DNA of 56,090 nucleotides, from contig QBVY01000006.1 of assembly GCA_003283765.1 (NCBI GenBank), positions 1 through 56,090 on the forward strand, in the 5' to 3' direction. This stretch comes from SAR86 cluster bacterium AG-313-N18. Lineage in GTDB: Bacteria > Pseudomonadota > Gammaproteobacteria > Magnimaribacterales > D2472. Shown here piece by piece: positions 1 to 56,090 of the stretch. The position numbers were made by a program, and so were the translations under genes. The notes below the pieces were generated by a model, which ran no database searches, was not told the DNA's origin, and worked only from the letters and a program-made list of their open reading frames with translations. The first letter of the stretch is position 1, and each line of letters opens with the position of its first letter.

Positions 1-950
1 GAGATGTTTTTTTTGCTGTGCGCACCTTTCCTGAGTATGGAAAACTGTCAAACAAAAATATCGATGATTTGAATCCAGGATCTAGAATTGAAGAGGATGG
101 CTCTAAAAAAGATCCGTTGGATTTCGTGCTATGGAAAAGCGCTAAACCAAATGAACCATCATGGGACTCTCCTTGGGGTCTGGGAAGACCTGGCTGGCAT
201 ATTGAATGTTCAGTCATGTCATTAGAAAACTTAGGGAAGCATTTTGACATCCATGGCGGAGGCCCAGATTTATTATTTCCTCATCATGAGAATGAAATAG
301 CGCAATCTGAATGCGCTTCTGATCATAAATTTGCAAACTATTGGATTCATTCAGGATTACTAAAAATTAATGGTGAAAAAATGTCAAAGTCTTTGGGTAA
401 TTTTGCAATGCTAAAAGATTTATTTGCTTCCTATCACCCGGAGGTCATCCGATATTACTTAATCTCTAGCCACTATAGAAGCTCTCTTAATTTTGACAGC
501 GAATCTCTTGATCAAGCGCGATCAGCTTTAACAAGACTGTATCAGGCTGTATCAGTTGCACCATCACAAGAGTCAGATTTGCATGATGATAGCGTTAAAG
601 AATTTATACACTCAATGAATGATGATTTGAATACTCCAGAAGCATTGAGCACACTCTTTGGATTAGCAAAATCAATTAATAGCAGTCAAGACACTAAAGA
701 TCAGAGTATGTATGCATCAACCATGAGAGAATTGGGTAAAGTTTTAGGGCTCCTTAATGATAGCTCTGAAGCTTTTCTTCAGTATGGCGCTAAGTTAACT
801 GATGAGGAAATTAGTAAGAAAATAGAGGAAAGAAATCAGGCAAGAGATAATAAGGATTTTCAAAAAGCTGATCAGATAAGAGATCAGCTAGCAGCTCAAG
901 GTATTTTGCTTGATGACTCTAGCGATGGGACTAGTTGGAAGAAATCTTAA
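1..950 (+). CDS. cysS: Cysteinyl-tRNA synthetase, 5'-truncated by window edge
   Basis: Charges tRNA-Cys with cysteine in the cytoplasm. The reading frame is open from base 3 (…DVFFAVRTFPEYGKLS), so the N-terminal part with the HIGH motif lies before the window. A GTG at base 18 is not the real start. Counting from that GTG, the class I KMSKS loop is at residues 121-125 (GEKMSKSLGN). The zinc ligands expected from the E. coli enzyme appear as Cys64 (HIECS), His89 and Glu93 (FPHHENE). The C-terminal DALR-type helical domain and the anticodon-binding tail are present. The stop overlaps by 4 bases the end of the convergent SDR gene. The identification is secure. Confidence 0.96.
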   Translation, partial: DVFFAVRTFPEYGKLSNKNIDDLNPGSRIEEDGSKKDPLDFVLWKSAKPNEPSWDSPWGLGRPGWHIECSVMSLENLGKHFDIHGGGPDLLFPHHENEIAQSECASDHKFANYWIHSGLLKINGEKMSKSLGNFAMLKDLFASYHPEVIRYYLISSHYRSSLNFDSESLDQARSALTRLYQAVSVAPSQESDLHDDSVKEFIHSMNDDLNTPEALSTLFGLAKSINSSQDTKDQSMYASTMRELGKVLGLLNDSSEAFLQYGAKLTDEEISKKIEERNQARDNKDFQKADQIRDQLAAQGILLDDSSDGTSWKKS

Positions 951-1816
951 TCATCTTCTTGTAAGTCCTCAATAACAGATTCGATACCAGTTGAGCCCAT
1001 ATTCATTCCAACCACTCTTTCGATTCCCATTTTTGAATAGTGCTCAGCTGCATCTACCATCAATCCTGAATTGTCTAGAGTGAGGCCACCATCAACGCAA
1101 AGATTAATTCCAGTAATAAATCTTGATTCATCTGATGCAAGAAATAATGCTGTGTATGCAATATCAATTGGCATACCAAAATCTTTAATGGGTTGCTCAA
1201 GCTTGCTATCTTCAATTGCCGTTGCCAGCAGAGGTGTGTTTATTGTTCCTGGTGAAATAGCATTTACCCTTATTTTGAATTCACCGAGTTCAATAGCAGC
1301 ATTTTTACAAAAATTTATGACTCCAGCTTTTGCAGCAGAATAAGCAAGCGGACCAGATCCACCCCCCATGCCTGCAATTGATGCTGTATTAATAATAGAG
1401 CCTCCTGATATATTCTTTTTCATAACTCTAGCAGCGTATTTTGAACCTAGAAAAACAGACTTTAAAAGTATCTGAAATGATTTATCCCATTCAGCTTCAT
1501 TTATATGAGTAATAGGGCCCACTGCGCCACCAATACCTGCATTATTAAAAAGGATATGCAACCCACCAAAATGATCAATCGCAAGATTAATCATGCTTTC
1601 GATATCACTTTCTAATGAAACATCAGTGATAGATATGCATGCATTAGAATCAAGTTTTTTTTGTTTGATAATTTCAAAAGTTTCCTCAAGAGTCTCGTTA
1701 TTTATATCGGCTAAAACAACCTTAGCACCATGCTCTAAAAATAATAGCGCAGTTTCTTTACCAATTCCGCTTCCAGCGCCTGTTATCACCGCAACCTTAT
1801 CTTGTAATCTTTTCAT
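947..1816 (-). CDS. Short-chain dehydrogenase/reductase (SDR), 289 aa
   Basis: Classical SDR oxidoreductase that uses NAD(P)(H). The Rossmann glycine motif TGAGSGIG is near residues 12-19, NNAG at about 91-94, and the catalytic Ser and YxxxK (YSAAK) are in the middle. A PG motif (AISPGTINTP) follows the active site. It is about 35 residues longer than a minimal SDR, because an acidic C-terminal tail follows the usual GG-containing end. The substrate cannot be told from sequence. It converges on cysS with a 4-base overlap and has no obvious operon partner. Steroid-type SDRs look like this too, but the gene is 24 kb from the steroid cluster, so that link would be guesswork. Confidence 0.88.
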   Translation of the reverse strand: MKRLQDKVAVITGAGSGIGKETALLFLEHGAKVVLADINNETLEETFEIIKQKKLDSNACISITDVSLESDIESMINLAIDHFGGLHILFNNAGIGGAVGPITHINEAEWDKSFQILLKSVFLGSKYAARVMKKNISGGSIINTASIAGMGGGSGPLAYSAAKAGVINFCKNAAIELGEFKIRVNAISPGTINTPLLATAIEDSKLEQPIKDFGMPIDIAYTALFLASDESRFITGINLCVDGGLTLDNSGLMVDAAEHYSKMGIERVVGMNMGSTGIESVIEDLQEDD

Positions 1817-1923
1817 TTAGTGATTATTACCGAAAGCCTATCAAAATAAAAATAAAGTTTTGTAAACGAGACATCATGCATGAGTTGAACAAATAGATTA
1901 AAATCGAGGATTGGCTAAAAGAA

Positions 1924-1998
1924 TGGCTCCCTGACGTGGGATCGAACCACGGACCAATTGATTAACAGTCAACTGCTCTACCGCTGAGCTATCAGGGA
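1924..1998 (-). tRNA. tRNA-Asn (GTT)
   Basis: Read on the minus strand, the acceptor arm TCCCTGA pairs with TCAGGGA, followed by discriminator G and an encoded CCA. The anticodon stem-loop TTGACTGTTAATCAA has anticodon GTT. The D-arm (AGCTCAGCGGTAGAGC) and T-arm (TTCGATC) are canonical. It lies between the SDR and uvrB. Confidence 0.97.
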
Positions 1999-2044
1999 AC
2001 AAGTTGAGAATTATAAATTAAAATTCATAAAGTAAAACAGGATA

Positions 2045-4054
2045 ATGACAAAAAATTTAACCGTTACATCTCCGTTTGAGCCTGCTGGAAGTCAGCCAAC
2101 AGCTATAAAAACTCTTGTAAACGGCTTAAATGATGGACTGCTGCATCAAGTATTGCTTGGTGTAACAGGATCAGGAAAGACTTATACCATGGCTAAAATT
2201 ATTGAATCAACCCAAAGACCTGCTGTGGTCATGGCTCCAAATAAAACATTAGCCGCCCAATTATATGGAGAACTTAAAGACTTTTTCCCAAAAAATTCTG
2301 TAGAGTATTTCGTTTCATACTATGATTATTACCAGCCTGAAGCATACGTACCTACTTCAGATACTTACATTGCAAAAGATGCATCTGTTAATGAGCATAT
2401 TGAACAAATGCGTCTCTCTGCAACCAAGGCTTTGCTTGAAAGAAATGACACGATAGTTGTAGCTACTGTATCAGCCATATATGGTTTGGGTGCCCCTGAA
2501 TCTTATCTGAACATGATTTTGCATTTAGATCGAGGTGACACAATTGATCAGAGAAGTATTCTGCGCCGCTTATCTTCAATGCAGTACACTCGAAATGATA
2601 TTGATTTTAGGCGCGCAACTTTTAGAGTTCGCGGAGATGTCATTGATATATATCCAGCTGATTCAGAGCGAGATGCCCTAAGAATAGAATTATTCGGAGA
2701 TGAGATCGAGCGCTTACTCTGGATAGATCCATTGACTGGTGAAGTCATCAATGAAACGCCTCGAGCAACAATTTACCCAAAAACTCACTATGTAACACCC
2801 AAAGAGACAGTTTTGGACTGCTTAAAAACAGTTCGAGAGGAATTAAAAGAGAGGATTAAGTTCTTAAAAGATAATGATAAGTTGGTTGAGGCGCAAAGGT
2901 TACAGGAGAGAACTACATACGATTTAGAAATGATGCAAGAGCTTGGATATTGCCAAGGCATAGAGAATTATTCACGCTATCTTTCGGGGCGTAATCCAGG
3001 AGAGCCACCGCCATGTCTCTTTGATTATTTACCAAAAAATGCAATAGTTTTTATGGATGAATCTCACGTCTCAGTTCCTCAAATTGGAGGCATGTATAAA
3101 GGCGATCGATCTCGAAAAGAAACTCTAGTTGATTACGGATTTAGATTGCCATCTGCTTTAGATAATCGCCCGCTAAGATTTGAAGAATGGGAAGATGTTA
3201 CGCCACAAAAAATTTATGTCTCTGCAACTCCTGGAAAATATGAGTTAGAGCATTCTGATAATATGGCTGAATTATTGGTAAGACCAACTGGCCTGATTGA
3301 CCCAGAGATTGAAATTAGACCGGCAACTTCTCAAATCGATGATGTAATTGGTGAATGCAATGAAAGAGCAGCTTTAAAAGAAAGAGTTTTGATTACAACT
3401 CTTACAAAGCGTATGGCTGAGGATTTAACTGATTATTTAGATGAAAATGGCATTAGAACTCGATATATGCACTCTGATGTAGACACAGTCGAGAGAACTG
3501 AAATTATTAGAGATTTAAGATTGGGCCATTTTGACGTTTTAGTAGGGATTAATTTATTACGAGAGGGTTTAGATATTCCTGAAGTTAGTTTAGTGGCAAT
3601 ACTAGATTCCGATAAAGAGGGGTTTTTAAGGTCAGAAGTTACGCTCATTCAGACAGTTGGAAGGGCTGCAAGAAATATTCGAGGCAAGGCAATCATGTAT
3701 GCCGATAAGATTACAGGTTCAATGCAGCGAGCCATGGACGAAATGTCAAGAAGGAGAGAAATACAAGTTAAATTTAATAAGGATAACAACATTACTCCAA
3801 CCTCAATTGTAAAAGATATTAAAGATGTCATGGAGGGAGCAAGGGTTACCAAGCAAGCAAAGAAAACCAAACCTCAGTATTTTGAAAAAGAACTCCCTTT
3901 TAAAATTAAAAATGAATCACCAGATGAGATTTCAACCTCAATAAGCAAGCTTGAAGAACAGATGTATATTTACGCCAAAGAAACTGAGTATGAGAAAGCT
4001 GCATTTTGTAGAGACCAAATTAAGAGTCTTAAGTGGCAGTTACTTAATTCTTAA
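2045..4054 (+). CDS. uvrB: Excinuclease ABC subunit B
   Basis: Damage-verification helicase subunit of UvrABC nucleotide excision repair. It is 669 aa, close to E. coli UvrB (673). The Walker A motif (GVTGSGKT) is near residues 39-46. The beta-hairpin region ([12 protein letters not shown]) that clamps one DNA strand follows, and the DEAH-type box here reads DESH. Helicase motif VI (QTVGRAARN) and a C-terminal UVR domain ([23 protein letters not shown]) that contacts UvrC are present. ATG start with a short 5' gap after tRNA-Asn. It stands alone, converging on the transglycosylase gene 8 bases downstream. Confidence 0.98.
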
Positions 4055-4062
4055 TTCTAGCT

Positions 4063-4776
4063 TTAACTACAATTTTGAGCTAACAGAAGATAATAATAAT
4101 CTCTAACTCTTTCTACAAAATCGACCGTCTGCTGGCCCCTAGAATAGTTTTCTGAATCCATTGAGGTCTTCAAATTTAGTAAATATCCCTCCAAATCCAG
4201 CCACGTCACTTCAATTGGTTTTTTATCTATTGCATCAATCGCATTTCTAATATTAGTGGTGCCTAAATTATAGGAAGCTAATATAAATGCAATTTTGTCA
4301 CCAGATGAAGTTCCATAGTTAGTACTTAATTTAAGATCAGAAATGTATTGTGCTCCGCCATAAATACTTTGAATTGGATCTAAACGATTTGTAACACCCA
4401 CTGATGCCGCTGTGGGGAGTGTTAACATCATCATGCCTTTAACTTGGGTTGCTGACCGAGCTTTTGGATTCCATTGCGATTCCTGAAAAGCAACAGCAGC
4501 AAGAAGCTCCCACTCAATATCAAATGTTTGCGCAGCTTCAATAAAATCATTTTTGTATTTTAAGAATCTTGATTTTTTTAATTCATCAAATTTCTTTTTT
4601 TCAAAATCACTAAGCCTTGAGAAAGAATATAATTTCTCATTAATTATGTTGCAATAAACTGATACAGGAGTGTTTGTAGGTTCTTTTGTGCAGGAATAGA
4701 GACCTGAAATCAAGATGAAAATAATTGAGTTTTTTGCAAGGAATTGCATGGTTTTTATTTTTTTAACTTTAAACAT
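4063..4776 (-). CDS. Membrane-bound lytic transglycosylase-like lipoprotein (SLT fold)
   Basis: Probable peptidoglycan lytic transglycosylase anchored in the outer membrane. The N-terminus has a hydrophobic segment ending in a lipobox (GLYSC, Cys at residue 29), so it should be a lipoprotein. A second Met at residue 10 would give a more standard 20-residue signal and may be the true start. The SLT catalytic glutamate is in AVAFQESQWNP, followed by SATQVKGMMMLT, the family's usual GLMQ/GMMMLT block. ASYNLG and the C-terminal YYYLL match MltF-type catalytic domains. At 237 aa it lacks the N-terminal periplasmic binding-protein domain of full MltF, so it is a catalytic-domain-only version. Confidence 0.86.
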   Translation of the reverse strand: MFKVKKIKTMQFLAKNSIIFILISGLYSCTKEPTNTPVSVYCNIINEKLYSFSRLSDFEKKKFDELKKSRFLKYKNDFIEAAQTFDIEWELLAAVAFQESQWNPKARSATQVKGMMMLTLPTAASVGVTNRLDPIQSIYGGAQYISDLKLSTNYGTSSGDKIAFILASYNLGTTNIRNAIDAIDKKPIEVTWLDLEGYLLNLKTSMDSENYSRGQQTVDFVERVRDYYYLLLAQNCS

Positions 4777-4815
4777 CCTTATAATTAATTATTACAATAT
4801 TTTACTAGAGAGCTA

Positions 4816-7800
4816 GTGTCAAAAAATCTTAATTTGCTGCTTCAAGGTCCCTCAAGTTTTTCGCCGTCAAAAATTTCATCTCTTAACTTTGAGCTGAATT
4901 CAGCAAATGATTCTCCTATTGCAGGATTAAATATTTATGAATTTTATTCCGTAGATATAAATGAAGATTTTTCTGATCATGGAAAATTATTCGAGCTATT
5001 AAGTTCTAAAGAAACCATCAATTTGCCTAATTTTTATATTGGTCCAAGATCTGGAACCATCAGCCCATGGGCCTCCAAAACAAGCGAAATAATAACTAAC
5101 GTTGGTATTCAAGGTGTCAATAGGATTGAAAAGTATCTTGGCTGCTTTATTAAAAACAATATTGCTGTAGCTAATTTGAACTTGTCATGTTTATTTGATC
5201 GCATGACTCAAGAAATCTTCATGAGTGCAAAAGATATTGCTTTAGTTAGCACAGCTCTGAAAAGAAAACCTTTGATTCATATTGATATTTCAAAAGGAGC
5301 CAAAGATTCTCTGGTTAAAGCAAATCAAGATTTAGGATTAGCATTATCTGAAGAAGAAATTAATTATTTGGATAATTTTTATTCATCTGCATCTCGCAAT
5401 CCAACCGATGCTGAGTTAATGATGTTTGCCCAAGCAAATTCAGAGCATTGTAGACACAAAATATTTAATGCTGCTTGGATAATAAATTCTATTTCTCAAG
5501 AAAAATCTTTGTTTGACCTTATTAAAAAAACTAGCAAAGGAAATAAACCAGATTTGATTTCAGCTTATAAAGATAATGCTGCTGTTATTTCAGGGGCTGA
5601 GGTGATGACGCTGAATAGAAATTTAAAAAATTACTATAGTTTTTCTTCTGAAAAAATTAATTCAACTTTAAAAGTTGAAACTCACAATCATCCTACAGCT
5701 ATTTCTCCTTTTCCAGGAGCTGCAACCGGTTCTGGTGGAGAAATAAGAGATGAGGGTGCAACAGGCTCTGGTGCAAAACCTAAAATGGGATTAGTTGGTT
5801 TTAATGTCTCCAATCTTAGATTAGAGGACTTTCCTCGTGCATGGGAACAAACTCCGCACATACCCTCAAGAATTGCCTCTCCTCTGCAAATTATGATTGA
5901 GGGGCCTATTGGTGCGGCAGCATTTAATAATGAGTTTGGACGACCCAGCACTGTTGGTTACTTTAGAGTCTTTGAACAACCCTTTGATAATAATAAAACT
6001 TATGGATATCACAAACCAATAATGTTAGCTGGAGGAATTGGTGAGATAAAAGATAGAAATAGCATCAAAAATCCAATAGAGGCTGATGATTTGGTTGTTG
6101 TTCTGGGTGGTCCGTCAATGCTTATAGGATTAGGTGGTGGGGCGGCTTCATCCATGTCTTCTGGTGAAAGTGATGAAGATCTTGACTTTGCTTCTGTGCA
6201 AAGAGAAAACGCTGAAATGGAGAGAAGATGCCAGGAGGTAATTAATCAATGCACCTTTGAATCACCAAATCTCATTGAATTTATTCACGATGTTGGAGCA
6301 GGAGGTCTTTCAAATGCAATTCCTGAATTAGCCAAAGACTGCAATTTAGGTGTTGCTATTGACTTAAGCTTGATACCTGTTGCTGACCCAAGCCTTTCTC
6401 CCATGGAGGTTTGGTCAAACGAATCTCAAGAGCGTTATGTTTTAGCAATCAAAAAATCAAACAAAGTGATTTTTGAAAATATATGTCGAAGAGAACGATG
6501 TCCAGTTGCATTTGTGGGCGAAACCACTTCATCGGATGCAGTAGAACTTTATGATTCTGAAAGAGATGAATTCCCTGTTAAAGTTCCATTATCAATGCTG
6601 TTTGGTGACTTGCCTATTTCTAACATAGAGATTAATCAATCAACACCCAAGCAAATAATTGATTCTATTAATTATGATTTAGATTTATCTGAAGCAATTC
6701 AGAGAGTGCTTTCTCATCCCTCGGTGGCTTCAAAATCCTTTTTAATTACTATTGGAGATAGGACTGTTGGTGGATTAGTTGCTCGTGATCAACTGGTAGG
6801 AAGATATCAAGTACCTACTTCAAACTATGCGATGTCCACTAAATCATTTCTTAGTAATGAAGGAGATGTTTTGTCAATTGGAGAAAAGCCAACATTGGCA
6901 CTTAAAAATCCAGCAGCATCCATGAGGATGGCTTTAGCTGAGGCATTAATGAACTTAATCTCTGCCCCAATTAAGAATCTAGATCTAGTTAGGCTTTCTG
7001 CAAATTGGATGGCAGCCTGCGGAGATGAAGAAGAGAATTTTGCCTTAAGGCAGGGAGTTGAAGCTCTGTCAAAGATTTGTATTGAGCTAGGAATAGCTAT
7101 ACCAGTAGGCAAGGATTCTTTGTCCATGAGAACTAAGTGGAATGAAGATGATCAAGAGCTTCAAGTAAAGAGCCCTTTGTCAGGTGTCATTACTGCTATG
7201 GCTCCAGTTGAAGACGTATCATTGGCCATAACAACTGAATTTAAAGAAGATGGTTCGAAAGATCTATATCATTTATTTTTGAATGATCAATCTAGATTAG
7301 GCGGCTCGATTTTTGAGGAAGTCACCTCTTCAAGCATTCAAAAGGTCCCAGACATTGACAATGTTAAAGCATTTAAAACTTTGTTTAATTCAATTCAGGA
7401 GTTAATAGAACGAGGCTGGATCGTTGCCTTGCATGATATCTCTGACGGAGGATTATTTACTGCTGCTGCAGAATTATCATTTACTAATAAAATTGGAATT
7501 GAGATTTTCATTCCAGAAAATTTTCAAAATGAATGCAAGATGCAATATCTTTTTGCTGAGGAAACAGGGGCTATTATTCAATTTCATAACGAGTTTGAAG
7601 ATCAAGCAATAGATTTTCTGAAACAAACAAACATTGAATATCGAAAGTGTGCTACGCAAAAATCTGATGCGCAGATTTCAATTTCCTTAAATAATAAAAT
7701 TGAATTTTCCGATTCAGTAGTAAATTTAGAAAAGATCTGGAATGAAACCTCCTTCTCAATCAAATCTACCAGGGATAATCCAAAGAGCGCAAAAGCAGAG

Positions 7801-8670
7801 TATGATCTAATTGAAAGATTTGATGATCAAGGTTTGGTTGCCAAAGACAATTTTAAATTTTCTGCTCAATTACCTGTATTTAATAAAAATTTAAAACCAA
7901 AGGTAGCAATCTTCAGAGAGCAGGGAGTTAATGGTCAAAATGAAATGGCGGCAGCATTTATGTTAGCTGGTTTCGATGCATTGGATGTTCATATGCAAGA
8001 TCTTATTGATAATCCCAATTTGCTCTCAGAATTTCAGGGTTTGGCAGCTTGCGGCGGCTTTTCTTATGGTGATGTGCTCGGAGCGGGAGGAGGCTGGTCA
8101 TCAAGTATTAGCTATAATAATGCTGTAAGAGATTCATTCGAACAATTTTTTAATCGAGATGAAACTTTCACTTTTGGTGTTTGTAACGGATGTCAAATGC
8201 TATCTAATTTAAAAGATTTAATTCCAGGAGCAGAAAATTGGCCTAAATTTTTGTGGAATGAATCTGATCAATTTGAGGCACGTTTATCCCAAGTTACCAT
8301 TGCTAAATCTAAGTCAGTTTTGTTGGCAGGAATGGAGGGATGGCAAATTCCTGTTGCTGTTGCTCATGGTGAGGGTCGAGCTTCATTTAAAGGAGTGGCA
8401 CTTAAAAACCTTTCGGAGCAGAATCAGATCGCAGTCCAATTCACCGATCATGAGGGTGCTGTAGCTTCAGCGTATCCATTGAATCCAAATGGATCACCCG
8501 AAGGCATTACCGGACTTACCTCTAGAGATGGTAGAGCAACAATTATGATGCCTCATCCAGAAAGAGTTTTTAGATCTCAGCAACTATCTTGGAAATCATC
8601 AAAGTGGAAGGAGTATTCTCCATGGATGCAAATTTTTATAAATGCTTACAAGTTTAGCCAAGAAACCTAA
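4816..8670 (+). CDS. purL: Phosphoribosylformylglycinamidine synthase (FGAM synthetase, large form)
   Basis: Fourth step of de novo purine synthesis, an ATP- and glutamine-dependent amidation. At 1284 aa it is the long proteobacterial form that fuses the synthetase and the glutaminase. The order is N-terminal PurS-like region, AIR-synthase-type halves (ETHNHPTAISPFPGAATGSGGEIRDE near residues 287-312; the second half around AACGDEEENFAL), then a C-terminal class I glutamine amidotransferase with nucleophile Cys in GVCNGCQML and the catalytic His/Glu in MPHPERVFR. The start is GTG at 4816, preceded by GAGAG, 39 bases from the divergent transglycosylase gene. Confidence 0.98.
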   Translation: MSKNLNLLLQGPSSFSPSKISSLNFELNSANDSPIAGLNIYEFYSVDINEDFSDHGKLFELLSSKETINLPNFYIGPRSGTISPWASKTSEIITNVGIQGVNRIEKYLGCFIKNNIAVANLNLSCLFDRMTQEIFMSAKDIALVSTALKRKPLIHIDISKGAKDSLVKANQDLGLALSEEEINYLDNFYSSASRNPTDAELMMFAQANSEHCRHKIFNAAWIINSISQEKSLFDLIKKTSKGNKPDLISAYKDNAAVISGAEVMTLNRNLKNYYSFSSEKINSTLKVETHNHPTAISPFPGAATGSGGEIRDEGATGSGAKPKMGLVGFNVSNLRLEDFPRAWEQTPHIPSRIASPLQIMIEGPIGAAAFNNEFGRPSTVGYFRVFEQPFDNNKTYGYHKPIMLAGGIGEIKDRNSIKNPIEADDLVVVLGGPSMLIGLGGGAASSMSSGESDEDLDFASVQRENAEMERRCQEVINQCTFESPNLIEFIHDVGAGGLSNAIPELAKDCNLGVAIDLSLIPVADPSLSPMEVWSNESQERYVLAIKKSNKVIFENICRRERCPVAFVGETTSSDAVELYDSERDEFPVKVPLSMLFGDLPISNIEINQSTPKQIIDSINYDLDLSEAIQRVLSHPSVASKSFLITIGDRTVGGLVARDQLVGRYQVPTSNYAMSTKSFLSNEGDVLSIGEKPTLALKNPAASMRMALAEALMNLISAPIKNLDLVRLSANWMAACGDEEENFALRQGVEALSKICIELGIAIPVGKDSLSMRTKWNEDDQELQVKSPLSGVITAMAPVEDVSLAITTEFKEDGSKDLYHLFLNDQSRLGGSIFEEVTSSSIQKVPDIDNVKAFKTLFNSIQELIERGWIVALHDISDGGLFTAAAELSFTNKIGIEIFIPENFQNECKMQYLFAEETGAIIQFHNEFEDQAIDFLKQTNIEYRKCATQKSDAQISISLNNKIEFSDSVVNLEKIWNETSFSIKSTRDNPKSAKAEYDLIERFDDQGLVAKDNFKFSAQLPVFNKNLKPKVAIFREQGVNGQNEMAAAFMLAGFDALDVHMQDLIDNPNLLSEFQGLAACGGFSYGDVLGAGGGWSSSISYNNAVRDSFEQFFNRDETFTFGVCNGCQMLSNLKDLIPGAENWPKFLWNESDQFEARLSQVTIAKSKSVLLAGMEGWQIPVAVAHGEGRASFKGVALKNLSEQNQIAVQFTDHEGAVASAYPLNPNGSPEGITGLTSRDGRATIMMPHPERVFRSQQLSWKSSKWKEYSPWMQIFINAYKFSQET

Positions 8671-8680
8671 GTTTTTTTTA

Positions 8681-9217
8681 CTACCAGAGTTTTAAAGCCT
8701 CTTCTCTAAAAGGAAATTCACCAGACACAACATCATCAAAATAATACTTTAATGTCTTTGTAACTGTTGGAAATGCAATTTCATCCCATGGAATTTCGTC
8801 TTTTGTAAATAGCTTCACTTCAGAGCTTTCTGAAGTTGGGCCAAACTTTTCATCACCTAGGTTCGCTAAATAGAAAAAATGTACTTGACTAATATGAGTC
8901 AAACTAAACGCAGTATAGGGAGCAATAATTCTTGGTGAAGCTTGAGTTTCTTCTTTAGTTTCTCTTAGTGCTCCTTCTTGAAGTGTTTCAGCATTTTCCA
9001 TAAATCCTGCAGGCAATGTCCACCGACCGAAGCGGGGTTCTATATTTCTTTTGCACAAAAGGACCTGCTCATCTTTGATACATATCGTGCCAACAATAAG
9101 ATTTGGATTAGTATAAAAAATTGAACCGCAAGCAGAACATATATACCGTTTTAAATTGTCATCAGCTGGAACTTTGAAGTCAATTTGATCGCTTCCGCAT
9201 TTTGAACAATATCTCAA
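8681..9217 (-). CDS. Nudix hydrolase with N-terminal zinc ribbon
   Basis: Nucleoside-diphosphate-linked hydrolase of 178 aa. A four-cysteine zinc ribbon sits at the N-terminus (CSKCG … CSACG). The Nudix box follows as GFMENAETLQEGALRETKEE (G-x5-E-x7-REx2EE). This architecture resembles NudC-type NADH pyrophosphatases, but the protein lacks the NudC SQPWPFPxS signature, so an ADP-ribose or other NDP-sugar substrate is equally possible. It converges with purL (10-base gap) and diverges from a second Nudix gene. Confidence 0.9.
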   Translation of the reverse strand: MRYCSKCGSDQIDFKVPADDNLKRYICSACGSIFYTNPNLIVGTICIKDEQVLLCKRNIEPRFGRWTLPAGFMENAETLQEGALRETKEETQASPRIIAPYTAFSLTHISQVHFFYLANLGDEKFGPTSESSEVKLFTKDEIPWDEIAFPTVTKTLKYYFDDVVSGEFPFREEALKLW

Positions 9218-9246
9218 AAGTGCTCCTTTCTTAGAGAATAAAATGT

Positions 9247-9266
9247 CGTAAGAAGTTAAACTTACG
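9247..9266. promoter_or_regulatory. Inverted repeat upstream of CoA pyrophosphatase gene
   Basis: CGTAAG and CTTACG form a perfect 6-base inverted repeat with an 8-base spacer, ending 2 bases before the ATG at 9269. It fills the place where a ribosome-binding site would be, and no Shine-Dalgarno is visible. It could be an operator in this 51-base divergent gap, or a hairpin covering the start. Low confidence. Confidence 0.3.
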
Positions 9267-9268
9267 CA

Positions 9269-9847
9269 ATGATTGAAGAGATCAAGTATAAACTAAATTT
9301 GCATAATTCTGAAAAGCCAAGCGGCCAACCTCAGGCTTCAGTTTTAATAGCAATTTTAAATTATGGGAAATACATTGAATCCCCTGAAATAATCTTTACT
9401 CAGCGCTCAAGCCATCTTTCAACTCATTCAGGCGAAGTAAGTTTCCCTGGAGGTAAAGCTGATAAAACAGACCCAAGTCTTTTTGATACAGCCTTGAGAG
9501 AATCCAATGAAGAAATAAATCTTAATAGTAAAGATGTTACCGAGTTAGGTAAATTAAATTATCTTATCTCTCGTCACAAAATAGAGGTCAATCCCTTTAT
9601 AGCATCGGTTGACCACCCTCAAGCGCTTCAACCCAATGAGGAGATACAAGAGATTTTTACCGTTCCATTAGATTTTTTACTAGATCTAAAAAATATCCAA
9701 AGGGAAAACATTGAAAGGCATGGCAGTGTATGGCTAGTACCAACTTGGAACATTAAAGATCAAAAGATATGGGGCTTAACTGCGATGATTACAGTAAACT
9801 TTTTAAATGTGTGTTTTGATGCGAACATAGAGATATTAGAGGGTTAA
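9269..9847 (+). CDS. CoA pyrophosphatase-type Nudix hydrolase (NudL-like)
   Basis: 192 aa. The NudL/UPF0035 signature is visible: SGEVSFPGGKADKTDPSLFDTALRE (LLTxRSxxLxxHxGxVxFPGG type) leading into the Nudix box REsNEE. The family cleaves coenzyme A to 4'-phosphopantetheine and 3',5'-ADP. It starts a tight plus-strand run with the carbonic-anhydrase-like gene (4-base gap), the hydrolase gene (4-base gap) and alaS (overlap), and is probably co-transcribed with them. Confidence 0.88.
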   Translation: MIEEIKYKLNLHNSEKPSGQPQASVLIAILNYGKYIESPEIIFTQRSSHLSTHSGEVSFPGGKADKTDPSLFDTALRESNEEINLNSKDVTELGKLNYLISRHKIEVNPFIASVDHPQALQPNEEIQEIFTVPLDFLLDLKNIQRENIERHGSVWLVPTWNIKDQKIWGLTAMITVNFLNVCFDANIEILEG

Positions 9848-9851
9848 CTAG

Positions 9852-10367
9852 ATGATCATAGACATTAATAATAAAAGTCTACAGACAGCGAATGATGATT
9901 TTTGGATCGCTCCAGATGCAACTGTGATTGGGGATGTGCAAATGGCTAAAGATTCAAGTATATGGTTCCATTGCACTGTCAGGGGAGATAATGAGCCGAT
10001 TATTTTGGGAGAAGGAACAAACATTCAAGATAACTCTGTGATACATACAGATCCAGGATTTCCATGCGTTATAGGTAAATTTGTAACAATTGGTCATATG
10101 GCTATGCTTCATGGGTGTGAAATAGGAGATGGCTCTCTTATTGGCATAGGTTCAGTTATTCTGAATGGAGCTAAAATAGGAAAAAATTGCATTATCGGAG
10201 CAAAAGCATTGATTACAGAAGGCATGGAGGTGCCTGATGGTTCAATGGTATTGGGTATTCCTGCAAAGATTAAAAAAGAGCTTACTCTTGAAGAGCAAGC
10301 AATCCCATCTTTAAATGCACATCATTATATTGAAAATTACAAAAGGTATAAGGCTGAGCTAGGTTAA
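9852..10367 (+). CDS. Gamma-carbonic-anhydrase family protein (YrdA/PaaY-like)
   Basis: 171-aa left-handed beta-helix protein built of hexapeptide repeats (for example IGKFVTIGHMAMLHGCEIG). The three zinc-ligand histidines expected in the family are visible in VIHTDPG, IGHMAM and LHGCEIG. Family members are trimeric and bind zinc; some have carbonic anhydrase activity and PaaY hydrolyses CoA thioesters. Which applies here is not decidable from sequence. The C-terminal helix (HYIENYKRYKAEL) is typical. Confidence 0.9.
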   Translation: MIIDINNKSLQTANDDFWIAPDATVIGDVQMAKDSSIWFHCTVRGDNEPIILGEGTNIQDNSVIHTDPGFPCVIGKFVTIGHMAMLHGCEIGDGSLIGIGSVILNGAKIGKNCIIGAKALITEGMEVPDGSMVLGIPAKIKKELTLEEQAIPSLNAHHYIENYKRYKAELG

Positions 10368-10371
10368 TCTC

Positions 10372-11091
10372 ATGTCAGGAAGAATAGTAAATTATTATGA
10401 TGACTCAATAGAGTGTGAAGGCTATCTTTCGCTCCCTGAATCTTCAAAGTCTGTGCCATTGGTTTTGGTTGCTCATACTTGGAAAGGTAGATCTGAGTTT
10501 GAAGATCAAAAAGTGATATCAATTAATAGTTTAGGATATGCTGCCATGTCGATTGATATTTTTGGCAGTGGTGTTAACGGAAGCAGTGTTGAGGAGAATC
10601 AGGCATTAATTGAACCTTTTGTAAAAGATAGACAGATATTTCGAAAGCGTCTTATTAGTGCGGTTGAGTTTGGTAAAACTATTGAAGGTGTTGATGCATC
10701 AAAAATAGCATTGATTGGATTTTGTTTTGGTGGCCTTGCGTCTATAGAGCTTGCTCGCTCAGGCTATGAGCTCTCAGGATGTGTTAGTTTTCATGGCCTG
10801 TTAAATCAATCCGATGAGCCGTTCCAAAAAGTGAATACTAAATTATTGGTTTTACATGGAGACAAAGATCCCATGGTTTCTTCTGAACAAATATTGGCTT
10901 TGCAGCAAGAAATGACAGAATCTGATGCTGATTGGCAATTTATTAGTTATGGCAATACTTATCATGCTTTTACCAATCCTGCAGCTAACGATATTAAAAT
11001 GGGAACAGTTTATAATCATGATAGTGACATAAGATCCTGGACTGCTATGTCTAATTTTTTAGAGGAAGTTTTTAGCAATGTTAACAAGTGA
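10372..11091 (+). CDS. Dienelactone hydrolase family alpha/beta hydrolase
   Basis: 239 aa with the nucleophile elbow GFCFGG, where cysteine replaces serine as in dienelactone hydrolase. The acid is in HGDKDPMV and the histidine in YHAFTNP, all in the expected order. The substrate is unknown, and the family is broadly present with carboxymethylenebutenolidase-like annotation. The 3' end overlaps alaS by 14 bases, implying translational coupling. Confidence 0.87.
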   Translation: MSGRIVNYYDDSIECEGYLSLPESSKSVPLVLVAHTWKGRSEFEDQKVISINSLGYAAMSIDIFGSGVNGSSVEENQALIEPFVKDRQIFRKRLISAVEFGKTIEGVDASKIALIGFCFGGLASIELARSGYELSGCVSFHGLLNQSDEPFQKVNTKLLVLHGDKDPMVSSEQILALQQEMTESDADWQFISYGNTYHAFTNPAANDIKMGTVYNHDSDIRSWTAMSNFLEEVFSNVNK

Positions 11092-13648
11092 ACTAAGAGC
11101 TAAGTTTTTAGACTACTTTAGTAAAAATGACCATGAAGTGGTTGATTCTAGTCCATTAATTCCGGCAAATGACGATACACTTTTATTCACTAATGCTGGG
11201 ATGGTTCAATTTAAAGATGTATTTCTAGGATCAGAAAAGCGCCCATACAAGAGAGCCACCACAACTCAACGATGTATCCGAGCTGGTGGAAAACACAACG
11301 ATTTAGAAAATGTAGGTTACACCCTTAGGCATCATACCTTTTTTGAAATGTTAGGTAACTTTAGTTTTGGTGATTATTTTAAGGAAGAAGCAATTAAGCT
11401 TGCTTGGAACTTTTTAACCAATGAGCTAAATCTGGACGTAGAAAGGTTATGGATTTCTGTATTTAGGGAAGATGATGAAGCAGCAGAAATTTGGTCGTCA
11501 ATAATTGGTATTAATCCTGAGAGGATCGTTCGATTAGATGAAGAAGATAATTTTTGGTCAATGGGTGATACAGGCCCATGTGGACCTTGCTCAGAAATTT
11601 ACTATGATCACGGTGAACAATATGAAGGAACTCCACCTGGATCACCAGGTGATGAGGGAGATAGATTTGTAGAAATTTGGAATCTAGTTTTTATGCAGTT
11701 TAACAGGGATGCTAAAGGTGAATTAACACCACTGCCGAAGCCTTCCGTTGATACTGGTATGGGATTGGAGAGGGTTGCTGCTGTGATGCAGGGCGTGAAT
11801 TCAAATTATGAAACGGATCTTTTCCGTAATCTTATTAAGGCCTCTGAGGGTGTAATTAAATCTCCTGGCGAGGCATCGCATAAAGTAATTGCAGACCATA
11901 TTAGAAGTGTTAGCTTTTTAATTGCTGATGGTATAACTCCGTCGAATGAAGGCAGGGGATATGTCCTTAGAAGGATCATGCGAAGAGGTATCCGACATGG
12001 GTATAAGCTTGGAGCCAAAGAGCCATTTTTGTATTCGTTAGTGGAATCATTAGTAAAAGAGATGGAGTCTGCATTTCCTATGCTTGCCTCCAATCAAAAA
12101 CAAATTGAAGAAATCATTCATAACGAAGAGAAAAAATTTCTTGAAACTCTAGATAAAGGAATTGAAATATTAGAAAAAGAAATTTCTAACATCGATTCAA
12201 AGGTTATTCCTGGGGATGTTGTGTTCAAACTTCATGATACATTTGGGTTCCCATTTGATCTAACCGCGGATATTGCCCGTGAACAAGATTTAAAGTTGGA
12301 TGAAGTAGGTTTTAATAAATGCATGGAAGAGCAAGTAAAAAATTCGAAATCAGCCAGTAAGTTTAAAGGCACTCAATTAGATTTATCATCAATTGATGAA
12401 ACCAAATTTCTAGGCTATGACAGATTAAATGCTGAGGGTAAGATCTTGGGTTTATGGAATGATGATCTGCAAGTAGATTCTGCAACTGCTGATAAAGAGT
12501 ATTTTCTTGCATTAGATCAAACTCCTTTTTATGCAGAATCGGGTGGACAGGTCGGAGATCAAGGTAAATTCTCTTGTTCTAGCGGAAGTGGACAGATATT
12601 AGATTGTATTAAACAAGGAAAAATCTTTCTTCATACAATTAAAATTGATGAGGGTGCAGTTAAATTGGGTGATAAATTAAAACTTGCAGTTGAGCCTGAT
12701 AAGAGAGCTTCTGCAGCCTCCAATCATTCTGCAACTCACTTAATGCATGCTGCCTTGAAACACGTTCTCGGGAGTCATGTTGAACAAAAGGGGTCACTAG
12801 TTGATGCATCTAAGCTACGTTTCGATTTTTCACACCCCAAAGCAGTAACAAAAGATGAGATTAAACAAATAGAATTACTAGTTAATCAACATACCCTAAA
12901 CAATGCTGAAGTAAAAACTGAATTAATGAAGCTTGATGATGCAATCGCATCTGGTGCTGAGGCAATGTTTGGAGAAAAATACGATGATGAGGTTAGAGTT
13001 TTATCAATGAGTGATGGTTTCTCGGTAGAGCTTTGCGGTGGAACCCACGTTACCAGGACTGGGGATATTGGTATGTTTGTGATTCTAAGTGAATCCAGTG
13101 TTTCGTCGGGAGTTCGAAGGATCGAGGCAGTTACTGGTGCTAAGGCAGTAGAACTAGCACTCGAGATACGATCTCAACTTCAAGCTGTTCAAGGAATATT
13201 AAATGTTGGAGCTGCTCAAGTTAGCTCTAAAGTCGAGGACTTAGTTAAAGAAAACAAATCCCTAAAAAAAGGGAGTAAAACTAATGGTAGATCTTCAGTA
13301 GATTTGAAAGAGATAATCCATAAAATCAACAACTTTGATTTAGTTTTAATAGAGGCAGATACCCAAAATATCCAAGATTTAAGACAGCTGGTTGATAGTT
13401 CAAAAAAAGATCAATCACAAAGATGTGTTTTAATCCTGAGCCACCAAGACTCCAAAGTTGTCATGGTTTGTGGGGTAACTGATGATATTCAAGAATCGCT
13501 TAGTGCCAATGATGTTATTCAAGCAATCGCCAAAGCCTCTGATGGAAAAGGCGGTGGTCGAAAAGATTTTGCGCAAGGAGCCGGTGAAGCGGATAATTTT
13601 GAAGAATTTGTTAAATCTATTCCTGATATCGTACAATCCATCGCTTAA
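11078..13648 (+). CDS. alaS: Alanyl-tRNA synthetase
   Basis: 856 aa, near the E. coli length (876). Class II catalytic core motifs are at the N-terminus (FTNAGMVQFKDVFLG, TTTQRCIRAGGKHNDLENVG). The editing domain follows with the HSATH zinc motif, and CGGTHVTRTGDIG gives the distal Cys/His ligands. The C-terminal part carries GGGRKDFAQGAG, typical of the C-Ala domain. ATG start inside the end of the preceding hydrolase gene. lysC follows after 13 bases. Confidence 0.98.
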   Translation: MLTSELRAKFLDYFSKNDHEVVDSSPLIPANDDTLLFTNAGMVQFKDVFLGSEKRPYKRATTTQRCIRAGGKHNDLENVGYTLRHHTFFEMLGNFSFGDYFKEEAIKLAWNFLTNELNLDVERLWISVFREDDEAAEIWSSIIGINPERIVRLDEEDNFWSMGDTGPCGPCSEIYYDHGEQYEGTPPGSPGDEGDRFVEIWNLVFMQFNRDAKGELTPLPKPSVDTGMGLERVAAVMQGVNSNYETDLFRNLIKASEGVIKSPGEASHKVIADHIRSVSFLIADGITPSNEGRGYVLRRIMRRGIRHGYKLGAKEPFLYSLVESLVKEMESAFPMLASNQKQIEEIIHNEEKKFLETLDKGIEILEKEISNIDSKVIPGDVVFKLHDTFGFPFDLTADIAREQDLKLDEVGFNKCMEEQVKNSKSASKFKGTQLDLSSIDETKFLGYDRLNAEGKILGLWNDDLQVDSATADKEYFLALDQTPFYAESGGQVGDQGKFSCSSGSGQILDCIKQGKIFLHTIKIDEGAVKLGDKLKLAVEPDKRASAASNHSATHLMHAALKHVLGSHVEQKGSLVDASKLRFDFSHPKAVTKDEIKQIELLVNQHTLNNAEVKTELMKLDDAIASGAEAMFGEKYDDEVRVLSMSDGFSVELCGGTHVTRTGDIGMFVILSESSVSSGVRRIEAVTGAKAVELALEIRSQLQAVQGILNVGAAQVSSKVEDLVKENKSLKKGSKTNGRSSVDLKEIIHKINNFDLVLIEADTQNIQDLRQLVDSSKKDQSQRCVLILSHQDSKVVMVCGVTDDIQESLSANDVIQAIAKASDGKGGGRKDFAQGAGEADNFEEFVKSIPDIVQSIA

Positions 13649-13661
13649 TCTTTAAGCGTTA

Positions 13662-14876
13662 ATGATGGAAACAATAGTATTAAAATTTGGCGGTACCTCA
13701 GTTGGGTCGACTGACAGAATATCCGCTGTTGCTGAATTAATAAAAGCTGCATGCAAGGAAGCTTCACCAGTTGTTGTAGTTTCTGCGATGAGCGGAGAAA
13801 CGAATCGTCTAATTGATTTAGCTAAATCCTTTGGGACTGAACCTAATAAAAGAGAGTTTGATGCATTGGTTTCAACTGGCGAGCAGGTTAGCGCCTCCTT
13901 GGTTTCAATTGCCTTGAATCAATTAGGCTTAAAAGCTAAATCTCTGTCAGCAGCTCAATTTGGTATGAAGACCACTTCTAATTTTTCGCGAGCAAAAATT
14001 CTTGATCTTGATAAGGACGTTATTTTCAAAACCATCAAAGACGGTTATATCCCAATTATTACTGGATTTCAGGGCGTCAATAACGATGGTGATACCACTA
14101 CCATGGGAAGAGGTGGAAGTGATACCACTGCAGTCGCAATAGCTGCTTCCATTAAATCTAAACGCTGTGATATTTATACTGATGTTGATGGTATCTATAC
14201 AACAGACCCTAGAATTGTTCCAAATGCCAAAAAACTTGATTCAATCAGCATGGAGGAAATGTTGGAACTCTCAGGTCAGGGTGCTAAAGTTATGCAAATA
14301 CGTGCGGTTGAGTTTGCAAACAAATATAAGGTTTTAGTAAGAGTTTTATCAAGTTTTGAACCAGGCTCTGGAACGTTTATTTTACAGGAGGAAGAGGGAA
14401 TGGAAGATGCTGTTATTACGGGTATAGCCTCTCAAAAAGATCAAACAAAATTTACTTTGCATGGAGTCGGAGATACTCCCGGAATTGCTTCTGGTATTTT
14501 GAGTCCAGTCAGTGATGCAGGCATTGAAGTTGATGTTATTGTTCAAAACGTAAGTGTGTCTGGAAAAACAGATTTCACGTTTACAGTTGGAAATACTGAT
14601 AGAGTTGAGGTTGAGTCAGTTCTAACAAAAAAAATGCAGGGTATTTCATATGATGAGTTAATTATTGATGAAGGCATCGGCAAAGTTTCTTTGGTAGGCG
14701 TTGGCATGCGCTCTCATGCGGGGATTGCTAGCACAGCATTCAATGCATTGGCAGATGCTGGTATAAATATTCAAATGATCAGCACATCAGAAATTAAAAT
14801 TACAATTGTTATTTCAGGCGACCAACTTGAAGAAGCAGTTAAAACTTTGCATGCAGCATTTAATTTAGGAGATTAA
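13662..14876 (+). CDS. lysC: Aspartokinase
   Basis: Phosphorylates aspartate, the first step towards lysine, threonine and methionine. It is 404 aa: an amino-acid kinase domain (KFGGTSVGS near residues 7-15; GRGGSDTTAVA in the middle) followed by two ACT domains (about 265-330 and 340-400) that bind the feedback inhibitor. This is the short monofunctional class. Two ATGs stand back to back at the start; either may be used. The TAA overlaps the next gene's ATG by one base (TAATG). Confidence 0.97.
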   Translation: MMETIVLKFGGTSVGSTDRISAVAELIKAACKEASPVVVVSAMSGETNRLIDLAKSFGTEPNKREFDALVSTGEQVSASLVSIALNQLGLKAKSLSAAQFGMKTTSNFSRAKILDLDKDVIFKTIKDGYIPIITGFQGVNNDGDTTTMGRGGSDTTAVAIAASIKSKRCDIYTDVDGIYTTDPRIVPNAKKLDSISMEEMLELSGQGAKVMQIRAVEFANKYKVLVRVLSSFEPGSGTFILQEEEGMEDAVITGIASQKDQTKFTLHGVGDTPGIASGILSPVSDAGIEVDVIVQNVSVSGKTDFTFTVGNTDRVEVESVLTKKMQGISYDELIIDEGIGKVSLVGVGMRSHAGIASTAFNALADAGINIQMISTSEIKITIVISGDQLEEAVKTLHAAFNLGD

Positions 14877-16210
14877 TGTACGACTTAATATTAAAAAATG
14901 GGACCCTTATTAATGAGGGGCAAATTTTTGAATCCGATATCGCAATAAGAGGAGATAGAATTGAAAAAATTGCATCTTCGATAGATGCGGAATCCAAAAG
15001 TACTATTGATCTTAATGGTAAATATGTAATTCCGGGACTAATAGATGATCAAGTTCACTTCAGAGAGCCTGGTTTAACTCATAAAGGTGAGATAGCAACA
15101 GAATCAAAAGCTGGTCTTGCAGGAGGCGTTACCAGTTACTTTGAAATGCCTAATGTTAATCCAACCACTACAACAAATGAGAATTTAACAAAAAAATTTC
15201 AGCTAGCTAGCACCAAATCTGTTTCAAATTACTCATTTCATCTTGGAGCAAGTAATACTAACATTGAAGAAATTAAAAAAGCTGATATTCATCAAGCCGC
15301 AGGATTGAAAGTATTTATGGGCGCTTCAACCGGCCATATGCTGGTCGATGATTTGGACGCATTAGATGATATTTTTCATCACTCTCCATTGATAGTTGTA
15401 ACTCACTGTGAAGATCAAAAAACAGTTGAAAGAAATGAGCAATTATTCCATGAGAAGTATGGGGACGGGGTTTCTCCTGAGCATCATCATTTAATTCGGG
15501 ATGTTGAAAGCTGCTATATCTCAAGTTCTCTAGCTGTTAGCCTTGCTAAAAAATATGATGCAGATCTCCATGTATTTCATTTAACTACTGAAAAAGAAAT
15601 GGAGCTATTTTCTGCTGGTGAGGCAGACCAAAAGAAGATTACAGCAGAGGTTTGTGTTCATCACATGTATTTCAATGACTCGTATTACGCTAAGCTTGGT
15701 AACCAAATTAAATGCAACCCTTCTATTAAACAAGAAACAGACCGTCAGGCTCTAATCAAAGCACTTTTAGAAAACAAAATTGATATTATTGCTACGGATC
15801 ATGCCCCTCATACATGGGAGGAAAAGAGCAGAGCCTATACCGAAGCGCCAGCAGGCTTGCCCTTAGTTCAACATGGTCTTCAGATATTAATGGACCTTTA
15901 TTATCAAGATGTTCTATCTCTTGAAACCATTGTTGAAAAAACAAGTCATAACATAGCCAAAAGATTTCAAGTAAAAGATAGGGGCTATATTAGAGAGGGA
16001 TATTACGCTGATCTAGCAATCCTGGATCATGACAAACCATATGAAGTTTCCAAAGAAAATATTTTATATAAGTGTGGATGGTCACCATTTGAAGGACACA
16101 GCTTTAAATCCTCTGTATTTATGACAATTGTCAATGGCAATATTGCTTTTCAAGATGGAATGGTAAGTAAGAATCTGCCTTTTGGCATGCAAATAGAATT
16201 CGATAGATAG
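14876..16210 (+). CDS. pyrC: Dihydroorotase-like amidohydrolase, DDQVH variant
   Basis: 444-aa class I dihydroorotase/allantoinase-type amidohydrolase, probably for pyrimidine synthesis. The substrate-binding block HFREPGLTHKGEI is at about residues 61-73, and ATDHAPH near residue 305 supplies the catalytic Asp. The first metal motif reads DDQVHFR where most members have HxH, so one zinc-ligand histidine is glutamine. I recall this variant in dihydroorotases of Bacteroidota, so it need not be inactive. It is coupled to lysC by TAATG overlap. Hydantoinase-like specificity is a less likely alternative. Confidence 0.86.
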   Translation: MYDLILKNGTLINEGQIFESDIAIRGDRIEKIASSIDAESKSTIDLNGKYVIPGLIDDQVHFREPGLTHKGEIATESKAGLAGGVTSYFEMPNVNPTTTTNENLTKKFQLASTKSVSNYSFHLGASNTNIEEIKKADIHQAAGLKVFMGASTGHMLVDDLDALDDIFHHSPLIVVTHCEDQKTVERNEQLFHEKYGDGVSPEHHHLIRDVESCYISSSLAVSLAKKYDADLHVFHLTTEKEMELFSAGEADQKKITAEVCVHHMYFNDSYYAKLGNQIKCNPSIKQETDRQALIKALLENKIDIIATDHAPHTWEEKSRAYTEAPAGLPLVQHGLQILMDLYYQDVLSLETIVEKTSHNIAKRFQVKDRGYIREGYYADLAILDHDKPYEVSKENILYKCGWSPFEGHSFKSSVFMTIVNGNIAFQDGMVSKNLPFGMQIEFDR

Positions 16211-16211
16211 T

Positions 16212-16240
16212 ATTATTTTCTTCTTTTAAAGCGTTATAAT
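16212..16240 (+). promoter_or_regulatory. Promoter of tRNA-Ser
   Basis: A perfect -10 box TATAAT lies at 16235-16240, 15 bases before the tRNA. The -35 is weak (T-rich stretch around 16212-16222). Confidence 0.55.
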
Positions 16241-16255
16241 TCCTGTCCAAAATTC

Positions 16256-16345
16256 GGAGAGTTGGCTGAGTGGTCGAAAGCGCCTCCCTGCTAAGGAGGT
16301 ATACGGGCAACTGTATCGAGGGTTCGAATCCCTCACTCTCCGCCA
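16256..16345 (+). tRNA. tRNA-Ser (GCT)
   Basis: The acceptor GGAGAGT pairs with ACTCTCC, with discriminator G and encoded CCA. The anticodon stem-loop CTCCCTGCTAAGGAG gives GCT. The long variable arm (TATACGGGCAACTGTATC) is typical of serine tRNAs. Confidence 0.97.
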
Positions 16346-16348
16346 GTT

Positions 16349-16882
16349 TTAAATTTCTTTTTCCATTCGAACCATTGGGACAGTCTTGCCAGAACTGGTC
16401 TCATAGAGAATATTTTCGATTGGTTTATATCCCTGAGTTTCATAAAGGAGTACTCCAGACTGAGTAGCCATAAGCTGACACTTCTTAAATCCAAGATTTT
16501 TTGCAGCCTCTTCTCCCAAATTCATTACCAATGAACCAACACCTTTTCTTGTCCAGTCAGGATGAGTATACATAGCTCTTATACGCGCAGAATCTTTCTT
16601 AGGATCTAGAAATTGATCATCTCTGTTGGGTGTATGATTACCGCCAAATAAAGTTTCTCTATTGCTCCATCCACCGCACCCAATGAATACGTCTTTGCTG
16701 AAGATCATAAAATATGTCTCATCTTTAATAAGCTGATCATCTAAACCCATGCTATCAAAAGAGGCCTCTAATTGATCTTTTGTTAGAAGAGGTCCTAGGA
16801 GATGATTGATCGATAGCGTCATCAATTTTTCAATGGCTGGGATATCATCAAGAGTTGCGATTCTATGAGTAAACTCATTCAT
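16349..16882 (-). CDS. GNAT family N-acetyltransferase
   Basis: 177 aa. The acetyl-CoA-binding motif A appears as MYTHPDWTRKGVGSLVMNLGEEAA (the R/QxxGxG/A element is RKGVGS). A beta-strand/helix pair with YETQGYKP closes the fold. The substrate is unknown. The 3' end lies 3 bases from tRNA-Ser on the other strand. Confidence 0.88.
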   Translation of the reverse strand: MNEFTHRIATLDDIPAIEKLMTLSINHLLGPLLTKDQLEASFDSMGLDDQLIKDETYFMIFSKDVFIGCGGWSNRETLFGGNHTPNRDDQFLDPKKDSARIRAMYTHPDWTRKGVGSLVMNLGEEAAKNLGFKKCQLMATQSGVLLYETQGYKPIENILYETSSGKTVPMVRMEKEI

Positions 16883-16960
16883 ATTTTTGTATTTTAATCT
16901 CCATGATTATTATAGTAACTGTTAAAATCTTTTTATAAATTTCTCCTATCTTTAAATTTT

Positions 16961-18268
16961 ATGAGCCCATCAAATTCAGAAAATCCTACGTCTGCATTTG
17001 ATGACACTCTTGAGGATATTTTGGAGTTGCTGGAAGAGGATGCTCAGCATTTCATCTATCTAACCGGTGCAGCGGGAACTGGAAAAACAACATTGATTGA
17101 GCGTGTTAAGGATGAGTGCTTATTAAAAAAAATGGTTGTAGCTCCAACTGGGGTTGCGGCATTAAATATAGGTGGCAGCACCATTAATTCAGCATTTAGG
17201 ATTGGTTTTGATACCTTTCCGGTTATCCAAGAATCAAAAGATCCACGCTTTAAAAAATTATTAAAGAATCTAGAGCTACTCATCATCGATGAAATTTCTA
17301 TGGTTCGAGCGCCCATGCTTGATGCTATTTCTGAAACTCTTCAAATACACCGTAATTCTTCCAAGCCCTTTGGCGGTATACATGTGCTTGCCTGTGGTGA
17401 TTTGTTTCAGTTACCGCCCGTGGTAAAAGAGAATGAAGAAACTGCGATTTTTGAAAGATATGAATCGGTATATTTTTTTAGTGCAGATAATTTCCAAGCG
17501 ATTGATAACCCTTCATTTTTTGAGTTAGTGAGCTCTTTCAGGCAGCAGGATGATAAAGAATTTTATGACTTACTAAATAATGTTCGCCTTGGACAAAACC
17601 TTGAGGAGTCTATTAAGACAATAAATCAGACTTGTCATAATCCAGAGTTTGATACTGAGTCATCACTCATTATCACCTCAAGAAAATATAGAGCAGAACA
17701 AATCAATGAAGAAATGTTAAATCTAATCGATGGCCCAGCAACTGCTGCAAAATCAAAAGAGCAAGGTGAATTAAATGAAAATGATCTGCCTGCTCCAAGA
17801 GAGCTCCGTGTAAAAGAGGATGCCAAAGTTATGTTTATTAAAAATGATCCTGATGGAAGATGGGTTAATGGAACGATTGGAGTAGTGATTGATTGTTCAG
17901 ATAGAAACAAGAAAATTATTAAGGTTAAAGTTGGGAAAGAAGTATTTAAGGTCAAAAGGGAAGAATGGAATAAAGTCAGATACGTTTATGATGAATTTAA
18001 TGATGAGATGGAAGAAGAGGTTGTCTCATCTTTTAAGCAATTTCCTCTTAAATTAGGTTGGGCGGTTACTATTCATAAGGCTCAAGGTTTAACTCTTGAA
18101 AGTTGCTCTGTAGACCTAGGGGACGGAGCTTTTGCTACTGGTCAAGCATATGTAGCTCTAAGTAGGTGCAAAACCTTAGATTCCTTAAACTTATATAGAG
18201 AACTCAAAGTCAGAGATGCTTTAGTTGATCCAGATATTCAAGATTTTCATGCAGAACACTTTGGATAG
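16961..18268 (+). CDS. PIF1/RecD-like superfamily 1 DNA helicase
   Basis: 435 aa. Walker A GAAGTGKT is at residues 36-43 and the DEISM Walker B is at about 110. CGDLFQLPPV (motif III) and a C-terminal KAQGLT with ALSRCK (motif VI) complete a SF1B 5'-3' helicase core. The insert between the two halves (VKEDAKVMFIKND … WVNGTIG) is the SH3-like element of RecD2/PIF1 proteins. It is much smaller than RecD and has no RecBC neighbours, so it is a stand-alone PIF1-like enzyme of unknown biological role. Confidence 0.9.
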   Translation: MSPSNSENPTSAFDDTLEDILELLEEDAQHFIYLTGAAGTGKTTLIERVKDECLLKKMVVAPTGVAALNIGGSTINSAFRIGFDTFPVIQESKDPRFKKLLKNLELLIIDEISMVRAPMLDAISETLQIHRNSSKPFGGIHVLACGDLFQLPPVVKENEETAIFERYESVYFFSADNFQAIDNPSFFELVSSFRQQDDKEFYDLLNNVRLGQNLEESIKTINQTCHNPEFDTESSLIITSRKYRAEQINEEMLNLIDGPATAAKSKEQGELNENDLPAPRELRVKEDAKVMFIKNDPDGRWVNGTIGVVIDCSDRNKKIIKVKVGKEVFKVKREEWNKVRYVYDEFNDEMEEEVVSSFKQFPLKLGWAVTIHKAQGLTLESCSVDLGDGAFATGQAYVALSRCKTLDSLNLYRELKVRDALVDPDIQDFHAEHFG

Positions 18269-18303
18269 TTCTACAATAGATTTTTACTTTTCTTATTGAG
18301 TGC

Positions 18304-19674
18304 ATGGAAAATCTTATATCTTATATTTCTGAATTAATAATTAGATTTTCCGATTTTGTTTGGGAATGGAATGCTCCGTTTTTGGTAGGGGCAGGATTAT
18401 ACTTTCTTATTTTCTCTAAACTTACTCCTTTTAAATACATCCGTCATGCCTTTGACTTAATTAGAGGCAAGCATACAAAACAAGAAGACATTGGAGAAGT
18501 TACTCATTTTCAAGCTTTGACTACTGCATTATCCGGCACCATTGGACTAGGCAATATTTCTGGTGTTGCTCTCGCCATTGGTTATGGAGGCCCAGGAGTA
18601 ATCTTCTGGATGTGGGTGACTGCAATTGTTGGTATAGCAACTAAATTTTTTACTTGCACTTTATCTGTGATGTATCGAGATGTAGATGAGGATGGTACGG
18701 TTCGCAGTGGACCTATGTACATTATTAAAAATGCACTCCCTAAATCTATGATGCCGTTGGCATATTTTTTTGCAGCTGCTGGTTTAATTGGTGCTTTGCC
18801 AGGATTTCAAAGCAATCAAATGGTTCAAATGCTTGAAACCATACCAATATTTGATTTCAAATATTTTAATTTAATGGCTGGAATAGTTTTAGCTGCAATA
18901 ACAGGAGCTATAATTTTTGGAGGGTTAGTAAGAATTGCAAAGGTTTCTCAATGGCTAGTGCCATTTATGAGCATTTTATACTTTGGCTCTATCATGATTG
19001 CGCTGGTGCTAAATTTTGATGCGGTCATTCCTGCATTTCAAATTATTATCAAAGATGCTTTTACAGGTTCTGCAGTTGCTGGAGGAAGTGTTATCGCTGT
19101 AATTATTATGGGCGTTAAGAGAAGTGCTCACTCCAATGAAGCAGGTATAGGAACAGAGTCACTTGTTCATGGTGCCGCAAAGACCTCAAACCCAGTTAAA
19201 CAAGGTTTAGTCGCTATGCTCGGACCTATTTTTGATACTTTGATAATGTGCACATCTACAGCCTTGTTAATTATTATTTCAGGTGTTTGGTTAAATATAG
19301 GTTCAGGAGTTGAGGGTGTTAAATTAACCGCGGAAGCATTTAGTATTCTTCTTGGCCCAGTTGGGTATGCAATTTTACTTATTTGTGTAGTCAGTTTTGG
19401 AGCTAGCACCATCTTTACTTACTCATTTTATGGGTCTGCTTGTGCTCAATTTTTATTTGGTAAAAAAGGGGTAAAAGTTTACCAGTGGGTCATTATTTTC
19501 TTTGTTATCGTATTTGCGGTAATACCCGTCAAGACTGCCATTGCTGTAATTGATCTTTCATTTGCATTTATGGCAATACCAACATTAATTTCATCAGTAT
19601 GGTTGGCACCCAAGGTTATTAAGAAGGCAAAAGATTATTTTGCAAGTTTGGAGTCTGAGACTTCTTCTGTTTAA
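18304..19674 (+). CDS. AgcS family sodium:alanine/glycine symporter
   Basis: 456-aa inner-membrane transporter with about 11 hydrophobic segments. Family signatures include ALSGTIGLGNISGVA, GPGVIFWMW and SAHSNEAGIGTES. Members import alanine or glycine with sodium. It has no close partner; it lies downstream of the helicase by 35 bases and converges on the oxidoreductase with only 2 bases between. Confidence 0.93.
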   Translation: MENLISYISELIIRFSDFVWEWNAPFLVGAGLYFLIFSKLTPFKYIRHAFDLIRGKHTKQEDIGEVTHFQALTTALSGTIGLGNISGVALAIGYGGPGVIFWMWVTAIVGIATKFFTCTLSVMYRDVDEDGTVRSGPMYIIKNALPKSMMPLAYFFAAAGLIGALPGFQSNQMVQMLETIPIFDFKYFNLMAGIVLAAITGAIIFGGLVRIAKVSQWLVPFMSILYFGSIMIALVLNFDAVIPAFQIIIKDAFTGSAVAGGSVIAVIIMGVKRSAHSNEAGIGTESLVHGAAKTSNPVKQGLVAMLGPIFDTLIMCTSTALLIIISGVWLNIGSGVEGVKLTAEAFSILLGPVGYAILLICVVSFGASTIFTYSFYGSACAQFLFGKKGVKVYQWVIIFFVIVFAVIPVKTAIAVIDLSFAFMAIPTLISSVWLAPKVIKKAKDYFASLESETSSV

Positions 19675-19676
19675 GT

Positions 19677-21272
19677 TTATCCGTCTTTAAGAATTTCTCT
19701 AGCTGCATTTTTTCCAGGTAGGCCAGTTACTCCGCCGCCGGGATGGGTTCCCGAGCCGCACATATACAATGATTTTAAGGGCCCTCTATAGTTTCCGTAG
19801 TTCATTAATGGCCTAGCTGCCCACATTTGATCAAGAGACATTTGCCCATGCATAATATCTCCACCAATGAGTCCAAATTTTTCCTCTAAATCTAATGGTG
19901 ACAAAATCATCATTCCTAAAATTGATTCTCTAAAATTAGGAGCATGTTTTGTAACGGTTTCAATAATAGTATCTGCCGCGGCCAAACGATGATCATGCCA
20001 AGAGCTATCATCTGATAATGTTGGAGAGAATTGTTGGCAGAATAATGAAGCGACATGTTTGCCTTCTGGAGCTAGGGTCGTGTCCATCGTTGATGGAATT
20101 AACATTTCTACAATTGGCGCCGCAGACCAGCCGTTAGACTTTGCATCGATGTATGCTTTGTCCATGTAATCTAGAGTAGGAGCTATCACAATACCGCTTT
20201 GATGATGTTCAGCTATTTCTTTCCCAGGTAGAGCAGAAAAATCTGGCAATTCAGAAAGAGCAACATTCATCCTGAAAGTTCCAGACCCGCATTTATATCC
20301 ATCCATGCTGCGATTAAATTCTTGATCTAGTTCACTTTCACAGATTAATTTTTTATAAAGGAGTTTTGGATTGAGATTTGAAATTATTTTTTTCGCTTTT
20401 CTGGAGCTTCCATCATCTAATTGAATTCCAATTGCGGCACCATCCTCAACAATTACTTTATTGACCGAAGCATCTGTAAAAATTTCAACTCCGCTATCCT
20501 TACATGCTTTTTCCATGGCTTGAGTTATTGCGCCCATGCCACCAATAGCGTGTCCCCAGGCGCCTTTTTCTCCATCAACCTCACCAAACACATGATGAAG
20601 TAATACATATGCTGAACCAGGTGTATCTGGGCTAGCAAAATTTCCAACTATTGAATCAAAACCAAACGCAGCTTTTATGTGCTCATTTTCAAACCACGAA
20701 TCAAGAAATGATCGCGCACTTTTTGTAAAAAGATCGTAAACATCTCTGTGCACTTGATTACCCTTGGTTGCTATTGGCCAAAGTTGTAAAGCAGCACTTA
20801 ATGCAGCTTTAATACCTTGCTTAGGATTTGGTGGTGTTTTTATTGAAAGATCTCTTAGAACATCAGCAACTGCTTCAATGCGATCATAATATTCAGGTAA
20901 TCGCGAAGCATCCTTTTCAGAAAATTTTTTAAATTCTTCTTGTGTTCTCTCTAGCCCACCTCCTAGTTTTAAATAAGTTGTTTGGTCTATTGGTAAAAAA
21001 TTTGAAATAGGACGTTTCACAATCTCTAAGCCGTGCTCCTTGAGGTTCATATCTTTAATAATTTCTGGATTTAGTAAGCTCACTGTATAACTTGCAACTG
21101 AGTTTCTAAATCCAGGATGAAACTCCTCAGTAATCGCAGCACCTCCTACAATTGATCTTTTTTCATAAACATTTACTTTTAAACCTTTTTTTGCCAAATA
21201 ATAGGCGCAGACTAAACCATTATGGCCACCGCCAATAATGATTGCATCAATAGAATCTTGAGAATAAGGCAT
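19677..21272 (-). CDS. FAD-dependent phytoene-desaturase-like oxidoreductase (PYROXD2 type)
   Basis: 531 aa. The N-terminal FAD-binding motif is IIGGGHNGLVCAYYLAKKG and the C-terminus closes with GSGTHPGGGVTGLPGKNAA, both characteristic of the CrtI/PYROXD2 group. No carotenoid genes are nearby, and this subgroup is usually annotated only as NAD(P)/FAD-dependent oxidoreductase, so a carotenoid role is not supported. It diverges from the lipoprotein gene across 86 AT-rich bases. Confidence 0.9.
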   Translation of the reverse strand: MPYSQDSIDAIIIGGGHNGLVCAYYLAKKGLKVNVYEKRSIVGGAAITEEFHPGFRNSVASYTVSLLNPEIIKDMNLKEHGLEIVKRPISNFLPIDQTTYLKLGGGLERTQEEFKKFSEKDASRLPEYYDRIEAVADVLRDLSIKTPPNPKQGIKAALSAALQLWPIATKGNQVHRDVYDLFTKSARSFLDSWFENEHIKAAFGFDSIVGNFASPDTPGSAYVLLHHVFGEVDGEKGAWGHAIGGMGAITQAMEKACKDSGVEIFTDASVNKVIVEDGAAIGIQLDDGSSRKAKKIISNLNPKLLYKKLICESELDQEFNRSMDGYKCGSGTFRMNVALSELPDFSALPGKEIAEHHQSGIVIAPTLDYMDKAYIDAKSNGWSAAPIVEMLIPSTMDTTLAPEGKHVASLFCQQFSPTLSDDSSWHDHRLAAADTIIETVTKHAPNFRESILGMMILSPLDLEEKFGLIGGDIMHGQMSLDQMWAARPLMNYGNYRGPLKSLYMCGSGTHPGGGVTGLPGKNAAREILKDG

Positions 21273-21358
21273 AGTTCTATTATACCTTTCTATGAATGTT
21301 ACAAATAATTAATGTATATTTAATTGATAAATACATTTTTTTTTGAGGTAAAAATAAA

Positions 21359-22174
21359 ATGAAAACAAAATTTAAATTAGCTTTGCTATCTGTACCTTTT
21401 TTATTTGTGATCTCATGTTCTGATTCAAATGCGGTGCAGGAATCAAAAATAACATGGGATGCTACAAATTACACAATGTATAACGAGTTCATGCAGTGTT
21501 CAGCTGGAGAAAATTATAATCAAGCAGCGCTTGATGACATGATTGATTCGTGGAGAGGGCTTGGATTATCTGAATCTTTGCTCGGTGGATGGGGTTACGT
21601 ATCAGTATCCCCAAACGAGAGCTCCTTCAATAATTACTGGGAATTAAGCTGGTCTTCAAAAGAAGAAGCTGATGCAGCTTGGGAGGAATGGGTCGCAAAT
21701 GATGATGCTATAGCTTGGAGTGAGAAATCATCTTCAATACTGCAGTGCGATGGTGAGAACAGAGATGGGTATGAGTTTACTTTCCCATATGATCCATATG
21801 CTTTTGGTGAATCTCCTGAAGATGGCTCTTTTGCAGCGGCATTCAGTCCATGCACATTAAACGAAGGCATGGGTCAAGAAGGCTTAAATAAAGCAATCAT
21901 TGGCTACAATGCTTGGTTAGATGCAATTGATCAATCTCAAGTTAACGGTTTTTATGCATATGGAATTTATATTCCCGAGGATAAGGCTGCAGAAGAGGAC
22001 TTTTGGTTTGGAAACTTTCATGAAAATTTTGAAACTATGAATGAGGGTAATGAGCTTTGGGATGCAACAGGTGGAGATGCGAAAGCTCTATTAGAATCAG
22101 TTAGCACATGCGGAGTGCCAGAGATTTCAAATGGACAAGTATTTCTTGATCCATCTAAGCCAGATTTTTCGTAA
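21359..22174 (+). CDS. Hypothetical lipoprotein with an internal duplication
   Basis: 271 aa, function unknown. The signal peptide ends in a lipobox (FVISC, Cys20). The mature part appears to contain two diverged copies of one unit of about 100 residues. The first (about 37-130) runs from MQCSAGENYNQAALDDMI to SSILQCDG. The second (about 160-255) runs from FSPCTLNEGMGQEGLN to VSTCGV. Both have a Cys near each end and a central W-rich stretch (YWELSWSSKEEADAAW; FWFGNFHENFETMNEG). Composition is acidic and rich in Trp and Asn, as in periplasmic or outer-membrane proteins. A GAGGT lies upstream of the ATG and a strong terminator follows. Confidence 0.8.
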   Translation: MKTKFKLALLSVPFLFVISCSDSNAVQESKITWDATNYTMYNEFMQCSAGENYNQAALDDMIDSWRGLGLSESLLGGWGYVSVSPNESSFNNYWELSWSSKEEADAAWEEWVANDDAIAWSEKSSSILQCDGENRDGYEFTFPYDPYAFGESPEDGSFAAAFSPCTLNEGMGQEGLNKAIIGYNAWLDAIDQSQVNGFYAYGIYIPEDKAAEEDFWFGNFHENFETMNEGNELWDATGGDAKALLESVSTCGVPEISNGQVFLDPSKPDFS

Positions 22175-22186
22175 TTCTTATATGAC

Positions 22187-22216
22187 AAAAAAGAGCTGCT
22201 AATGCAGCTCTTTTTT
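22187..22216. terminator. Bidirectional rho-independent terminator
   Basis: AAAAAAGAGCTGC and GCAGCTCTTTTTT form a perfect 13-base stem with a 4-base loop (TAAT). Each strand reads out into a run of T, so it can stop both the lipoprotein gene (+) and hflX (-). It overlaps the last 2 bases of the hflX stop codon. Confidence 0.93.
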
Positions 22217-23513
22217 ATGGTGAGATAGGTTTTAAATTTTTAAAAATTTCAATTTCTTCAAATTGCTCAAGCATGCTTTGTGAAATTGAAACCAATGATT
22301 GATGCTGCCCATTTGAATTCATCTTTTCCTCTAGAATGCACCCTGAATCAAAGAGCTTTGAGCGAACTGATGCTTGAATAGGGGAGAATTGCACCCATCC
22401 GTACAGCAGACTTCCAAACAGACTCTCAGAAATAATACTTTTTAACTCTTCAAGGCCCTCGCCAGTCTCGCTTGAGATTTTAATTTCAGGATGTTGATTA
22501 TTTGCGGGCCAAATCTCTTCACTTTTAATCAAATCTACTTTGTTTAAAGCTCTAATTTGAGGCATAGAGTTGACTCCCAGCTCTTCAAGGATTAAATCAA
22601 CTTCTTTTATTTTGTGATCCCTATTTAAATCTGCAGAATCGATAACGTGAATTAAAAGATCTGCAGAAGCCAAATCATCAAGCGTCGCTTTGAACGACTC
22701 TACTAATTTAGTTGGAAGATTAGATATAAATCCTACAGTGTCAGAAAATAGGACAGTTTCAAGCGTTTTGAATTTGAAATCAGCTCTTCGGGTGGTTGTA
22801 TCCAAAGTGGCAAACAATTTATCCTCGGCTTGCAGGCCGCCTTTGGTTAGAATATTAAACAGCGAGGTTTTGCCAGCATTTGTGTACCCCACCAAAGCCA
22901 CTAATTTATTGTTACCTTTTTTTCTCGAGTACCTATTTAAATTTTTTTGATTATGCTGCTTGTCTAATTTCTTTTTGAGTTGTTTGATTCGATTGCCTAT
23001 TAATCTTCGATCAGTTTCAAGCTGAGTTTCTCCCGGACCCCTTAATCCAATTCCACCTTTTTGTCTCTCCAGATGGCTCCAACCTCTTACAAGTCGAGTT
23101 GACAGGAAGCTGAGTTGAGCAAGTTCAACTTGCAGCTTTCCAATATCACTCTGTGCTCTTGCAGCAAATATATCTAAGATCAATCCCGTTCTATCGAGCA
23201 CTCTTGCACATAATAACTTTTCTAAATTTCTTTCTTGTGAAGGAGAAAGCTCACAATCCAAAACAACTAATTTAATATCCTCAGATTCAACAATATTCTT
23301 TAGCTCATCAGCTTTACCTTTTGTAAGAAAATGGCTTGCAGATACAAAGTTTTGTTTTGAGAAAATATGATGCTCAACTTTTAGTCCGGAGGATCTAGCT
23401 AGCTCAATAAATTCATTAGAATTGAATTGCTCTAGATCATCTTGATTTGATCTCAGTAAATCAATTGAAACAATTATTGCTCTTAGATCGGCTGGGGCAG
23501 AAGTTTTTTCCAA
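22215..23513 (-). CDS. hflX: GTPase HflX (ribosome-associated)
   Basis: 432 aa. The N-terminal HflX domain (ERNLEKLLCARVLDRTGLILDIFAARAQS) and the coiled linker with GGIGLRGPGETQLE precede the G domain: G1 GYTNAGKTSLFN, G3 DTVGFISNLP, G4 NKVD. HflX splits stalled ribosomes in the family. The usual hfq-hflX linkage is absent here. It is followed on the minus strand by nothing closer than the terminator, and the DUF1330 gene lies 15 bases upstream. Confidence 0.96.
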   Translation of the reverse strand: MEKTSAPADLRAIIVSIDLLRSNQDDLEQFNSNEFIELARSSGLKVEHHIFSKQNFVSASHFLTKGKADELKNIVESEDIKLVVLDCELSPSQERNLEKLLCARVLDRTGLILDIFAARAQSDIGKLQVELAQLSFLSTRLVRGWSHLERQKGGIGLRGPGETQLETDRRLIGNRIKQLKKKLDKQHNQKNLNRYSRKKGNNKLVALVGYTNAGKTSLFNILTKGGLQAEDKLFATLDTTTRRADFKFKTLETVLFSDTVGFISNLPTKLVESFKATLDDLASADLLIHVIDSADLNRDHKIKEVDLILEELGVNSMPQIRALNKVDLIKSEEIWPANNQHPEIKISSETGEGLEELKSIISESLFGSLLYGWVQFSPIQASVRSKLFDSGCILEEKMNSNGQHQSLVSISQSMLEQFEEIEIFKNLKPISP

Positions 23514-23528
23514 ATTTAGATTATTAAG

Positions 23529-23837
23529 TTATCGTTTAAGCACTTTTGTGAATGTGATGGAGTGCGTGCTAGTTCCATCTCGTCTAAATTTTGAAAGTTC
23601 TTGATATTCAGAATCATTGAACCAATTAGAGGCATCCTCTTCAGTGGGAAATCCAAATAAAATTACTCGACCTTTGAGGGGCGAGCCTCCTTCCATATGC
23701 TTCGGAGCATCATCAAAAGTAATAAATGAACCATTATGTTTTTTTAAAATAGGAAAAAAACCTTTTTCATATTTTCTGTATTCATCGGCATTGATTACCT
23801 CAAGATTTGCTATAGCAATGATTTCGAATTCTGTCAT
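23529..23837 (-). CDS. DUF1330 domain protein
   Basis: 102-aa dimeric alpha/beta-barrel-like small protein. The fold is recognisable from IANLEVINADEYRKYEKGF at the N-terminus, GRVILFGFPTEEDASNWF in the middle and the final strand. No function is known for the family. It is upstream of, and likely co-transcribed with, hflX (15-base gap). Confidence 0.82.
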   Translation of the reverse strand: MTEFEIIAIANLEVINADEYRKYEKGFFPILKKHNGSFITFDDAPKHMEGGSPLKGRVILFGFPTEEDASNWFNDSEYQELSKFRRDGTSTHSITFTKVLKR

Positions 23838-23954
23838 TTATTTTCCATTTAAAAAATTTAATTGTACGAAATATCAATACAAAAACATAATTTTTAATTT
23901 GCAAATTTGTTTCTCTTTCTACACAATCCATTCTTTAAATTATCAAAATAAAAT

Positions 23955-24428
23955 ATGAAAGATTTATTTCCATACGTAGGTGAAACTATCACAGTTACTG
24001 AAGATATGTGTGATTTCAATGGCCACATGAATGTCAATTTTATAAAAGAGGTTTTTGAACAAGCTTGGAATTTTGCCAATGAGGAGTTTGGTTTAAATGA
24101 GGAATATTTAAAAAGTGGTTTTTCTAGTTTCACTCTTGAGGATAATTACAGATTTCAAAAAGAATTCCTTCTGGGGGATAAGATTTTCCCTGCATTTAGA
24201 TTATTTAATGTGAATGAAAAGCTTTACCACATGATAGGAGTCTTATTTGACAAGGAAGGTGTTATTTCAGCTATGTATGAAACAGTTGAAGGTCATATTG
24301 ATATGAAAATAAGAAAAATTGCACCAATGGATTCAGATAGGCTTGCTAGGGTTTTAGCGATTAAGAAAGCCCATGATCTAACAGGCGAGGTTCCTTATAA
24401 AATAAGGCTCAAAATTAGAGATTTATAA
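23955..24428 (+). CDS. Hot-dog thioesterase family protein
   Basis: 157 aa. The N-terminal block DMCDFNGHMNVNFIKEVFEQA is the 4HBT-type DxxGHxN motif. The rest forms the usual beta-sheet (RFQKEFLLGDKIFPAFRLF). It resembles short carnitine-cluster thioesterases that act on small acyl-CoAs, but the substrate is not determinable. It starts a three-gene plus-strand group with an SDR and a TM2 protein. Confidence 0.8.
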   Translation: MKDLFPYVGETITVTEDMCDFNGHMNVNFIKEVFEQAWNFANEEFGLNEEYLKSGFSSFTLEDNYRFQKEFLLGDKIFPAFRLFNVNEKLYHMIGVLFDKEGVISAMYETVEGHIDMKIRKIAPMDSDRLARVLAIKKAHDLTGEVPYKIRLKIRDL

Positions 24429-24448
24429 AAATTAGACTAGGAGAATTT

Positions 24449-25246
24449 ATGAATAATAAATACGCGCTAATTACTGGTGGAACTGCTGGAATTGGTCTTG
24501 ATATAGCTAAGGAGCTCGCTAAGCAGGGCCATAATATTATTCTGACTGCTAGACGAGAAGAAAGACTGAAAGAAATTTCTGCTTCCCTTAAAAAGGAATT
24601 TAACATTGACTGTGCTTATATTGCCGCAGACTTGGCGCAAGTTTCAGCACCTGAGATGATCTATAACTTCTGTTTTAAAAATAATTATATTGTCGAAATC
24701 TTAGTAAATAATGCAGGTTATAGTATTAATAAAAAATTTCATGAAACCGGTGAAGATGAAGAGGAGAAATTCCTAAGAGTTTTAGGTATTGCAGTAGTTG
24801 CACTTACTAAAAAATTTATTCCAAGCATGATAGAGCAAAAGTATGGAAAAATAATGATGGTTTCTTCTCTCGCTTCATTTGCGCCACCTTCATCTGGGTG
24901 GGGCGCCCTTTATGGGCCTGTAAAGACTTTTGTTAACAGATTTGGAGATGCAATAAATATCAATTATCGCTCTCAAGGAATTTCTTCTACTAATGTATGT
25001 CCCGGATTTACGGTCACAGAGTTTCATACTGCTAGCGGTATGCAAGATGCTATGGACAAGGTACCAGCTTTTATGAAAAAAGATTCAGAAACCGTTGCAA
25101 TTGGAGCTGTGCAAGCAATGTTGAAAGGAAAGAGTGTTTGGGTTCCAGGAGCATTAAATAAACTATTGGCATTTCTTTGCAATATATTGCCAACCAGCAT
25201 TGTTATCAAGATGAGTTCAAGCTTGGCTGGAGGCCGTTATGAATGA
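24449..25246 (+). CDS. Short-chain dehydrogenase (SDR), 265 aa
   Basis: Classical SDR: TGGTAGIG at residues 8-15, LVNNAG, catalytic Ser in VSSLASF and the YGPVK version of YxxxK, then CPGFTVTEFH. The C-terminal hydrophobic stretch (LLAFLCNILPTSIVIKMSSSLAG) suggests membrane association, as in many SDRs acting on lipids. A good Shine-Dalgarno (TAGGAGAA) supports the ATG. Its stop overlaps the TM2 gene by 8 bases. Confidence 0.87.
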   Translation: MNNKYALITGGTAGIGLDIAKELAKQGHNIILTARREERLKEISASLKKEFNIDCAYIAADLAQVSAPEMIYNFCFKNNYIVEILVNNAGYSINKKFHETGEDEEEKFLRVLGIAVVALTKKFIPSMIEQKYGKIMMVSSLASFAPPSSGWGALYGPVKTFVNRFGDAININYRSQGISSTNVCPGFTVTEFHTASGMQDAMDKVPAFMKKDSETVAIGAVQAMLKGKSVWVPGALNKLLAFLCNILPTSIVIKMSSSLAGGRYE

Positions 25247-25475
25247 GTCTATAAATATTTCAGAAAAGAGAATTTTGCCAACATTCTTACTATTTCTTGT
25301 CTTATCTTGGCCTTTGGGGGCTCATAGATTTTTTTTGAGACGTTATGCATCTGCTATTTTATTCATCATTACAATTGGTGGTTGTGGTATTTGGTGGATA
25401 GTAGATTTCATATTAATAGTTACTGGCTCAATGAAAGATGATGAGGGAAAGCTCGTAAAACTTTGGGTAGACTAG
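25239..25475 (+). CDS. TM2-domain small membrane protein
   Basis: 78 aa with two transmembrane helices. The TM2 signature is visible as GAHRFFLRRYASAILFI … GCGIWWIVDFILI. The function of the family is unknown. It is translationally coupled to the preceding SDR and its end overlaps the convergent metallo-hydrolase by 4 bases. Confidence 0.85.
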   Translation: MNESINISEKRILPTFLLFLVLSWPLGAHRFFLRRYASAILFIITIGGCGIWWIVDFILIVTGSMKDDEGKLVKLWVD

Positions 25476-26128
25476 GCTTGACTTAAAATTGAATCAGCCA
25501 CAAAAGCATTATCTTTTCTTTCTTGCCCAAATGTAGATACAGGTCCGTGACCTGAAATAAATAAAATCTCTTCTCCAAGTGGCCAAAGCTTTTTAGTTAT
25601 AGAGTCTAATAAGTCTTGATGATTGCCCCTAGGCAAATCAGTTCTTCCAATAGAGCCACGAAATAAAACATCGCCTACAGCAGCTAGCTTTGATTCAGGA
25701 TGATAAAAAACAATATGCCCTGGTGTGTGCCCTGGACAAAAAATGACTTTCAGGGTTTCATTACCTAGTTTTACTTCATCACCATCGTCAAGCCATCTAT
25801 CTGGAGTACAGTTTTGAGCTTGCATGCCAAACATTTTTCCTTGAGATTCAAGTGATTCAAGCAGAAATAGATCTTCGTGATGTGGCCCCTCAATTTTCAA
25901 GGAGAGAATCTTTGCTAGTTCAGAGGCCGCACCAGCATGATCAGCATGACCATGAGTGAGGAAAATCTTTTCAGGAATTAAATCATTATCTTTTGCTGCC
26001 GACAAAAGTATATCTATGTCTCCACCCGGATCAATGAAAGCGCATTTTTTTGATTTCTCACAATATAAAATAGGCGCATTTTGTTGAAACGGCGTAACTG
26101 GATGAATTAAAGCTTTAATTAGTGACAT
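25472..26128 (-). CDS. Metallo-beta-lactamase-fold hydrolase (GloB-like)
   Basis: 218 aa. The binuclear metal motif is THGHADHAG (HxHxDH), with later histidines in CPGHTPGH and ISGHGPVS and an Asp in GDVLFRGSIGRTDLP. The GRTDLPxG stretch places it in the YcbL/glyoxalase II-like group, which hydrolyses thioesters. It is divergent from the steroid cluster, whose leader begins right after its start codon. Confidence 0.9.
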   Translation of the reverse strand: MSLIKALIHPVTPFQQNAPILYCEKSKKCAFIDPGGDIDILLSAAKDNDLIPEKIFLTHGHADHAGAASELAKILSLKIEGPHHEDLFLLESLESQGKMFGMQAQNCTPDRWLDDGDEVKLGNETLKVIFCPGHTPGHIVFYHPESKLAAVGDVLFRGSIGRTDLPRGNHQDLLDSITKKLWPLGEEILFISGHGPVSTFGQERKDNAFVADSILSQA

Positions 26129-26286
26129 ATATGTATTTTATAGAATTTCTCAATAAGAATGGATACTTTTGTAGCTTTCATAATAGTTCGTAATTAATAG
26201 ATGAATAATTATGTATAAATAAATTGAATGATAGAATTAATAATGAAAACATAAGATATTGATATATTTTTTTATCAGGGAGCAAA
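26129..26286 (+). promoter_or_regulatory. Leader and candidate operator region of the steroid gene cluster
   Basis: This 158-base, very AT-rich gap separates the divergent metallo-hydrolase from hsaC, so the cluster's main promoter should be here. A clear Shine-Dalgarno AGGGAG (26277-26282) precedes the hsaC ATG. Two copies of TAATTA (26191-26196 and 26206-26211) are 15 bases apart centre to centre, a spacing that could suit an Lrp/AsnC dimer. A TATAAA at 26214-26219 is the best -10 candidate, without a good -35. I saw nothing like the actinobacterial KstR or KstR2 operators. Confidence 0.4.
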
Positions 26287-27189
26287 ATGAAAATACAATC
26301 TTTAAGTTATCTGCTTGTTGAAACAACTGACCTCCAGGAATGGGATGATTATGCAAAAGATGTGGTTGGTTTGATGAAAAATGATTCTCTTAGCGATGAT
26401 CAAAATCTTTATCTAAGAATGGATAAAAAATCTTTTAGATTTCATATTACAACCGGTGATTCACAGAAGTATCTTGCAGCTGGTTTTTCATTGTCTGATA
26501 AAGCTGCTTTTGATGATGCTAAAAGTGAGCTAGATCGAGCGAATATTGAATATGAGGAGCTGGGTGATGAAATAGCAAAATTAAGATGCGTTGATGAATG
26601 TATTGGGCTTAATGATCCCGCAGGCAACAGGCTTGAGCTGTCTTATGGGAGCGAAGATTCATCTGAACCATTTGTATCAACTCAGGACATAAAAGGCTTC
26701 ATTACAGAGGGACTAGGTTTTGGTCATGTAGTTTTTGCAGCTCCAGATTTAGAGCTTGCGCATAGATTTTATATAGACATATTGGGCTTTGGAGATTCTG
26801 ATTATATGAATTTCCCAATGGGACCAGCTCCTGATGCTCCTGAGGTAAAGTTAAATTTTATGCACTGTGATAATCCTAGACATCACACAGTTGCTTTATA
26901 TGAATCTCCCATACCTCCATCAGGTCTTATACATACCATGGTAGAGGTTAATGATATTGATGAGGTTGGTTATGGTCTTGATAGAGCAATGCAGAACAAT
27001 GTCCATATTTCTTCCTCTCTAGGCAGGCACTCTAACGATATGATGGTTTCATTTTATATGCAGACTCCTGCAGGTTTTGATTTAGAATTTGGCTATGATG
27101 GATGGCAGGTCGACTGGACTAATTTTGAGATGCAAAAAAGCAAGATACCAAGCTTCTGGGGTCATGCATTTTCACCACCAGAAAATTAG
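26287..27189 (+). CDS. hsaC: 3,4-DHSA (seco-steroid catechol) extradiol dioxygenase, HsaC-like
   Basis: Iron(II) enzyme that opens the catechol made from steroid ring A (3,4-DHSA) in the meta position. It is 300 aa, the length of mycobacterial HsaC, and has two VOC domains. The iron ligands expected from the family are His147 (GFGHVVF), His216 (GLIHTMVEV) and Glu267 (FDLEFGY). By eye, ALGRH(V/S)ND and the C-terminal SxWGHxF match HsaC from memory. Generic BphC from biphenyl pathways is the alternative, but the neighbouring ipd genes argue for a steroid substrate. First gene of the cluster, 2 bases before ipdA. Confidence 0.9.
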   Translation: MKIQSLSYLLVETTDLQEWDDYAKDVVGLMKNDSLSDDQNLYLRMDKKSFRFHITTGDSQKYLAAGFSLSDKAAFDDAKSELDRANIEYEELGDEIAKLRCVDECIGLNDPAGNRLELSYGSEDSSEPFVSTQDIKGFITEGLGFGHVVFAAPDLELAHRFYIDILGFGDSDYMNFPMGPAPDAPEVKLNFMHCDNPRHHTVALYESPIPPSGLIHTMVEVNDIDEVGYGLDRAMQNNVHISSSLGRHSNDMMVSFYMQTPAGFDLEFGYDGWQVDWTNFEMQKSKIPSFWGHAFSPPEN

Positions 27190-27191
27190 AA

Positions 27192-28061
27192 ATGGATAAA
27201 ATAGTTTCACATAAAGATGTAGTTGACCAACTTTCTGATGGAATGACTATTGGAGTTGGTGGGTGGGGTGCCCGAAGAAAGCCAATGTCTTTAATTAGAG
27301 AGATATGCCAATCAGATATCAAGGATTTAACTGTTGTTAGCTACGGTGGCCCTGATGTTGGCTTATTATGCGCTCACAAAAAAATTAAAAAATTAATTTT
27401 TGGTTTCGTATCATTGGATATGATTCCGCTGGAATCTCACTTTCGTCAGGCACGTCAAAAAAATGAAATTGAAGTTATGGAACTTGATGAAGGGATGGTT
27501 CAGTGGGGTTTGAGAGCAGCTGCCATGAATTTACCATTTCTACCAACTCGCGTTGGCTTAGGTACAGATGTTTTAACGCATAATCCAGAATTAGAATATG
27601 TTACTTCTCCATATAATGATGCCGAAAAGCTTGTTGCAATGCCTGCACTCAAACTTGATATTGCGTTAATTCATGTAAATAAATCTGATGAAAAGGGTAA
27701 TACTCAGATAATTGGGCCTGATCCATTCTTTGATGAGCTTTTTGCAAGAGCTGCTTGTAAAACTTTTGTATCATCTGAAGAAGTTGTATCTACCCAAGAG
27801 TTAGGAGGCAAGGATGGTGCTATATTTAATAGATTTGAAAGAAGTCTTGTAACAGGTGTCTTGCATGCGCCTTGCGGTGCTCATCCAACTTCTTGCGCAC
27901 CAAGCTATGGTTTTGATATTGAGCATCTAAAAGAATATTCGGCAGCAGCCAAATCTTTTGATGAATATAGTACTAAATATTTAAACAAGACCCATCAAGA
28001 GTATATTGACTCCATTGGGGGATCAGAAACAATTCTAAATATACCTTTACCACAGTTTTAA
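27192..28061 (+). CDS. ipdA: COCHEA-CoA hydrolase subunit alpha (CoA-transferase fold)
   Basis: Alpha subunit of IpdAB, which opens the last steroid ring (ring C) by hydrolysis of COCHEA-CoA. Sequence is CoA-transferase-like but matches IpdA by eye: MTIGVGGWGARRKPMS near residue 18, VVSYGGPDVGLLC at 48-60, and FGFVSLD at 70-76. The MELDEGM block has Glu100, which I believe corresponds to the catalytic glutamate. Length 289 aa against 292 in M. tuberculosis. It is followed 1 base later by ipdB, as expected for a heteromer. Confidence 0.92.
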   Translation: MDKIVSHKDVVDQLSDGMTIGVGGWGARRKPMSLIREICQSDIKDLTVVSYGGPDVGLLCAHKKIKKLIFGFVSLDMIPLESHFRQARQKNEIEVMELDEGMVQWGLRAAAMNLPFLPTRVGLGTDVLTHNPELEYVTSPYNDAEKLVAMPALKLDIALIHVNKSDEKGNTQIIGPDPFFDELFARAACKTFVSSEEVVSTQELGGKDGAIFNRFERSLVTGVLHAPCGAHPTSCAPSYGFDIEHLKEYSAAAKSFDEYSTKYLNKTHQEYIDSIGGSETILNIPLPQF

Positions 28062-28062
28062 A

Positions 28063-28818
28063 ATGTCAGAATCCATTTCATTAGCAGAAATTTGTATTAG
28101 CTCATCTTCCAAAGCATGGAAGGGCGAGGGAGAAATTCTTGCCACAGGCATTGGTTTGATCCCAAGAATTGCAGCTGGCCTAGCCAAGCTTACGCACAAT
28201 CCAGACTTGATGATGACAGATGGGGAAACTTACTTAATTTCTAAGCCAGCACCTATGGGTAAAAGAGATATTTCTCTCGACCAAGTTGAGGGCTACATGA
28301 GTTACAGCCGCGTATTTGAAAATCTTTGGGGTGGTAAAAGACATGCCATGGTCACTCCAACACAAATAGATTCCTTCGGGCAAACAAATATTAGCGCTAT
28401 CGGTGATTATGGCTCTCCAAAAGTTCAGCTTCTTGGTGTAAGAGGTTTTCCAGGAAACTTTATTAATCATAAAAATTCTATTTTCATTCCTAATCATTCT
28501 GTAAAAACTTTTGTAAAAGGCAAAGTAGATATGGTTTCTGGAATGGGGCACCAAAATAAAAAGCTTTCAAATGGAAAATTTGAAATTAAGCTTGTAGTAA
28601 CGAACCTTGGTGTTTTTGATTTTAACGCAGAAAATAATAACCTTCAGCTACTTAGCTTACATCCTGGTGTGAGTGTAGATGATGTTATTGAAAACACAGG
28701 TTTTGATGTAATCATTAAATCAGATGAGCCTACAATAATGCCTACCAGCGATGAACTCACTTGTATAAGAGAGGTCCTTGATCCTCAGGGTGTTCGCAAC
28801 TCAATTTTTGGAGAATAA
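28063..28818 (+). CDS. ipdB: COCHEA-CoA hydrolase subunit beta (CoA-transferase fold)
   Basis: 251 aa, close to the 250 of M. tuberculosis IpdB. The stretches HAMVTPTQIDSFGQTNIS, KVQLLGVRGFPGN and VDMVSGMG match IpdB from memory. It forms the heteromeric ring-opening hydrolase with IpdA. It is translated right after ipdA with a 1-base gap. A plain beta-subunit CoA-transferase is the alternative, but the IpdAB-specific blocks are clear. Confidence 0.92.
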   Translation: MSESISLAEICISSSSKAWKGEGEILATGIGLIPRIAAGLAKLTHNPDLMMTDGETYLISKPAPMGKRDISLDQVEGYMSYSRVFENLWGGKRHAMVTPTQIDSFGQTNISAIGDYGSPKVQLLGVRGFPGNFINHKNSIFIPNHSVKTFVKGKVDMVSGMGHQNKKLSNGKFEIKLVVTNLGVFDFNAENNNLQLLSLHPGVSVDDVIENTGFDVIIKSDEPTIMPTSDELTCIREVLDPQGVRNSIFGE

Positions 28819-28822
28819 AAAT

Positions 28823-29731
28823 ATGGCTAGAAGTAAACCTACAATCACATACAAAAAGAAAGATGAAATTGCCATAATTTCTTTGAACAGGCCTGAATAT
28901 AATAATGCACAAAATGGCAAAATGACCTATGACTTAGATAAGGCATTTAAAAGAGCTGTTGATGATGACGGGGTCAAAGTCATTATTTTAAAAGGAAATG
29001 GAAAGCATTTTTCAGCGGGCCATGATATTGGAACACCTGGAAGAGATGTTGATGTTGAGTACGATCGAAAATCTATGTGGTATGACCATACTAATAAACC
29101 TGGTGGAGAGTTTTGGTATGTTCGGGAGCAAGAAGTTTACTTAAACATGTGTAGGCGCTGGAGAGACATGCCAAAACCAACAATTGCCATGGTTCATGGC
29201 GCTTGTGTTGCAGGTGGGTGCATGTTGGCGTGGGTATGTGACCTCATTGTTGCATCTGAGGATGCTTTCTTTGCAGATCCTGTCGTGCGGATGGGAATTC
29301 CAGGAGTCGAGTATTTTGCTCATCCTTATGAATTAAATCCAAGAATTGCAAAAGAATTTTTATTTCTTGGAGAGCGAATGTCAGCAACAAGAGCATATGA
29401 AATGGGCATGGTAAATAAGGTTGTTCCTGCAGAGAATCTTGAGTCAACCGTAATGGAGATGGCAACAAAAATATCTGCAATGCCAAGATTGGGATTAACT
29501 CTTACCAAGCAAGCAATCAATCACGTAGAGGATCTTCAAGGTAAACGCAATGGGATGGAAGCTGCATTCGCATGGCATCATTTTTCTCATGCTCATAATG
29601 ATTTAACTACCGGCAATGTTTTATCAGGGTTTGATGCAAAGAAAATGGCTAAATCACAACGAACTAAAACCAAAAAAAATCCCTCAAAAAAAATTGCTAA
29701 AAAATCTACTGCTCAAAAGAAAAAAAAATAG
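28823..29731 (+). CDS. Enoyl-CoA hydratase/isomerase with lysine-rich C-terminal tail
   Basis: Crotonase-fold enzyme of 302 aa. The oxyanion-hole block is GKHFSAGHDIG and the second is ACVAGGCMLAWVCD. The start is taken at ATG 28823, 4 bases after the ipdB stop; an upstream in-frame ATG inside ipdB is unlikely. After the core ends, a tail of about 30 residues (MAKSQRTKTKKNPSKKIAKK… ending in KKKK) is almost all lysine, serine and threonine, which is unusual for a crotonase. It probably hydrates a ring C/D or side-chain enoyl-CoA, a role like that of ScdD in Comamonas; the exact step is inference. Confidence 0.87.
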   Translation: MARSKPTITYKKKDEIAIISLNRPEYNNAQNGKMTYDLDKAFKRAVDDDGVKVIILKGNGKHFSAGHDIGTPGRDVDVEYDRKSMWYDHTNKPGGEFWYVREQEVYLNMCRRWRDMPKPTIAMVHGACVAGGCMLAWVCDLIVASEDAFFADPVVRMGIPGVEYFAHPYELNPRIAKEFLFLGERMSATRAYEMGMVNKVVPAENLESTVMEMATKISAMPRLGLTLTKQAINHVEDLQGKRNGMEAAFAWHHFSHAHNDLTTGNVLSGFDAKKMAKSQRTKTKKNPSKKIAKKSTAQKKKK

Positions 29732-29743
29732 AAGAGAGACATT

Positions 29744-30799
29744 ATTAATAAGTTAACAGACATTCTAGGTTGTGATTACCCCATCATTCAAACCGCAATG
29801 GGTTGGGTTGCTATGCCCCAATTGGTTGCTGCAACCTCAAATGCTGGTGCTTTTGGTTTCTTAGCCCTGGCTACAGCTGGTCCTCAAGAGGCAATTGAAA
29901 TGATTGATGAAACAATGAGCTTGACTGACAAACCCTTTGGTGTAAATTTTCATATGTTCCAACCTGGAGCTGATGAGATTGTTCAAGCAGTTTTAGATAA
30001 AAACATTAAAGCTGTGAGTTATTCAAGGTCTCCAACACCAGACTATATAAAAGCATTCAAACAACAAGGGATTATCTGTATCCCAACTGTTGGAGCACTT
30101 AAACATGCAATTAAAGCAGAGCAGTTAGGCGCTGATGCTCTTGTGATACAAGGATCGGAAGGCGGTGGTCATACTGGATCGACGCCCACAACCTTATTGC
30201 TAAGTTCTGTTCTAGATAGTGTTGATATTCCAGTAGTTGCAGCGGGTGGGTTTCGCGATGGATCTGGCTTAGCAGCTTCTCTTGCATGGGGTGCATGCGG
30301 GATAGCCATGGGAACTCGCTTTATGATGACAAAGGAAAGTCCTGTTCCAAGTAAAACTAAGGAAGCTTATATTTCAGCTGAGGTTGATGAAATTAAAATA
30401 ACAAAAAAATTTGATGGGTTATCTCACCGACTTATTTTTAATAAATACATAGAAAAAATAGATCGCTCGAATCCTATCTCATTATTTTTAATGTCAGTGA
30501 CTTCTGCATGGAAATATAAGCAAATTACTAAAGCATCATTTGGCGATCTATTTAAATCTTTTTTTGCAATGCTTAAAGGAGATGATTTAACTATTTCGCA
30601 GTCAATTATGTCTGCTAATAGTCCAGCAATTATTCAAAAGGCAATGGTTGAAGGCTCTCCAAGTGAGGGTGCCATGCCATCTGGTCAAGTGGCTGGAATC
30701 ATAACCAATCTTCCTTCATGCAAAGAACTTATCGATCAAATCATGAGAGAATTCAATATCGCTGCTGATAATTTTAAAAAGGTTAAGGAGAAGTCATGA
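29744..30799 (+). CDS. ipdC: IpdC-like FMN reductase (nitronate monooxygenase family), ATT start
   Basis: TIM-barrel flavoprotein of the nitronate monooxygenase family. IpdC acts on the 5-hydroxy/5-oxo HIC-CoA intermediate before ring D opening. The first ATG (29798) cuts into the fold: upstream codons encode NKLTDILGCDYPIIQTA, which matches the IpdC N-terminus. No ATG, GTG or TTG exists between the previous stop (29729-29731) and 29798, so an ATT at 29744 (or 29741) with GAGAG 5 bases before it is proposed. The result is 351 aa against 355 in M. tuberculosis. Later blocks VQGSEGGGHTG, AAGGFRDG and GQVAGII … LPSCKEL match IpdC. Confidence 0.88.
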   Translation: MNKLTDILGCDYPIIQTAMGWVAMPQLVAATSNAGAFGFLALATAGPQEAIEMIDETMSLTDKPFGVNFHMFQPGADEIVQAVLDKNIKAVSYSRSPTPDYIKAFKQQGIICIPTVGALKHAIKAEQLGADALVIQGSEGGGHTGSTPTTLLLSSVLDSVDIPVVAAGGFRDGSGLAASLAWGACGIAMGTRFMMTKESPVPSKTKEAYISAEVDEIKITKKFDGLSHRLIFNKYIEKIDRSNPISLFLMSVTSAWKYKQITKASFGDLFKSFFAMLKGDDLTISQSIMSANSPAIIQKAMVEGSPSEGAMPSGQVAGIITNLPSCKELIDQIMREFNIAADNFKKVKEKS

Positions 30800-31557
30800 G
30801 TGTTGAAACCTGCATTAAAGATTACATTGCTGAAATTATTCTCGATTGCCCGCCTGTTAATGCATTGACTTCAACTGAATGGTTAGATTTGGCAACAAAT
30901 ATCGATAATCTTGCTCATAACAGTGATGTCAGAGTCATTTTAATATCAGCCAGAGGCAAAGGCTTTTGTGCTGGAGCAGACATTAAAGAATTGCAGGAGG
31001 ATCCAACTAAAATAAAAGATGTTAATGATGGTTGTTGGAAAACAGCAAGGGCAATTCATGTTTCAAATGTTCCTGTAATTTCAGCATGTCACGGCTTCAT
31101 TCTTGGAGGAGGTATTTTGCTTGCAGGAGCTTCTGATATTGTGCTGACTACAGATGATTCCTATTTTGGGCTGCCTGAAATTGATAGAGGTGCTCTGGGT
31201 GGAGGAGCTCATTTAAGTAGACTTTTTCCACTTCAGGCAGTTAGAAAAATGATGTTTACTGGAAAACCCATTTCTGCTCAACGAGCATATGAATATGGCT
31301 CAATTGAGTCTTTGCATCCTGATCTAGAGTCTGTCCGTGAAGCGGCGCTAGTTATTGCGCAAGACATAGCCTCGAAGAGCCCCATAGCCATGAACTTAGC
31401 TAAAAAAGCCTTAAATGAAATTGAAAATGGTAATGTCGATGAGCATTACAAGTCAGAGCAAACTTTTACTTTAGAGCTTTATAAATCTAGGGACTCTCAA
31501 GAAGCTAGAGATGCATTTGTTGAAAAAAGAGAGGCAGATTTTAAAGATGAAGATTAA
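30796..31557 (+). CDS. echA20: Ring-D-opening crotonase EchA20-like
   Basis: 253-aa crotonase that hydrolyses the five-membered ring D of HIEC-CoA in the family. It matches EchA20 block for block from memory: CPPVNALTSTEWLDLA near residue 18, GFCAGADIKELQ, GFILGGGILL, FGLPEIDRGALGGGAHLSR, and the C-terminal SEQTFTLELY … EARDAFVEKR. The ATG overlaps the ipdC stop by 4 bases (ATGA), so the two are translationally coupled. Enough of the EchA20-specific stretches are present to prefer it over a generic enoyl-CoA hydratase. Confidence 0.92.
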   Translation: MSVETCIKDYIAEIILDCPPVNALTSTEWLDLATNIDNLAHNSDVRVILISARGKGFCAGADIKELQEDPTKIKDVNDGCWKTARAIHVSNVPVISACHGFILGGGILLAGASDIVLTTDDSYFGLPEIDRGALGGGAHLSRLFPLQAVRKMMFTGKPISAQRAYEYGSIESLHPDLESVREAALVIAQDIASKSPIAMNLAKKALNEIENGNVDEHYKSEQTFTLELYKSRDSQEARDAFVEKREADFKDED

Positions 31558-32698
31558 TTTTACAAATGAACAAAATGCTTTTCGAAATGAAGTACGCGCT
31601 TGGTTGGGGAGCAATGTTCCGAAAACTCCACTTCTATCATTGGATACAAAAGAAGGTTTTGAGCAACATAGAGAATGGGAGAGAACCCTTAATAAAGGAA
31701 ATTGGTCAATGGTTACCTGGCCAAAAGAATATGGAGGTAGAGGTCTAGATTTAATTCAGTGGTTAATATTTGAAGAGGAGTATTATCGAGCCGACGCTCC
31801 AACAAGAGTCAATCAGAATGGAGTTTTTTTGCTTGGCCCAACTTTGATGGAGTTTGGAACTCATGAGCAAAAATCCAAATTTTTAAATGCCATGGCTACT
31901 GGTGATCATATTTGGGCTCAAGGTTGGTCAGAGCCTGGTGCTGGAAGTGATATGGCAGCCATTAGAACTACAGCTGTCCTAGAAGGCGATCATTATAAAA
32001 TAAATGGGCAGAAAACTTGGTCATCAAGAGCGACATATGCTGATTGGACTTTTGGTCTGTTCAGAACTGATTTAAATTCTGAAAGGCATAGAGGTTTGTC
32101 ATTTATATTAGTTCCATTGGATCTTCCAGGCATTACTGTTAGACCAATACCTCAGCTTGATGGAGAACCAGGATTTGCTGAAATATATTTTGATGACGTT
32201 GAAGTGCCTATAGAAAATCTACTTGGCGGTGATGGAGAGGGCTGGAAAATTGCTATGGCAACTGCAGGATTTGAGAGGGGTCTAATGTTAAGAAGCCCTG
32301 CTCGGTTTCAACAAACAGCTGCAAAATTACTCGAGCTTTATCTTACTAAACAAGATCACTGCTCTCCAATGATTCAAGCAAAGATTGTTGAGGCATGGGC
32401 TCAATCAGAGTCTTATGCTTTAAGTATTTACCATACCGCATCAAAAATGCTTGCTGGAGGTTCCATTGGTTCAGAATCAAGTTTAGGTAAGATTTTTTGG
32501 TCTGAACTTGATCATATGATGCATCAAACAGCTTTAAAAATTTTGGGAGCTAGTGCCGAGCTATCTCAAGAATCCCAAGATGATGCAGCAAGATGGATTA
32601 AAGGCTTTATGTTTTCTTATGCTGGACCAATTTATGCTGGTACAAATGAGATTCAAAAAAATATTATTGCCGAGAGATTATTAGGACTTCCAAGGTAG
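31547..32698 (+). CDS. Acyl-CoA dehydrogenase, alpha-type, steroid catabolism (FadE30-like)
   Basis: FAD enzyme of 383 aa. The start is taken at ATG 31547 (MKINFTNEQ), overlapping echA20 by 11 bases, since the longer frame adds residues absent from relatives. FAD- and substrate-binding blocks are GWSEPGAGSDMA, INGQKTWSSRA and the C-terminal YAGTNEIQKNIIAERLLGLPR. The sequence recalls mycobacterial FadE30, which dehydrogenates HIP-CoA side-chain intermediates. With the next gene it forms the adjacent pair typical of the alpha2beta2 acyl-CoA dehydrogenases of steroid catabolism. Confidence 0.86.
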   Translation: MKINFTNEQNAFRNEVRAWLGSNVPKTPLLSLDTKEGFEQHREWERTLNKGNWSMVTWPKEYGGRGLDLIQWLIFEEEYYRADAPTRVNQNGVFLLGPTLMEFGTHEQKSKFLNAMATGDHIWAQGWSEPGAGSDMAAIRTTAVLEGDHYKINGQKTWSSRATYADWTFGLFRTDLNSERHRGLSFILVPLDLPGITVRPIPQLDGEPGFAEIYFDDVEVPIENLLGGDGEGWKIAMATAGFERGLMLRSPARFQQTAAKLLELYLTKQDHCSPMIQAKIVEAWAQSESYALSIYHTASKMLAGGSIGSESSLGKIFWSELDHMMHQTALKILGASAELSQESQDDAARWIKGFMFSYAGPIYAGTNEIQKNIIAERLLGLPR

Positions 32699-32701
32699 AA
32701 G

Positions 32702-33739
32702 ATGAACTTTATTTTTACTGAAGATCAAATTCAATTTAAGGATGCTATTAAGTCTTTTTTAACAGACGAATGCACTCCTAAATCTATTAGAGAGGGATGG
32801 GAAGCAAAGCAATCTTTCAATCCAGATAGATGGCAAAGCCTGCTGGAGTTGGGTGTTTTGAATTCAAATCTGCCTGAAGCTAAGGGAGGCTTAGGCATGG
32901 ATCAGGTGACTTTAGCATTGATGATTGAAGAGATGGGTTATGCGGGTTTGCCAGAACCAGTTGCAGAACAAACCTTTCTGGTTAATGATTTGATGGCCTT
33001 GTTCCCAAATAGCATAAGACACGCCATTGAAGAAATTTATGATGCTGGCACTAAATATATTTCAATTGCTCATCCATTAGCTCCCAATCCATTGTTTGTA
33101 AAAGATTCAGTAGGACTTATTTTATTTGATAACTCCGAATGCAAGTTCATCGCAAAAAATGATATGGATTTCGAAATTATTTCTTCCAATGATCCATCTC
33201 GGGAGATATACAAGATAAATTCAATGGAGAATACAATCTCCTCATCTGAAAGTTTTAAAGAATTAAATTCTGCAATTTCTGAAAGAGGAGCGTTGATGAC
33301 AGCAGCTTTGTTAATTGGATTAGCGCAAAAGATGCTTGATTTAAGTTCAGCGTATGTTCGTGATAGAAATCAATTTGGGAAGCCGATTGGGTCATTTCAG
33401 GCCGTTAAACATATGTTGGCAGATGTTGCAGTGAGAATTGAGTTTGCAAAGCCTGCTGTTTATAGAGCGGCTTTTTCTTTGTCTGAAAATAATCCTAAAT
33501 CAGCTTTGCATTGTGCTCATGCAAAATTCATGTGCTCAAAAGCTGCTGAATTAGCTTGCAAAAATAGTATTCAAGCCCATGGAGCTATGGGTTATACCTG
33601 GGAGATGGATCTTCATATATATATGAGAAAGGCTTGGTCGATGATGGCTTGCTGGGGGAATGAAGACAATCAACAGGATATAATTTATAAGACACTTTCT
33701 TCATCAAGCGAAGAGCTTGGTGTTTTATATACTTTTTAA
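32702..33739 (+). CDS. Acyl-CoA dehydrogenase, partner subunit (FadE31/32-like)
   Basis: 345 aa, shorter than the first acyl-CoA dehydrogenase. It has the conserved RNQFGKPIGSFQAVKH block and QAHGAMGYTWEMDLHIYMRKAW, where the Glu of TWEMDLH aligns with a catalytic base seen in some heteromeric members. The N-terminal and middle beta domain are more diverged. It follows the first subunit by 3 bases, consistent with heterodimer subunits that share active sites. Whether it is active alone or depends on its partner is inference. Confidence 0.85.
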   Translation: MNFIFTEDQIQFKDAIKSFLTDECTPKSIREGWEAKQSFNPDRWQSLLELGVLNSNLPEAKGGLGMDQVTLALMIEEMGYAGLPEPVAEQTFLVNDLMALFPNSIRHAIEEIYDAGTKYISIAHPLAPNPLFVKDSVGLILFDNSECKFIAKNDMDFEIISSNDPSREIYKINSMENTISSSESFKELNSAISERGALMTAALLIGLAQKMLDLSSAYVRDRNQFGKPIGSFQAVKHMLADVAVRIEFAKPAVYRAAFSLSENNPKSALHCAHAKFMCSKAAELACKNSIQAHGAMGYTWEMDLHIYMRKAWSMMACWGNEDNQQDIIYKTLSSSSEELGVLYTF

Positions 33740-33752
33740 GGAGATAATTAAT

Positions 33753-34907
33753 ATGCAAGATGCATTTATAGTCAGCGCACTAAGAACTCCTGTAGGCAAG
33801 AAAAAAGGCACTCTATCTAATATGCACCCCGCAGACTTAGGGGCTGTTGTTCTTTCAGCTACCTTTGATCAGATTGATCTAGATCCTGGGTTGGTAGAGG
33901 ATGTAATTTTTGGTTGTGTAGATACAGTTGGGCCTCAGGCTGGTGATATTGCACGGACCTGCTGGTTAGCTGGAGGTTTGCCAGAGCATGTTCCTGGGAC
34001 AACCGTTGATCGTCAATGTGGCTCATCACAACAAGCAGTTCATTTCGCTGCCCAAGCAATTATGTCAGGTACTTCTGATGTGGTGATTGCAGGAGGTGTG
34101 CAAAACATGAATTTGATTCCTATATCTTATGCAATGATCGCAGGACAAGCATTAGGTTTTGAAGATCCATTCTCTGGATCTAAAGGCTGGGTTAATCGAT
34201 ATGGTAACAAGGAGGTAAGTCAGTTTAATTCTGCTCAAATGATCGCTGAAAAATGGAATATTTCTAGATCAGAGATGGAAAGCTATGCATATCACAGTCA
34301 TCAAAAAGCCATGAATGCGATAGAAAAAGGCTTGTTTAAAGATGAAATTGTATCGGTGGGAGACTTTAGTATTGATGAGACTCCAAGGGCAGAAACTTCA
34401 TTGGAAAAAATGGCTTCTTTGAATCCTCTGATTGAAGGGCATGACATTACAGCAGCAATTTCCTCGCAAAATGCTGATGCATCTTCAGCTATTTTAATAG
34501 TTTCAGAAAAGATTCTTAAGGAGCATGACTTAACTCCTTTAGCTCGCATAGCACATATCAGCGTAAGAGCAGATGACCCAATTTGGATGCTTACCGCGCC
34601 CATGCCTGCAACTGAGTATGCAGTCAAAAAATCAGGTATCAAATTAAATGATATTGGCCTAGTTGAAATAAATGAAGCATTTGCATCAGTTGCAATGGCT
34701 TGGCAGAAAGAAATGGATTATCCAATGAATCAAATCAATGTAAATGGAGGAGCAATAGCTCTAGGGCATCCTCTTGGCGCAACTGGCGCAAGATTGATGA
34801 CCACTTTGGTTCATAATATGAAAAGAGATAATATCAAATATGGTTTGCAAACAATGTGTGAAGGCGGGGGCCAGGCAAACGTTACAATTTTAGAGAATTG
34901 CTCATGA
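33753..34907 (+). CDS. fadA6: 3-ketoacyl-CoA thiolase, FadA6-like
   Basis: Thiolytic enzyme of 384 aa acting late in HIP degradation. ATG 33753 is chosen for the AAGGAGAT ribosome-binding site just upstream. The active-site Cys89 lies in DRQCGSSQQAV, with His339 in IALGHPLGATGA and Cys369 in MCEGGG. Strong FadA6 resemblance from memory: DIARTCWLAGGLPEHVPG, MASLNPLIEG, MLTAPMPATEYAV. The stop overlaps ipdF by 4 bases. Confidence 0.92.
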   Translation: MQDAFIVSALRTPVGKKKGTLSNMHPADLGAVVLSATFDQIDLDPGLVEDVIFGCVDTVGPQAGDIARTCWLAGGLPEHVPGTTVDRQCGSSQQAVHFAAQAIMSGTSDVVIAGGVQNMNLIPISYAMIAGQALGFEDPFSGSKGWVNRYGNKEVSQFNSAQMIAEKWNISRSEMESYAYHSHQKAMNAIEKGLFKDEIVSVGDFSIDETPRAETSLEKMASLNPLIEGHDITAAISSQNADASSAILIVSEKILKEHDLTPLARIAHISVRADDPIWMLTAPMPATEYAVKKSGIKLNDIGLVEINEAFASVAMAWQKEMDYPMNQINVNGGAIALGHPLGATGARLMTTLVHNMKRDNIKYGLQTMCEGGGQANVTILENCS

Positions 34908-35686
34908 ACAATTTAATGAATCCAAAATATCCTGAGGGAAGAAATCTTTTTCAAGATAAGAATATCTTAATAACTGCTGCTGCTGGGTCTGGAATTGGTT
35001 TTTCAACCGCAAAACGATTTCTTGAGGAAGGGGCGAATATTTTTATTTCTGATGTTCATCAAGGCAGGCTAGATGAGGCAATAGCAGGGTTGCGCAAATT
35101 AGAAATGGGTGAAGTAAATGGATGTATTTGTAATGTCACCAAAGATGAAGAAATAGAAGCAATGTTTAAAGAGGCTATTGCTTGTTACTCAAATTTAAAT
35201 GGTGTGATTAATAATGCTGGGCTTGGTGGAGAGTCTGCACTGGAAGATATGACCAATGATGCTTGGGATCTGGTAATGGACGTTACTCTCAATGGCGCCA
35301 TGAAAATTATGAGAGCTGCAATTCCAGTTCTGAAAGATACTCAAGGAGTCATTGTTAACAACGCATCAGTGCTAGGTTGGAGAGCGCAAGCAGGTCAATC
35401 TCATTATGCAGCTGCAAAAGCTGGAGTCATGGCTTTAACAAGATGTGTTGCATTGGAAACTGTAGATTATGGAATCAGAATTAATGCAGTAGCACCAAGC
35501 CTTGCAATGAATCCGCATTTATCCAAGACCAGTTCAGATGAGTTAATAGCTGAATTAGAATCAAAAGAAGCCTATGGAAGGGGAGCTGAGCCATGGGAAA
35601 TAGCAAATATTATTTTATTCCTTGCATCAGATCTTTCTTCATACATGACTGGTGAGATTATCTCCGCATCATCTCAAAGATCATAG
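34904..35686 (+). CDS. ipdF: IpdF-like SDR, 5-hydroxy-HIP-CoA dehydrogenase
   Basis: 260-aa SDR that in the family oxidises the 5-hydroxyl of the HIP-CoA intermediate. ATG 34904 is used (ATGA overlap with fadA6). By eye it tracks IpdF: TAAAGSGIG, NNAGLGGES, NNASVLGWRAQAGQSHYAAAK (Tyr/Lys catalytic pair), RINAVAPS, FLASDLSSYMTGEIIS. The glycine motif starts TAAAG in place of TGxxxG, also as in IpdF. One of the clearest orthology calls in the cluster. Confidence 0.93.
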   Translation: MNNLMNPKYPEGRNLFQDKNILITAAAGSGIGFSTAKRFLEEGANIFISDVHQGRLDEAIAGLRKLEMGEVNGCICNVTKDEEIEAMFKEAIACYSNLNGVINNAGLGGESALEDMTNDAWDLVMDVTLNGAMKIMRAAIPVLKDTQGVIVNNASVLGWRAQAGQSHYAAAKAGVMALTRCVALETVDYGIRINAVAPSLAMNPHLSKTSSDELIAELESKEAYGRGAEPWEIANIILFLASDLSSYMTGEIISASSQRS

Positions 35687-36379
35687 ATGGAAAAGCTTGC
35701 CTATCAACTTTGGAAAAAAGATGATGATAGTTTAGATACTTTTAAAGATGCGCTTCTTAACAACTTGAAAAAAGATATTGCCGAGTTAGTTTCAGCATTA
35801 CAAATCAATATCGCTGATGCAGACGTTGAACCAGCAAATAATTTAGCACAATCAAACTATCCTCCTGCACCAAATGCAGTGATATTCATTAAAGTTAAAA
35901 GTTACTTTTTGGCAGATACACTTGAAAGTTTCTTGGAAAAAATTACAAGCAAAGTTCATGGTTTTGTTGTGAGCGAATCAATTATTTTAGATAACTCAGA
36001 AAAAAGCCCTTTGGGCTCAAGATCAGAAGGATTTTCACAGGTGGTTCTTTTGGAGAAACCAGAAACAATGTCTGCATTTGATTGGTTTGATTATTGGACC
36101 AACTTCCACACAAAAATTGCCATTCAAACTCAATCTAATTTTATTTACGTCCAAAATACGGTCGTTAGACCCTTACAAAAAGCATCTCCTTCCTTTATTG
36201 CGATTATCGAAGAGTGCTTTCCTTTAGAAGCTATGACAGATCCAAAGGTTTTCTACAACGCTAAAAATAATCCAGAGCAATTTGCAAAAAATCTTCAGAT
36301 CATGATGGAAAGTTGTGAGAAATTTATAGATTTTAAAAAGATTGAGGTAATTCCCACAAGTCGGTATAGAATAATTTAA
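35687..36379 (+). CDS. EthD-like (dimeric alpha/beta barrel) protein, duplicated domain
   Basis: 230 aa, function unknown. The C-terminal half (about 115-230) reads like an EthD/stress-response alpha/beta barrel domain: VVLLEKPETMSAFDWFDYW then a helix and strand pattern, with SPSFIAIIEECF. The N-terminal half (about 1-110) has similar spacing (a beta-strand VIFIKVKSYFLADTLESFLEKI), so it may be a diverged second copy. EthD proteins sit beside redox and P450 enzymes in other degradation systems. Here it lies 1 base after ipdF and before an SDR and a P450. It may bind a pathway intermediate or support the P450; that is inference. Confidence 0.62.
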   Translation: MEKLAYQLWKKDDDSLDTFKDALLNNLKKDIAELVSALQINIADADVEPANNLAQSNYPPAPNAVIFIKVKSYFLADTLESFLEKITSKVHGFVVSESIILDNSEKSPLGSRSEGFSQVVLLEKPETMSAFDWFDYWTNFHTKIAIQTQSNFIYVQNTVVRPLQKASPSFIAIIEECFPLEAMTDPKVFYNAKNNPEQFAKNLQIMMESCEKFIDFKKIEVIPTSRYRII

Positions 36380-36409
36380 GCATATAAAGAATTTAAGAGA
36401 GAGAATAAT

Positions 36410-37183
36410 ATGAATGATCTAAAAGTTGCATTGGTTACCGGAGCTGCAAGTGGCATGGGCAGAATTTCTTCTAAAAGGTTGGCAGCTGATGGTGTGCATG
36501 TTGCAGCTGTAGATGTAAACGAGGAAGGATTAAATGATCTCAAGCAAGAATCAAATAATATCTCTATTTTTCCATGTGATTTATCTGATTCAAATGCCGT
36601 CAAGAGCATGGTTCAACAGGTCCAATCAGAAGTAGGCTCAATTGATAGAGTTACTCAAGCAGGAGCAGTAATGCCAATGGCTAGAATTCAAGATTTAGAC
36701 TCAACCTCAATAAATAATTTAATGAGAATTAATTATGAGGGAACTGTAAACATTGTGAGCAATGTTTTGCCATCAATGCTTGAAAAAAACACTGGTCAAA
36801 TAATACTTTTTGGTTCAATTGCAGGAATGTGTCCTCTTGAAAATATGTCAGCTTATTGCGCTTCTAAAGCAGCCGTAAATATTTTTGGTGAAATCTTGGC
36901 TAAAGAGGTTAAAGATACAAATATTAGAGTTATGGTAGTTTGCCCAGCTCAAACTGATACTCCTTTAATGAGATTTGTTGATGAGACTGACGCACCTGAT
37001 GCAATTAATACTGCGGTAAAAAAAGGTATGCTTTGTGATCCAGAGGAAGTGGTCGATCAAATCGAAAAAGATTTACTGACTGATAAAATTATTTGTTATC
37101 CTTCAAAAGAAGCCGTATACGCTACCAGGATAAGAAGATTTTTTCCTAATTATTGGTGGAAATTAGTTGCAAAAAATTCATAA
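36410..37183 (+). CDS. SDR of the steroid cluster, substrate unknown
   Basis: 257-aa classical SDR: TGAASGMG near residue 10, catalytic Ser in FGSIAGM and YCASK. The NNAG motif is replaced by QAGAV, an odd substitution. It also differs in its C-terminus (RRFFPNYWWKLVAKN), where basic and aromatic residues suggest membrane contact. It could act on a hydroxy- or oxo-group of the steroid (3-, 7-, 12- or 17-position) before ring cleavage. GAGAGAGAATAAT before the ATG gives a good ribosome-binding site. Confidence 0.83.
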   Translation: MNDLKVALVTGAASGMGRISSKRLAADGVHVAAVDVNEEGLNDLKQESNNISIFPCDLSDSNAVKSMVQQVQSEVGSIDRVTQAGAVMPMARIQDLDSTSINNLMRINYEGTVNIVSNVLPSMLEKNTGQIILFGSIAGMCPLENMSAYCASKAAVNIFGEILAKEVKDTNIRVMVVCPAQTDTPLMRFVDETDAPDAINTAVKKGMLCDPEEVVDQIEKDLLTDKIICYPSKEAVYATRIRRFFPNYWWKLVAKNS

Positions 37184-37194
37184 TAATTAATACG

Positions 37195-38544
37195 ATGCAA
37201 TATATAGAACAATTGGGCCCAGATAACAGAGATCTTTCCATGTTTCCAGGGGAGTATGGATTGCCTTATTTAGGCAAGACTATTGAGATCGTTAAGGATA
37301 CCCTTGGTTATTGTAACTATCACTATGAAAAATACGGGCCCATTTCACGTTTAGATATGGTTCGTAATCAAAGAGTATTGATGTGCCTTGGACCTGAGTT
37401 TAATGAAGCGGCTCTATTTGATCCAAAGGGTAATTTTAGTGCTGCAGGTGGTTACGGGAGCTCATTGGGAACCTTATATCCCGAGGGTATGTTGGTCCGT
37501 GATGATAAAAAACATAAAAGAACTAGAAGAGCTTCTCAACCAGCTTTCAAGAATGATGCATTGAAGACATATGTTGAGATGATGAATCCTATTCAAGAAA
37601 GACGCATCCAAGATTTACCTGTTAATGAAGAGTTTATTTTTTACGATAATATTCAGAAAACATTAATGGATGTAGCGGCCAAAGTTTTTCTAGGCCTAGA
37701 TGAGCGTAGCCCTGAAGCACAAAAACTCAATGATACCTTTGAAAGAATCAACAAGGGTTTGATTACACCTTTCCCCTATGACCTGCCATTTTCACCTTTT
37801 AGGAAATCATTGGCTGCTAGACAAGAGTTAAGAGACTTTCTAACTTCAAACATTCCCTTAAGAAGAGGTACTGATAGGAAAGATATGTTCTCAAGGTATT
37901 GCAATGCGCAAGATGAAGATGGTGAGTATCTAGAAGATGTAGATATTGACGGCCACATTGCATTCTTGTTATTTGCAGCATTTGATACCACGACCAGTGC
38001 TTTAACTAATATTCTGTATTACTTAGGAAAAAATCCTGACTGGCAGGAAAAAGTTAGAAATGAATTATTTGAAGTTAAAAATGAGATGCCAACCTTTGAT
38101 GATATGGCTGAAATGATATTAACGGAATATGTGTTCCAAGAAACTTTGAGATTTTATCCTTCTGTAATGATCCTGAATAGAAGAACCACAAGAGATGTTA
38201 CTGTTGCTGGACATGATATCCCAGCAAATACCGTCATAATGCTGAGTCCTCCATTTACTCATAGAATGGAAGAGTGGTGGTCAAATCCTCATGAATTTGA
38301 TCCCATGAGATTTTCCCCAGAAAGAGCTGAGCATAAAAAACATGGCTTTAGTTATATACCCTTTGGCGGAGGAGCCCATAAGTGCATTGGAATGCATTTT
38401 GCCATGATGAACGCTAAATTATATTTATTTAGATTGTTAAAAAATTATAAAGTTACTCTTAGGGATAACTACAATCCAAAATTTATGCATGTGCATTTAC
38501 CAAGACCAATTGATGGTCTGCCAATAACTTTAACAAGAATTTAA
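37195..38544 (+). CDS. Cytochrome P450 (steroid cluster)
   Basis: 449 aa from ATG 37195; a longer frame starts inside the previous SDR. Hallmarks: I-helix AAFDTTTS, ExxR as ETLR, the PERF-like block DPMRFSPERA, and heme loop FGGGAHKCIG with the ligand Cys397. No N-terminal membrane anchor, so a soluble class I P450 needing ferredoxin partners that are not in this window. The heme loop and AFDTTT are closest to CYP120/CYP51-like groups; I do not recognise a CYP125/CYP142 side-chain hydroxylase. Its steroid position of attack is unknown. Confidence 0.87.
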   Translation: MQYIEQLGPDNRDLSMFPGEYGLPYLGKTIEIVKDTLGYCNYHYEKYGPISRLDMVRNQRVLMCLGPEFNEAALFDPKGNFSAAGGYGSSLGTLYPEGMLVRDDKKHKRTRRASQPAFKNDALKTYVEMMNPIQERRIQDLPVNEEFIFYDNIQKTLMDVAAKVFLGLDERSPEAQKLNDTFERINKGLITPFPYDLPFSPFRKSLAARQELRDFLTSNIPLRRGTDRKDMFSRYCNAQDEDGEYLEDVDIDGHIAFLLFAAFDTTTSALTNILYYLGKNPDWQEKVRNELFEVKNEMPTFDDMAEMILTEYVFQETLRFYPSVMILNRRTTRDVTVAGHDIPANTVIMLSPPFTHRMEEWWSNPHEFDPMRFSPERAEHKKHGFSYIPFGGGAHKCIGMHFAMMNAKLYLFRLLKNYKVTLRDNYNPKFMHVHLPRPIDGLPITLTRI

Positions 38545-38548
38545 TTCA

Positions 38549-39358
38549 ATGATACCGCAAGGCTCCTATATTGATGTCGAGGATGGCTTTAAGTTTCATT
38601 ATTATGATGAGGGAGATGGAGATGTGGTGGTTCTGTTGCATGGTAGCGGAACAGGCGCTTCAGGACATACTAACTTTAAAAATAATTTTTTTGCGTTAAA
38701 GGAGGCTGGGTTTAGGGTGATTTTGCCTGATCTTCCCGGCTATGGTTTTTCGAGCAAACCAGAGGATGAAATTTATTCGTTAGATTATTTTAATACCAAA
38801 ATCCTTCAACTTCTTGATGCATTGAAGATTCACTCCTTTTCATTGATTGGGAATAGTCTTGGTGGGGCACTCGCCTTAGGTCTAGCTCTTAGTGATCCTG
38901 AAAGGGTTCAAAAATTAATTTTGATGGCTCCTGGTGGAGTTGAAGATCAAGAAACTTATAACAAAATGCCGGGCATACAAAAGCTTCTTTCTGATTTTCT
39001 AGGAGGCGAAATGAGTCAAGAGAAAATAGAGGGCTTGCTGTCTCTTTTTCCTTATGATTCCTCAATTATTACAGAAGAAATGGTAGCAGATAGAATGGAG
39101 ATTCTTCCATTAATGAATTCTCAAGTTTTAGCTTCTATGGCAATTCCAAATATGGAGAAAGATCTTTCCAAAATAAAACATCCCATTCTTGCTTTTTGGG
39201 GGGTTAATGATCAATTCATTCCTGTCTCAGGCTCAATGAAGATAGGTGAAAATTGTCCAAATGCTCAGATTATGATTTTTAGTCAATGTGGGCATTGGGT
39301 TATGATTGAAAAAGAGCAAATCTTCAATGAGGCCTGCATTAGTTTTTTATCAGTCTAA
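38549..39358 (+). CDS. hsaD: Meta-cleavage product hydrolase, HsaD-like
   Basis: Alpha/beta hydrolase of 269 aa that cleaves the C-C bond in the ring-A meta-cleavage product (4,9-DSHA), releasing HIP-type acid and 2-hydroxyhexadienoate. Triad visible: Ser103 in GNSLGG, Asp221 in VNDQFIP, His249 in CGHW. The oxyanion loop HGSGTGASG matches MCP hydrolases. It starts 4 bases after the P450 and leads the hsaDEGF run. A biphenyl-type BphD is the alternative, but it sits with HIP genes. Confidence 0.9.
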   Translation: MIPQGSYIDVEDGFKFHYYDEGDGDVVVLLHGSGTGASGHTNFKNNFFALKEAGFRVILPDLPGYGFSSKPEDEIYSLDYFNTKILQLLDALKIHSFSLIGNSLGGALALGLALSDPERVQKLILMAPGGVEDQETYNKMPGIQKLLSDFLGGEMSQEKIEGLLSLFPYDSSIITEEMVADRMEILPLMNSQVLASMAIPNMEKDLSKIKHPILAFWGVNDQFIPVSGSMKIGENCPNAQIMIFSQCGHWVMIEKEQIFNEACISFLSV

Positions 39359-39361
39359 ATA

Positions 39362-40147
39362 ATGAATTTAAATACTATTAATGAGATAGCGTCTGAACTT
39401 TTTTTGGCTTTAAAAAATCAAAAAACAATTTCACCTCTTTCTGATAAATTTAAAGAAATAGACATAAATGATGCCTATCAAATCTCACGAAACTTTCTTT
39501 CTTTAAGAGAAGATCAGGGTGAAAAGGTTATTGGAAAAAAAATCGGTGTTACAAGTCCAGTTGTTCAAGAGATGCTTGGAGTGAACCAACCAGATTTTGG
39601 TTTTTTAACAGATGCTATGTATGTAAGAAATAAAAGTAATTTTTCAATAGAAGGTTCCTTAATTCAACCCAGGGCAGAAGCTGAAATTGCTTTTATTTTA
39701 AAAGAAGATATTCAAGGACCTGGAATTACCAAGGAAGATGTTATTCTTGCAACTGAAAAAATTGTTCCATGTTTTGAAATTGTTGACTCAAGAATTGATG
39801 ATTGGAAAATTAAAATTCAAGATACCATTGCTGATAACGCATCTTGTGGAATATTTGTTTTGGGAGAGGGGTCATCCTCCCCTGAAAAGTTTCCAATGGA
39901 TGAGTTAGAGGTAATTGTTCATAAAAATGGAGAATTTTTATCATCAGGCTTTGGTTCTGCTGTTCAAGGTCATCCAGCAGAAGCAGTTGCATGGCTAGCT
40001 AACACCTTGGGTGAATATGATATTCCATTACTTAAAGGTGAGTTTATTTTATCTGGATCGCTAGTTCCTCTTGAGCCTGCAATAGCTGGCGATAGTTTTT
40101 CATTAGAGCTAAGAGGTGTCGGAACCTGTGAAATTAATTTTATCTAA
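39362..40147 (+). CDS. hsaE: 2-hydroxyhexa-2,4-dienoate hydratase, HsaE-like
   Basis: 261 aa of the 2-keto-4-pentenoate hydratase family (MhpD/XylJ). Metal-ligand glutamates are Glu106, Glu108 ([10 protein letters not shown]) and Glu139 (CFEIVD), at the same numbers as in E. coli Mhp[18 protein letters not shown] is the family block. It converts the dienoate made by HsaD into 4-hydroxy-2-oxohexanoate. 3 bases after hsaD and 2 before hsaG. Confidence 0.92.
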
Positions 40148-40149
40148 TT

Positions 40150-41073
40150 ATGAGTAAAGTCAAATGTGCAATTATTGGATCTGGGAATATCGGAACAGAT
40201 CTGATGTTAAAAATTATTAAAACCTCTCAATCTTTATCTTTGAATGGAGTAATTGGAATAGACCCTGAGTCTGAAGGCCTTGCAATGGCAAAATCTCATA
40301 ATATTGCGATTTCATCATCTGGCTTACAGGGCTTTATGGAAATGGATGAGTATCAAGATACTGAAATATTTTTTGATGCAACATCTGCTGGTGCCCACAA
40401 GATTCATCATGATTTAATTATGAATGATGGTAAACAGATGATAGACCTTACTCCGGCAGCGATAGGCCCTTATTGCGTTCCAGTTGTAAATTTAACCGAA
40501 CATTTAAAAGAAAAGAATGTAAACATGGTGACTTGCGGGGGGCAAGCTACTATCCCAATGGTTGCAGCAGTTAATCAGGTTTCTAGTGTTAGGTATGCTG
40601 AGATAGTTGCCTCTGTTTCTTCAAAGTCTGCTGGGCCTGGAACAAGAGCTAATATTGATGAATTTACTCAAACAACCAAGCTTGGACTTGAAAATGTTGG
40701 AGGGGCAGACAGAGCTAAGGCAATCATAGTACTTAATCCTGCTGAGCCTCCTTTATTAATGAGAAATACTGTTTTTACTTTGTGTGATCCGGTTGATCAG
40801 CAGTTGGTTAAAGAGAGTATTGAAGCAATGGTAGAGTGTGTTCAATCTTATGTACCAGGCTATCGTTTAAAGCAAGAAGTCCAATTTGAAAGATTTGGCT
40901 CTAATAATCCCTGCTCAATTCCTGGTTATGGTGCATTTGAAGGTCTAAAAGCATCGATTTTCTTAGAGGTAGAAGGCGCCGGACATTATTTACCGACCTA
41001 TGCAGGCAATTTAGATATTATGACTTCTGCTGCTATGGGAACAGCCCAAGAATTGATTAAACTCAACTTATGA
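40150..41073 (+). CDS. hsaG: Acylating acetaldehyde/propanal dehydrogenase, HsaG-like
   Basis: 307 aa. N-terminal Rossmann GSGNIGTDL at residues 11-19; catalytic Cys129 in [10 protein letters not shown]. It oxidises the aldehyde from HsaF to the CoA ester: propanal to propionyl-CoA in steroid catabolism. The gene pair hsaG-hsaF overlaps by 4 bases, as expected for the channelling aldolase-dehydrogenase complex (DmpFG type). Confidence 0.94.
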
Positions 41074-42086
41074 ATAAGCTTTATATTCAGGATGTCACAT
41101 TGAGAGATGGCATGCATGCAATCAGACATCAATATGGTTTAGATCATGTTATTGAGATTGCAAAGTCATTGGATGACGCCAAGGTTGATGCGATTGAGGT
41201 CGCTCATGGAGATGGTTTATCTGGGTCTTCTTTTAATTATGGATTTGGAGCCCACACAGATAAAGAGTGGATTGCAGCAGTTGCAGACAAATTAAATCAT
41301 GCAAAACTTACAACTCTTATTTTGCCTGGAATTGCAGTTAAAGAGGATCTTAAGTGGGCATGGGATCTTGGAGTGAGATCAGTTAGAGTTGCAACTCATT
41401 GCACCGAGGCAGATGTGTCAAAGCAGCACATAGAGTTTGCAAGAGAATTAGGCATGGATACTATTGGTTTTTTGATGATGTCACATATGACTTCACCAGC
41501 AAACTTAGCAGAGCAGGCCAAATTAATGGAGTCTTATGGAGCTGAATGTGTATACGTTGTTGATTCGGGTGGCGCATTGAGTATGGAGGATGTAGCAGAA
41601 AGATTTAAAGCTTTTAAAGATACCTTAGATTCTAAAACTCAAACAGGTATGCATGCACATCATAATTTGTCTTTAGGAGTTGCTAACTCAATTGTTGCTG
41701 TTGAAAATGGAGCGAATCGAATTGATGCAAGTCTTGCGGGCATGGGCGCTGGAGCAGGGAATGCGCCTCTTGAAGTTTTTATTGCAGCAATTGATAGATT
41801 AGGGTGGGAGCACGGTACAGATCTTTTTAAATTGATGGATGCTGCTGAAGAGCTTGTTCGCCCTTTGCAGGATAGGCCAGTCAGAGTAGATAGAGAAACA
41901 TTAACATTGGGCTATGCCGGTGTTTACTCCTCATTTTTAAGACATGCTGAATCAGCTGCAGAAACTTATAATCTTGATACCAGAGAGATTTTGGTTGAAC
42001 TAGGAAAAAGAAAGATGGTGGGTGGTCAAGAAGATATGATTGTTGATGTAGCTTTGGATTTATTAAAAAAGAAATCTCAGTCATGA
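41070..42086 (+). CDS. hsaF: 4-hydroxy-2-oxohexanoate aldolase, HsaF-like
   Basis: 338-aa HMGL-like class II pyruvate aldolase. Catalytic Arg12-Asp13 (TLRDGMHA), general base His20 and metal ligands in MHAHHN (His195, His197). The C-terminal communication domain is present. It splits 4-hydroxy-2-oxohexanoate into pyruvate and propanal. Its stop overlaps the LLM gene by 4 bases. Confidence 0.94.
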
Positions 42087-42970
42087 AAATTGGCATGACC
42101 CTTCCGGTCATGGAACCTGATTTGTCTAGGCAAGACTTAGAGGATTGGACTATACGTATAGATGCAGGCCCGTGGTCGCATATTGCCCTGGGAGAAAGAA
42201 TTTTATTTCCTAATCCAGAATTTATTTCTACTTTAAGTGCAGTCGCAGCCTGGACTAAGCGTGTTGAGATTATTGCAACTATCTCTGTATTAACAATGCA
42301 TAACCCAATACTTAGCGCTAAACAGTTTGCAACAATTGATATGATCTCTGACGGTAGATTTACACTTGGTGTTGGAGTTGGTGGTAGAGAAGAAGACTAT
42401 AATGCAATAGGCTCAAAATGGTCTGATAGAAGATGGGCTACACTTTCCGACCATGTTAAAACCATGCAATCGGTTTGGTCGAAGAAGCATCATCCCAATC
42501 TTGGCCCTACAACTACCTCGAAGCATGGGCCAGAAATATTGGCCGGTGCAGTAGGTCCCAAAGCAATGGAAATGTCCTCTGATTTCGCTAAAGGTTTAGC
42601 TGGATTTTCATTCAATGCAGATATTGAGGAGATTAAAGATTCTTTTAATCGAGTCAATAAAGCGTTTAAGAAAAAAGATAAAACCCCTAGATTAGTAACA
42701 AGTTTTTGGTTTGGGCTTGGCGCAGCAGCTCGATCAGATATTCAAATTCATCTTGAAAGATATTTAAGCTGGATGGGTGATGACCTTGCCAAGGATTTAG
42801 CAAAAACAGCAGGTTTTTCAGGTAGCCAAGATGAGTTAAATAATTTTCTTTTGTTAATTAAAGATGCTGGCGCAACAGATGTAATTTTGGTGCCTACTTC
42901 AAAAAATATTGAGCAATTAATCCTAGCAGAGGAAGTAATTGCAGAATTTAATCAAAATTTGACAAATTAA
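42083..42970 (+). CDS. LLM-class flavin-dependent oxidoreductase
   Basis: 295-aa luciferase-like TIM barrel: N-terminal [12 protein letters not shown], then [41 protein letters not shown], the family's cofactor block. Cofactor may be FMN or F420; the genus is not resolved. M. tuberculosis carries Rv3520c, an LLM protein, in its cholesterol region, so a recurrent but unassigned role in steroid catabolism is plausible. It is coupled to hsaF by ATGA overlap. The HsaA/HsaB seco-steroid hydroxylase is missing from the window, so this could fill that role, but that is speculation. Confidence 0.84.
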
Positions 42971-43048
42971 ATCCACTTGTTACTCGTTGATTATTTAGTG
43001 TATTTATATAATAGTTATTATTAGTTATTAAAAGACAGGGAGAATATT
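42971..43048 (+). promoter_or_regulatory. Internal promoter region before the split oxygenase genes
   Basis: The largest gap inside the cluster (78 bases). A perfect -10 box TATAAT lies at 43007-43012; the best -35 match, TTGATT at 42987-42992, is 14 bases away, which is short. TAGTTATTA is repeated directly at 43012-43020 and 43022-43030, one helical turn apart, and could be an operator. A Shine-Dalgarno AGGGAGA (43037-43043) precedes the TTG start of the Rieske gene. Confidence 0.5.
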
Positions 43049-43486
43049 TTGACTGATCAAGAGCTTATTGCACCTGAGCTTCCAGAACAAAAAGATCCTG
43101 CTACTAGTAGTTTAGAATCTGGTTGGTATAAGGTTGCAGAAAGTGAGGACATTCCCTCAAAGAAAGCAATCCAGGTTGATGACTTCCCAACACAGATAGT
43201 AGTTTGGAGAGGAGAAGATTCTGTTTTAAGGAGTCTTGATTTATATTGTAAGCATATGGGAGCATCTTTAGCTTGTGGAGAGGTTGATGAAAATAGTATT
43301 CAATGCCCATTCCATGCCTGGCGCTGGGCAGGAGACGGACAATGTGATCAGATCCCTTACGCAAAAAAAATCCCTGCTAAAGCTATTACTCGCTCATGGG
43401 ATGTTATTGAAAATGATGGGACAATTTATGTTTGGTTTGATAGAGATCAAAAACCAGCAGACCCAGATGGACAAAAATTTAATTGA
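43049..43486 (+). CDS. Stand-alone Rieske [2Fe-2S] protein, KshA-type cluster domain
   Basis: 145 aa from a TTG start with AGGGAGA upstream. Cluster ligands: Cys67 and His69 (YCKHMG), Cys86 and His89 (CPFHAW), in the order CxH…CxxH. The surrounding text (SLACGEVDENSIQCPFH, WAGDGQCDQIPYAKKIP, TRSW, IYVWFD) is the Rieske part of KshA-type ring hydroxylases, not that of a bc1 complex or a BphF-type ferredoxin. No catalytic domain follows, and the protein stops shortly after VWFD. The next gene, 15 bases on, encodes a KshA-like catalytic protein lacking exactly this stretch, so the two are proposed as one split oxygenase. Electrons would reach it from a reductase not seen here. Confidence 0.85.
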   Translation: MTDQELIAPELPEQKDPATSSLESGWYKVAESEDIPSKKAIQVDDFPTQIVVWRGEDSVLRSLDLYCKHMGASLACGEVDENSIQCPFHAWRWAGDGQCDQIPYAKKIPAKAITRSWDVIENDGTIYVWFDRDQKPADPDGQKFN

Positions 43487-43501
43487 AGATAGGAGACAGA
43501 T

Positions 43502-44347
43502 ATGAATGATTTACCAAATAGGTTCCCAAGAGGGTGGTTTGTTTTAGGTCATCAAAGAGATTTCCCGGCTGGAGAAACAAAAATAATTTTTGGATTTGAC
43601 AATAAGATATTAATTTTTAGAAGTGAAGACGGCTCTGTTGCAGTAGATGTTGGTGGAGATACTTCTTGGCCAGTATTAGAAATCAATCAGATGGTTATGG
43701 TTTGGCATGATTTAGAGAAACAAGGTCCAGACTTTACTCCAGATAAAATAGAAGAGTGCTATTCGGATGATTGGTCAGACTATGGTATGGCAAGCTTCAT
43801 AGTAAAGAATAATTGTAGAGAGTTGATTGATAATATGGCTGACAAAGGACATTTTGGTCCAGTACACCAAGCTCCATTTGAAGGGTTTTGGAATGAAGCC
43901 AAAGATCATACTTACACACAAGAAATGACAGCAGATAGCCCAATTCTAGGAAGGGATTTATTTTCTCAAGCTAGATATGAGGGACCAGCCTATATGACAA
44001 CTTATATGAGCGCTGTTCATGATGGAGCAAAAGTTGAAAGTAGACTATTAGTCAGTCACATACCCTTAACCTTAACTTCTTTTGTTATAAATTTTGGTGT
44101 CATGGTTAAAAAAGTACCTGGCATGTCAGCTGAAGATGAGGCTGCCTTTATTCAAGGCTATGTTGATGCTAACAATTTTGCTTTTGGACAAGATGTAGCT
44201 ATATGGGAAAATAAAATTTATGTTCCTGATCCAGTAGTTTGTGATGGCGATGGCCCTTTGCATAAATTAAGAAAATGGTACGGGCAATTTTTAGTCAATA
44301 GAGCTGATATTCCTTCAGGTTTAGACTTGGAAAAAAGAGAATTTTAA
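43502..44347 (+). CDS. KshA-like oxygenase catalytic subunit without its own Rieske cluster
   Basis: 281 aa, AGGAGA 5 bases before the ATG. By eye it aligns with 3-ketosteroid 9alpha-hydroxylase KshA from residue 1 to the end: RGWFVLGHQRDFPAGE, WHD at 68-70, NNCRELIDNMADKGHFGPVH (mononuclear-iron Asp114-x2-His117-x4-His122), and QDVAIWENK with the third ligand Asp231. Between Asp49 and Ser55 about 55 residues are missing. That is the CxH…CxxH stretch; only VGGDT joins the flanks. No CxH motif occurs anywhere. A cluster supplied in trans by the preceding protein is the simplest reading. In KshA trimers electrons already pass between neighbouring subunits. Ring B opening at C9 is the expected reaction; other steroid positions are possible. 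Confidence 0.82.
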   Translation: MNDLPNRFPRGWFVLGHQRDFPAGETKIIFGFDNKILIFRSEDGSVAVDVGGDTSWPVLEINQMVMVWHDLEKQGPDFTPDKIEECYSDDWSDYGMASFIVKNNCRELIDNMADKGHFGPVHQAPFEGFWNEAKDHTYTQEMTADSPILGRDLFSQARYEGPAYMTTYMSAVHDGAKVESRLLVSHIPLTLTSFVINFGVMVKKVPGMSAEDEAAFIQGYVDANNFAFGQDVAIWENKIYVPDPVVCDGDGPLHKLRKWYGQFLVNRADIPSGLDLEKREF

Positions 44348-44371
44348 TTTCCAAAGTAATTTATTGAAACG

Positions 44372-44839
44372 GTGAAACTCTCACTTGATGATCTTGATCA
44401 TAAGATTCTTCAAATTCTTGAGGAGGATGGTCGTGCACCAGCAAAATTTATTGCAGAAAAACTATCTGTAAATGAAGTGACCGTCAGCAAGCGACTTGCA
44501 AAAATTATTGATGGGGGTTTTTGTAAAATTATAGCAATAGCCGATTTTGAAAAATGTGGTTATGACCACCTACTTCCAATTGGTATAAGAGTTCAAGGTG
44601 ATAAGCTGGAGGAGGTTGCAGAGATTCTCTCACAGCAAAAAGAAGTCTTTAGTGTAAATGTTGTAAGTGGGATTCAAGATATTGAAATCCTGTGTGCCAC
44701 TCAAAGCTTAGATGAAACGAAAGTTTTTTTAGATGAAACACTGCCGTCTATTGTGGGTATTAAGAGTATTGCACCTGCTATAGCCTCTAATGTATATAAA
44801 TTTGAAACTGACTGGACACCGTTTGCAAATGAAGCTTGA
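44372..44839 (+). CDS. Lrp/AsnC family regulator 1
   Basis: 155 aa from GTG 44372. An N-terminal winged HTH (LDHKILQILEEDGRAPAKFIAEKLSVNEVTVSKRLAKI) is followed by a RAM ligand-binding domain. It probably senses a pathway metabolite and controls the cluster; the ligand is unknown. The end overlaps regulator 2 by 11 bases, so the two should be made together, perhaps as a hetero-oligomer. Confidence 0.88.
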   Translation: MKLSLDDLDHKILQILEEDGRAPAKFIAEKLSVNEVTVSKRLAKIIDGGFCKIIAIADFEKCGYDHLLPIGIRVQGDKLEEVAEILSQQKEVFSVNVVSGIQDIEILCATQSLDETKVFLDETLPSIVGIKSIAPAIASNVYKFETDWTPFANEA

Positions 44840-45284
44840 TCAAACAGACAAAAAAATTATTCAGTTGCTTGGTGCGGACGCAAGAATGTCAAACAATCAA
44901 ATGGCAAAAGTTATTGGAGTGACTGAGGGCACAGTTCGAAATAGAATTCAGAAGCTTATTAAAAATAGAGTAATTAAAATTTCAGTTATTAATAATATTA
45001 ATCGTATGGAAAATCCTTCTCTTGCTTTTGTTGGATTAGATGTTGAAACTCGAGCTAAAGATTCAGTTGCAAAAGCTCTATCGAAGATGAAAGAAGTAAG
45101 GTTTGTATCATCCCTTATCGGTCGCCATGATCTTATGGCGTTTGTTCTTGCAGAAGATGTTACTAAGTTATCAAAAGTTTTGTATGAAGAAATTTCTTCT
45201 CTTCCAGGCGTTAGATTCTCAGAGTCATCTATAGGGTTAAAGTATTACAAGTATGATTACCGCTGGGCAAGGATATTAGATTGA
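44829..45284 (+). CDS. Lrp/AsnC family regulator 2
   Basis: 151 aa from ATG 44829 (MKLDQTDKKI); a longer frame begins inside regulator 1. HTH TDKKIIQLLGADARMSNNQMAKVIGVTEGTVRNRIQKLI and a RAM domain. It differs clearly from regulator 1, so the pair is not a recent duplication. It overlaps fadD3 by 4 bases (TTGA), placing the regulators inside the operon they probably control. Confidence 0.88.
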   Translation: MKLDQTDKKIIQLLGADARMSNNQMAKVIGVTEGTVRNRIQKLIKNRVIKISVINNINRMENPSLAFVGLDVETRAKDSVAKALSKMKEVRFVSSLIGRHDLMAFVLAEDVTKLSKVLYEEISSLPGVRFSESSIGLKYYKYDYRWARILD

Positions 45285-46828
45285 AAAACCTTAATACACT
45301 TACGATACCGGCCTTGATAAAGCTTCAAGCTGATAAATTGGGGTCTAAACCTGCTTTAATTTCTGATGATGAAACCTTATCTTTTTTAGAACTAGATAAT
45401 TTATCAACAAACATTGCTACTCATTTAATGGATTTCAACGTGTTGCCAGGCGATAGAGTTGCTATTTGGGCTCCTAACATGAATGAGTGGGTTTTAGCAG
45501 CTGTTGCAATTCATAAGGTTGGCGGTGTTTTAGTCCCTATCAACACAAGAATGAAAGGGAAAGAGGCTGCTTACATTTTAAATAATTCAGAATCTAAAAT
45601 CTTGTTCAGCGTAAGAACTTTTCTTGGAACAGATTACTTTCAGCTTCTAGAAAATGAGGATCTCCCTTATTTAAAATATCAGATTTCACTTGATGAGACA
45701 GAGGCAACAGATTCAAAAATTGCATTCCCAACCCTGATAGACAAGACTCTGGATGTTCAACTACCTGAAGTTATTGAAACAGATATGGCAGATATTATTT
45801 TTACTTCTGGCACAACTGGAAAACCTAAAGGTGTTATATCTTCGCATTTACAAAATATCAAAGTATTTGATTATTGGTCAACTTATATTGGTTTGAATGA
45901 GAATGATAGATATCTAATTGTAAATCCTTTTTTCCATACTTTTGGATATAAGGCTGGCTGGCTTGCTGCTGTAATGCGAGGTGTTACCGCTTACCCATGT
46001 CCAATCTTTGATGCAGATAAGATAATTAAGATAATCAATAAAGAAAAAATTTCTATGCTTCCTGGCCCGCCAACTCTTTATCAATCTATTTTAACTAGTG
46101 AATTAGTAAAAACCATGGACATTTCTTCATTAAGACTGGGGGTTACTGGAGCAGCCTCTATTCCCATTCAGCTAATTAAGGATATGAAAGAAACCTTAGG
46201 TTTTGAAACTGTTATTACTGCGTATGGGCTAACAGAAAGTACTGGTGTTGTTACCATGTGTACGCCTGATGATGATTATGAGACCATTGCAACGACTTCA
46301 GGCTGTGCCATAGCCGATGTTGAAGTTAAATGCGTAAACCACGACAACCAAGAGGTATCTGCTGGGGAGCCAGGGGAGATCTTGGTGAGAGGCTATAACA
46401 TTACCCAAGGCTATTTTAAGAATCCAGAGGCTACTCAAGAAGCTATAGATATTGATGGTTGGTTGCACACAGGCGATATTGGAATACTTGATACCAATGG
46501 TTATATAAAAATAACTGATAGAAGTAAGGACATGTTTATTGTGGGGGGATTTAATGCTTATCCAGCTGAAATAGAAAATATTTTATGTGATCATCCAGCA
46601 ATCTCTCAAGCAGCTGTTATCGGTATTGAGGATGAGAGGATGGGTGAGGTTGCGAAAGCTTTTGTTGTCTTAAAACCCAATCAAAATTTAGACGCTGATT
46701 CACTGCTGCAATGGTCTAAGGATAATATGGCTAATTACAAGGTTCCAAGAGAAGTAGAGTTTGTTAGTGAATTACCCACAAACGCTGCTGGCAAAATAAT
46801 GAAATATCTACTTAAGGATGAATCATGA
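45281..46828 (+). CDS. fadD3: HIP-CoA ligase, FadD3-like
   Basis: 515-aa acyl-CoA synthetase that activates the ring C/D acid HIP, the entry to the ipd branch. Start is TTG at 45281, overlapping regulator 2. P-loop TSGTTGKPKGV at residues 175-185; the FadD3-like blocks are NPFFHTFGYKAGWLAA, LPGPPTLYQS, LRLGVTGAASIP, AYGLTESTGVVTMC. The adenylation motif is followed by the C-terminal GWLHTGDIG, GGFNAYPAEIE and the catalytic Lys in NAAGKIMK. Overlaps the next gene by 4 bases. Confidence 0.91.
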   Translation: MKNLNTLTIPALIKLQADKLGSKPALISDDETLSFLELDNLSTNIATHLMDFNVLPGDRVAIWAPNMNEWVLAAVAIHKVGGVLVPINTRMKGKEAAYILNNSESKILFSVRTFLGTDYFQLLENEDLPYLKYQISLDETEATDSKIAFPTLIDKTLDVQLPEVIETDMADIIFTSGTTGKPKGVISSHLQNIKVFDYWSTYIGLNENDRYLIVNPFFHTFGYKAGWLAAVMRGVTAYPCPIFDADKIIKIINKEKISMLPGPPTLYQSILTSELVKTMDISSLRLGVTGAASIPIQLIKDMKETLGFETVITAYGLTESTGVVTMCTPDDDYETIATTSGCAIADVEVKCVNHDNQEVSAGEPGEILVRGYNITQGYFKNPEATQEAIDIDGWLHTGDIGILDTNGYIKITDRSKDMFIVGGFNAYPAEIENILCDHPAISQAAVIGIEDERMGEVAKAFVVLKPNQNLDADSLLQWSKDNMANYKVPREVEFVSELPTNAAGKIMKYLLKDES

Positions 46829-47799
46829 GAATCATTATTTCTAAAGACAATGATAAGTTATATAGATCTGAGTTGCTTTCATTTGATCCTTCAATGGAGA
46901 TTATCGCACTTAATCCTTTGGACTCTAATGACCCAGGCTGGGAGACTATTCCAGATTCAGATGCTTTGTTTATGTGTTATCAGTTTTTATTTGCGGCCAG
47001 GGATAATCCAAAAATTCATGATGCTTTGTTGAGCTTAGCGAAACGAATGAAATTTCTTCAAAGTGGTTTTGCTGGAATGGATGCGCCAATACTTCAAGAT
47101 GTTTTAAAAATTGAAAATGTTCATATTGCTAATGCAAGTAGCGTTTATGCAATTCCAATTGCCCATTATGTTTTCTCGCAAATCCTAAGATGGAATAAGA
47201 GAATTGATCATCATATTGAATACCAGCAATCTAAAAACTGGGCTCCAATAGCAGGAGATGGTGAACTTACTAATAAAACCCTAGTGATCCTTGGTTATGG
47301 GGGCATTGGGAGTCAGGTTGCAAAGTTAGGCAAAGTTTTTGGAATGAGGGTAACTGGGATTAGACGTAATCCACATGATGATGAGCATGCTGATGAAGTA
47401 TTGGGGCTGGATCGGTTTGAGGAATTGCTTCCACTGACTGATTATTTAGTTTTATCATTACCAGATAGTTCTGAAACAAGAGATATTATCAATGCAAATG
47501 TCCTAGAAAAACTTAATAGCTCTGCCATGTTGATTAATGTTGGTCGCGGCACTGCAATTAATGAGGATGATCTTTCCGAAGCATTGAATGATGGGAAAAT
47601 TGCTGCTGCTGCACTAGATACCACTAAGGTTGAACCTCTTGATGTTAGCTCTTCACTTTGGACGGCTAAGAATTGTTTTATTTCAGCTCATGATTCCGCT
47701 CACTCTTTGTTATCTTTAGAGCGAGCATTTAAGTTATTTTTTCAGAACATTAAAAATATTAAAAATGGCGATCAAATAGTAAATCTTTATTCAGAATAA
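46825..47799 (+). CDS. D-2-hydroxyacid dehydrogenase-like protein
   Basis: 324 aa. NAD motif GYGGIGSQVAKLGKVFG, catalytic Arg in NVGRGTAI and His in SAHDSAH (usually TPHxxG). The catalytic-Glu block is KVEPLDVSSSLW, which is DxFxxEPLPxxSPLW in most members. It resembles the GhrA-like group acting on glyoxylate and 2-oxoacids. It is coupled to fadD3 by ATGA. No steroid role for this family is known to me. Confidence 0.83.
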   Translation: MRIIISKDNDKLYRSELLSFDPSMEIIALNPLDSNDPGWETIPDSDALFMCYQFLFAARDNPKIHDALLSLAKRMKFLQSGFAGMDAPILQDVLKIENVHIANASSVYAIPIAHYVFSQILRWNKRIDHHIEYQQSKNWAPIAGDGELTNKTLVILGYGGIGSQVAKLGKVFGMRVTGIRRNPHDDEHADEVLGLDRFEELLPLTDYLVLSLPDSSETRDIINANVLEKLNSSAMLINVGRGTAINEDDLSEALNDGKIAAAALDTTKVEPLDVSSSLWTAKNCFISAHDSAHSLLSLERAFKLFFQNIKNIKNGDQIVNLYSE

Positions 47800-47854
47800 A
47801 GAGAATGATTGGAATCATATATGATACTTCTAGCAAACCACTGGTAACTATAGA

Positions 47855-49096
47855 GTGAAAATGAAGTTTTTTGGTTGGAGAATGGTTTTTACGGGTCTTA
47901 CCCTTGAATTCACTGTCGTGGGTTTTATTTTTTATAGTTTTCCAGTCATTTGGCCTTACCTAATAGCAGAATTAGGCATGACCGAAAGTCAGCTTGGTAT
48001 GGTTTCTGCATTCTATTTTATACCTGTGGGAATTTTAGCAATTGTGGTAGGCCGCGCCCTTGATAAGTATTCTGTTAAAAATTTTATGATGATCGGGGCT
48101 ATAATTTATGCCGTCGGACTTTTTTCTTTAAGTTTCATAAATTCTTATTGGTCTCTTTTAACGATTTATCTTACTTTTCTTGCCCTGGGATCTATTATGA
48201 TGGGAAATTTAGCCGTAGCTAAATTAATCTCAAATTGGTTTGATAAAAATGCTGGCAGAGCACTAGGTATTGCAGCAATAGGTATTTCCTTTTCAGGCGT
48301 TTTACTTCCTTTGGTTGTTGATCCTCTTCTTGATTTAGTGGGCTGGAGAAATGTTTATGTAATCTTTGCTTCTGTAGTTCTTTTCATTATTTTGCCTCTT
48401 ATCTTTTTTACTGTGATTGATGATCCAAAGACAGTTGATCAAGTTAAAGATGGTATAAAAAAAGATAATGTAGATGAATCCCTGCCTCAGCAGATGACAG
48501 CAAAAGATCTTTTATCTAAAAAAGTTTTTTGGATCATTTCCTTAGCATTCGCCTTTCAATTTCTTTCAATGATGGGTGTTCTTGCTTTCTTACCCGTTCA
48601 TGCAAGCAAAATGGGGCTAGATGAAACTTGGAATTTTATAGGTCTTCCTGTCAAACAATATGTTTTCGCTTATACTTTATCTGCTTTTGGAGGAGTCCTA
48701 GGAAAAATAATATTTGGATATCTCATGGACATGATGAAAGCTGCACATCCCTCAATGATGGCGATGTGTCTTCAAGCAATTGGAATCTTTGGAATTACTT
48801 ATTTCAACGAACCAAGTATATTTCTCTCCAGTGCATTCATATTTGGTTTAGGTTTTGGTGCTGCAACTCCCCTTATGACTACATGCTATTTAAGAACTTT
48901 TGGGGCACATAATCTTGGGAAAGCCAGAGGCATATCATCTCCAATTATTTCCCCGCTTCAACCAATTGGAATTCTAATAACAAGCATATTGATAGGTTTT
49001 CAAGATACTTACTTTCTAGCTTTCAATATTATGGGATGCTTTGCTCTTGTTGCTGTAGTTTTAGCGAGCCAAATTCAAGAGCCTGAAAAAAACTGA
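47855..49096 (+). CDS. MFS transporter, candidate steroid uptake
   Basis: 413 aa with about 12 transmembrane helices. The first loop GRALDKYSVKN is the MFS DxxxR/K-type A motif, and a long cytoplasmic loop (DDPKTVDQVKDGIKK…) lies between the two halves, as in oxalate/formate-type (OFA) and related carriers. GTG 47855 or ATG 47861 could be the start. It lies 55 bases after the cluster's last catabolic gene on the same strand. Actinobacteria use Mce4 for cholesterol; none is here, so this carrier is a candidate for import of a steroid acid. Confidence 0.85.
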   Translation: MKMKFFGWRMVFTGLTLEFTVVGFIFYSFPVIWPYLIAELGMTESQLGMVSAFYFIPVGILAIVVGRALDKYSVKNFMMIGAIIYAVGLFSLSFINSYWSLLTIYLTFLALGSIMMGNLAVAKLISNWFDKNAGRALGIAAIGISFSGVLLPLVVDPLLDLVGWRNVYVIFASVVLFIILPLIFFTVIDDPKTVDQVKDGIKKDNVDESLPQQMTAKDLLSKKVFWIISLAFAFQFLSMMGVLAFLPVHASKMGLDETWNFIGLPVKQYVFAYTLSAFGGVLGKIIFGYLMDMMKAAHPSMMAMCLQAIGIFGITYFNEPSIFLSSAFIFGLGFGAATPLMTTCYLRTFGAHNLGKARGISSPIISPLQPIGILITSILIGFQDTYFLAFNIMGCFALVAVVLASQIQEPEKN

Positions 49097-49108
49097 TTTA
49101 TTGAGCCT

Positions 49109-49399
49109 ATGTTTCATTTAGCTCTGCATTTCATAGCTCCATTAGTAATTGCTTTTCTATTTTTTAAAGAAAATTGGAAGCTGTCTTATTTAATAATGAT
49201 AACAACTATGCTGGTTGACTTAGATCATTTATTTGCGAGTCCAATTTACGACACTAATCGTTGCTGCATAGGATTTCATCCCCTCCATCAGTATTGGTTT
49301 ATTGGTATATATTTAGCCATGAGTTTTTTTTCACAGACTAGATTAATTGGAGTTGGTTTAACCATCCATATGGTTTTGGATGCTTCGGATTGTTTTTAG
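49109..49399 (+). CDS. DUF6122-like small membrane protein
   Basis: 96 aa with about three hydrophobic helices and a conserved-looking MLVDLDHLFASPIYDTNRCC-type block, as I recall for DUF6122. It contains conserved His and Asp residues (DLDHL, FHPLHQYW), suggesting a metal site, and is probably related to the YdjM-type membrane metal-dependent hydrolases. Function unknown. Its last 22 codons recur, diverged, at 53109-53177. Confidence 0.7.
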   Translation: MFHLALHFIAPLVIAFLFFKENWKLSYLIMITTMLVDLDHLFASPIYDTNRCCIGFHPLHQYWFIGIYLAMSFFSQTRLIGVGLTIHMVLDASDCF

Positions 49400-49489
49400 A
49401 TCTCTTTCACAAGAGAAGAAGTAAATTAATTATATGGCAAATGTAGGTATAATATCGTTAAATACACATGATAGATTGTTAAAATTAGA

Positions 49490-50467
49490 ATGCCAAAAGT
49501 ATTAATTACAACCATACCATTTGGTAATCCAGAGCCAAAACCTCTAAAAATGCTTGAGGATGCAGAAATTGAGTACACTATCAATCCTTACAATAGAAAG
49601 ATTACTGAGAAAGATTTAATTGAAATTATTGCTAATTATGATGGTCTTATAGCTGGAACCGAAAGAATATCAAAAAATGTTATGGACATAGCTTCAAATC
49701 TAAAAATAATTGCTAGAGTAGGGGTTGGCACAGATAACGTAGATTTAAATTATGCAAAAGATAATAACATTATGGTGTCATATACACCTGATGCTCCTGG
49801 ACCAGCTATTGCAGAGCTCACTATAGGTTTTATGTACTCACTTCTTCGCTCAACTCATACAGCTAATCTTTTAATGCGAAGAGGGAAGTGGCAACGGTCT
49901 ATAGGAAGAAGTTTTTCAGAAATGACTATTGGTATTATTGGCGCAGGGAGAGTTGGCTCTAAAGTTATAGAGTTAATAAGTAAAATTGGATGCAGCAAAC
50001 TTCTAGTTTGTGATATACATCATAATGAAATTTTAAGAGATCAGCATGGTTTTGAATGGGCTACAAAAGAAAAAATATTTACAGAGGCAGATATAATTTC
50101 ATTTCACGTTCCGTTGACGGGTGATGCAAAGGGTATGGTTAAAAGAGATCAATTGCTCTCAATGAAAAAAGATGTTTTGATTATTAATACTGCAAGAGGT
50201 GGTATTATTGATGAAGATGATCTTTATGAAGTTATGAAATCAGGTCATATTGGAGGTGCTGCAATTGACGTGTTTGATCAGGAGCCCTATGAAGGTTCTT
50301 TGATGGATATTGATAGGTGCTTATTAACACCACATATTGGTTCTGCTTCAAGAGAATGTAGAGCCAAGATGGAAATGGAAGCTACAGAAGAAATCATTCG
50401 TTTTTTTCAATGTAAAGAATTATTATCTCCAGTAACTGAAACGGAATATCTCCCTCAAAAGCAATAA
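49490..50467 (+). CDS. D-3-phosphoglycerate dehydrogenase-like 2-hydroxyacid dehydrogenase
   Basis: 325 aa. NAD motif GIIGAGRVGSKV, catalytic Arg in NTARGGIIDEDD, Glu in DVFDQEP and His in TPHIGS, so a complete 2-hydroxyacid dehydrogenase. The C-terminal regulatory ACT domain of SerA is absent. It heads a four-gene run with an epimerase, a HAD phosphatase and a KdsB-like enzyme, so it should provide or oxidise a hydroxy/keto acid for a surface sugar rather than serine. The upstream 90-base gap is AT-rich and should contain the promoter. Confidence 0.85.
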   Translation: MPKVLITTIPFGNPEPKPLKMLEDAEIEYTINPYNRKITEKDLIEIIANYDGLIAGTERISKNVMDIASNLKIIARVGVGTDNVDLNYAKDNNIMVSYTPDAPGPAIAELTIGFMYSLLRSTHTANLLMRRGKWQRSIGRSFSEMTIGIIGAGRVGSKVIELISKIGCSKLLVCDIHHNEILRDQHGFEWATKEKIFTEADIISFHVPLTGDAKGMVKRDQLLSMKKDVLIINTARGGIIDEDDLYEVMKSGHIGGAAIDVFDQEPYEGSLMDIDRCLLTPHIGSASRECRAKMEMEATEEIIRFFQCKELLSPVTETEYLPQKQ

Positions 50468-50468
50468 T

Positions 50469-51335
50469 ATGAAAAAAATTATAGTGTTTGGTGGTTCTGG
50501 TTTTTTAGGCTCTCATGTTGTAGATAAATTAATTGCACAGGGTCTAAATGTCACGGTATGTGATAAAACAGAGTCGAAATATCTTAATGAAAGCATTAAC
50601 TTTCAAAAGTGTAATATTCTGGACCTGGATGAGGTCAAAAAAGCTGTAAAAGGATCTAATATTGTATACAACTTTGCGTCATTAGCGGATTTAAATGATG
50701 CTATCAGCAAACCATTAGAGACCATAAATATTAATATTTTAGGCAATGCAAATATTCTAGAGGCATGCAAAGAATATTCAATAGATCGATTCATTTATGC
50801 TAGTACTGTTTATGTTTATGGAAGAGAAGGAGGTTTTTATAGATGCAGTAAAAAAGCTGCAGAGGATTATGTTAAAGAATATTCAAACACATTTAATCTC
50901 AATTATACTATATTGCAGTATGGCTCTTTATACGGGCCAAGGTCTAACAATACAAATGGTTTATATAGAATTGTTGAATCAGCTATCAAAACTGGCTCTC
51001 TTAAATATGAAGGAAACCCCAACACCAAAAGGTCATATATTCATGTCGAAGATGCAGCAGAGAGCAGTGTAGAAATTCTGAGAGAAGACTATATCAATGA
51101 AAGCGTTATTTTATCTGGTCAAGAACCAATGAAAGTTATTGATTTATTAAAAACTTTAGCTGAAATTATGGGTATATCTGAAGATAAAATAGAGTTCATA
51201 GATAAACCTCAAGCAGGCCACTATATTATGACACCATACTCATACTCAAATAATATTGGGAAAAAATATATACCACCTAAACATATTGATTTAGGCCAAG
51301 GTTTGCTTCAGCTGATTCATCTAATCGATAATTGA
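50469..51335 (+). CDS. NAD-dependent epimerase/dehydratase (extended SDR)
   Basis: 288 aa. GGSGFLGSHV glycine motif at residues 8-17, IYASTVYVYG and the YxxxK in YRCSKKAAEDYV, and YGPRSNNTNG: a nucleotide-sugar epimerase/dehydratase. The substrate cannot be told. Starts 1 base after the dehydrogenase stop. Confidence 0.87.
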   Translation: MKKIIVFGGSGFLGSHVVDKLIAQGLNVTVCDKTESKYLNESINFQKCNILDLDEVKKAVKGSNIVYNFASLADLNDAISKPLETININILGNANILEACKEYSIDRFIYASTVYVYGREGGFYRCSKKAAEDYVKEYSNTFNLNYTILQYGSLYGPRSNNTNGLYRIVESAIKTGSLKYEGNPNTKRSYIHVEDAAESSVEILREDYINESVILSGQEPMKVIDLLKTLAEIMGISEDKIEFIDKPQAGHYIMTPYSYSNNIGKKYIPPKHIDLGQGLLQLIHLIDN

Positions 51336-51338
51336 TTG

Positions 51339-51977
51339 ATGGATCAAAAAATTCTAGCAAGTAAAAAGCATATATTTTGGGATTTTGATGGAGTTATTAA
51401 AGAATCAGTTGAAATAAAAAGTACTGCCTATGAAGAGTTATTTCTAAGATGGGGCAAACGGGTATCATTTAAAGTAAGGGATCATCATAAATTGAATGGT
51501 GGAATGTCTAGATTTGATAAGATTCCATTGTACTTATCATGGACAACTGAAGATGCAAACAAAATTTCTATCGAAAAGTTATGCAATGATTTTTCCAAAC
51601 TTGTAAAATCAAAAGTCATAGGCTCATCTTGGGTGCCTGGAGTTATTGATCTTATAGATTATTTATACTCTAACAATCGTGTATCGTATCTTGTAACAGC
51701 TACACCTCAAGATGAAATAGAAGATATTTTATGCGAATTACAAATCACTCATTTTTTTAAAGAAATTATTGGATCGCCAAAGAATAAAAGTATAGCAATA
51801 GGTGAAATAATTGATATGCACAAAATTGTGAAGCACGATGCCGTGATGATTGGAGATTCTGAAACTGACTTTATCGCTGCACAAGATAATAATATTGATT
51901 TTATTTTACGAAAAACTAATGAAAATAATGAGCTTCAATTAAATATAAACTGCAAAATGGTAAATAATTTTTTGTAA
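51339..51977 (+). CDS. HAD-superfamily phosphatase
   Basis: 212 aa from ATG 51339. The DFDGVIKES nucleophile motif I and MIGDSETDF motif IV identify a haloacid-dehalogenase phosphatase with a helical cap. It likely removes a phosphate in the sugar-acid route, as KdsC does for Kdo 8-phosphate, but it is not a plain KdsC (longer, with a cap). Overlaps none; starts 3 bases after the epimerase stop. Confidence 0.85.
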   Translation: MDQKILASKKHIFWDFDGVIKESVEIKSTAYEELFLRWGKRVSFKVRDHHKLNGGMSRFDKIPLYLSWTTEDANKISIEKLCNDFSKLVKSKVIGSSWVPGVIDLIDYLYSNNRVSYLVTATPQDEIEDILCELQITHFFKEIIGSPKNKSIAIGEIIDMHKIVKHDAVMIGDSETDFIAAQDNNIDFILRKTNENNELQLNINCKMVNNFL

Positions 51978-52235
51978 CTGAATAACTTCAGAAAATATTA
52001 CTAGTAGCCGTTTTCAAATTTATCTTTAATCGATTTCTGAATTCAAATTATTTCAGATATTATTTTAAGGAATACTTCTGCAAGATCCATCAAGATTAAA
52101 AGCTCTAGTTTTTCAGACTTTTTAAAATTTAATTCCCTTAAGGCTCTTGAAGTATTAAGATACTTTATTGATTTTAAAATGTTCTTGATAGCAAAAAGTT
52201 TTAACAACTTTTATAAATAATCTTATTAATTAAAG
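51978..52235 (+). other. 258-base gap, no recognised gene
   Basis: Very AT-rich. One frame stays open from 52041 to a TAA at 52233-52235, touching the kdsB-like ATG, but has no ATG, GTG or TTG before codon 47 and no homology I recognise. It could be a decayed gene. A stem of a terminator type was not found. Confidence 0.4.
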
Positions 52236-52991
52236 ATGAATATATTAGCAATTATTCCGGCAAGAATGGGGAGTAGTAGATTTCCAGGCAAGCCTATGGC
52301 TAAAATTTTAGGGACACCAATGATAGGCCATGTATTTAATAATGTCTCTAGTTGTAAAGATATCACTAAAACAATTGTTGCTACCTGTGATGAAGAAATT
52401 AAGAATTATATAGAATCTATTTCAGGTGAATCTATTATGACTAGCAATATGCATGAAAGAGCATCTGACAGATGTGCCGAAGCTCTTTCAATATTAGAAA
52501 AAAAAGATGGCATAAATTATGATATTGTCGTTATGGTTCAGGGTGATGAGCCAATGACAAGTGCAGAAATGATTAGCCAAGCTATAAGTCCCATGATCAA
52601 TGATTCCAATATCAATGTTGTAAACCTTGTTGGGGAAATAAAAAACGAATCAGAGTTTAATGATAGAAACTGTATAAAAGTAGTTTGTGATCTAAATGAC
52701 AACGCATTATTCTTTTCAAGAGAACCAATTCCCACAGTAGTAAACACTTCTTTAATCCAGATGAAAAAACAAGTATGCGTGATTCCATTTAGAAGAGAGT
52801 TTTTATTTAAATATACGTCGCTTAAACCGACTCCGCTTGAGGAAATAGAATCTGTTGATATGATGAGAGTATTGGAGCATGGATATAAAGTAAAAATGGT
52901 TGCTACAAATTGGACAACATCACCAGTTGACACAGAAGAGGATCTTAAAAAGGTAGAAAAGTTAATGACTGATTTTTCTTTTAGAAAATGA
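52236..52991 (+). CDS. CMP-Kdo synthetase-like cytidylyltransferase (KdsB family)
   Basis: 251 aa. The nucleotide-binding motif is AIIPARMGSSRFPGKPMA and the metal block is MVQGDEPM, both typical of 3-deoxy-manno-octulosonate cytidylyltransferases; the C-terminal block is TSPVDTEEDLKKVEKLM. It activates a 3-deoxy-ulosonic acid with CTP. The four-gene context suggests a Kdo-like or modified sugar acid for a surface glycan, not necessarily the core lipid A Kdo, which would normally have its own kdsB elsewhere. Confidence 0.88.
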   Translation: MNILAIIPARMGSSRFPGKPMAKILGTPMIGHVFNNVSSCKDITKTIVATCDEEIKNYIESISGESIMTSNMHERASDRCAEALSILEKKDGINYDIVVMVQGDEPMTSAEMISQAISPMINDSNINVVNLVGEIKNESEFNDRNCIKVVCDLNDNALFFSREPIPTVVNTSLIQMKKQVCVIPFRREFLFKYTSLKPTPLEEIESVDMMRVLEHGYKVKMVATNWTTSPVDTEEDLKKVEKLMTDFSFRK

Positions 52992-53108
52992 AGAAATATT
53001 TAACTTCATCGCTCTTTTGCTTTCAAGTTGTTCTTCTCTATAAAAAATAATTGCTGAAATGAAATCGAAGTTCCTAATAATTGAATAAACAAAAAAGTTA
53101 CAAACGCT

Positions 53109-53177
53109 TCAAAAAAGAGACTAATTGGAGTCTGTTTAATCATCCATGTGGCTTTGGATGCATTTGAGTGCTTTTAA
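53109..53177 (+). pseudogene. Remnant of DUF6122-like gene C-terminus
   Basis: Twenty-two codons and a TAA encode SKKRLIGVCLIIHVALDAFE plus two residues. They match the last residues of the gene at 49109-49399 (SQTRLIGVGLTIHMVLDASD… end) at about 16 of 23 positions including the stop. No frame continues upstream in a recognisable way. It is a decayed copy, not a gene. The rest of 52992-53207 shows nothing I recognise. Confidence 0.75.
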
Positions 53178-53207
53178 ATATCTTTTAAGAGCGAATAAAT
53201 AGATCAA

Positions 53208-54413
53208 TTAAAATTCTTTATTTGCAATAGCTCTAAAAAATTCAAGCGTCTCAAGCTCACTCTTCATATCTATGTCTTCAGAGGTTCCATATGAGCTGTT
53301 AGCAGATAATTTTACAATGACCATGCTCGATTCTGGTGCAACATAAATCATCTGGTTGTAAACTCCAATTGCCATGAATTCATTTTTATCACCTTTAGGT
53401 ATCCACCACTGATAGCCATATCCTAAGGGGTAATCAGAAAGTGGATTATCACCTGGAGTTAGGTGTGGCCCATCTGGGGTGATCGAGTCTTTTACCCAAG
53501 ATTTAGGAACAATTTGTTGCCCATTTAACTCGCCATCTAAACGGTAAAGTTCTCCAAATTTTGCATAATCTCTTGCAGTAACATTTAGTCCAGCAAATGC
53601 CATTTCCATACCCTCAGAATCAAGCAGCCAATAACCTTTATTAGTAGCGCCCATTGGATGCCAGAGCATTTCAGTCATGTAGTCTGTGATTGATTTGCCT
53701 GTAGCTCGATTAACTAACATGCCAAGAGTCTGAGTATCCATTGAATTGTAATGATTTCTTGTTCCAGGCTCGAAGTCATTACTTAAGGTTTGAATAAATT
53801 CATCGAATGAACCGCCCAAGCTAAAAATTTTAGCCCATCGATTTATATCTGATTCAGGGTCACTGTAATTCTCGTCCCATGATGCGCCGGAAGACATTTG
53901 CAATACATCCTTTATACGCACATTGTTATATGGTGAATTTTTTAATTCAGGCACATAATCTGAAATTGCCTCTTCTATACTCTTGATATGACCATCTCTT
54001 ATCGCTATACCAATAAGAGCCGAAATAAAGCTTTTTGCAACTGACATAGACATCCACTGAACATTTTCTCCACCAGTTAACCAGTATCTTTCAAATTGAA
54101 TTTCTCCATTTCTAAGAATCAATAAAGCGCTAGTGTCTGTTCGCTGGAGAAATTTTCCTGTTTCAATTTCCGTATCATTGAAATTAAAACTCACTGGTAG
54201 AGAGATAATTTTGCTAGATTTAAAATTTAAAGGTTTGGAAGAGGGGGTTAATGTTGACGAGTCTATGAATTTGTAGAACCTATTAAGATTTTCATACTGC
54301 TCTTGTCCTGAAAAGAGGGTGCTGACAACCATCACTCGAGTAAAAAGATCTTTATATACAAAGAATGCAATCAAGAGGATGATCGTTAAAAGACCTAGTA
54401 TTTTTTTAACCAT
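53208..54413 (-). CDS. Beta-lactamase-fold serine hydrolase
   Basis: 401 aa. ATG at 54413 is preferred because GGGGGA lies upstream of it; a TTG five codons earlier would extend it. An N-terminal hydrophobic anchor (KILGLLTIILLIAFFVY) suggests membrane attachment or export. SxxK is visible as SVAK and the tyrosine motif as YNS; the C-terminal part has a GYGYQWW-type block. This is the class C beta-lactamase/esterase EstB-like family (penicillin-binding protein-like), with substrate unknown. It is transcribed away from the cassette, just downstream of tRNA-Arg on the same strand. Confidence 0.88.
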   Translation of the reverse strand: MVKKILGLLTIILLIAFFVYKDLFTRVMVVSTLFSGQEQYENLNRFYKFIDSSTLTPSSKPLNFKSSKIISLPVSFNFNDTEIETGKFLQRTDTSALLILRNGEIQFERYWLTGGENVQWMSMSVAKSFISALIGIAIRDGHIKSIEEAISDYVPELKNSPYNNVRIKDVLQMSSGASWDENYSDPESDINRWAKIFSLGGSFDEFIQTLSNDFEPGTRNHYNSMDTQTLGMLVNRATGKSITDYMTEMLWHPMGATNKGYWLLDSEGMEMAFAGLNVTARDYAKFGELYRLDGELNGQQIVPKSWVKDSITPDGPHLTPGDNPLSDYPLGYGYQWWIPKGDKNEFMAIGVYNQMIYVAPESSMVIVKLSANSSYGTSEDIDMKSELETLEFFRAIANKEF

Positions 54414-54432
54414 TTTTAATTCCCCCAAAAAA

Positions 54433-54507
54433 TGGTGCCCTCTCCAGGAATCGAACCTAGAACTACTCCTTAGGAGGGAGTTGTTATATCCGTTTAACTA
54501 AGAAGGC
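54433..54507 (-). tRNA. tRNA-Arg (CCT)
   Basis: Read on the minus strand, the acceptor GCCTTCT pairs with AGAGGGC (one G-U pair), with discriminator A and an encoded CCA. The anticodon stem-loop ACTCCCTCCTAAGGAGT gives CCT. The T-arm reads CTAGGTTCGATTCCTGG. Confidence 0.94.
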
Positions 54508-54512
54508 TCTGA

Positions 54513-54806
54513 TTAAGCGTCTGTTATATCAAAAATATCTATATTTGGTCCATCAACGCACATCTCGCCAATAGCGCCAACAGTTCCATCTTCAGTTCTA
54601 AAAGCTAAATATTTTTCATAGTGCTCTTTTGAATCCCAAACCTCTGTAAGGACAAACTTATGAGGATCTTCAACATGCAATGTGAGATTGATATTTTGAC
54701 ATCCATCATATGCACGCGTTACATGAAAAACCTCAGTACAAATTCCTGAAAATTGATCAACCAACCCATCCTTTAAGGTACCGCTAAGTAAAACACTGAC
54801 TGCCAT
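54513..54806 (-). CDS. Antibiotic biosynthesis monooxygenase (ABM) domain protein
   Basis: 97-aa ferredoxin-like alpha/beta barrel protein. The YgiN-like pattern is VFHVTRAYDGCQNINLTLH and FVLTEVWDSKEHYEKYLAFR. The family includes quinol monooxygenases and heme-degrading proteins; no specific role is assignable. It is 5 bases from tRNA-Arg, and divergent from thrS across 128 bases. Confidence 0.83.
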   Translation of the reverse strand: MAVSVLLSGTLKDGLVDQFSGICTEVFHVTRAYDGCQNINLTLHVEDPHKFVLTEVWDSKEHYEKYLAFRTEDGTVGAIGEMCVDGPNIDIFDITDA

Positions 54807-54934
54807 AATGACTCCTAAACTTTATAAATTAAAACGTTTCTTCATGTTAAATTAAAGAGTGTTCAATAGAAAGTGCTGCTGAAAATATACCTTTCGAGTT
54901 AAAAATATTAGAATAGGGCGCAAGGACCAATACC

Positions 54935-56090
54935 ATGAGTAAAGAAATCACAATTACACTTCCTGACGGATCTCAGAAGCAAGCTCCTGTTGGCATTAGT
55001 GGGCTTGAAATTGCAAACATGATTGGCTCTGGTTTAGCAAAAGCTGCTATTGCATTTAGCGTCAATGGTGAGCAGAGAGACCTTGGCGATGTTGTCAGTC
55101 AGGATGCAGATATCTCTATTTTTACAATTGATTCAGATGAAGGTTTGGAAATAATGCGACATACAGTTGCGGCTCAGGTATTAGCCCGTGCTATAAAAAA
55201 TTTGTATCCAAAAGCTAAACTAGCTATTGGACCAACTATTGAAAATGGCTTTTACTACGACTTTTTATCTGATGAGAGAGTTTCCGTAGACGATTTACCA
55301 AAAATTGAAAAGGAAATGCTCAAGATTGTCGCCGAAAAATCCGACATTATTAAAACGATTCACTCCAAAAAAGAAGCGATCCAGAATTTTTTTGACATCA
55401 AAGAAGATTATAAAGTTAAGATCATCGAAGAGGCTGAGCAAGAGGATAATTTTCAACTTTACAATCAAGGTGATACCGGTTTTGTAGATTTGTGTCGTGG
55501 TCCTCATTTGCCTAGCTTAGATAAAGTTGGAGCTTTTAAGCTTACTAAGATTGCTGGCGCATATTGGAAAGGAGACTCACAAAATGAAATGTTATCTCGA
55601 ATTTATGGCACGGCCTGGAAAAATGAAAAAGACCTAAACAAATATTTAACTTTATTAGAAGAGGCTGAAAAGCGAGATCATCGAAAACTTGCCAAAGAAA
55701 TGGATTTATTTCACCTGCAAGAAGAGGCCCCTGGGATGGTTTTTTGGCATTCAAAAGGCTGGTCTATCTATGTAGCTTTGCAAAACTATATACGGAATAA
55801 GCAAATTGCTAATGGTTACGAAGAAATCAATACTCCTTTAGTGGTTGATCGTAAACTTTGGGAGGCTTCAGGTCACTGGGATAAGTATCGTGAAAATATG
55901 TTCATTACAGAAATTGATGAAGAGCACGCCAATGAAAAAAGAGTTAATGCGCTCAAGCCAATGAATTGTCCTTGTCATGTTCAGGTTTATAATCAAGGCC
56001 TTAAATCTTACAGAGACCTTCCAGTTAGACTGGCAGAATTTGGATCATGTCATAGGTATGAAGCTTCAGGCACCATGCATGGTCTTATGA
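54935..56090 (+). CDS. thrS: Threonyl-tRNA synthetase, 3'-truncated by window edge
   Basis: Charges tRNA-Thr. From ATG 54935 the frame stays open to the window end (385 codons). An N-terminal TGS domain (ITITLPDGSQKQAP) is followed by the editing domain (EIMRHTVAAQVLARAI, GFVDLCRGPHLP), then the class II core: MNCPCHVQVY and the start of motif 2, EFGSCHRYEASGTMHGL. The Cys in MNCPCH is a zinc ligand in ThrRS. The leader between the divergent ABM gene and the ATG could hold regulatory structure; I saw no clear one. The tail lies beyond the window. Confidence 0.97.
   Translation, partial: MSKEITITLPDGSQKQAPVGISGLEIANMIGSGLAKAAIAFSVNGEQRDLGDVVSQDADISIFTIDSDEGLEIMRHTVAAQVLARAIKNLYPKAKLAIGPTIENGFYYDFLSDERVSVDDLPKIEKEMLKIVAEKSDIIKTIHSKKEAIQNFFDIKEDYKVKIIEEAEQEDNFQLYNQGDTGFVDLCRGPHLPSLDKVGAFKLTKIAGAYWKGDSQNEMLSRIYGTAWKNEKDLNKYLTLLEEAEKRDHRKLAKEMDLFHLQEEAPGMVFWHSKGWSIYVALQNYIRNKQIANGYEEINTPLVVDRKLWEASGHWDKYRENMFITEIDEEHANEKRVNALKPMNCPCHVQVYNQGLKSYRDLPVRLAEFGSCHRYEASGTMHGLM

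Follow-up and report, generated by a model that had tools for sequence, protein, structure and literature searches.

A sugar-acid gene cassette between a DUF6122 gene and a diverged remnant of its 3' end: a probable mosaic with a deletion scar in a variable interval of a SAR86 cluster genome

Introduction

Four genes for sugar-acid enzymes, referred to below as the cassette, stand in the window (the whole 56,090-nt stretch of SAR86 cluster bacterium AG-313-N18 analysed here) between an intact gene of the DUF6122 family and a diverged 22-codon copy of the C-terminus of that same gene. This raises the question of how a set of genes came to lie between a gene and a piece of it, and of what the four enzymes are for. 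An earlier note on this DNA had read the pattern as the remains of an insertion or recombination at the 3' end of the gene. In the comparison presented here, which used 26 genomes of the genus including the window's own, the insertion is borne out by empty sites in relatives, whereas a single event at the 3' end does not agree with a scrap of another gene at the right edge of the cassette. We infer that the site arose through at least one insertion and one subsequent deletion.

Results and discussion

The empty site and the variable interval

The conserved left flank ends with a 2-hydroxyacid dehydrogenase gene, HAcid (46825-47799, plus strand, PF02826). It is followed on the same strand by a variable module, the MFS transporter gene (47855-49096, PF07690), which occurs in 6 of the 26 genomes, and by the intact DUF6122 gene (49109-49399, PF19617, E 6e-40), which occurs in 10 of them and shows 80-92% nucleotide identity to its orthologues. 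To the right of the cassette, on the minus strand, lie the gene of a beta-lactamase-family serine hydrolase, BLAC (53208-54428, PF00144), found at this place in six genomes of the genus, the tRNA-Arg(CCT) gene (54433-54507) and an ABM-domain gene (54513-54806, PF03992), the last of which is absent in G022. Relatives without the cassette, in which the earlier note had suggested looking for directly joined flanks, do exist: in four of the 25 other genomes of the genus (G010, G017, G018 and G019) MFS, DUF6122, BLAC and tRNA-Arg are contiguous, DUF6122 and the stop codon of BLAC being about 35 nt apart, and the cassette is thus not a feature of this place in all relatives. The left arm of the window (HAcid-MFS-DUF6122) matches these empty sites up to about position 49432, the base before the BLAC stop. 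Within this arm, HAcid is 90-91% identical to its counterparts in G001, G009 and G010 and 75-77% identical to those in G017 and G019, while MFS is about 92% identical to that of every genome carrying it; as the two patterns differ, the left arm itself looks mixed.

The tRNA-Arg(CCT) gene is present in 17 genomes of the genus and closes the variable interval on the right as its conserved border. In 16 genomes the interval was compared from the AMP ligase/HAcid end to this tRNA, leaving out G002, whose surroundings are unlike the others, and about 11 different gene contents were found, with HAcid as the left border in 14 of the 16. The interval holds MFS-DUF6122-BLAC in G010 and G017, the same genes with a CAAX-protease gene in G018 and with 8 kb and a lipoprotein hydrolase gene in G019, DUF6122 alone in G001 and G009, about 4 kb and DUF6122 in G025, MFS alone in G021, BLAC alone in G022, another membrane protein gene in G013, G015 and G023, a short cupin-like gene in G004, and nothing in G014 and G020, where HAcid is absent too; the arrangement MFS-DUF6122-cassette-scraps-BLAC occurs in the window's own genome only. 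The gene names for the last few of these contents were read from the sequences. The interval from the end of the catabolic cluster to tRNA-Arg(CCT) is therefore a hotspot of gene turnover in the genus, and we read the site as ordinary turnover of the flexible genome with an unusually legible scar.

Variable content beside a tRNA-Arg(cct) gene with conserved flanks is also known from the tRNA-bounded flexible islands of streamlined aquatic bacteria, for instance from a replacement island (fGI) of Methylophilaceae bounded by tRNA-Arg(cct) (PMC10872708), and tycheposons likewise carry cargo genes beside a tRNA in marine-type genomes. The site shares with the flexible islands the conserved flanks around differing content and the empty site in relatives, and the position of tRNA-Arg(CCT) at the border of the interval would suit a tyrosine recombinase that placed cargo at the 3' end of this tRNA. 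However, neither the window nor the G019 region contains the tRNA 3' end a second time, allowing up to three mismatches, no recombinase is found among the open reading frames listed for either (those of the G019 insert were read by eye), and the BLAC gene separates the cassette from the tRNA, so that we regard a tRNA-targeted island as very unlikely. In contrast to the flexible islands, small single modules are exchanged here without an integrase or a repeated tRNA end, and the evidence consists of gene scraps and empty sites; in contrast to tycheposons, the tyrosine recombinase and the duplicated tRNA end are missing and the cassette does not adjoin the tRNA. Since no recombinase was seen in the cassette or the G019 insert and the tRNA 3' end occurs only once, the exchange between relatives would have proceeded by homologous and illegitimate recombination.

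The 103-nt repeat and the DUF6122 remnant

The left copy of the repeat (49330-49432, plus strand) consists of the 3' end of the intact DUF6122 gene and the following 33 nt, and matches the empty site up to the BLAC stop. The right copy (53108-53210, plus strand), 3.8 kb away, consists of the DUF6122 scrap (53109-53177), which reads SKKRLIGVCLIIHVALDAFECF in 22 codons followed by a stop codon, and likewise of 33 nt beyond that stop. Both copies align without gaps over 103 nt with 76% identity, which upholds the earlier description of a diverged copy of the C-terminus at the right end and extends the similarity past the coding sequence. In a blastn search of the repeat within the window, the match between the copies was 76.7% identical over 90 nt (E 1.9e-14), with the next match at E 0.06. 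A terminator within the repeat was considered and rejected: the hairpin is intact in the left copy and lost in the right one, but its z value against shuffled sequence is only -0.5.

Direct repeats this clean on both sides of a cassette, situated at a gene 3' end adjoining the BLAC stop, speak for a single insertion, in which a mobile element or circle entered at the DUF6122 3' end, about 100 nt were duplicated as attL and attR, and the right copy decayed afterwards. The remnant differs from the group consensus at 12 of 69 nt, nine of the changes being its own and three common to G025, one of these also to G010; their distribution over the codon positions (3:3:6) agrees with decay, and the 12 changes would be explained equally well by local decay and by import. 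Against the single insertion stand the four private states of the left copy within the 69 nt, none of which is found in the remnant. Because these states are absent, and because the remnant is no more similar to the left copy (identity 0.768) than to the DUF6122 genes of other species (0.78-0.81), it was not copied from its present intact neighbour. As far as 69 nt allow, it may come from another lineage, or it may have split off before the left copy acquired its changes and then decayed.

The right edge of the cassette

The 117 nt between the KdsB gene, the last of the cassette, and the DUF6122 remnant are for the most part a gene scrap rather than plain spacer. Positions 52988-53095 (plus strand), 108 nt that resemble empty spacer, align with the 5' end (nucleotides 1-113, beginning with the start codon) of a lipoprotein serine hydrolase gene of G019 (PF00144) with 80% identity (E 4e-22) and an alignment score of 112, whereas 2000 shuffles reached 31 at most. 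The alignment contains several small indels, and the scrap is a frameshifted pseudogene. In G019 the intact gene is located at the end of the insert of about 8 kb, directly upstream of MFS-DUF6122-BLAC-tRNA, and at E 1e-40 it was found in G019 only among 107 genomes of the family. At the right edge, the 5' end of this gene is therefore joined to the 3' end of a second copy of DUF6122, and the 12 nt of the joint between both scraps (53096-53107) match neither parent. As the scrapped gene stands upstream of MFS-DUF6122 in G019 and both scraps follow in the expected order, this edge is the scar of a deletion. The deleted part would extend from about codon 38 of the lipoprotein hydrolase gene to about codon 75 of the DUF6122 copy and include an MFS gene. 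In this way, 108 nt of apparently empty spacer identify the gene order that was present before the deletion, and gene turnover in a small marine-type genome becomes readable from scraps.

The same stretch weighs further against the single insertion. After target-site duplication by a simple insertion, direct repeats would abut the cassette on both sides; here the 5' scrap of another gene lies between the cassette and the right repeat, in the order known from G019, and no integrase or recombinase is found among the four cassette genes. We therefore consider the single insertion unlikely. A further joint probably lies between KdsB and the hydrolase scrap, because the stop codon of KdsB overlaps the scrap's start codon and because the C-terminus of KdsB ends a few residues earlier than those of its relatives. 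At the other end of the cassette, position 49433 is the first base unlike the empty site, and the first junction together with the leader of the cassette covers 49433-49489. An open reading frame of 23 codons (MANVGIISLNTHDRLLKLECQKY), which starts just after 49432 and overlaps the start of the first cassette gene, was tried as a further gene scrap and dropped, as it had no match in the compared loci.

Since this arrangement is known from a single genome, whose assembly of 45 contigs is 73% complete, all junctions rest on one contig. An incomplete, fragmented assembly of this kind could in principle contain the haplotypes of two strains joined during binning. The two copies of the repeat, however, share only 76% identity, too little by far for an assembler to collapse them or to join on them, and the hydrolase scrap contains indels, which makes an assembly artefact highly improbable.

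Proposed history of the site

The reading that we prefer, and hold to be likely, is that the site is a mosaic, in which a G019-like haplotype was joined to a left arm carrying MFS-DUF6122 and then underwent one deletion, and that the cassette enzymes act on a sugar acid of a surface glycan. The haplotype would have had the order lipoprotein hydrolase-MFS'-DUF6122'-BLAC-tRNA, preceded by the cassette, and the left arm would have ended with MFS-DUF6122. Single-crossover integration, or else recombination between strains, would have joined them and left two MFS-DUF6122 blocks flanking the cassette, after which a single deletion would have taken out the remainder of the lipoprotein hydrolase gene together with MFS' and the greater part of DUF6122'. 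That HAcid of the left arm is close to its counterparts in G001, G009 and G010, but not to that in G019 (77%), agrees with such a joining. The order of events may have been duplication followed by deletion, or the deletion may have come first and MFS-DUF6122 been regained later.

The cassette enzymes and related gene clusters

Pfam matches agree with the four enzyme families named in the earlier note, and all four genes, located on the plus strand, are free of internal stops and have kept their catalytic motifs. The first encodes a PGDH-like D-2-hydroxyacid dehydrogenase (49490-50467, PF02826/PF00389) with the motifs GAGRVG, ARGG, EPY and PHI, the second an NAD-dependent SDR of the sugar epimerase/dehydratase type (EPI; 50469-51335, PF01370) with a YxxSK motif, and the third a HAD phosphatase (51336-51977, HAD_2, PF13419) with the motifs DFDGV and GDSETD. 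After a geneless gap of 258 nt (51978-52235) follows a KdsB-like CMP-sugar-acid synthetase (52236-52991, CTP_transf_3), which exceeds the NCBIfam cut-offs of PRK13368 (290.6 bits, cut-off 255) and TIGR00466 (165, cut-off 155.2) and whose closest solved relatives are CMP-Kdo synthetases. It is the third kdsB homologue of the genome. One paralogue, on contig C14, lies with a PGDH gene beside an HpcH gene; the other, on contig C9, is more distant (32% identical), belongs to a type that most genomes of the family carry and is likely the LPS enzyme.

Surface-polysaccharide clusters of bacteria contain enzyme families of this kind. Of 80 epimerase homologues, 64 had HAD, 54 PGDH, 53 KdsB and 52 an HpcH/HpaI aldolase within 5 kb, and these neighbours recur in many phyla. 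Clusters of the type PGDH-EPI-HAD-HpcH-KdsB occur in surface-polysaccharide loci of a MAG labelled Paraglaciecola (L123), Nitrosomonas, Syntrophomonas and others, and related gene sets in other families of the order adjoin glycosyltransferase-like and sugar genes. The best match to the cassette is the Paraglaciecola MAG, which has the same four families in the same order, with the aldolase between HAD and KdsB and further genes interspersed (KdsB 69% and EPI 60% identical). In contrast to these clusters, the cassette lies outside any polysaccharide locus and the five-gene set is incomplete, as HpcH is absent between HAD and KdsB; a blastx search of the 258-nt gap gave no match to an aldolase remnant. 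The cassette shares with the Kdo pathway (KdsA/KdsB) its KdsB homologue, whereas the neighbours of kdsB here are PGDH, the epimerase and HAD.

To judge from these homologies, the cassette probably supplies one step on the way to a CMP-activated 3-deoxy-ulosonic acid destined for a surface glycan, and the HpcH aldolase encoded on C14 possibly fills the missing step. More tentatively, and with some doubt on our part, the cassette could belong to a widespread and apparently undescribed nucleotide-sugar route, in which an HpcH/HpaI pyruvate aldolase instead of KdsA or NeuB makes the 3-deoxy-ulosonic acid and a KdsB paralogue activates it, the cassette travelling without the aldolase and using one encoded elsewhere in the genome. 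The linked gene set spans many phyla, and no description of the aldolase-KdsB cluster was found in the literature searched, which makes its product a testable question.

Composition of the cassette

The cassette genes have a GC content of 0.30-0.345, compared with 0.372 ± 0.019 in 49 other genes of the window, and are thus as AT-rich as previously stated. The comparison of codon use suggested along with that of GC content did not point the same way: synonymous codon use of the cassette genes is indistinguishable from that of the flanks (z -1.1 to 1.9), and nothing in it suggests a foreign donor. A phage origin was also considered and set aside, as the matches of the epimerase and KdsB to phages and viral contigs are mostly distant, with about 21-34% identity over most of the protein. 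A similarly low GC content (0.29-0.39) is seen in surface-polysaccharide genes, and in genes next to them, on a different contig of this genome.

Left flank and gene turnover at the hotspot

The AMP ligase (45281-46828) and 2-hydroxyacid dehydrogenase (HAcid, 46825-47799) genes in the conserved left flank occur across the genus in two types, with about 90% versus 75-80% nucleotide identity to the window genome. Their distribution is not in step with the remainder of the locus, and this discordance is a sign of recombination.

Junction 1, the first departure from the empty site, coincides with the start of a 23-codon ORF, MANVGIISLNTHDRLLKLECQKY (within 49433-49510), which overlaps the start of the PGDH gene. 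The ORF may be a 5' scrap of another gene; it had no match among the loci compared.

In the same-genus relative G019 (C1:187000-206900), an 8-kb insert lies between HAcid and MFS. Judged by eye, its genes include a pair for TetR-type regulators and a pair, nearly identical to each other, for small secreted proteins; the hotspot that holds the window's cassette has thus undergone internal duplication in G019 as well. In another relative, G021 (L083, 8529-9797), the MFS reading frame enters the tRNA-Arg gene, so that its product ends in ...ALSRNRT; it looks like a direct fusion of the MFS 3' end to the tRNA.

Related sugar-acid clusters

The nearest full PGDH-EPI-HAD-HpcH-KdsB cluster found is that of a MAG named Paraglaciecola arctica SZUA-71 (L123, 1-6900), in which methyltransferase-like genes are interspersed. 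Within the window's own genome, an ELM1-like gene, a kdsB paralogue, an HpcH aldolase and a PGDH gene are consecutive on contig C14 (8206-11673; L050) and adjoin polysaccharide genes; this row is a shorter relative of that sugar-acid cluster.
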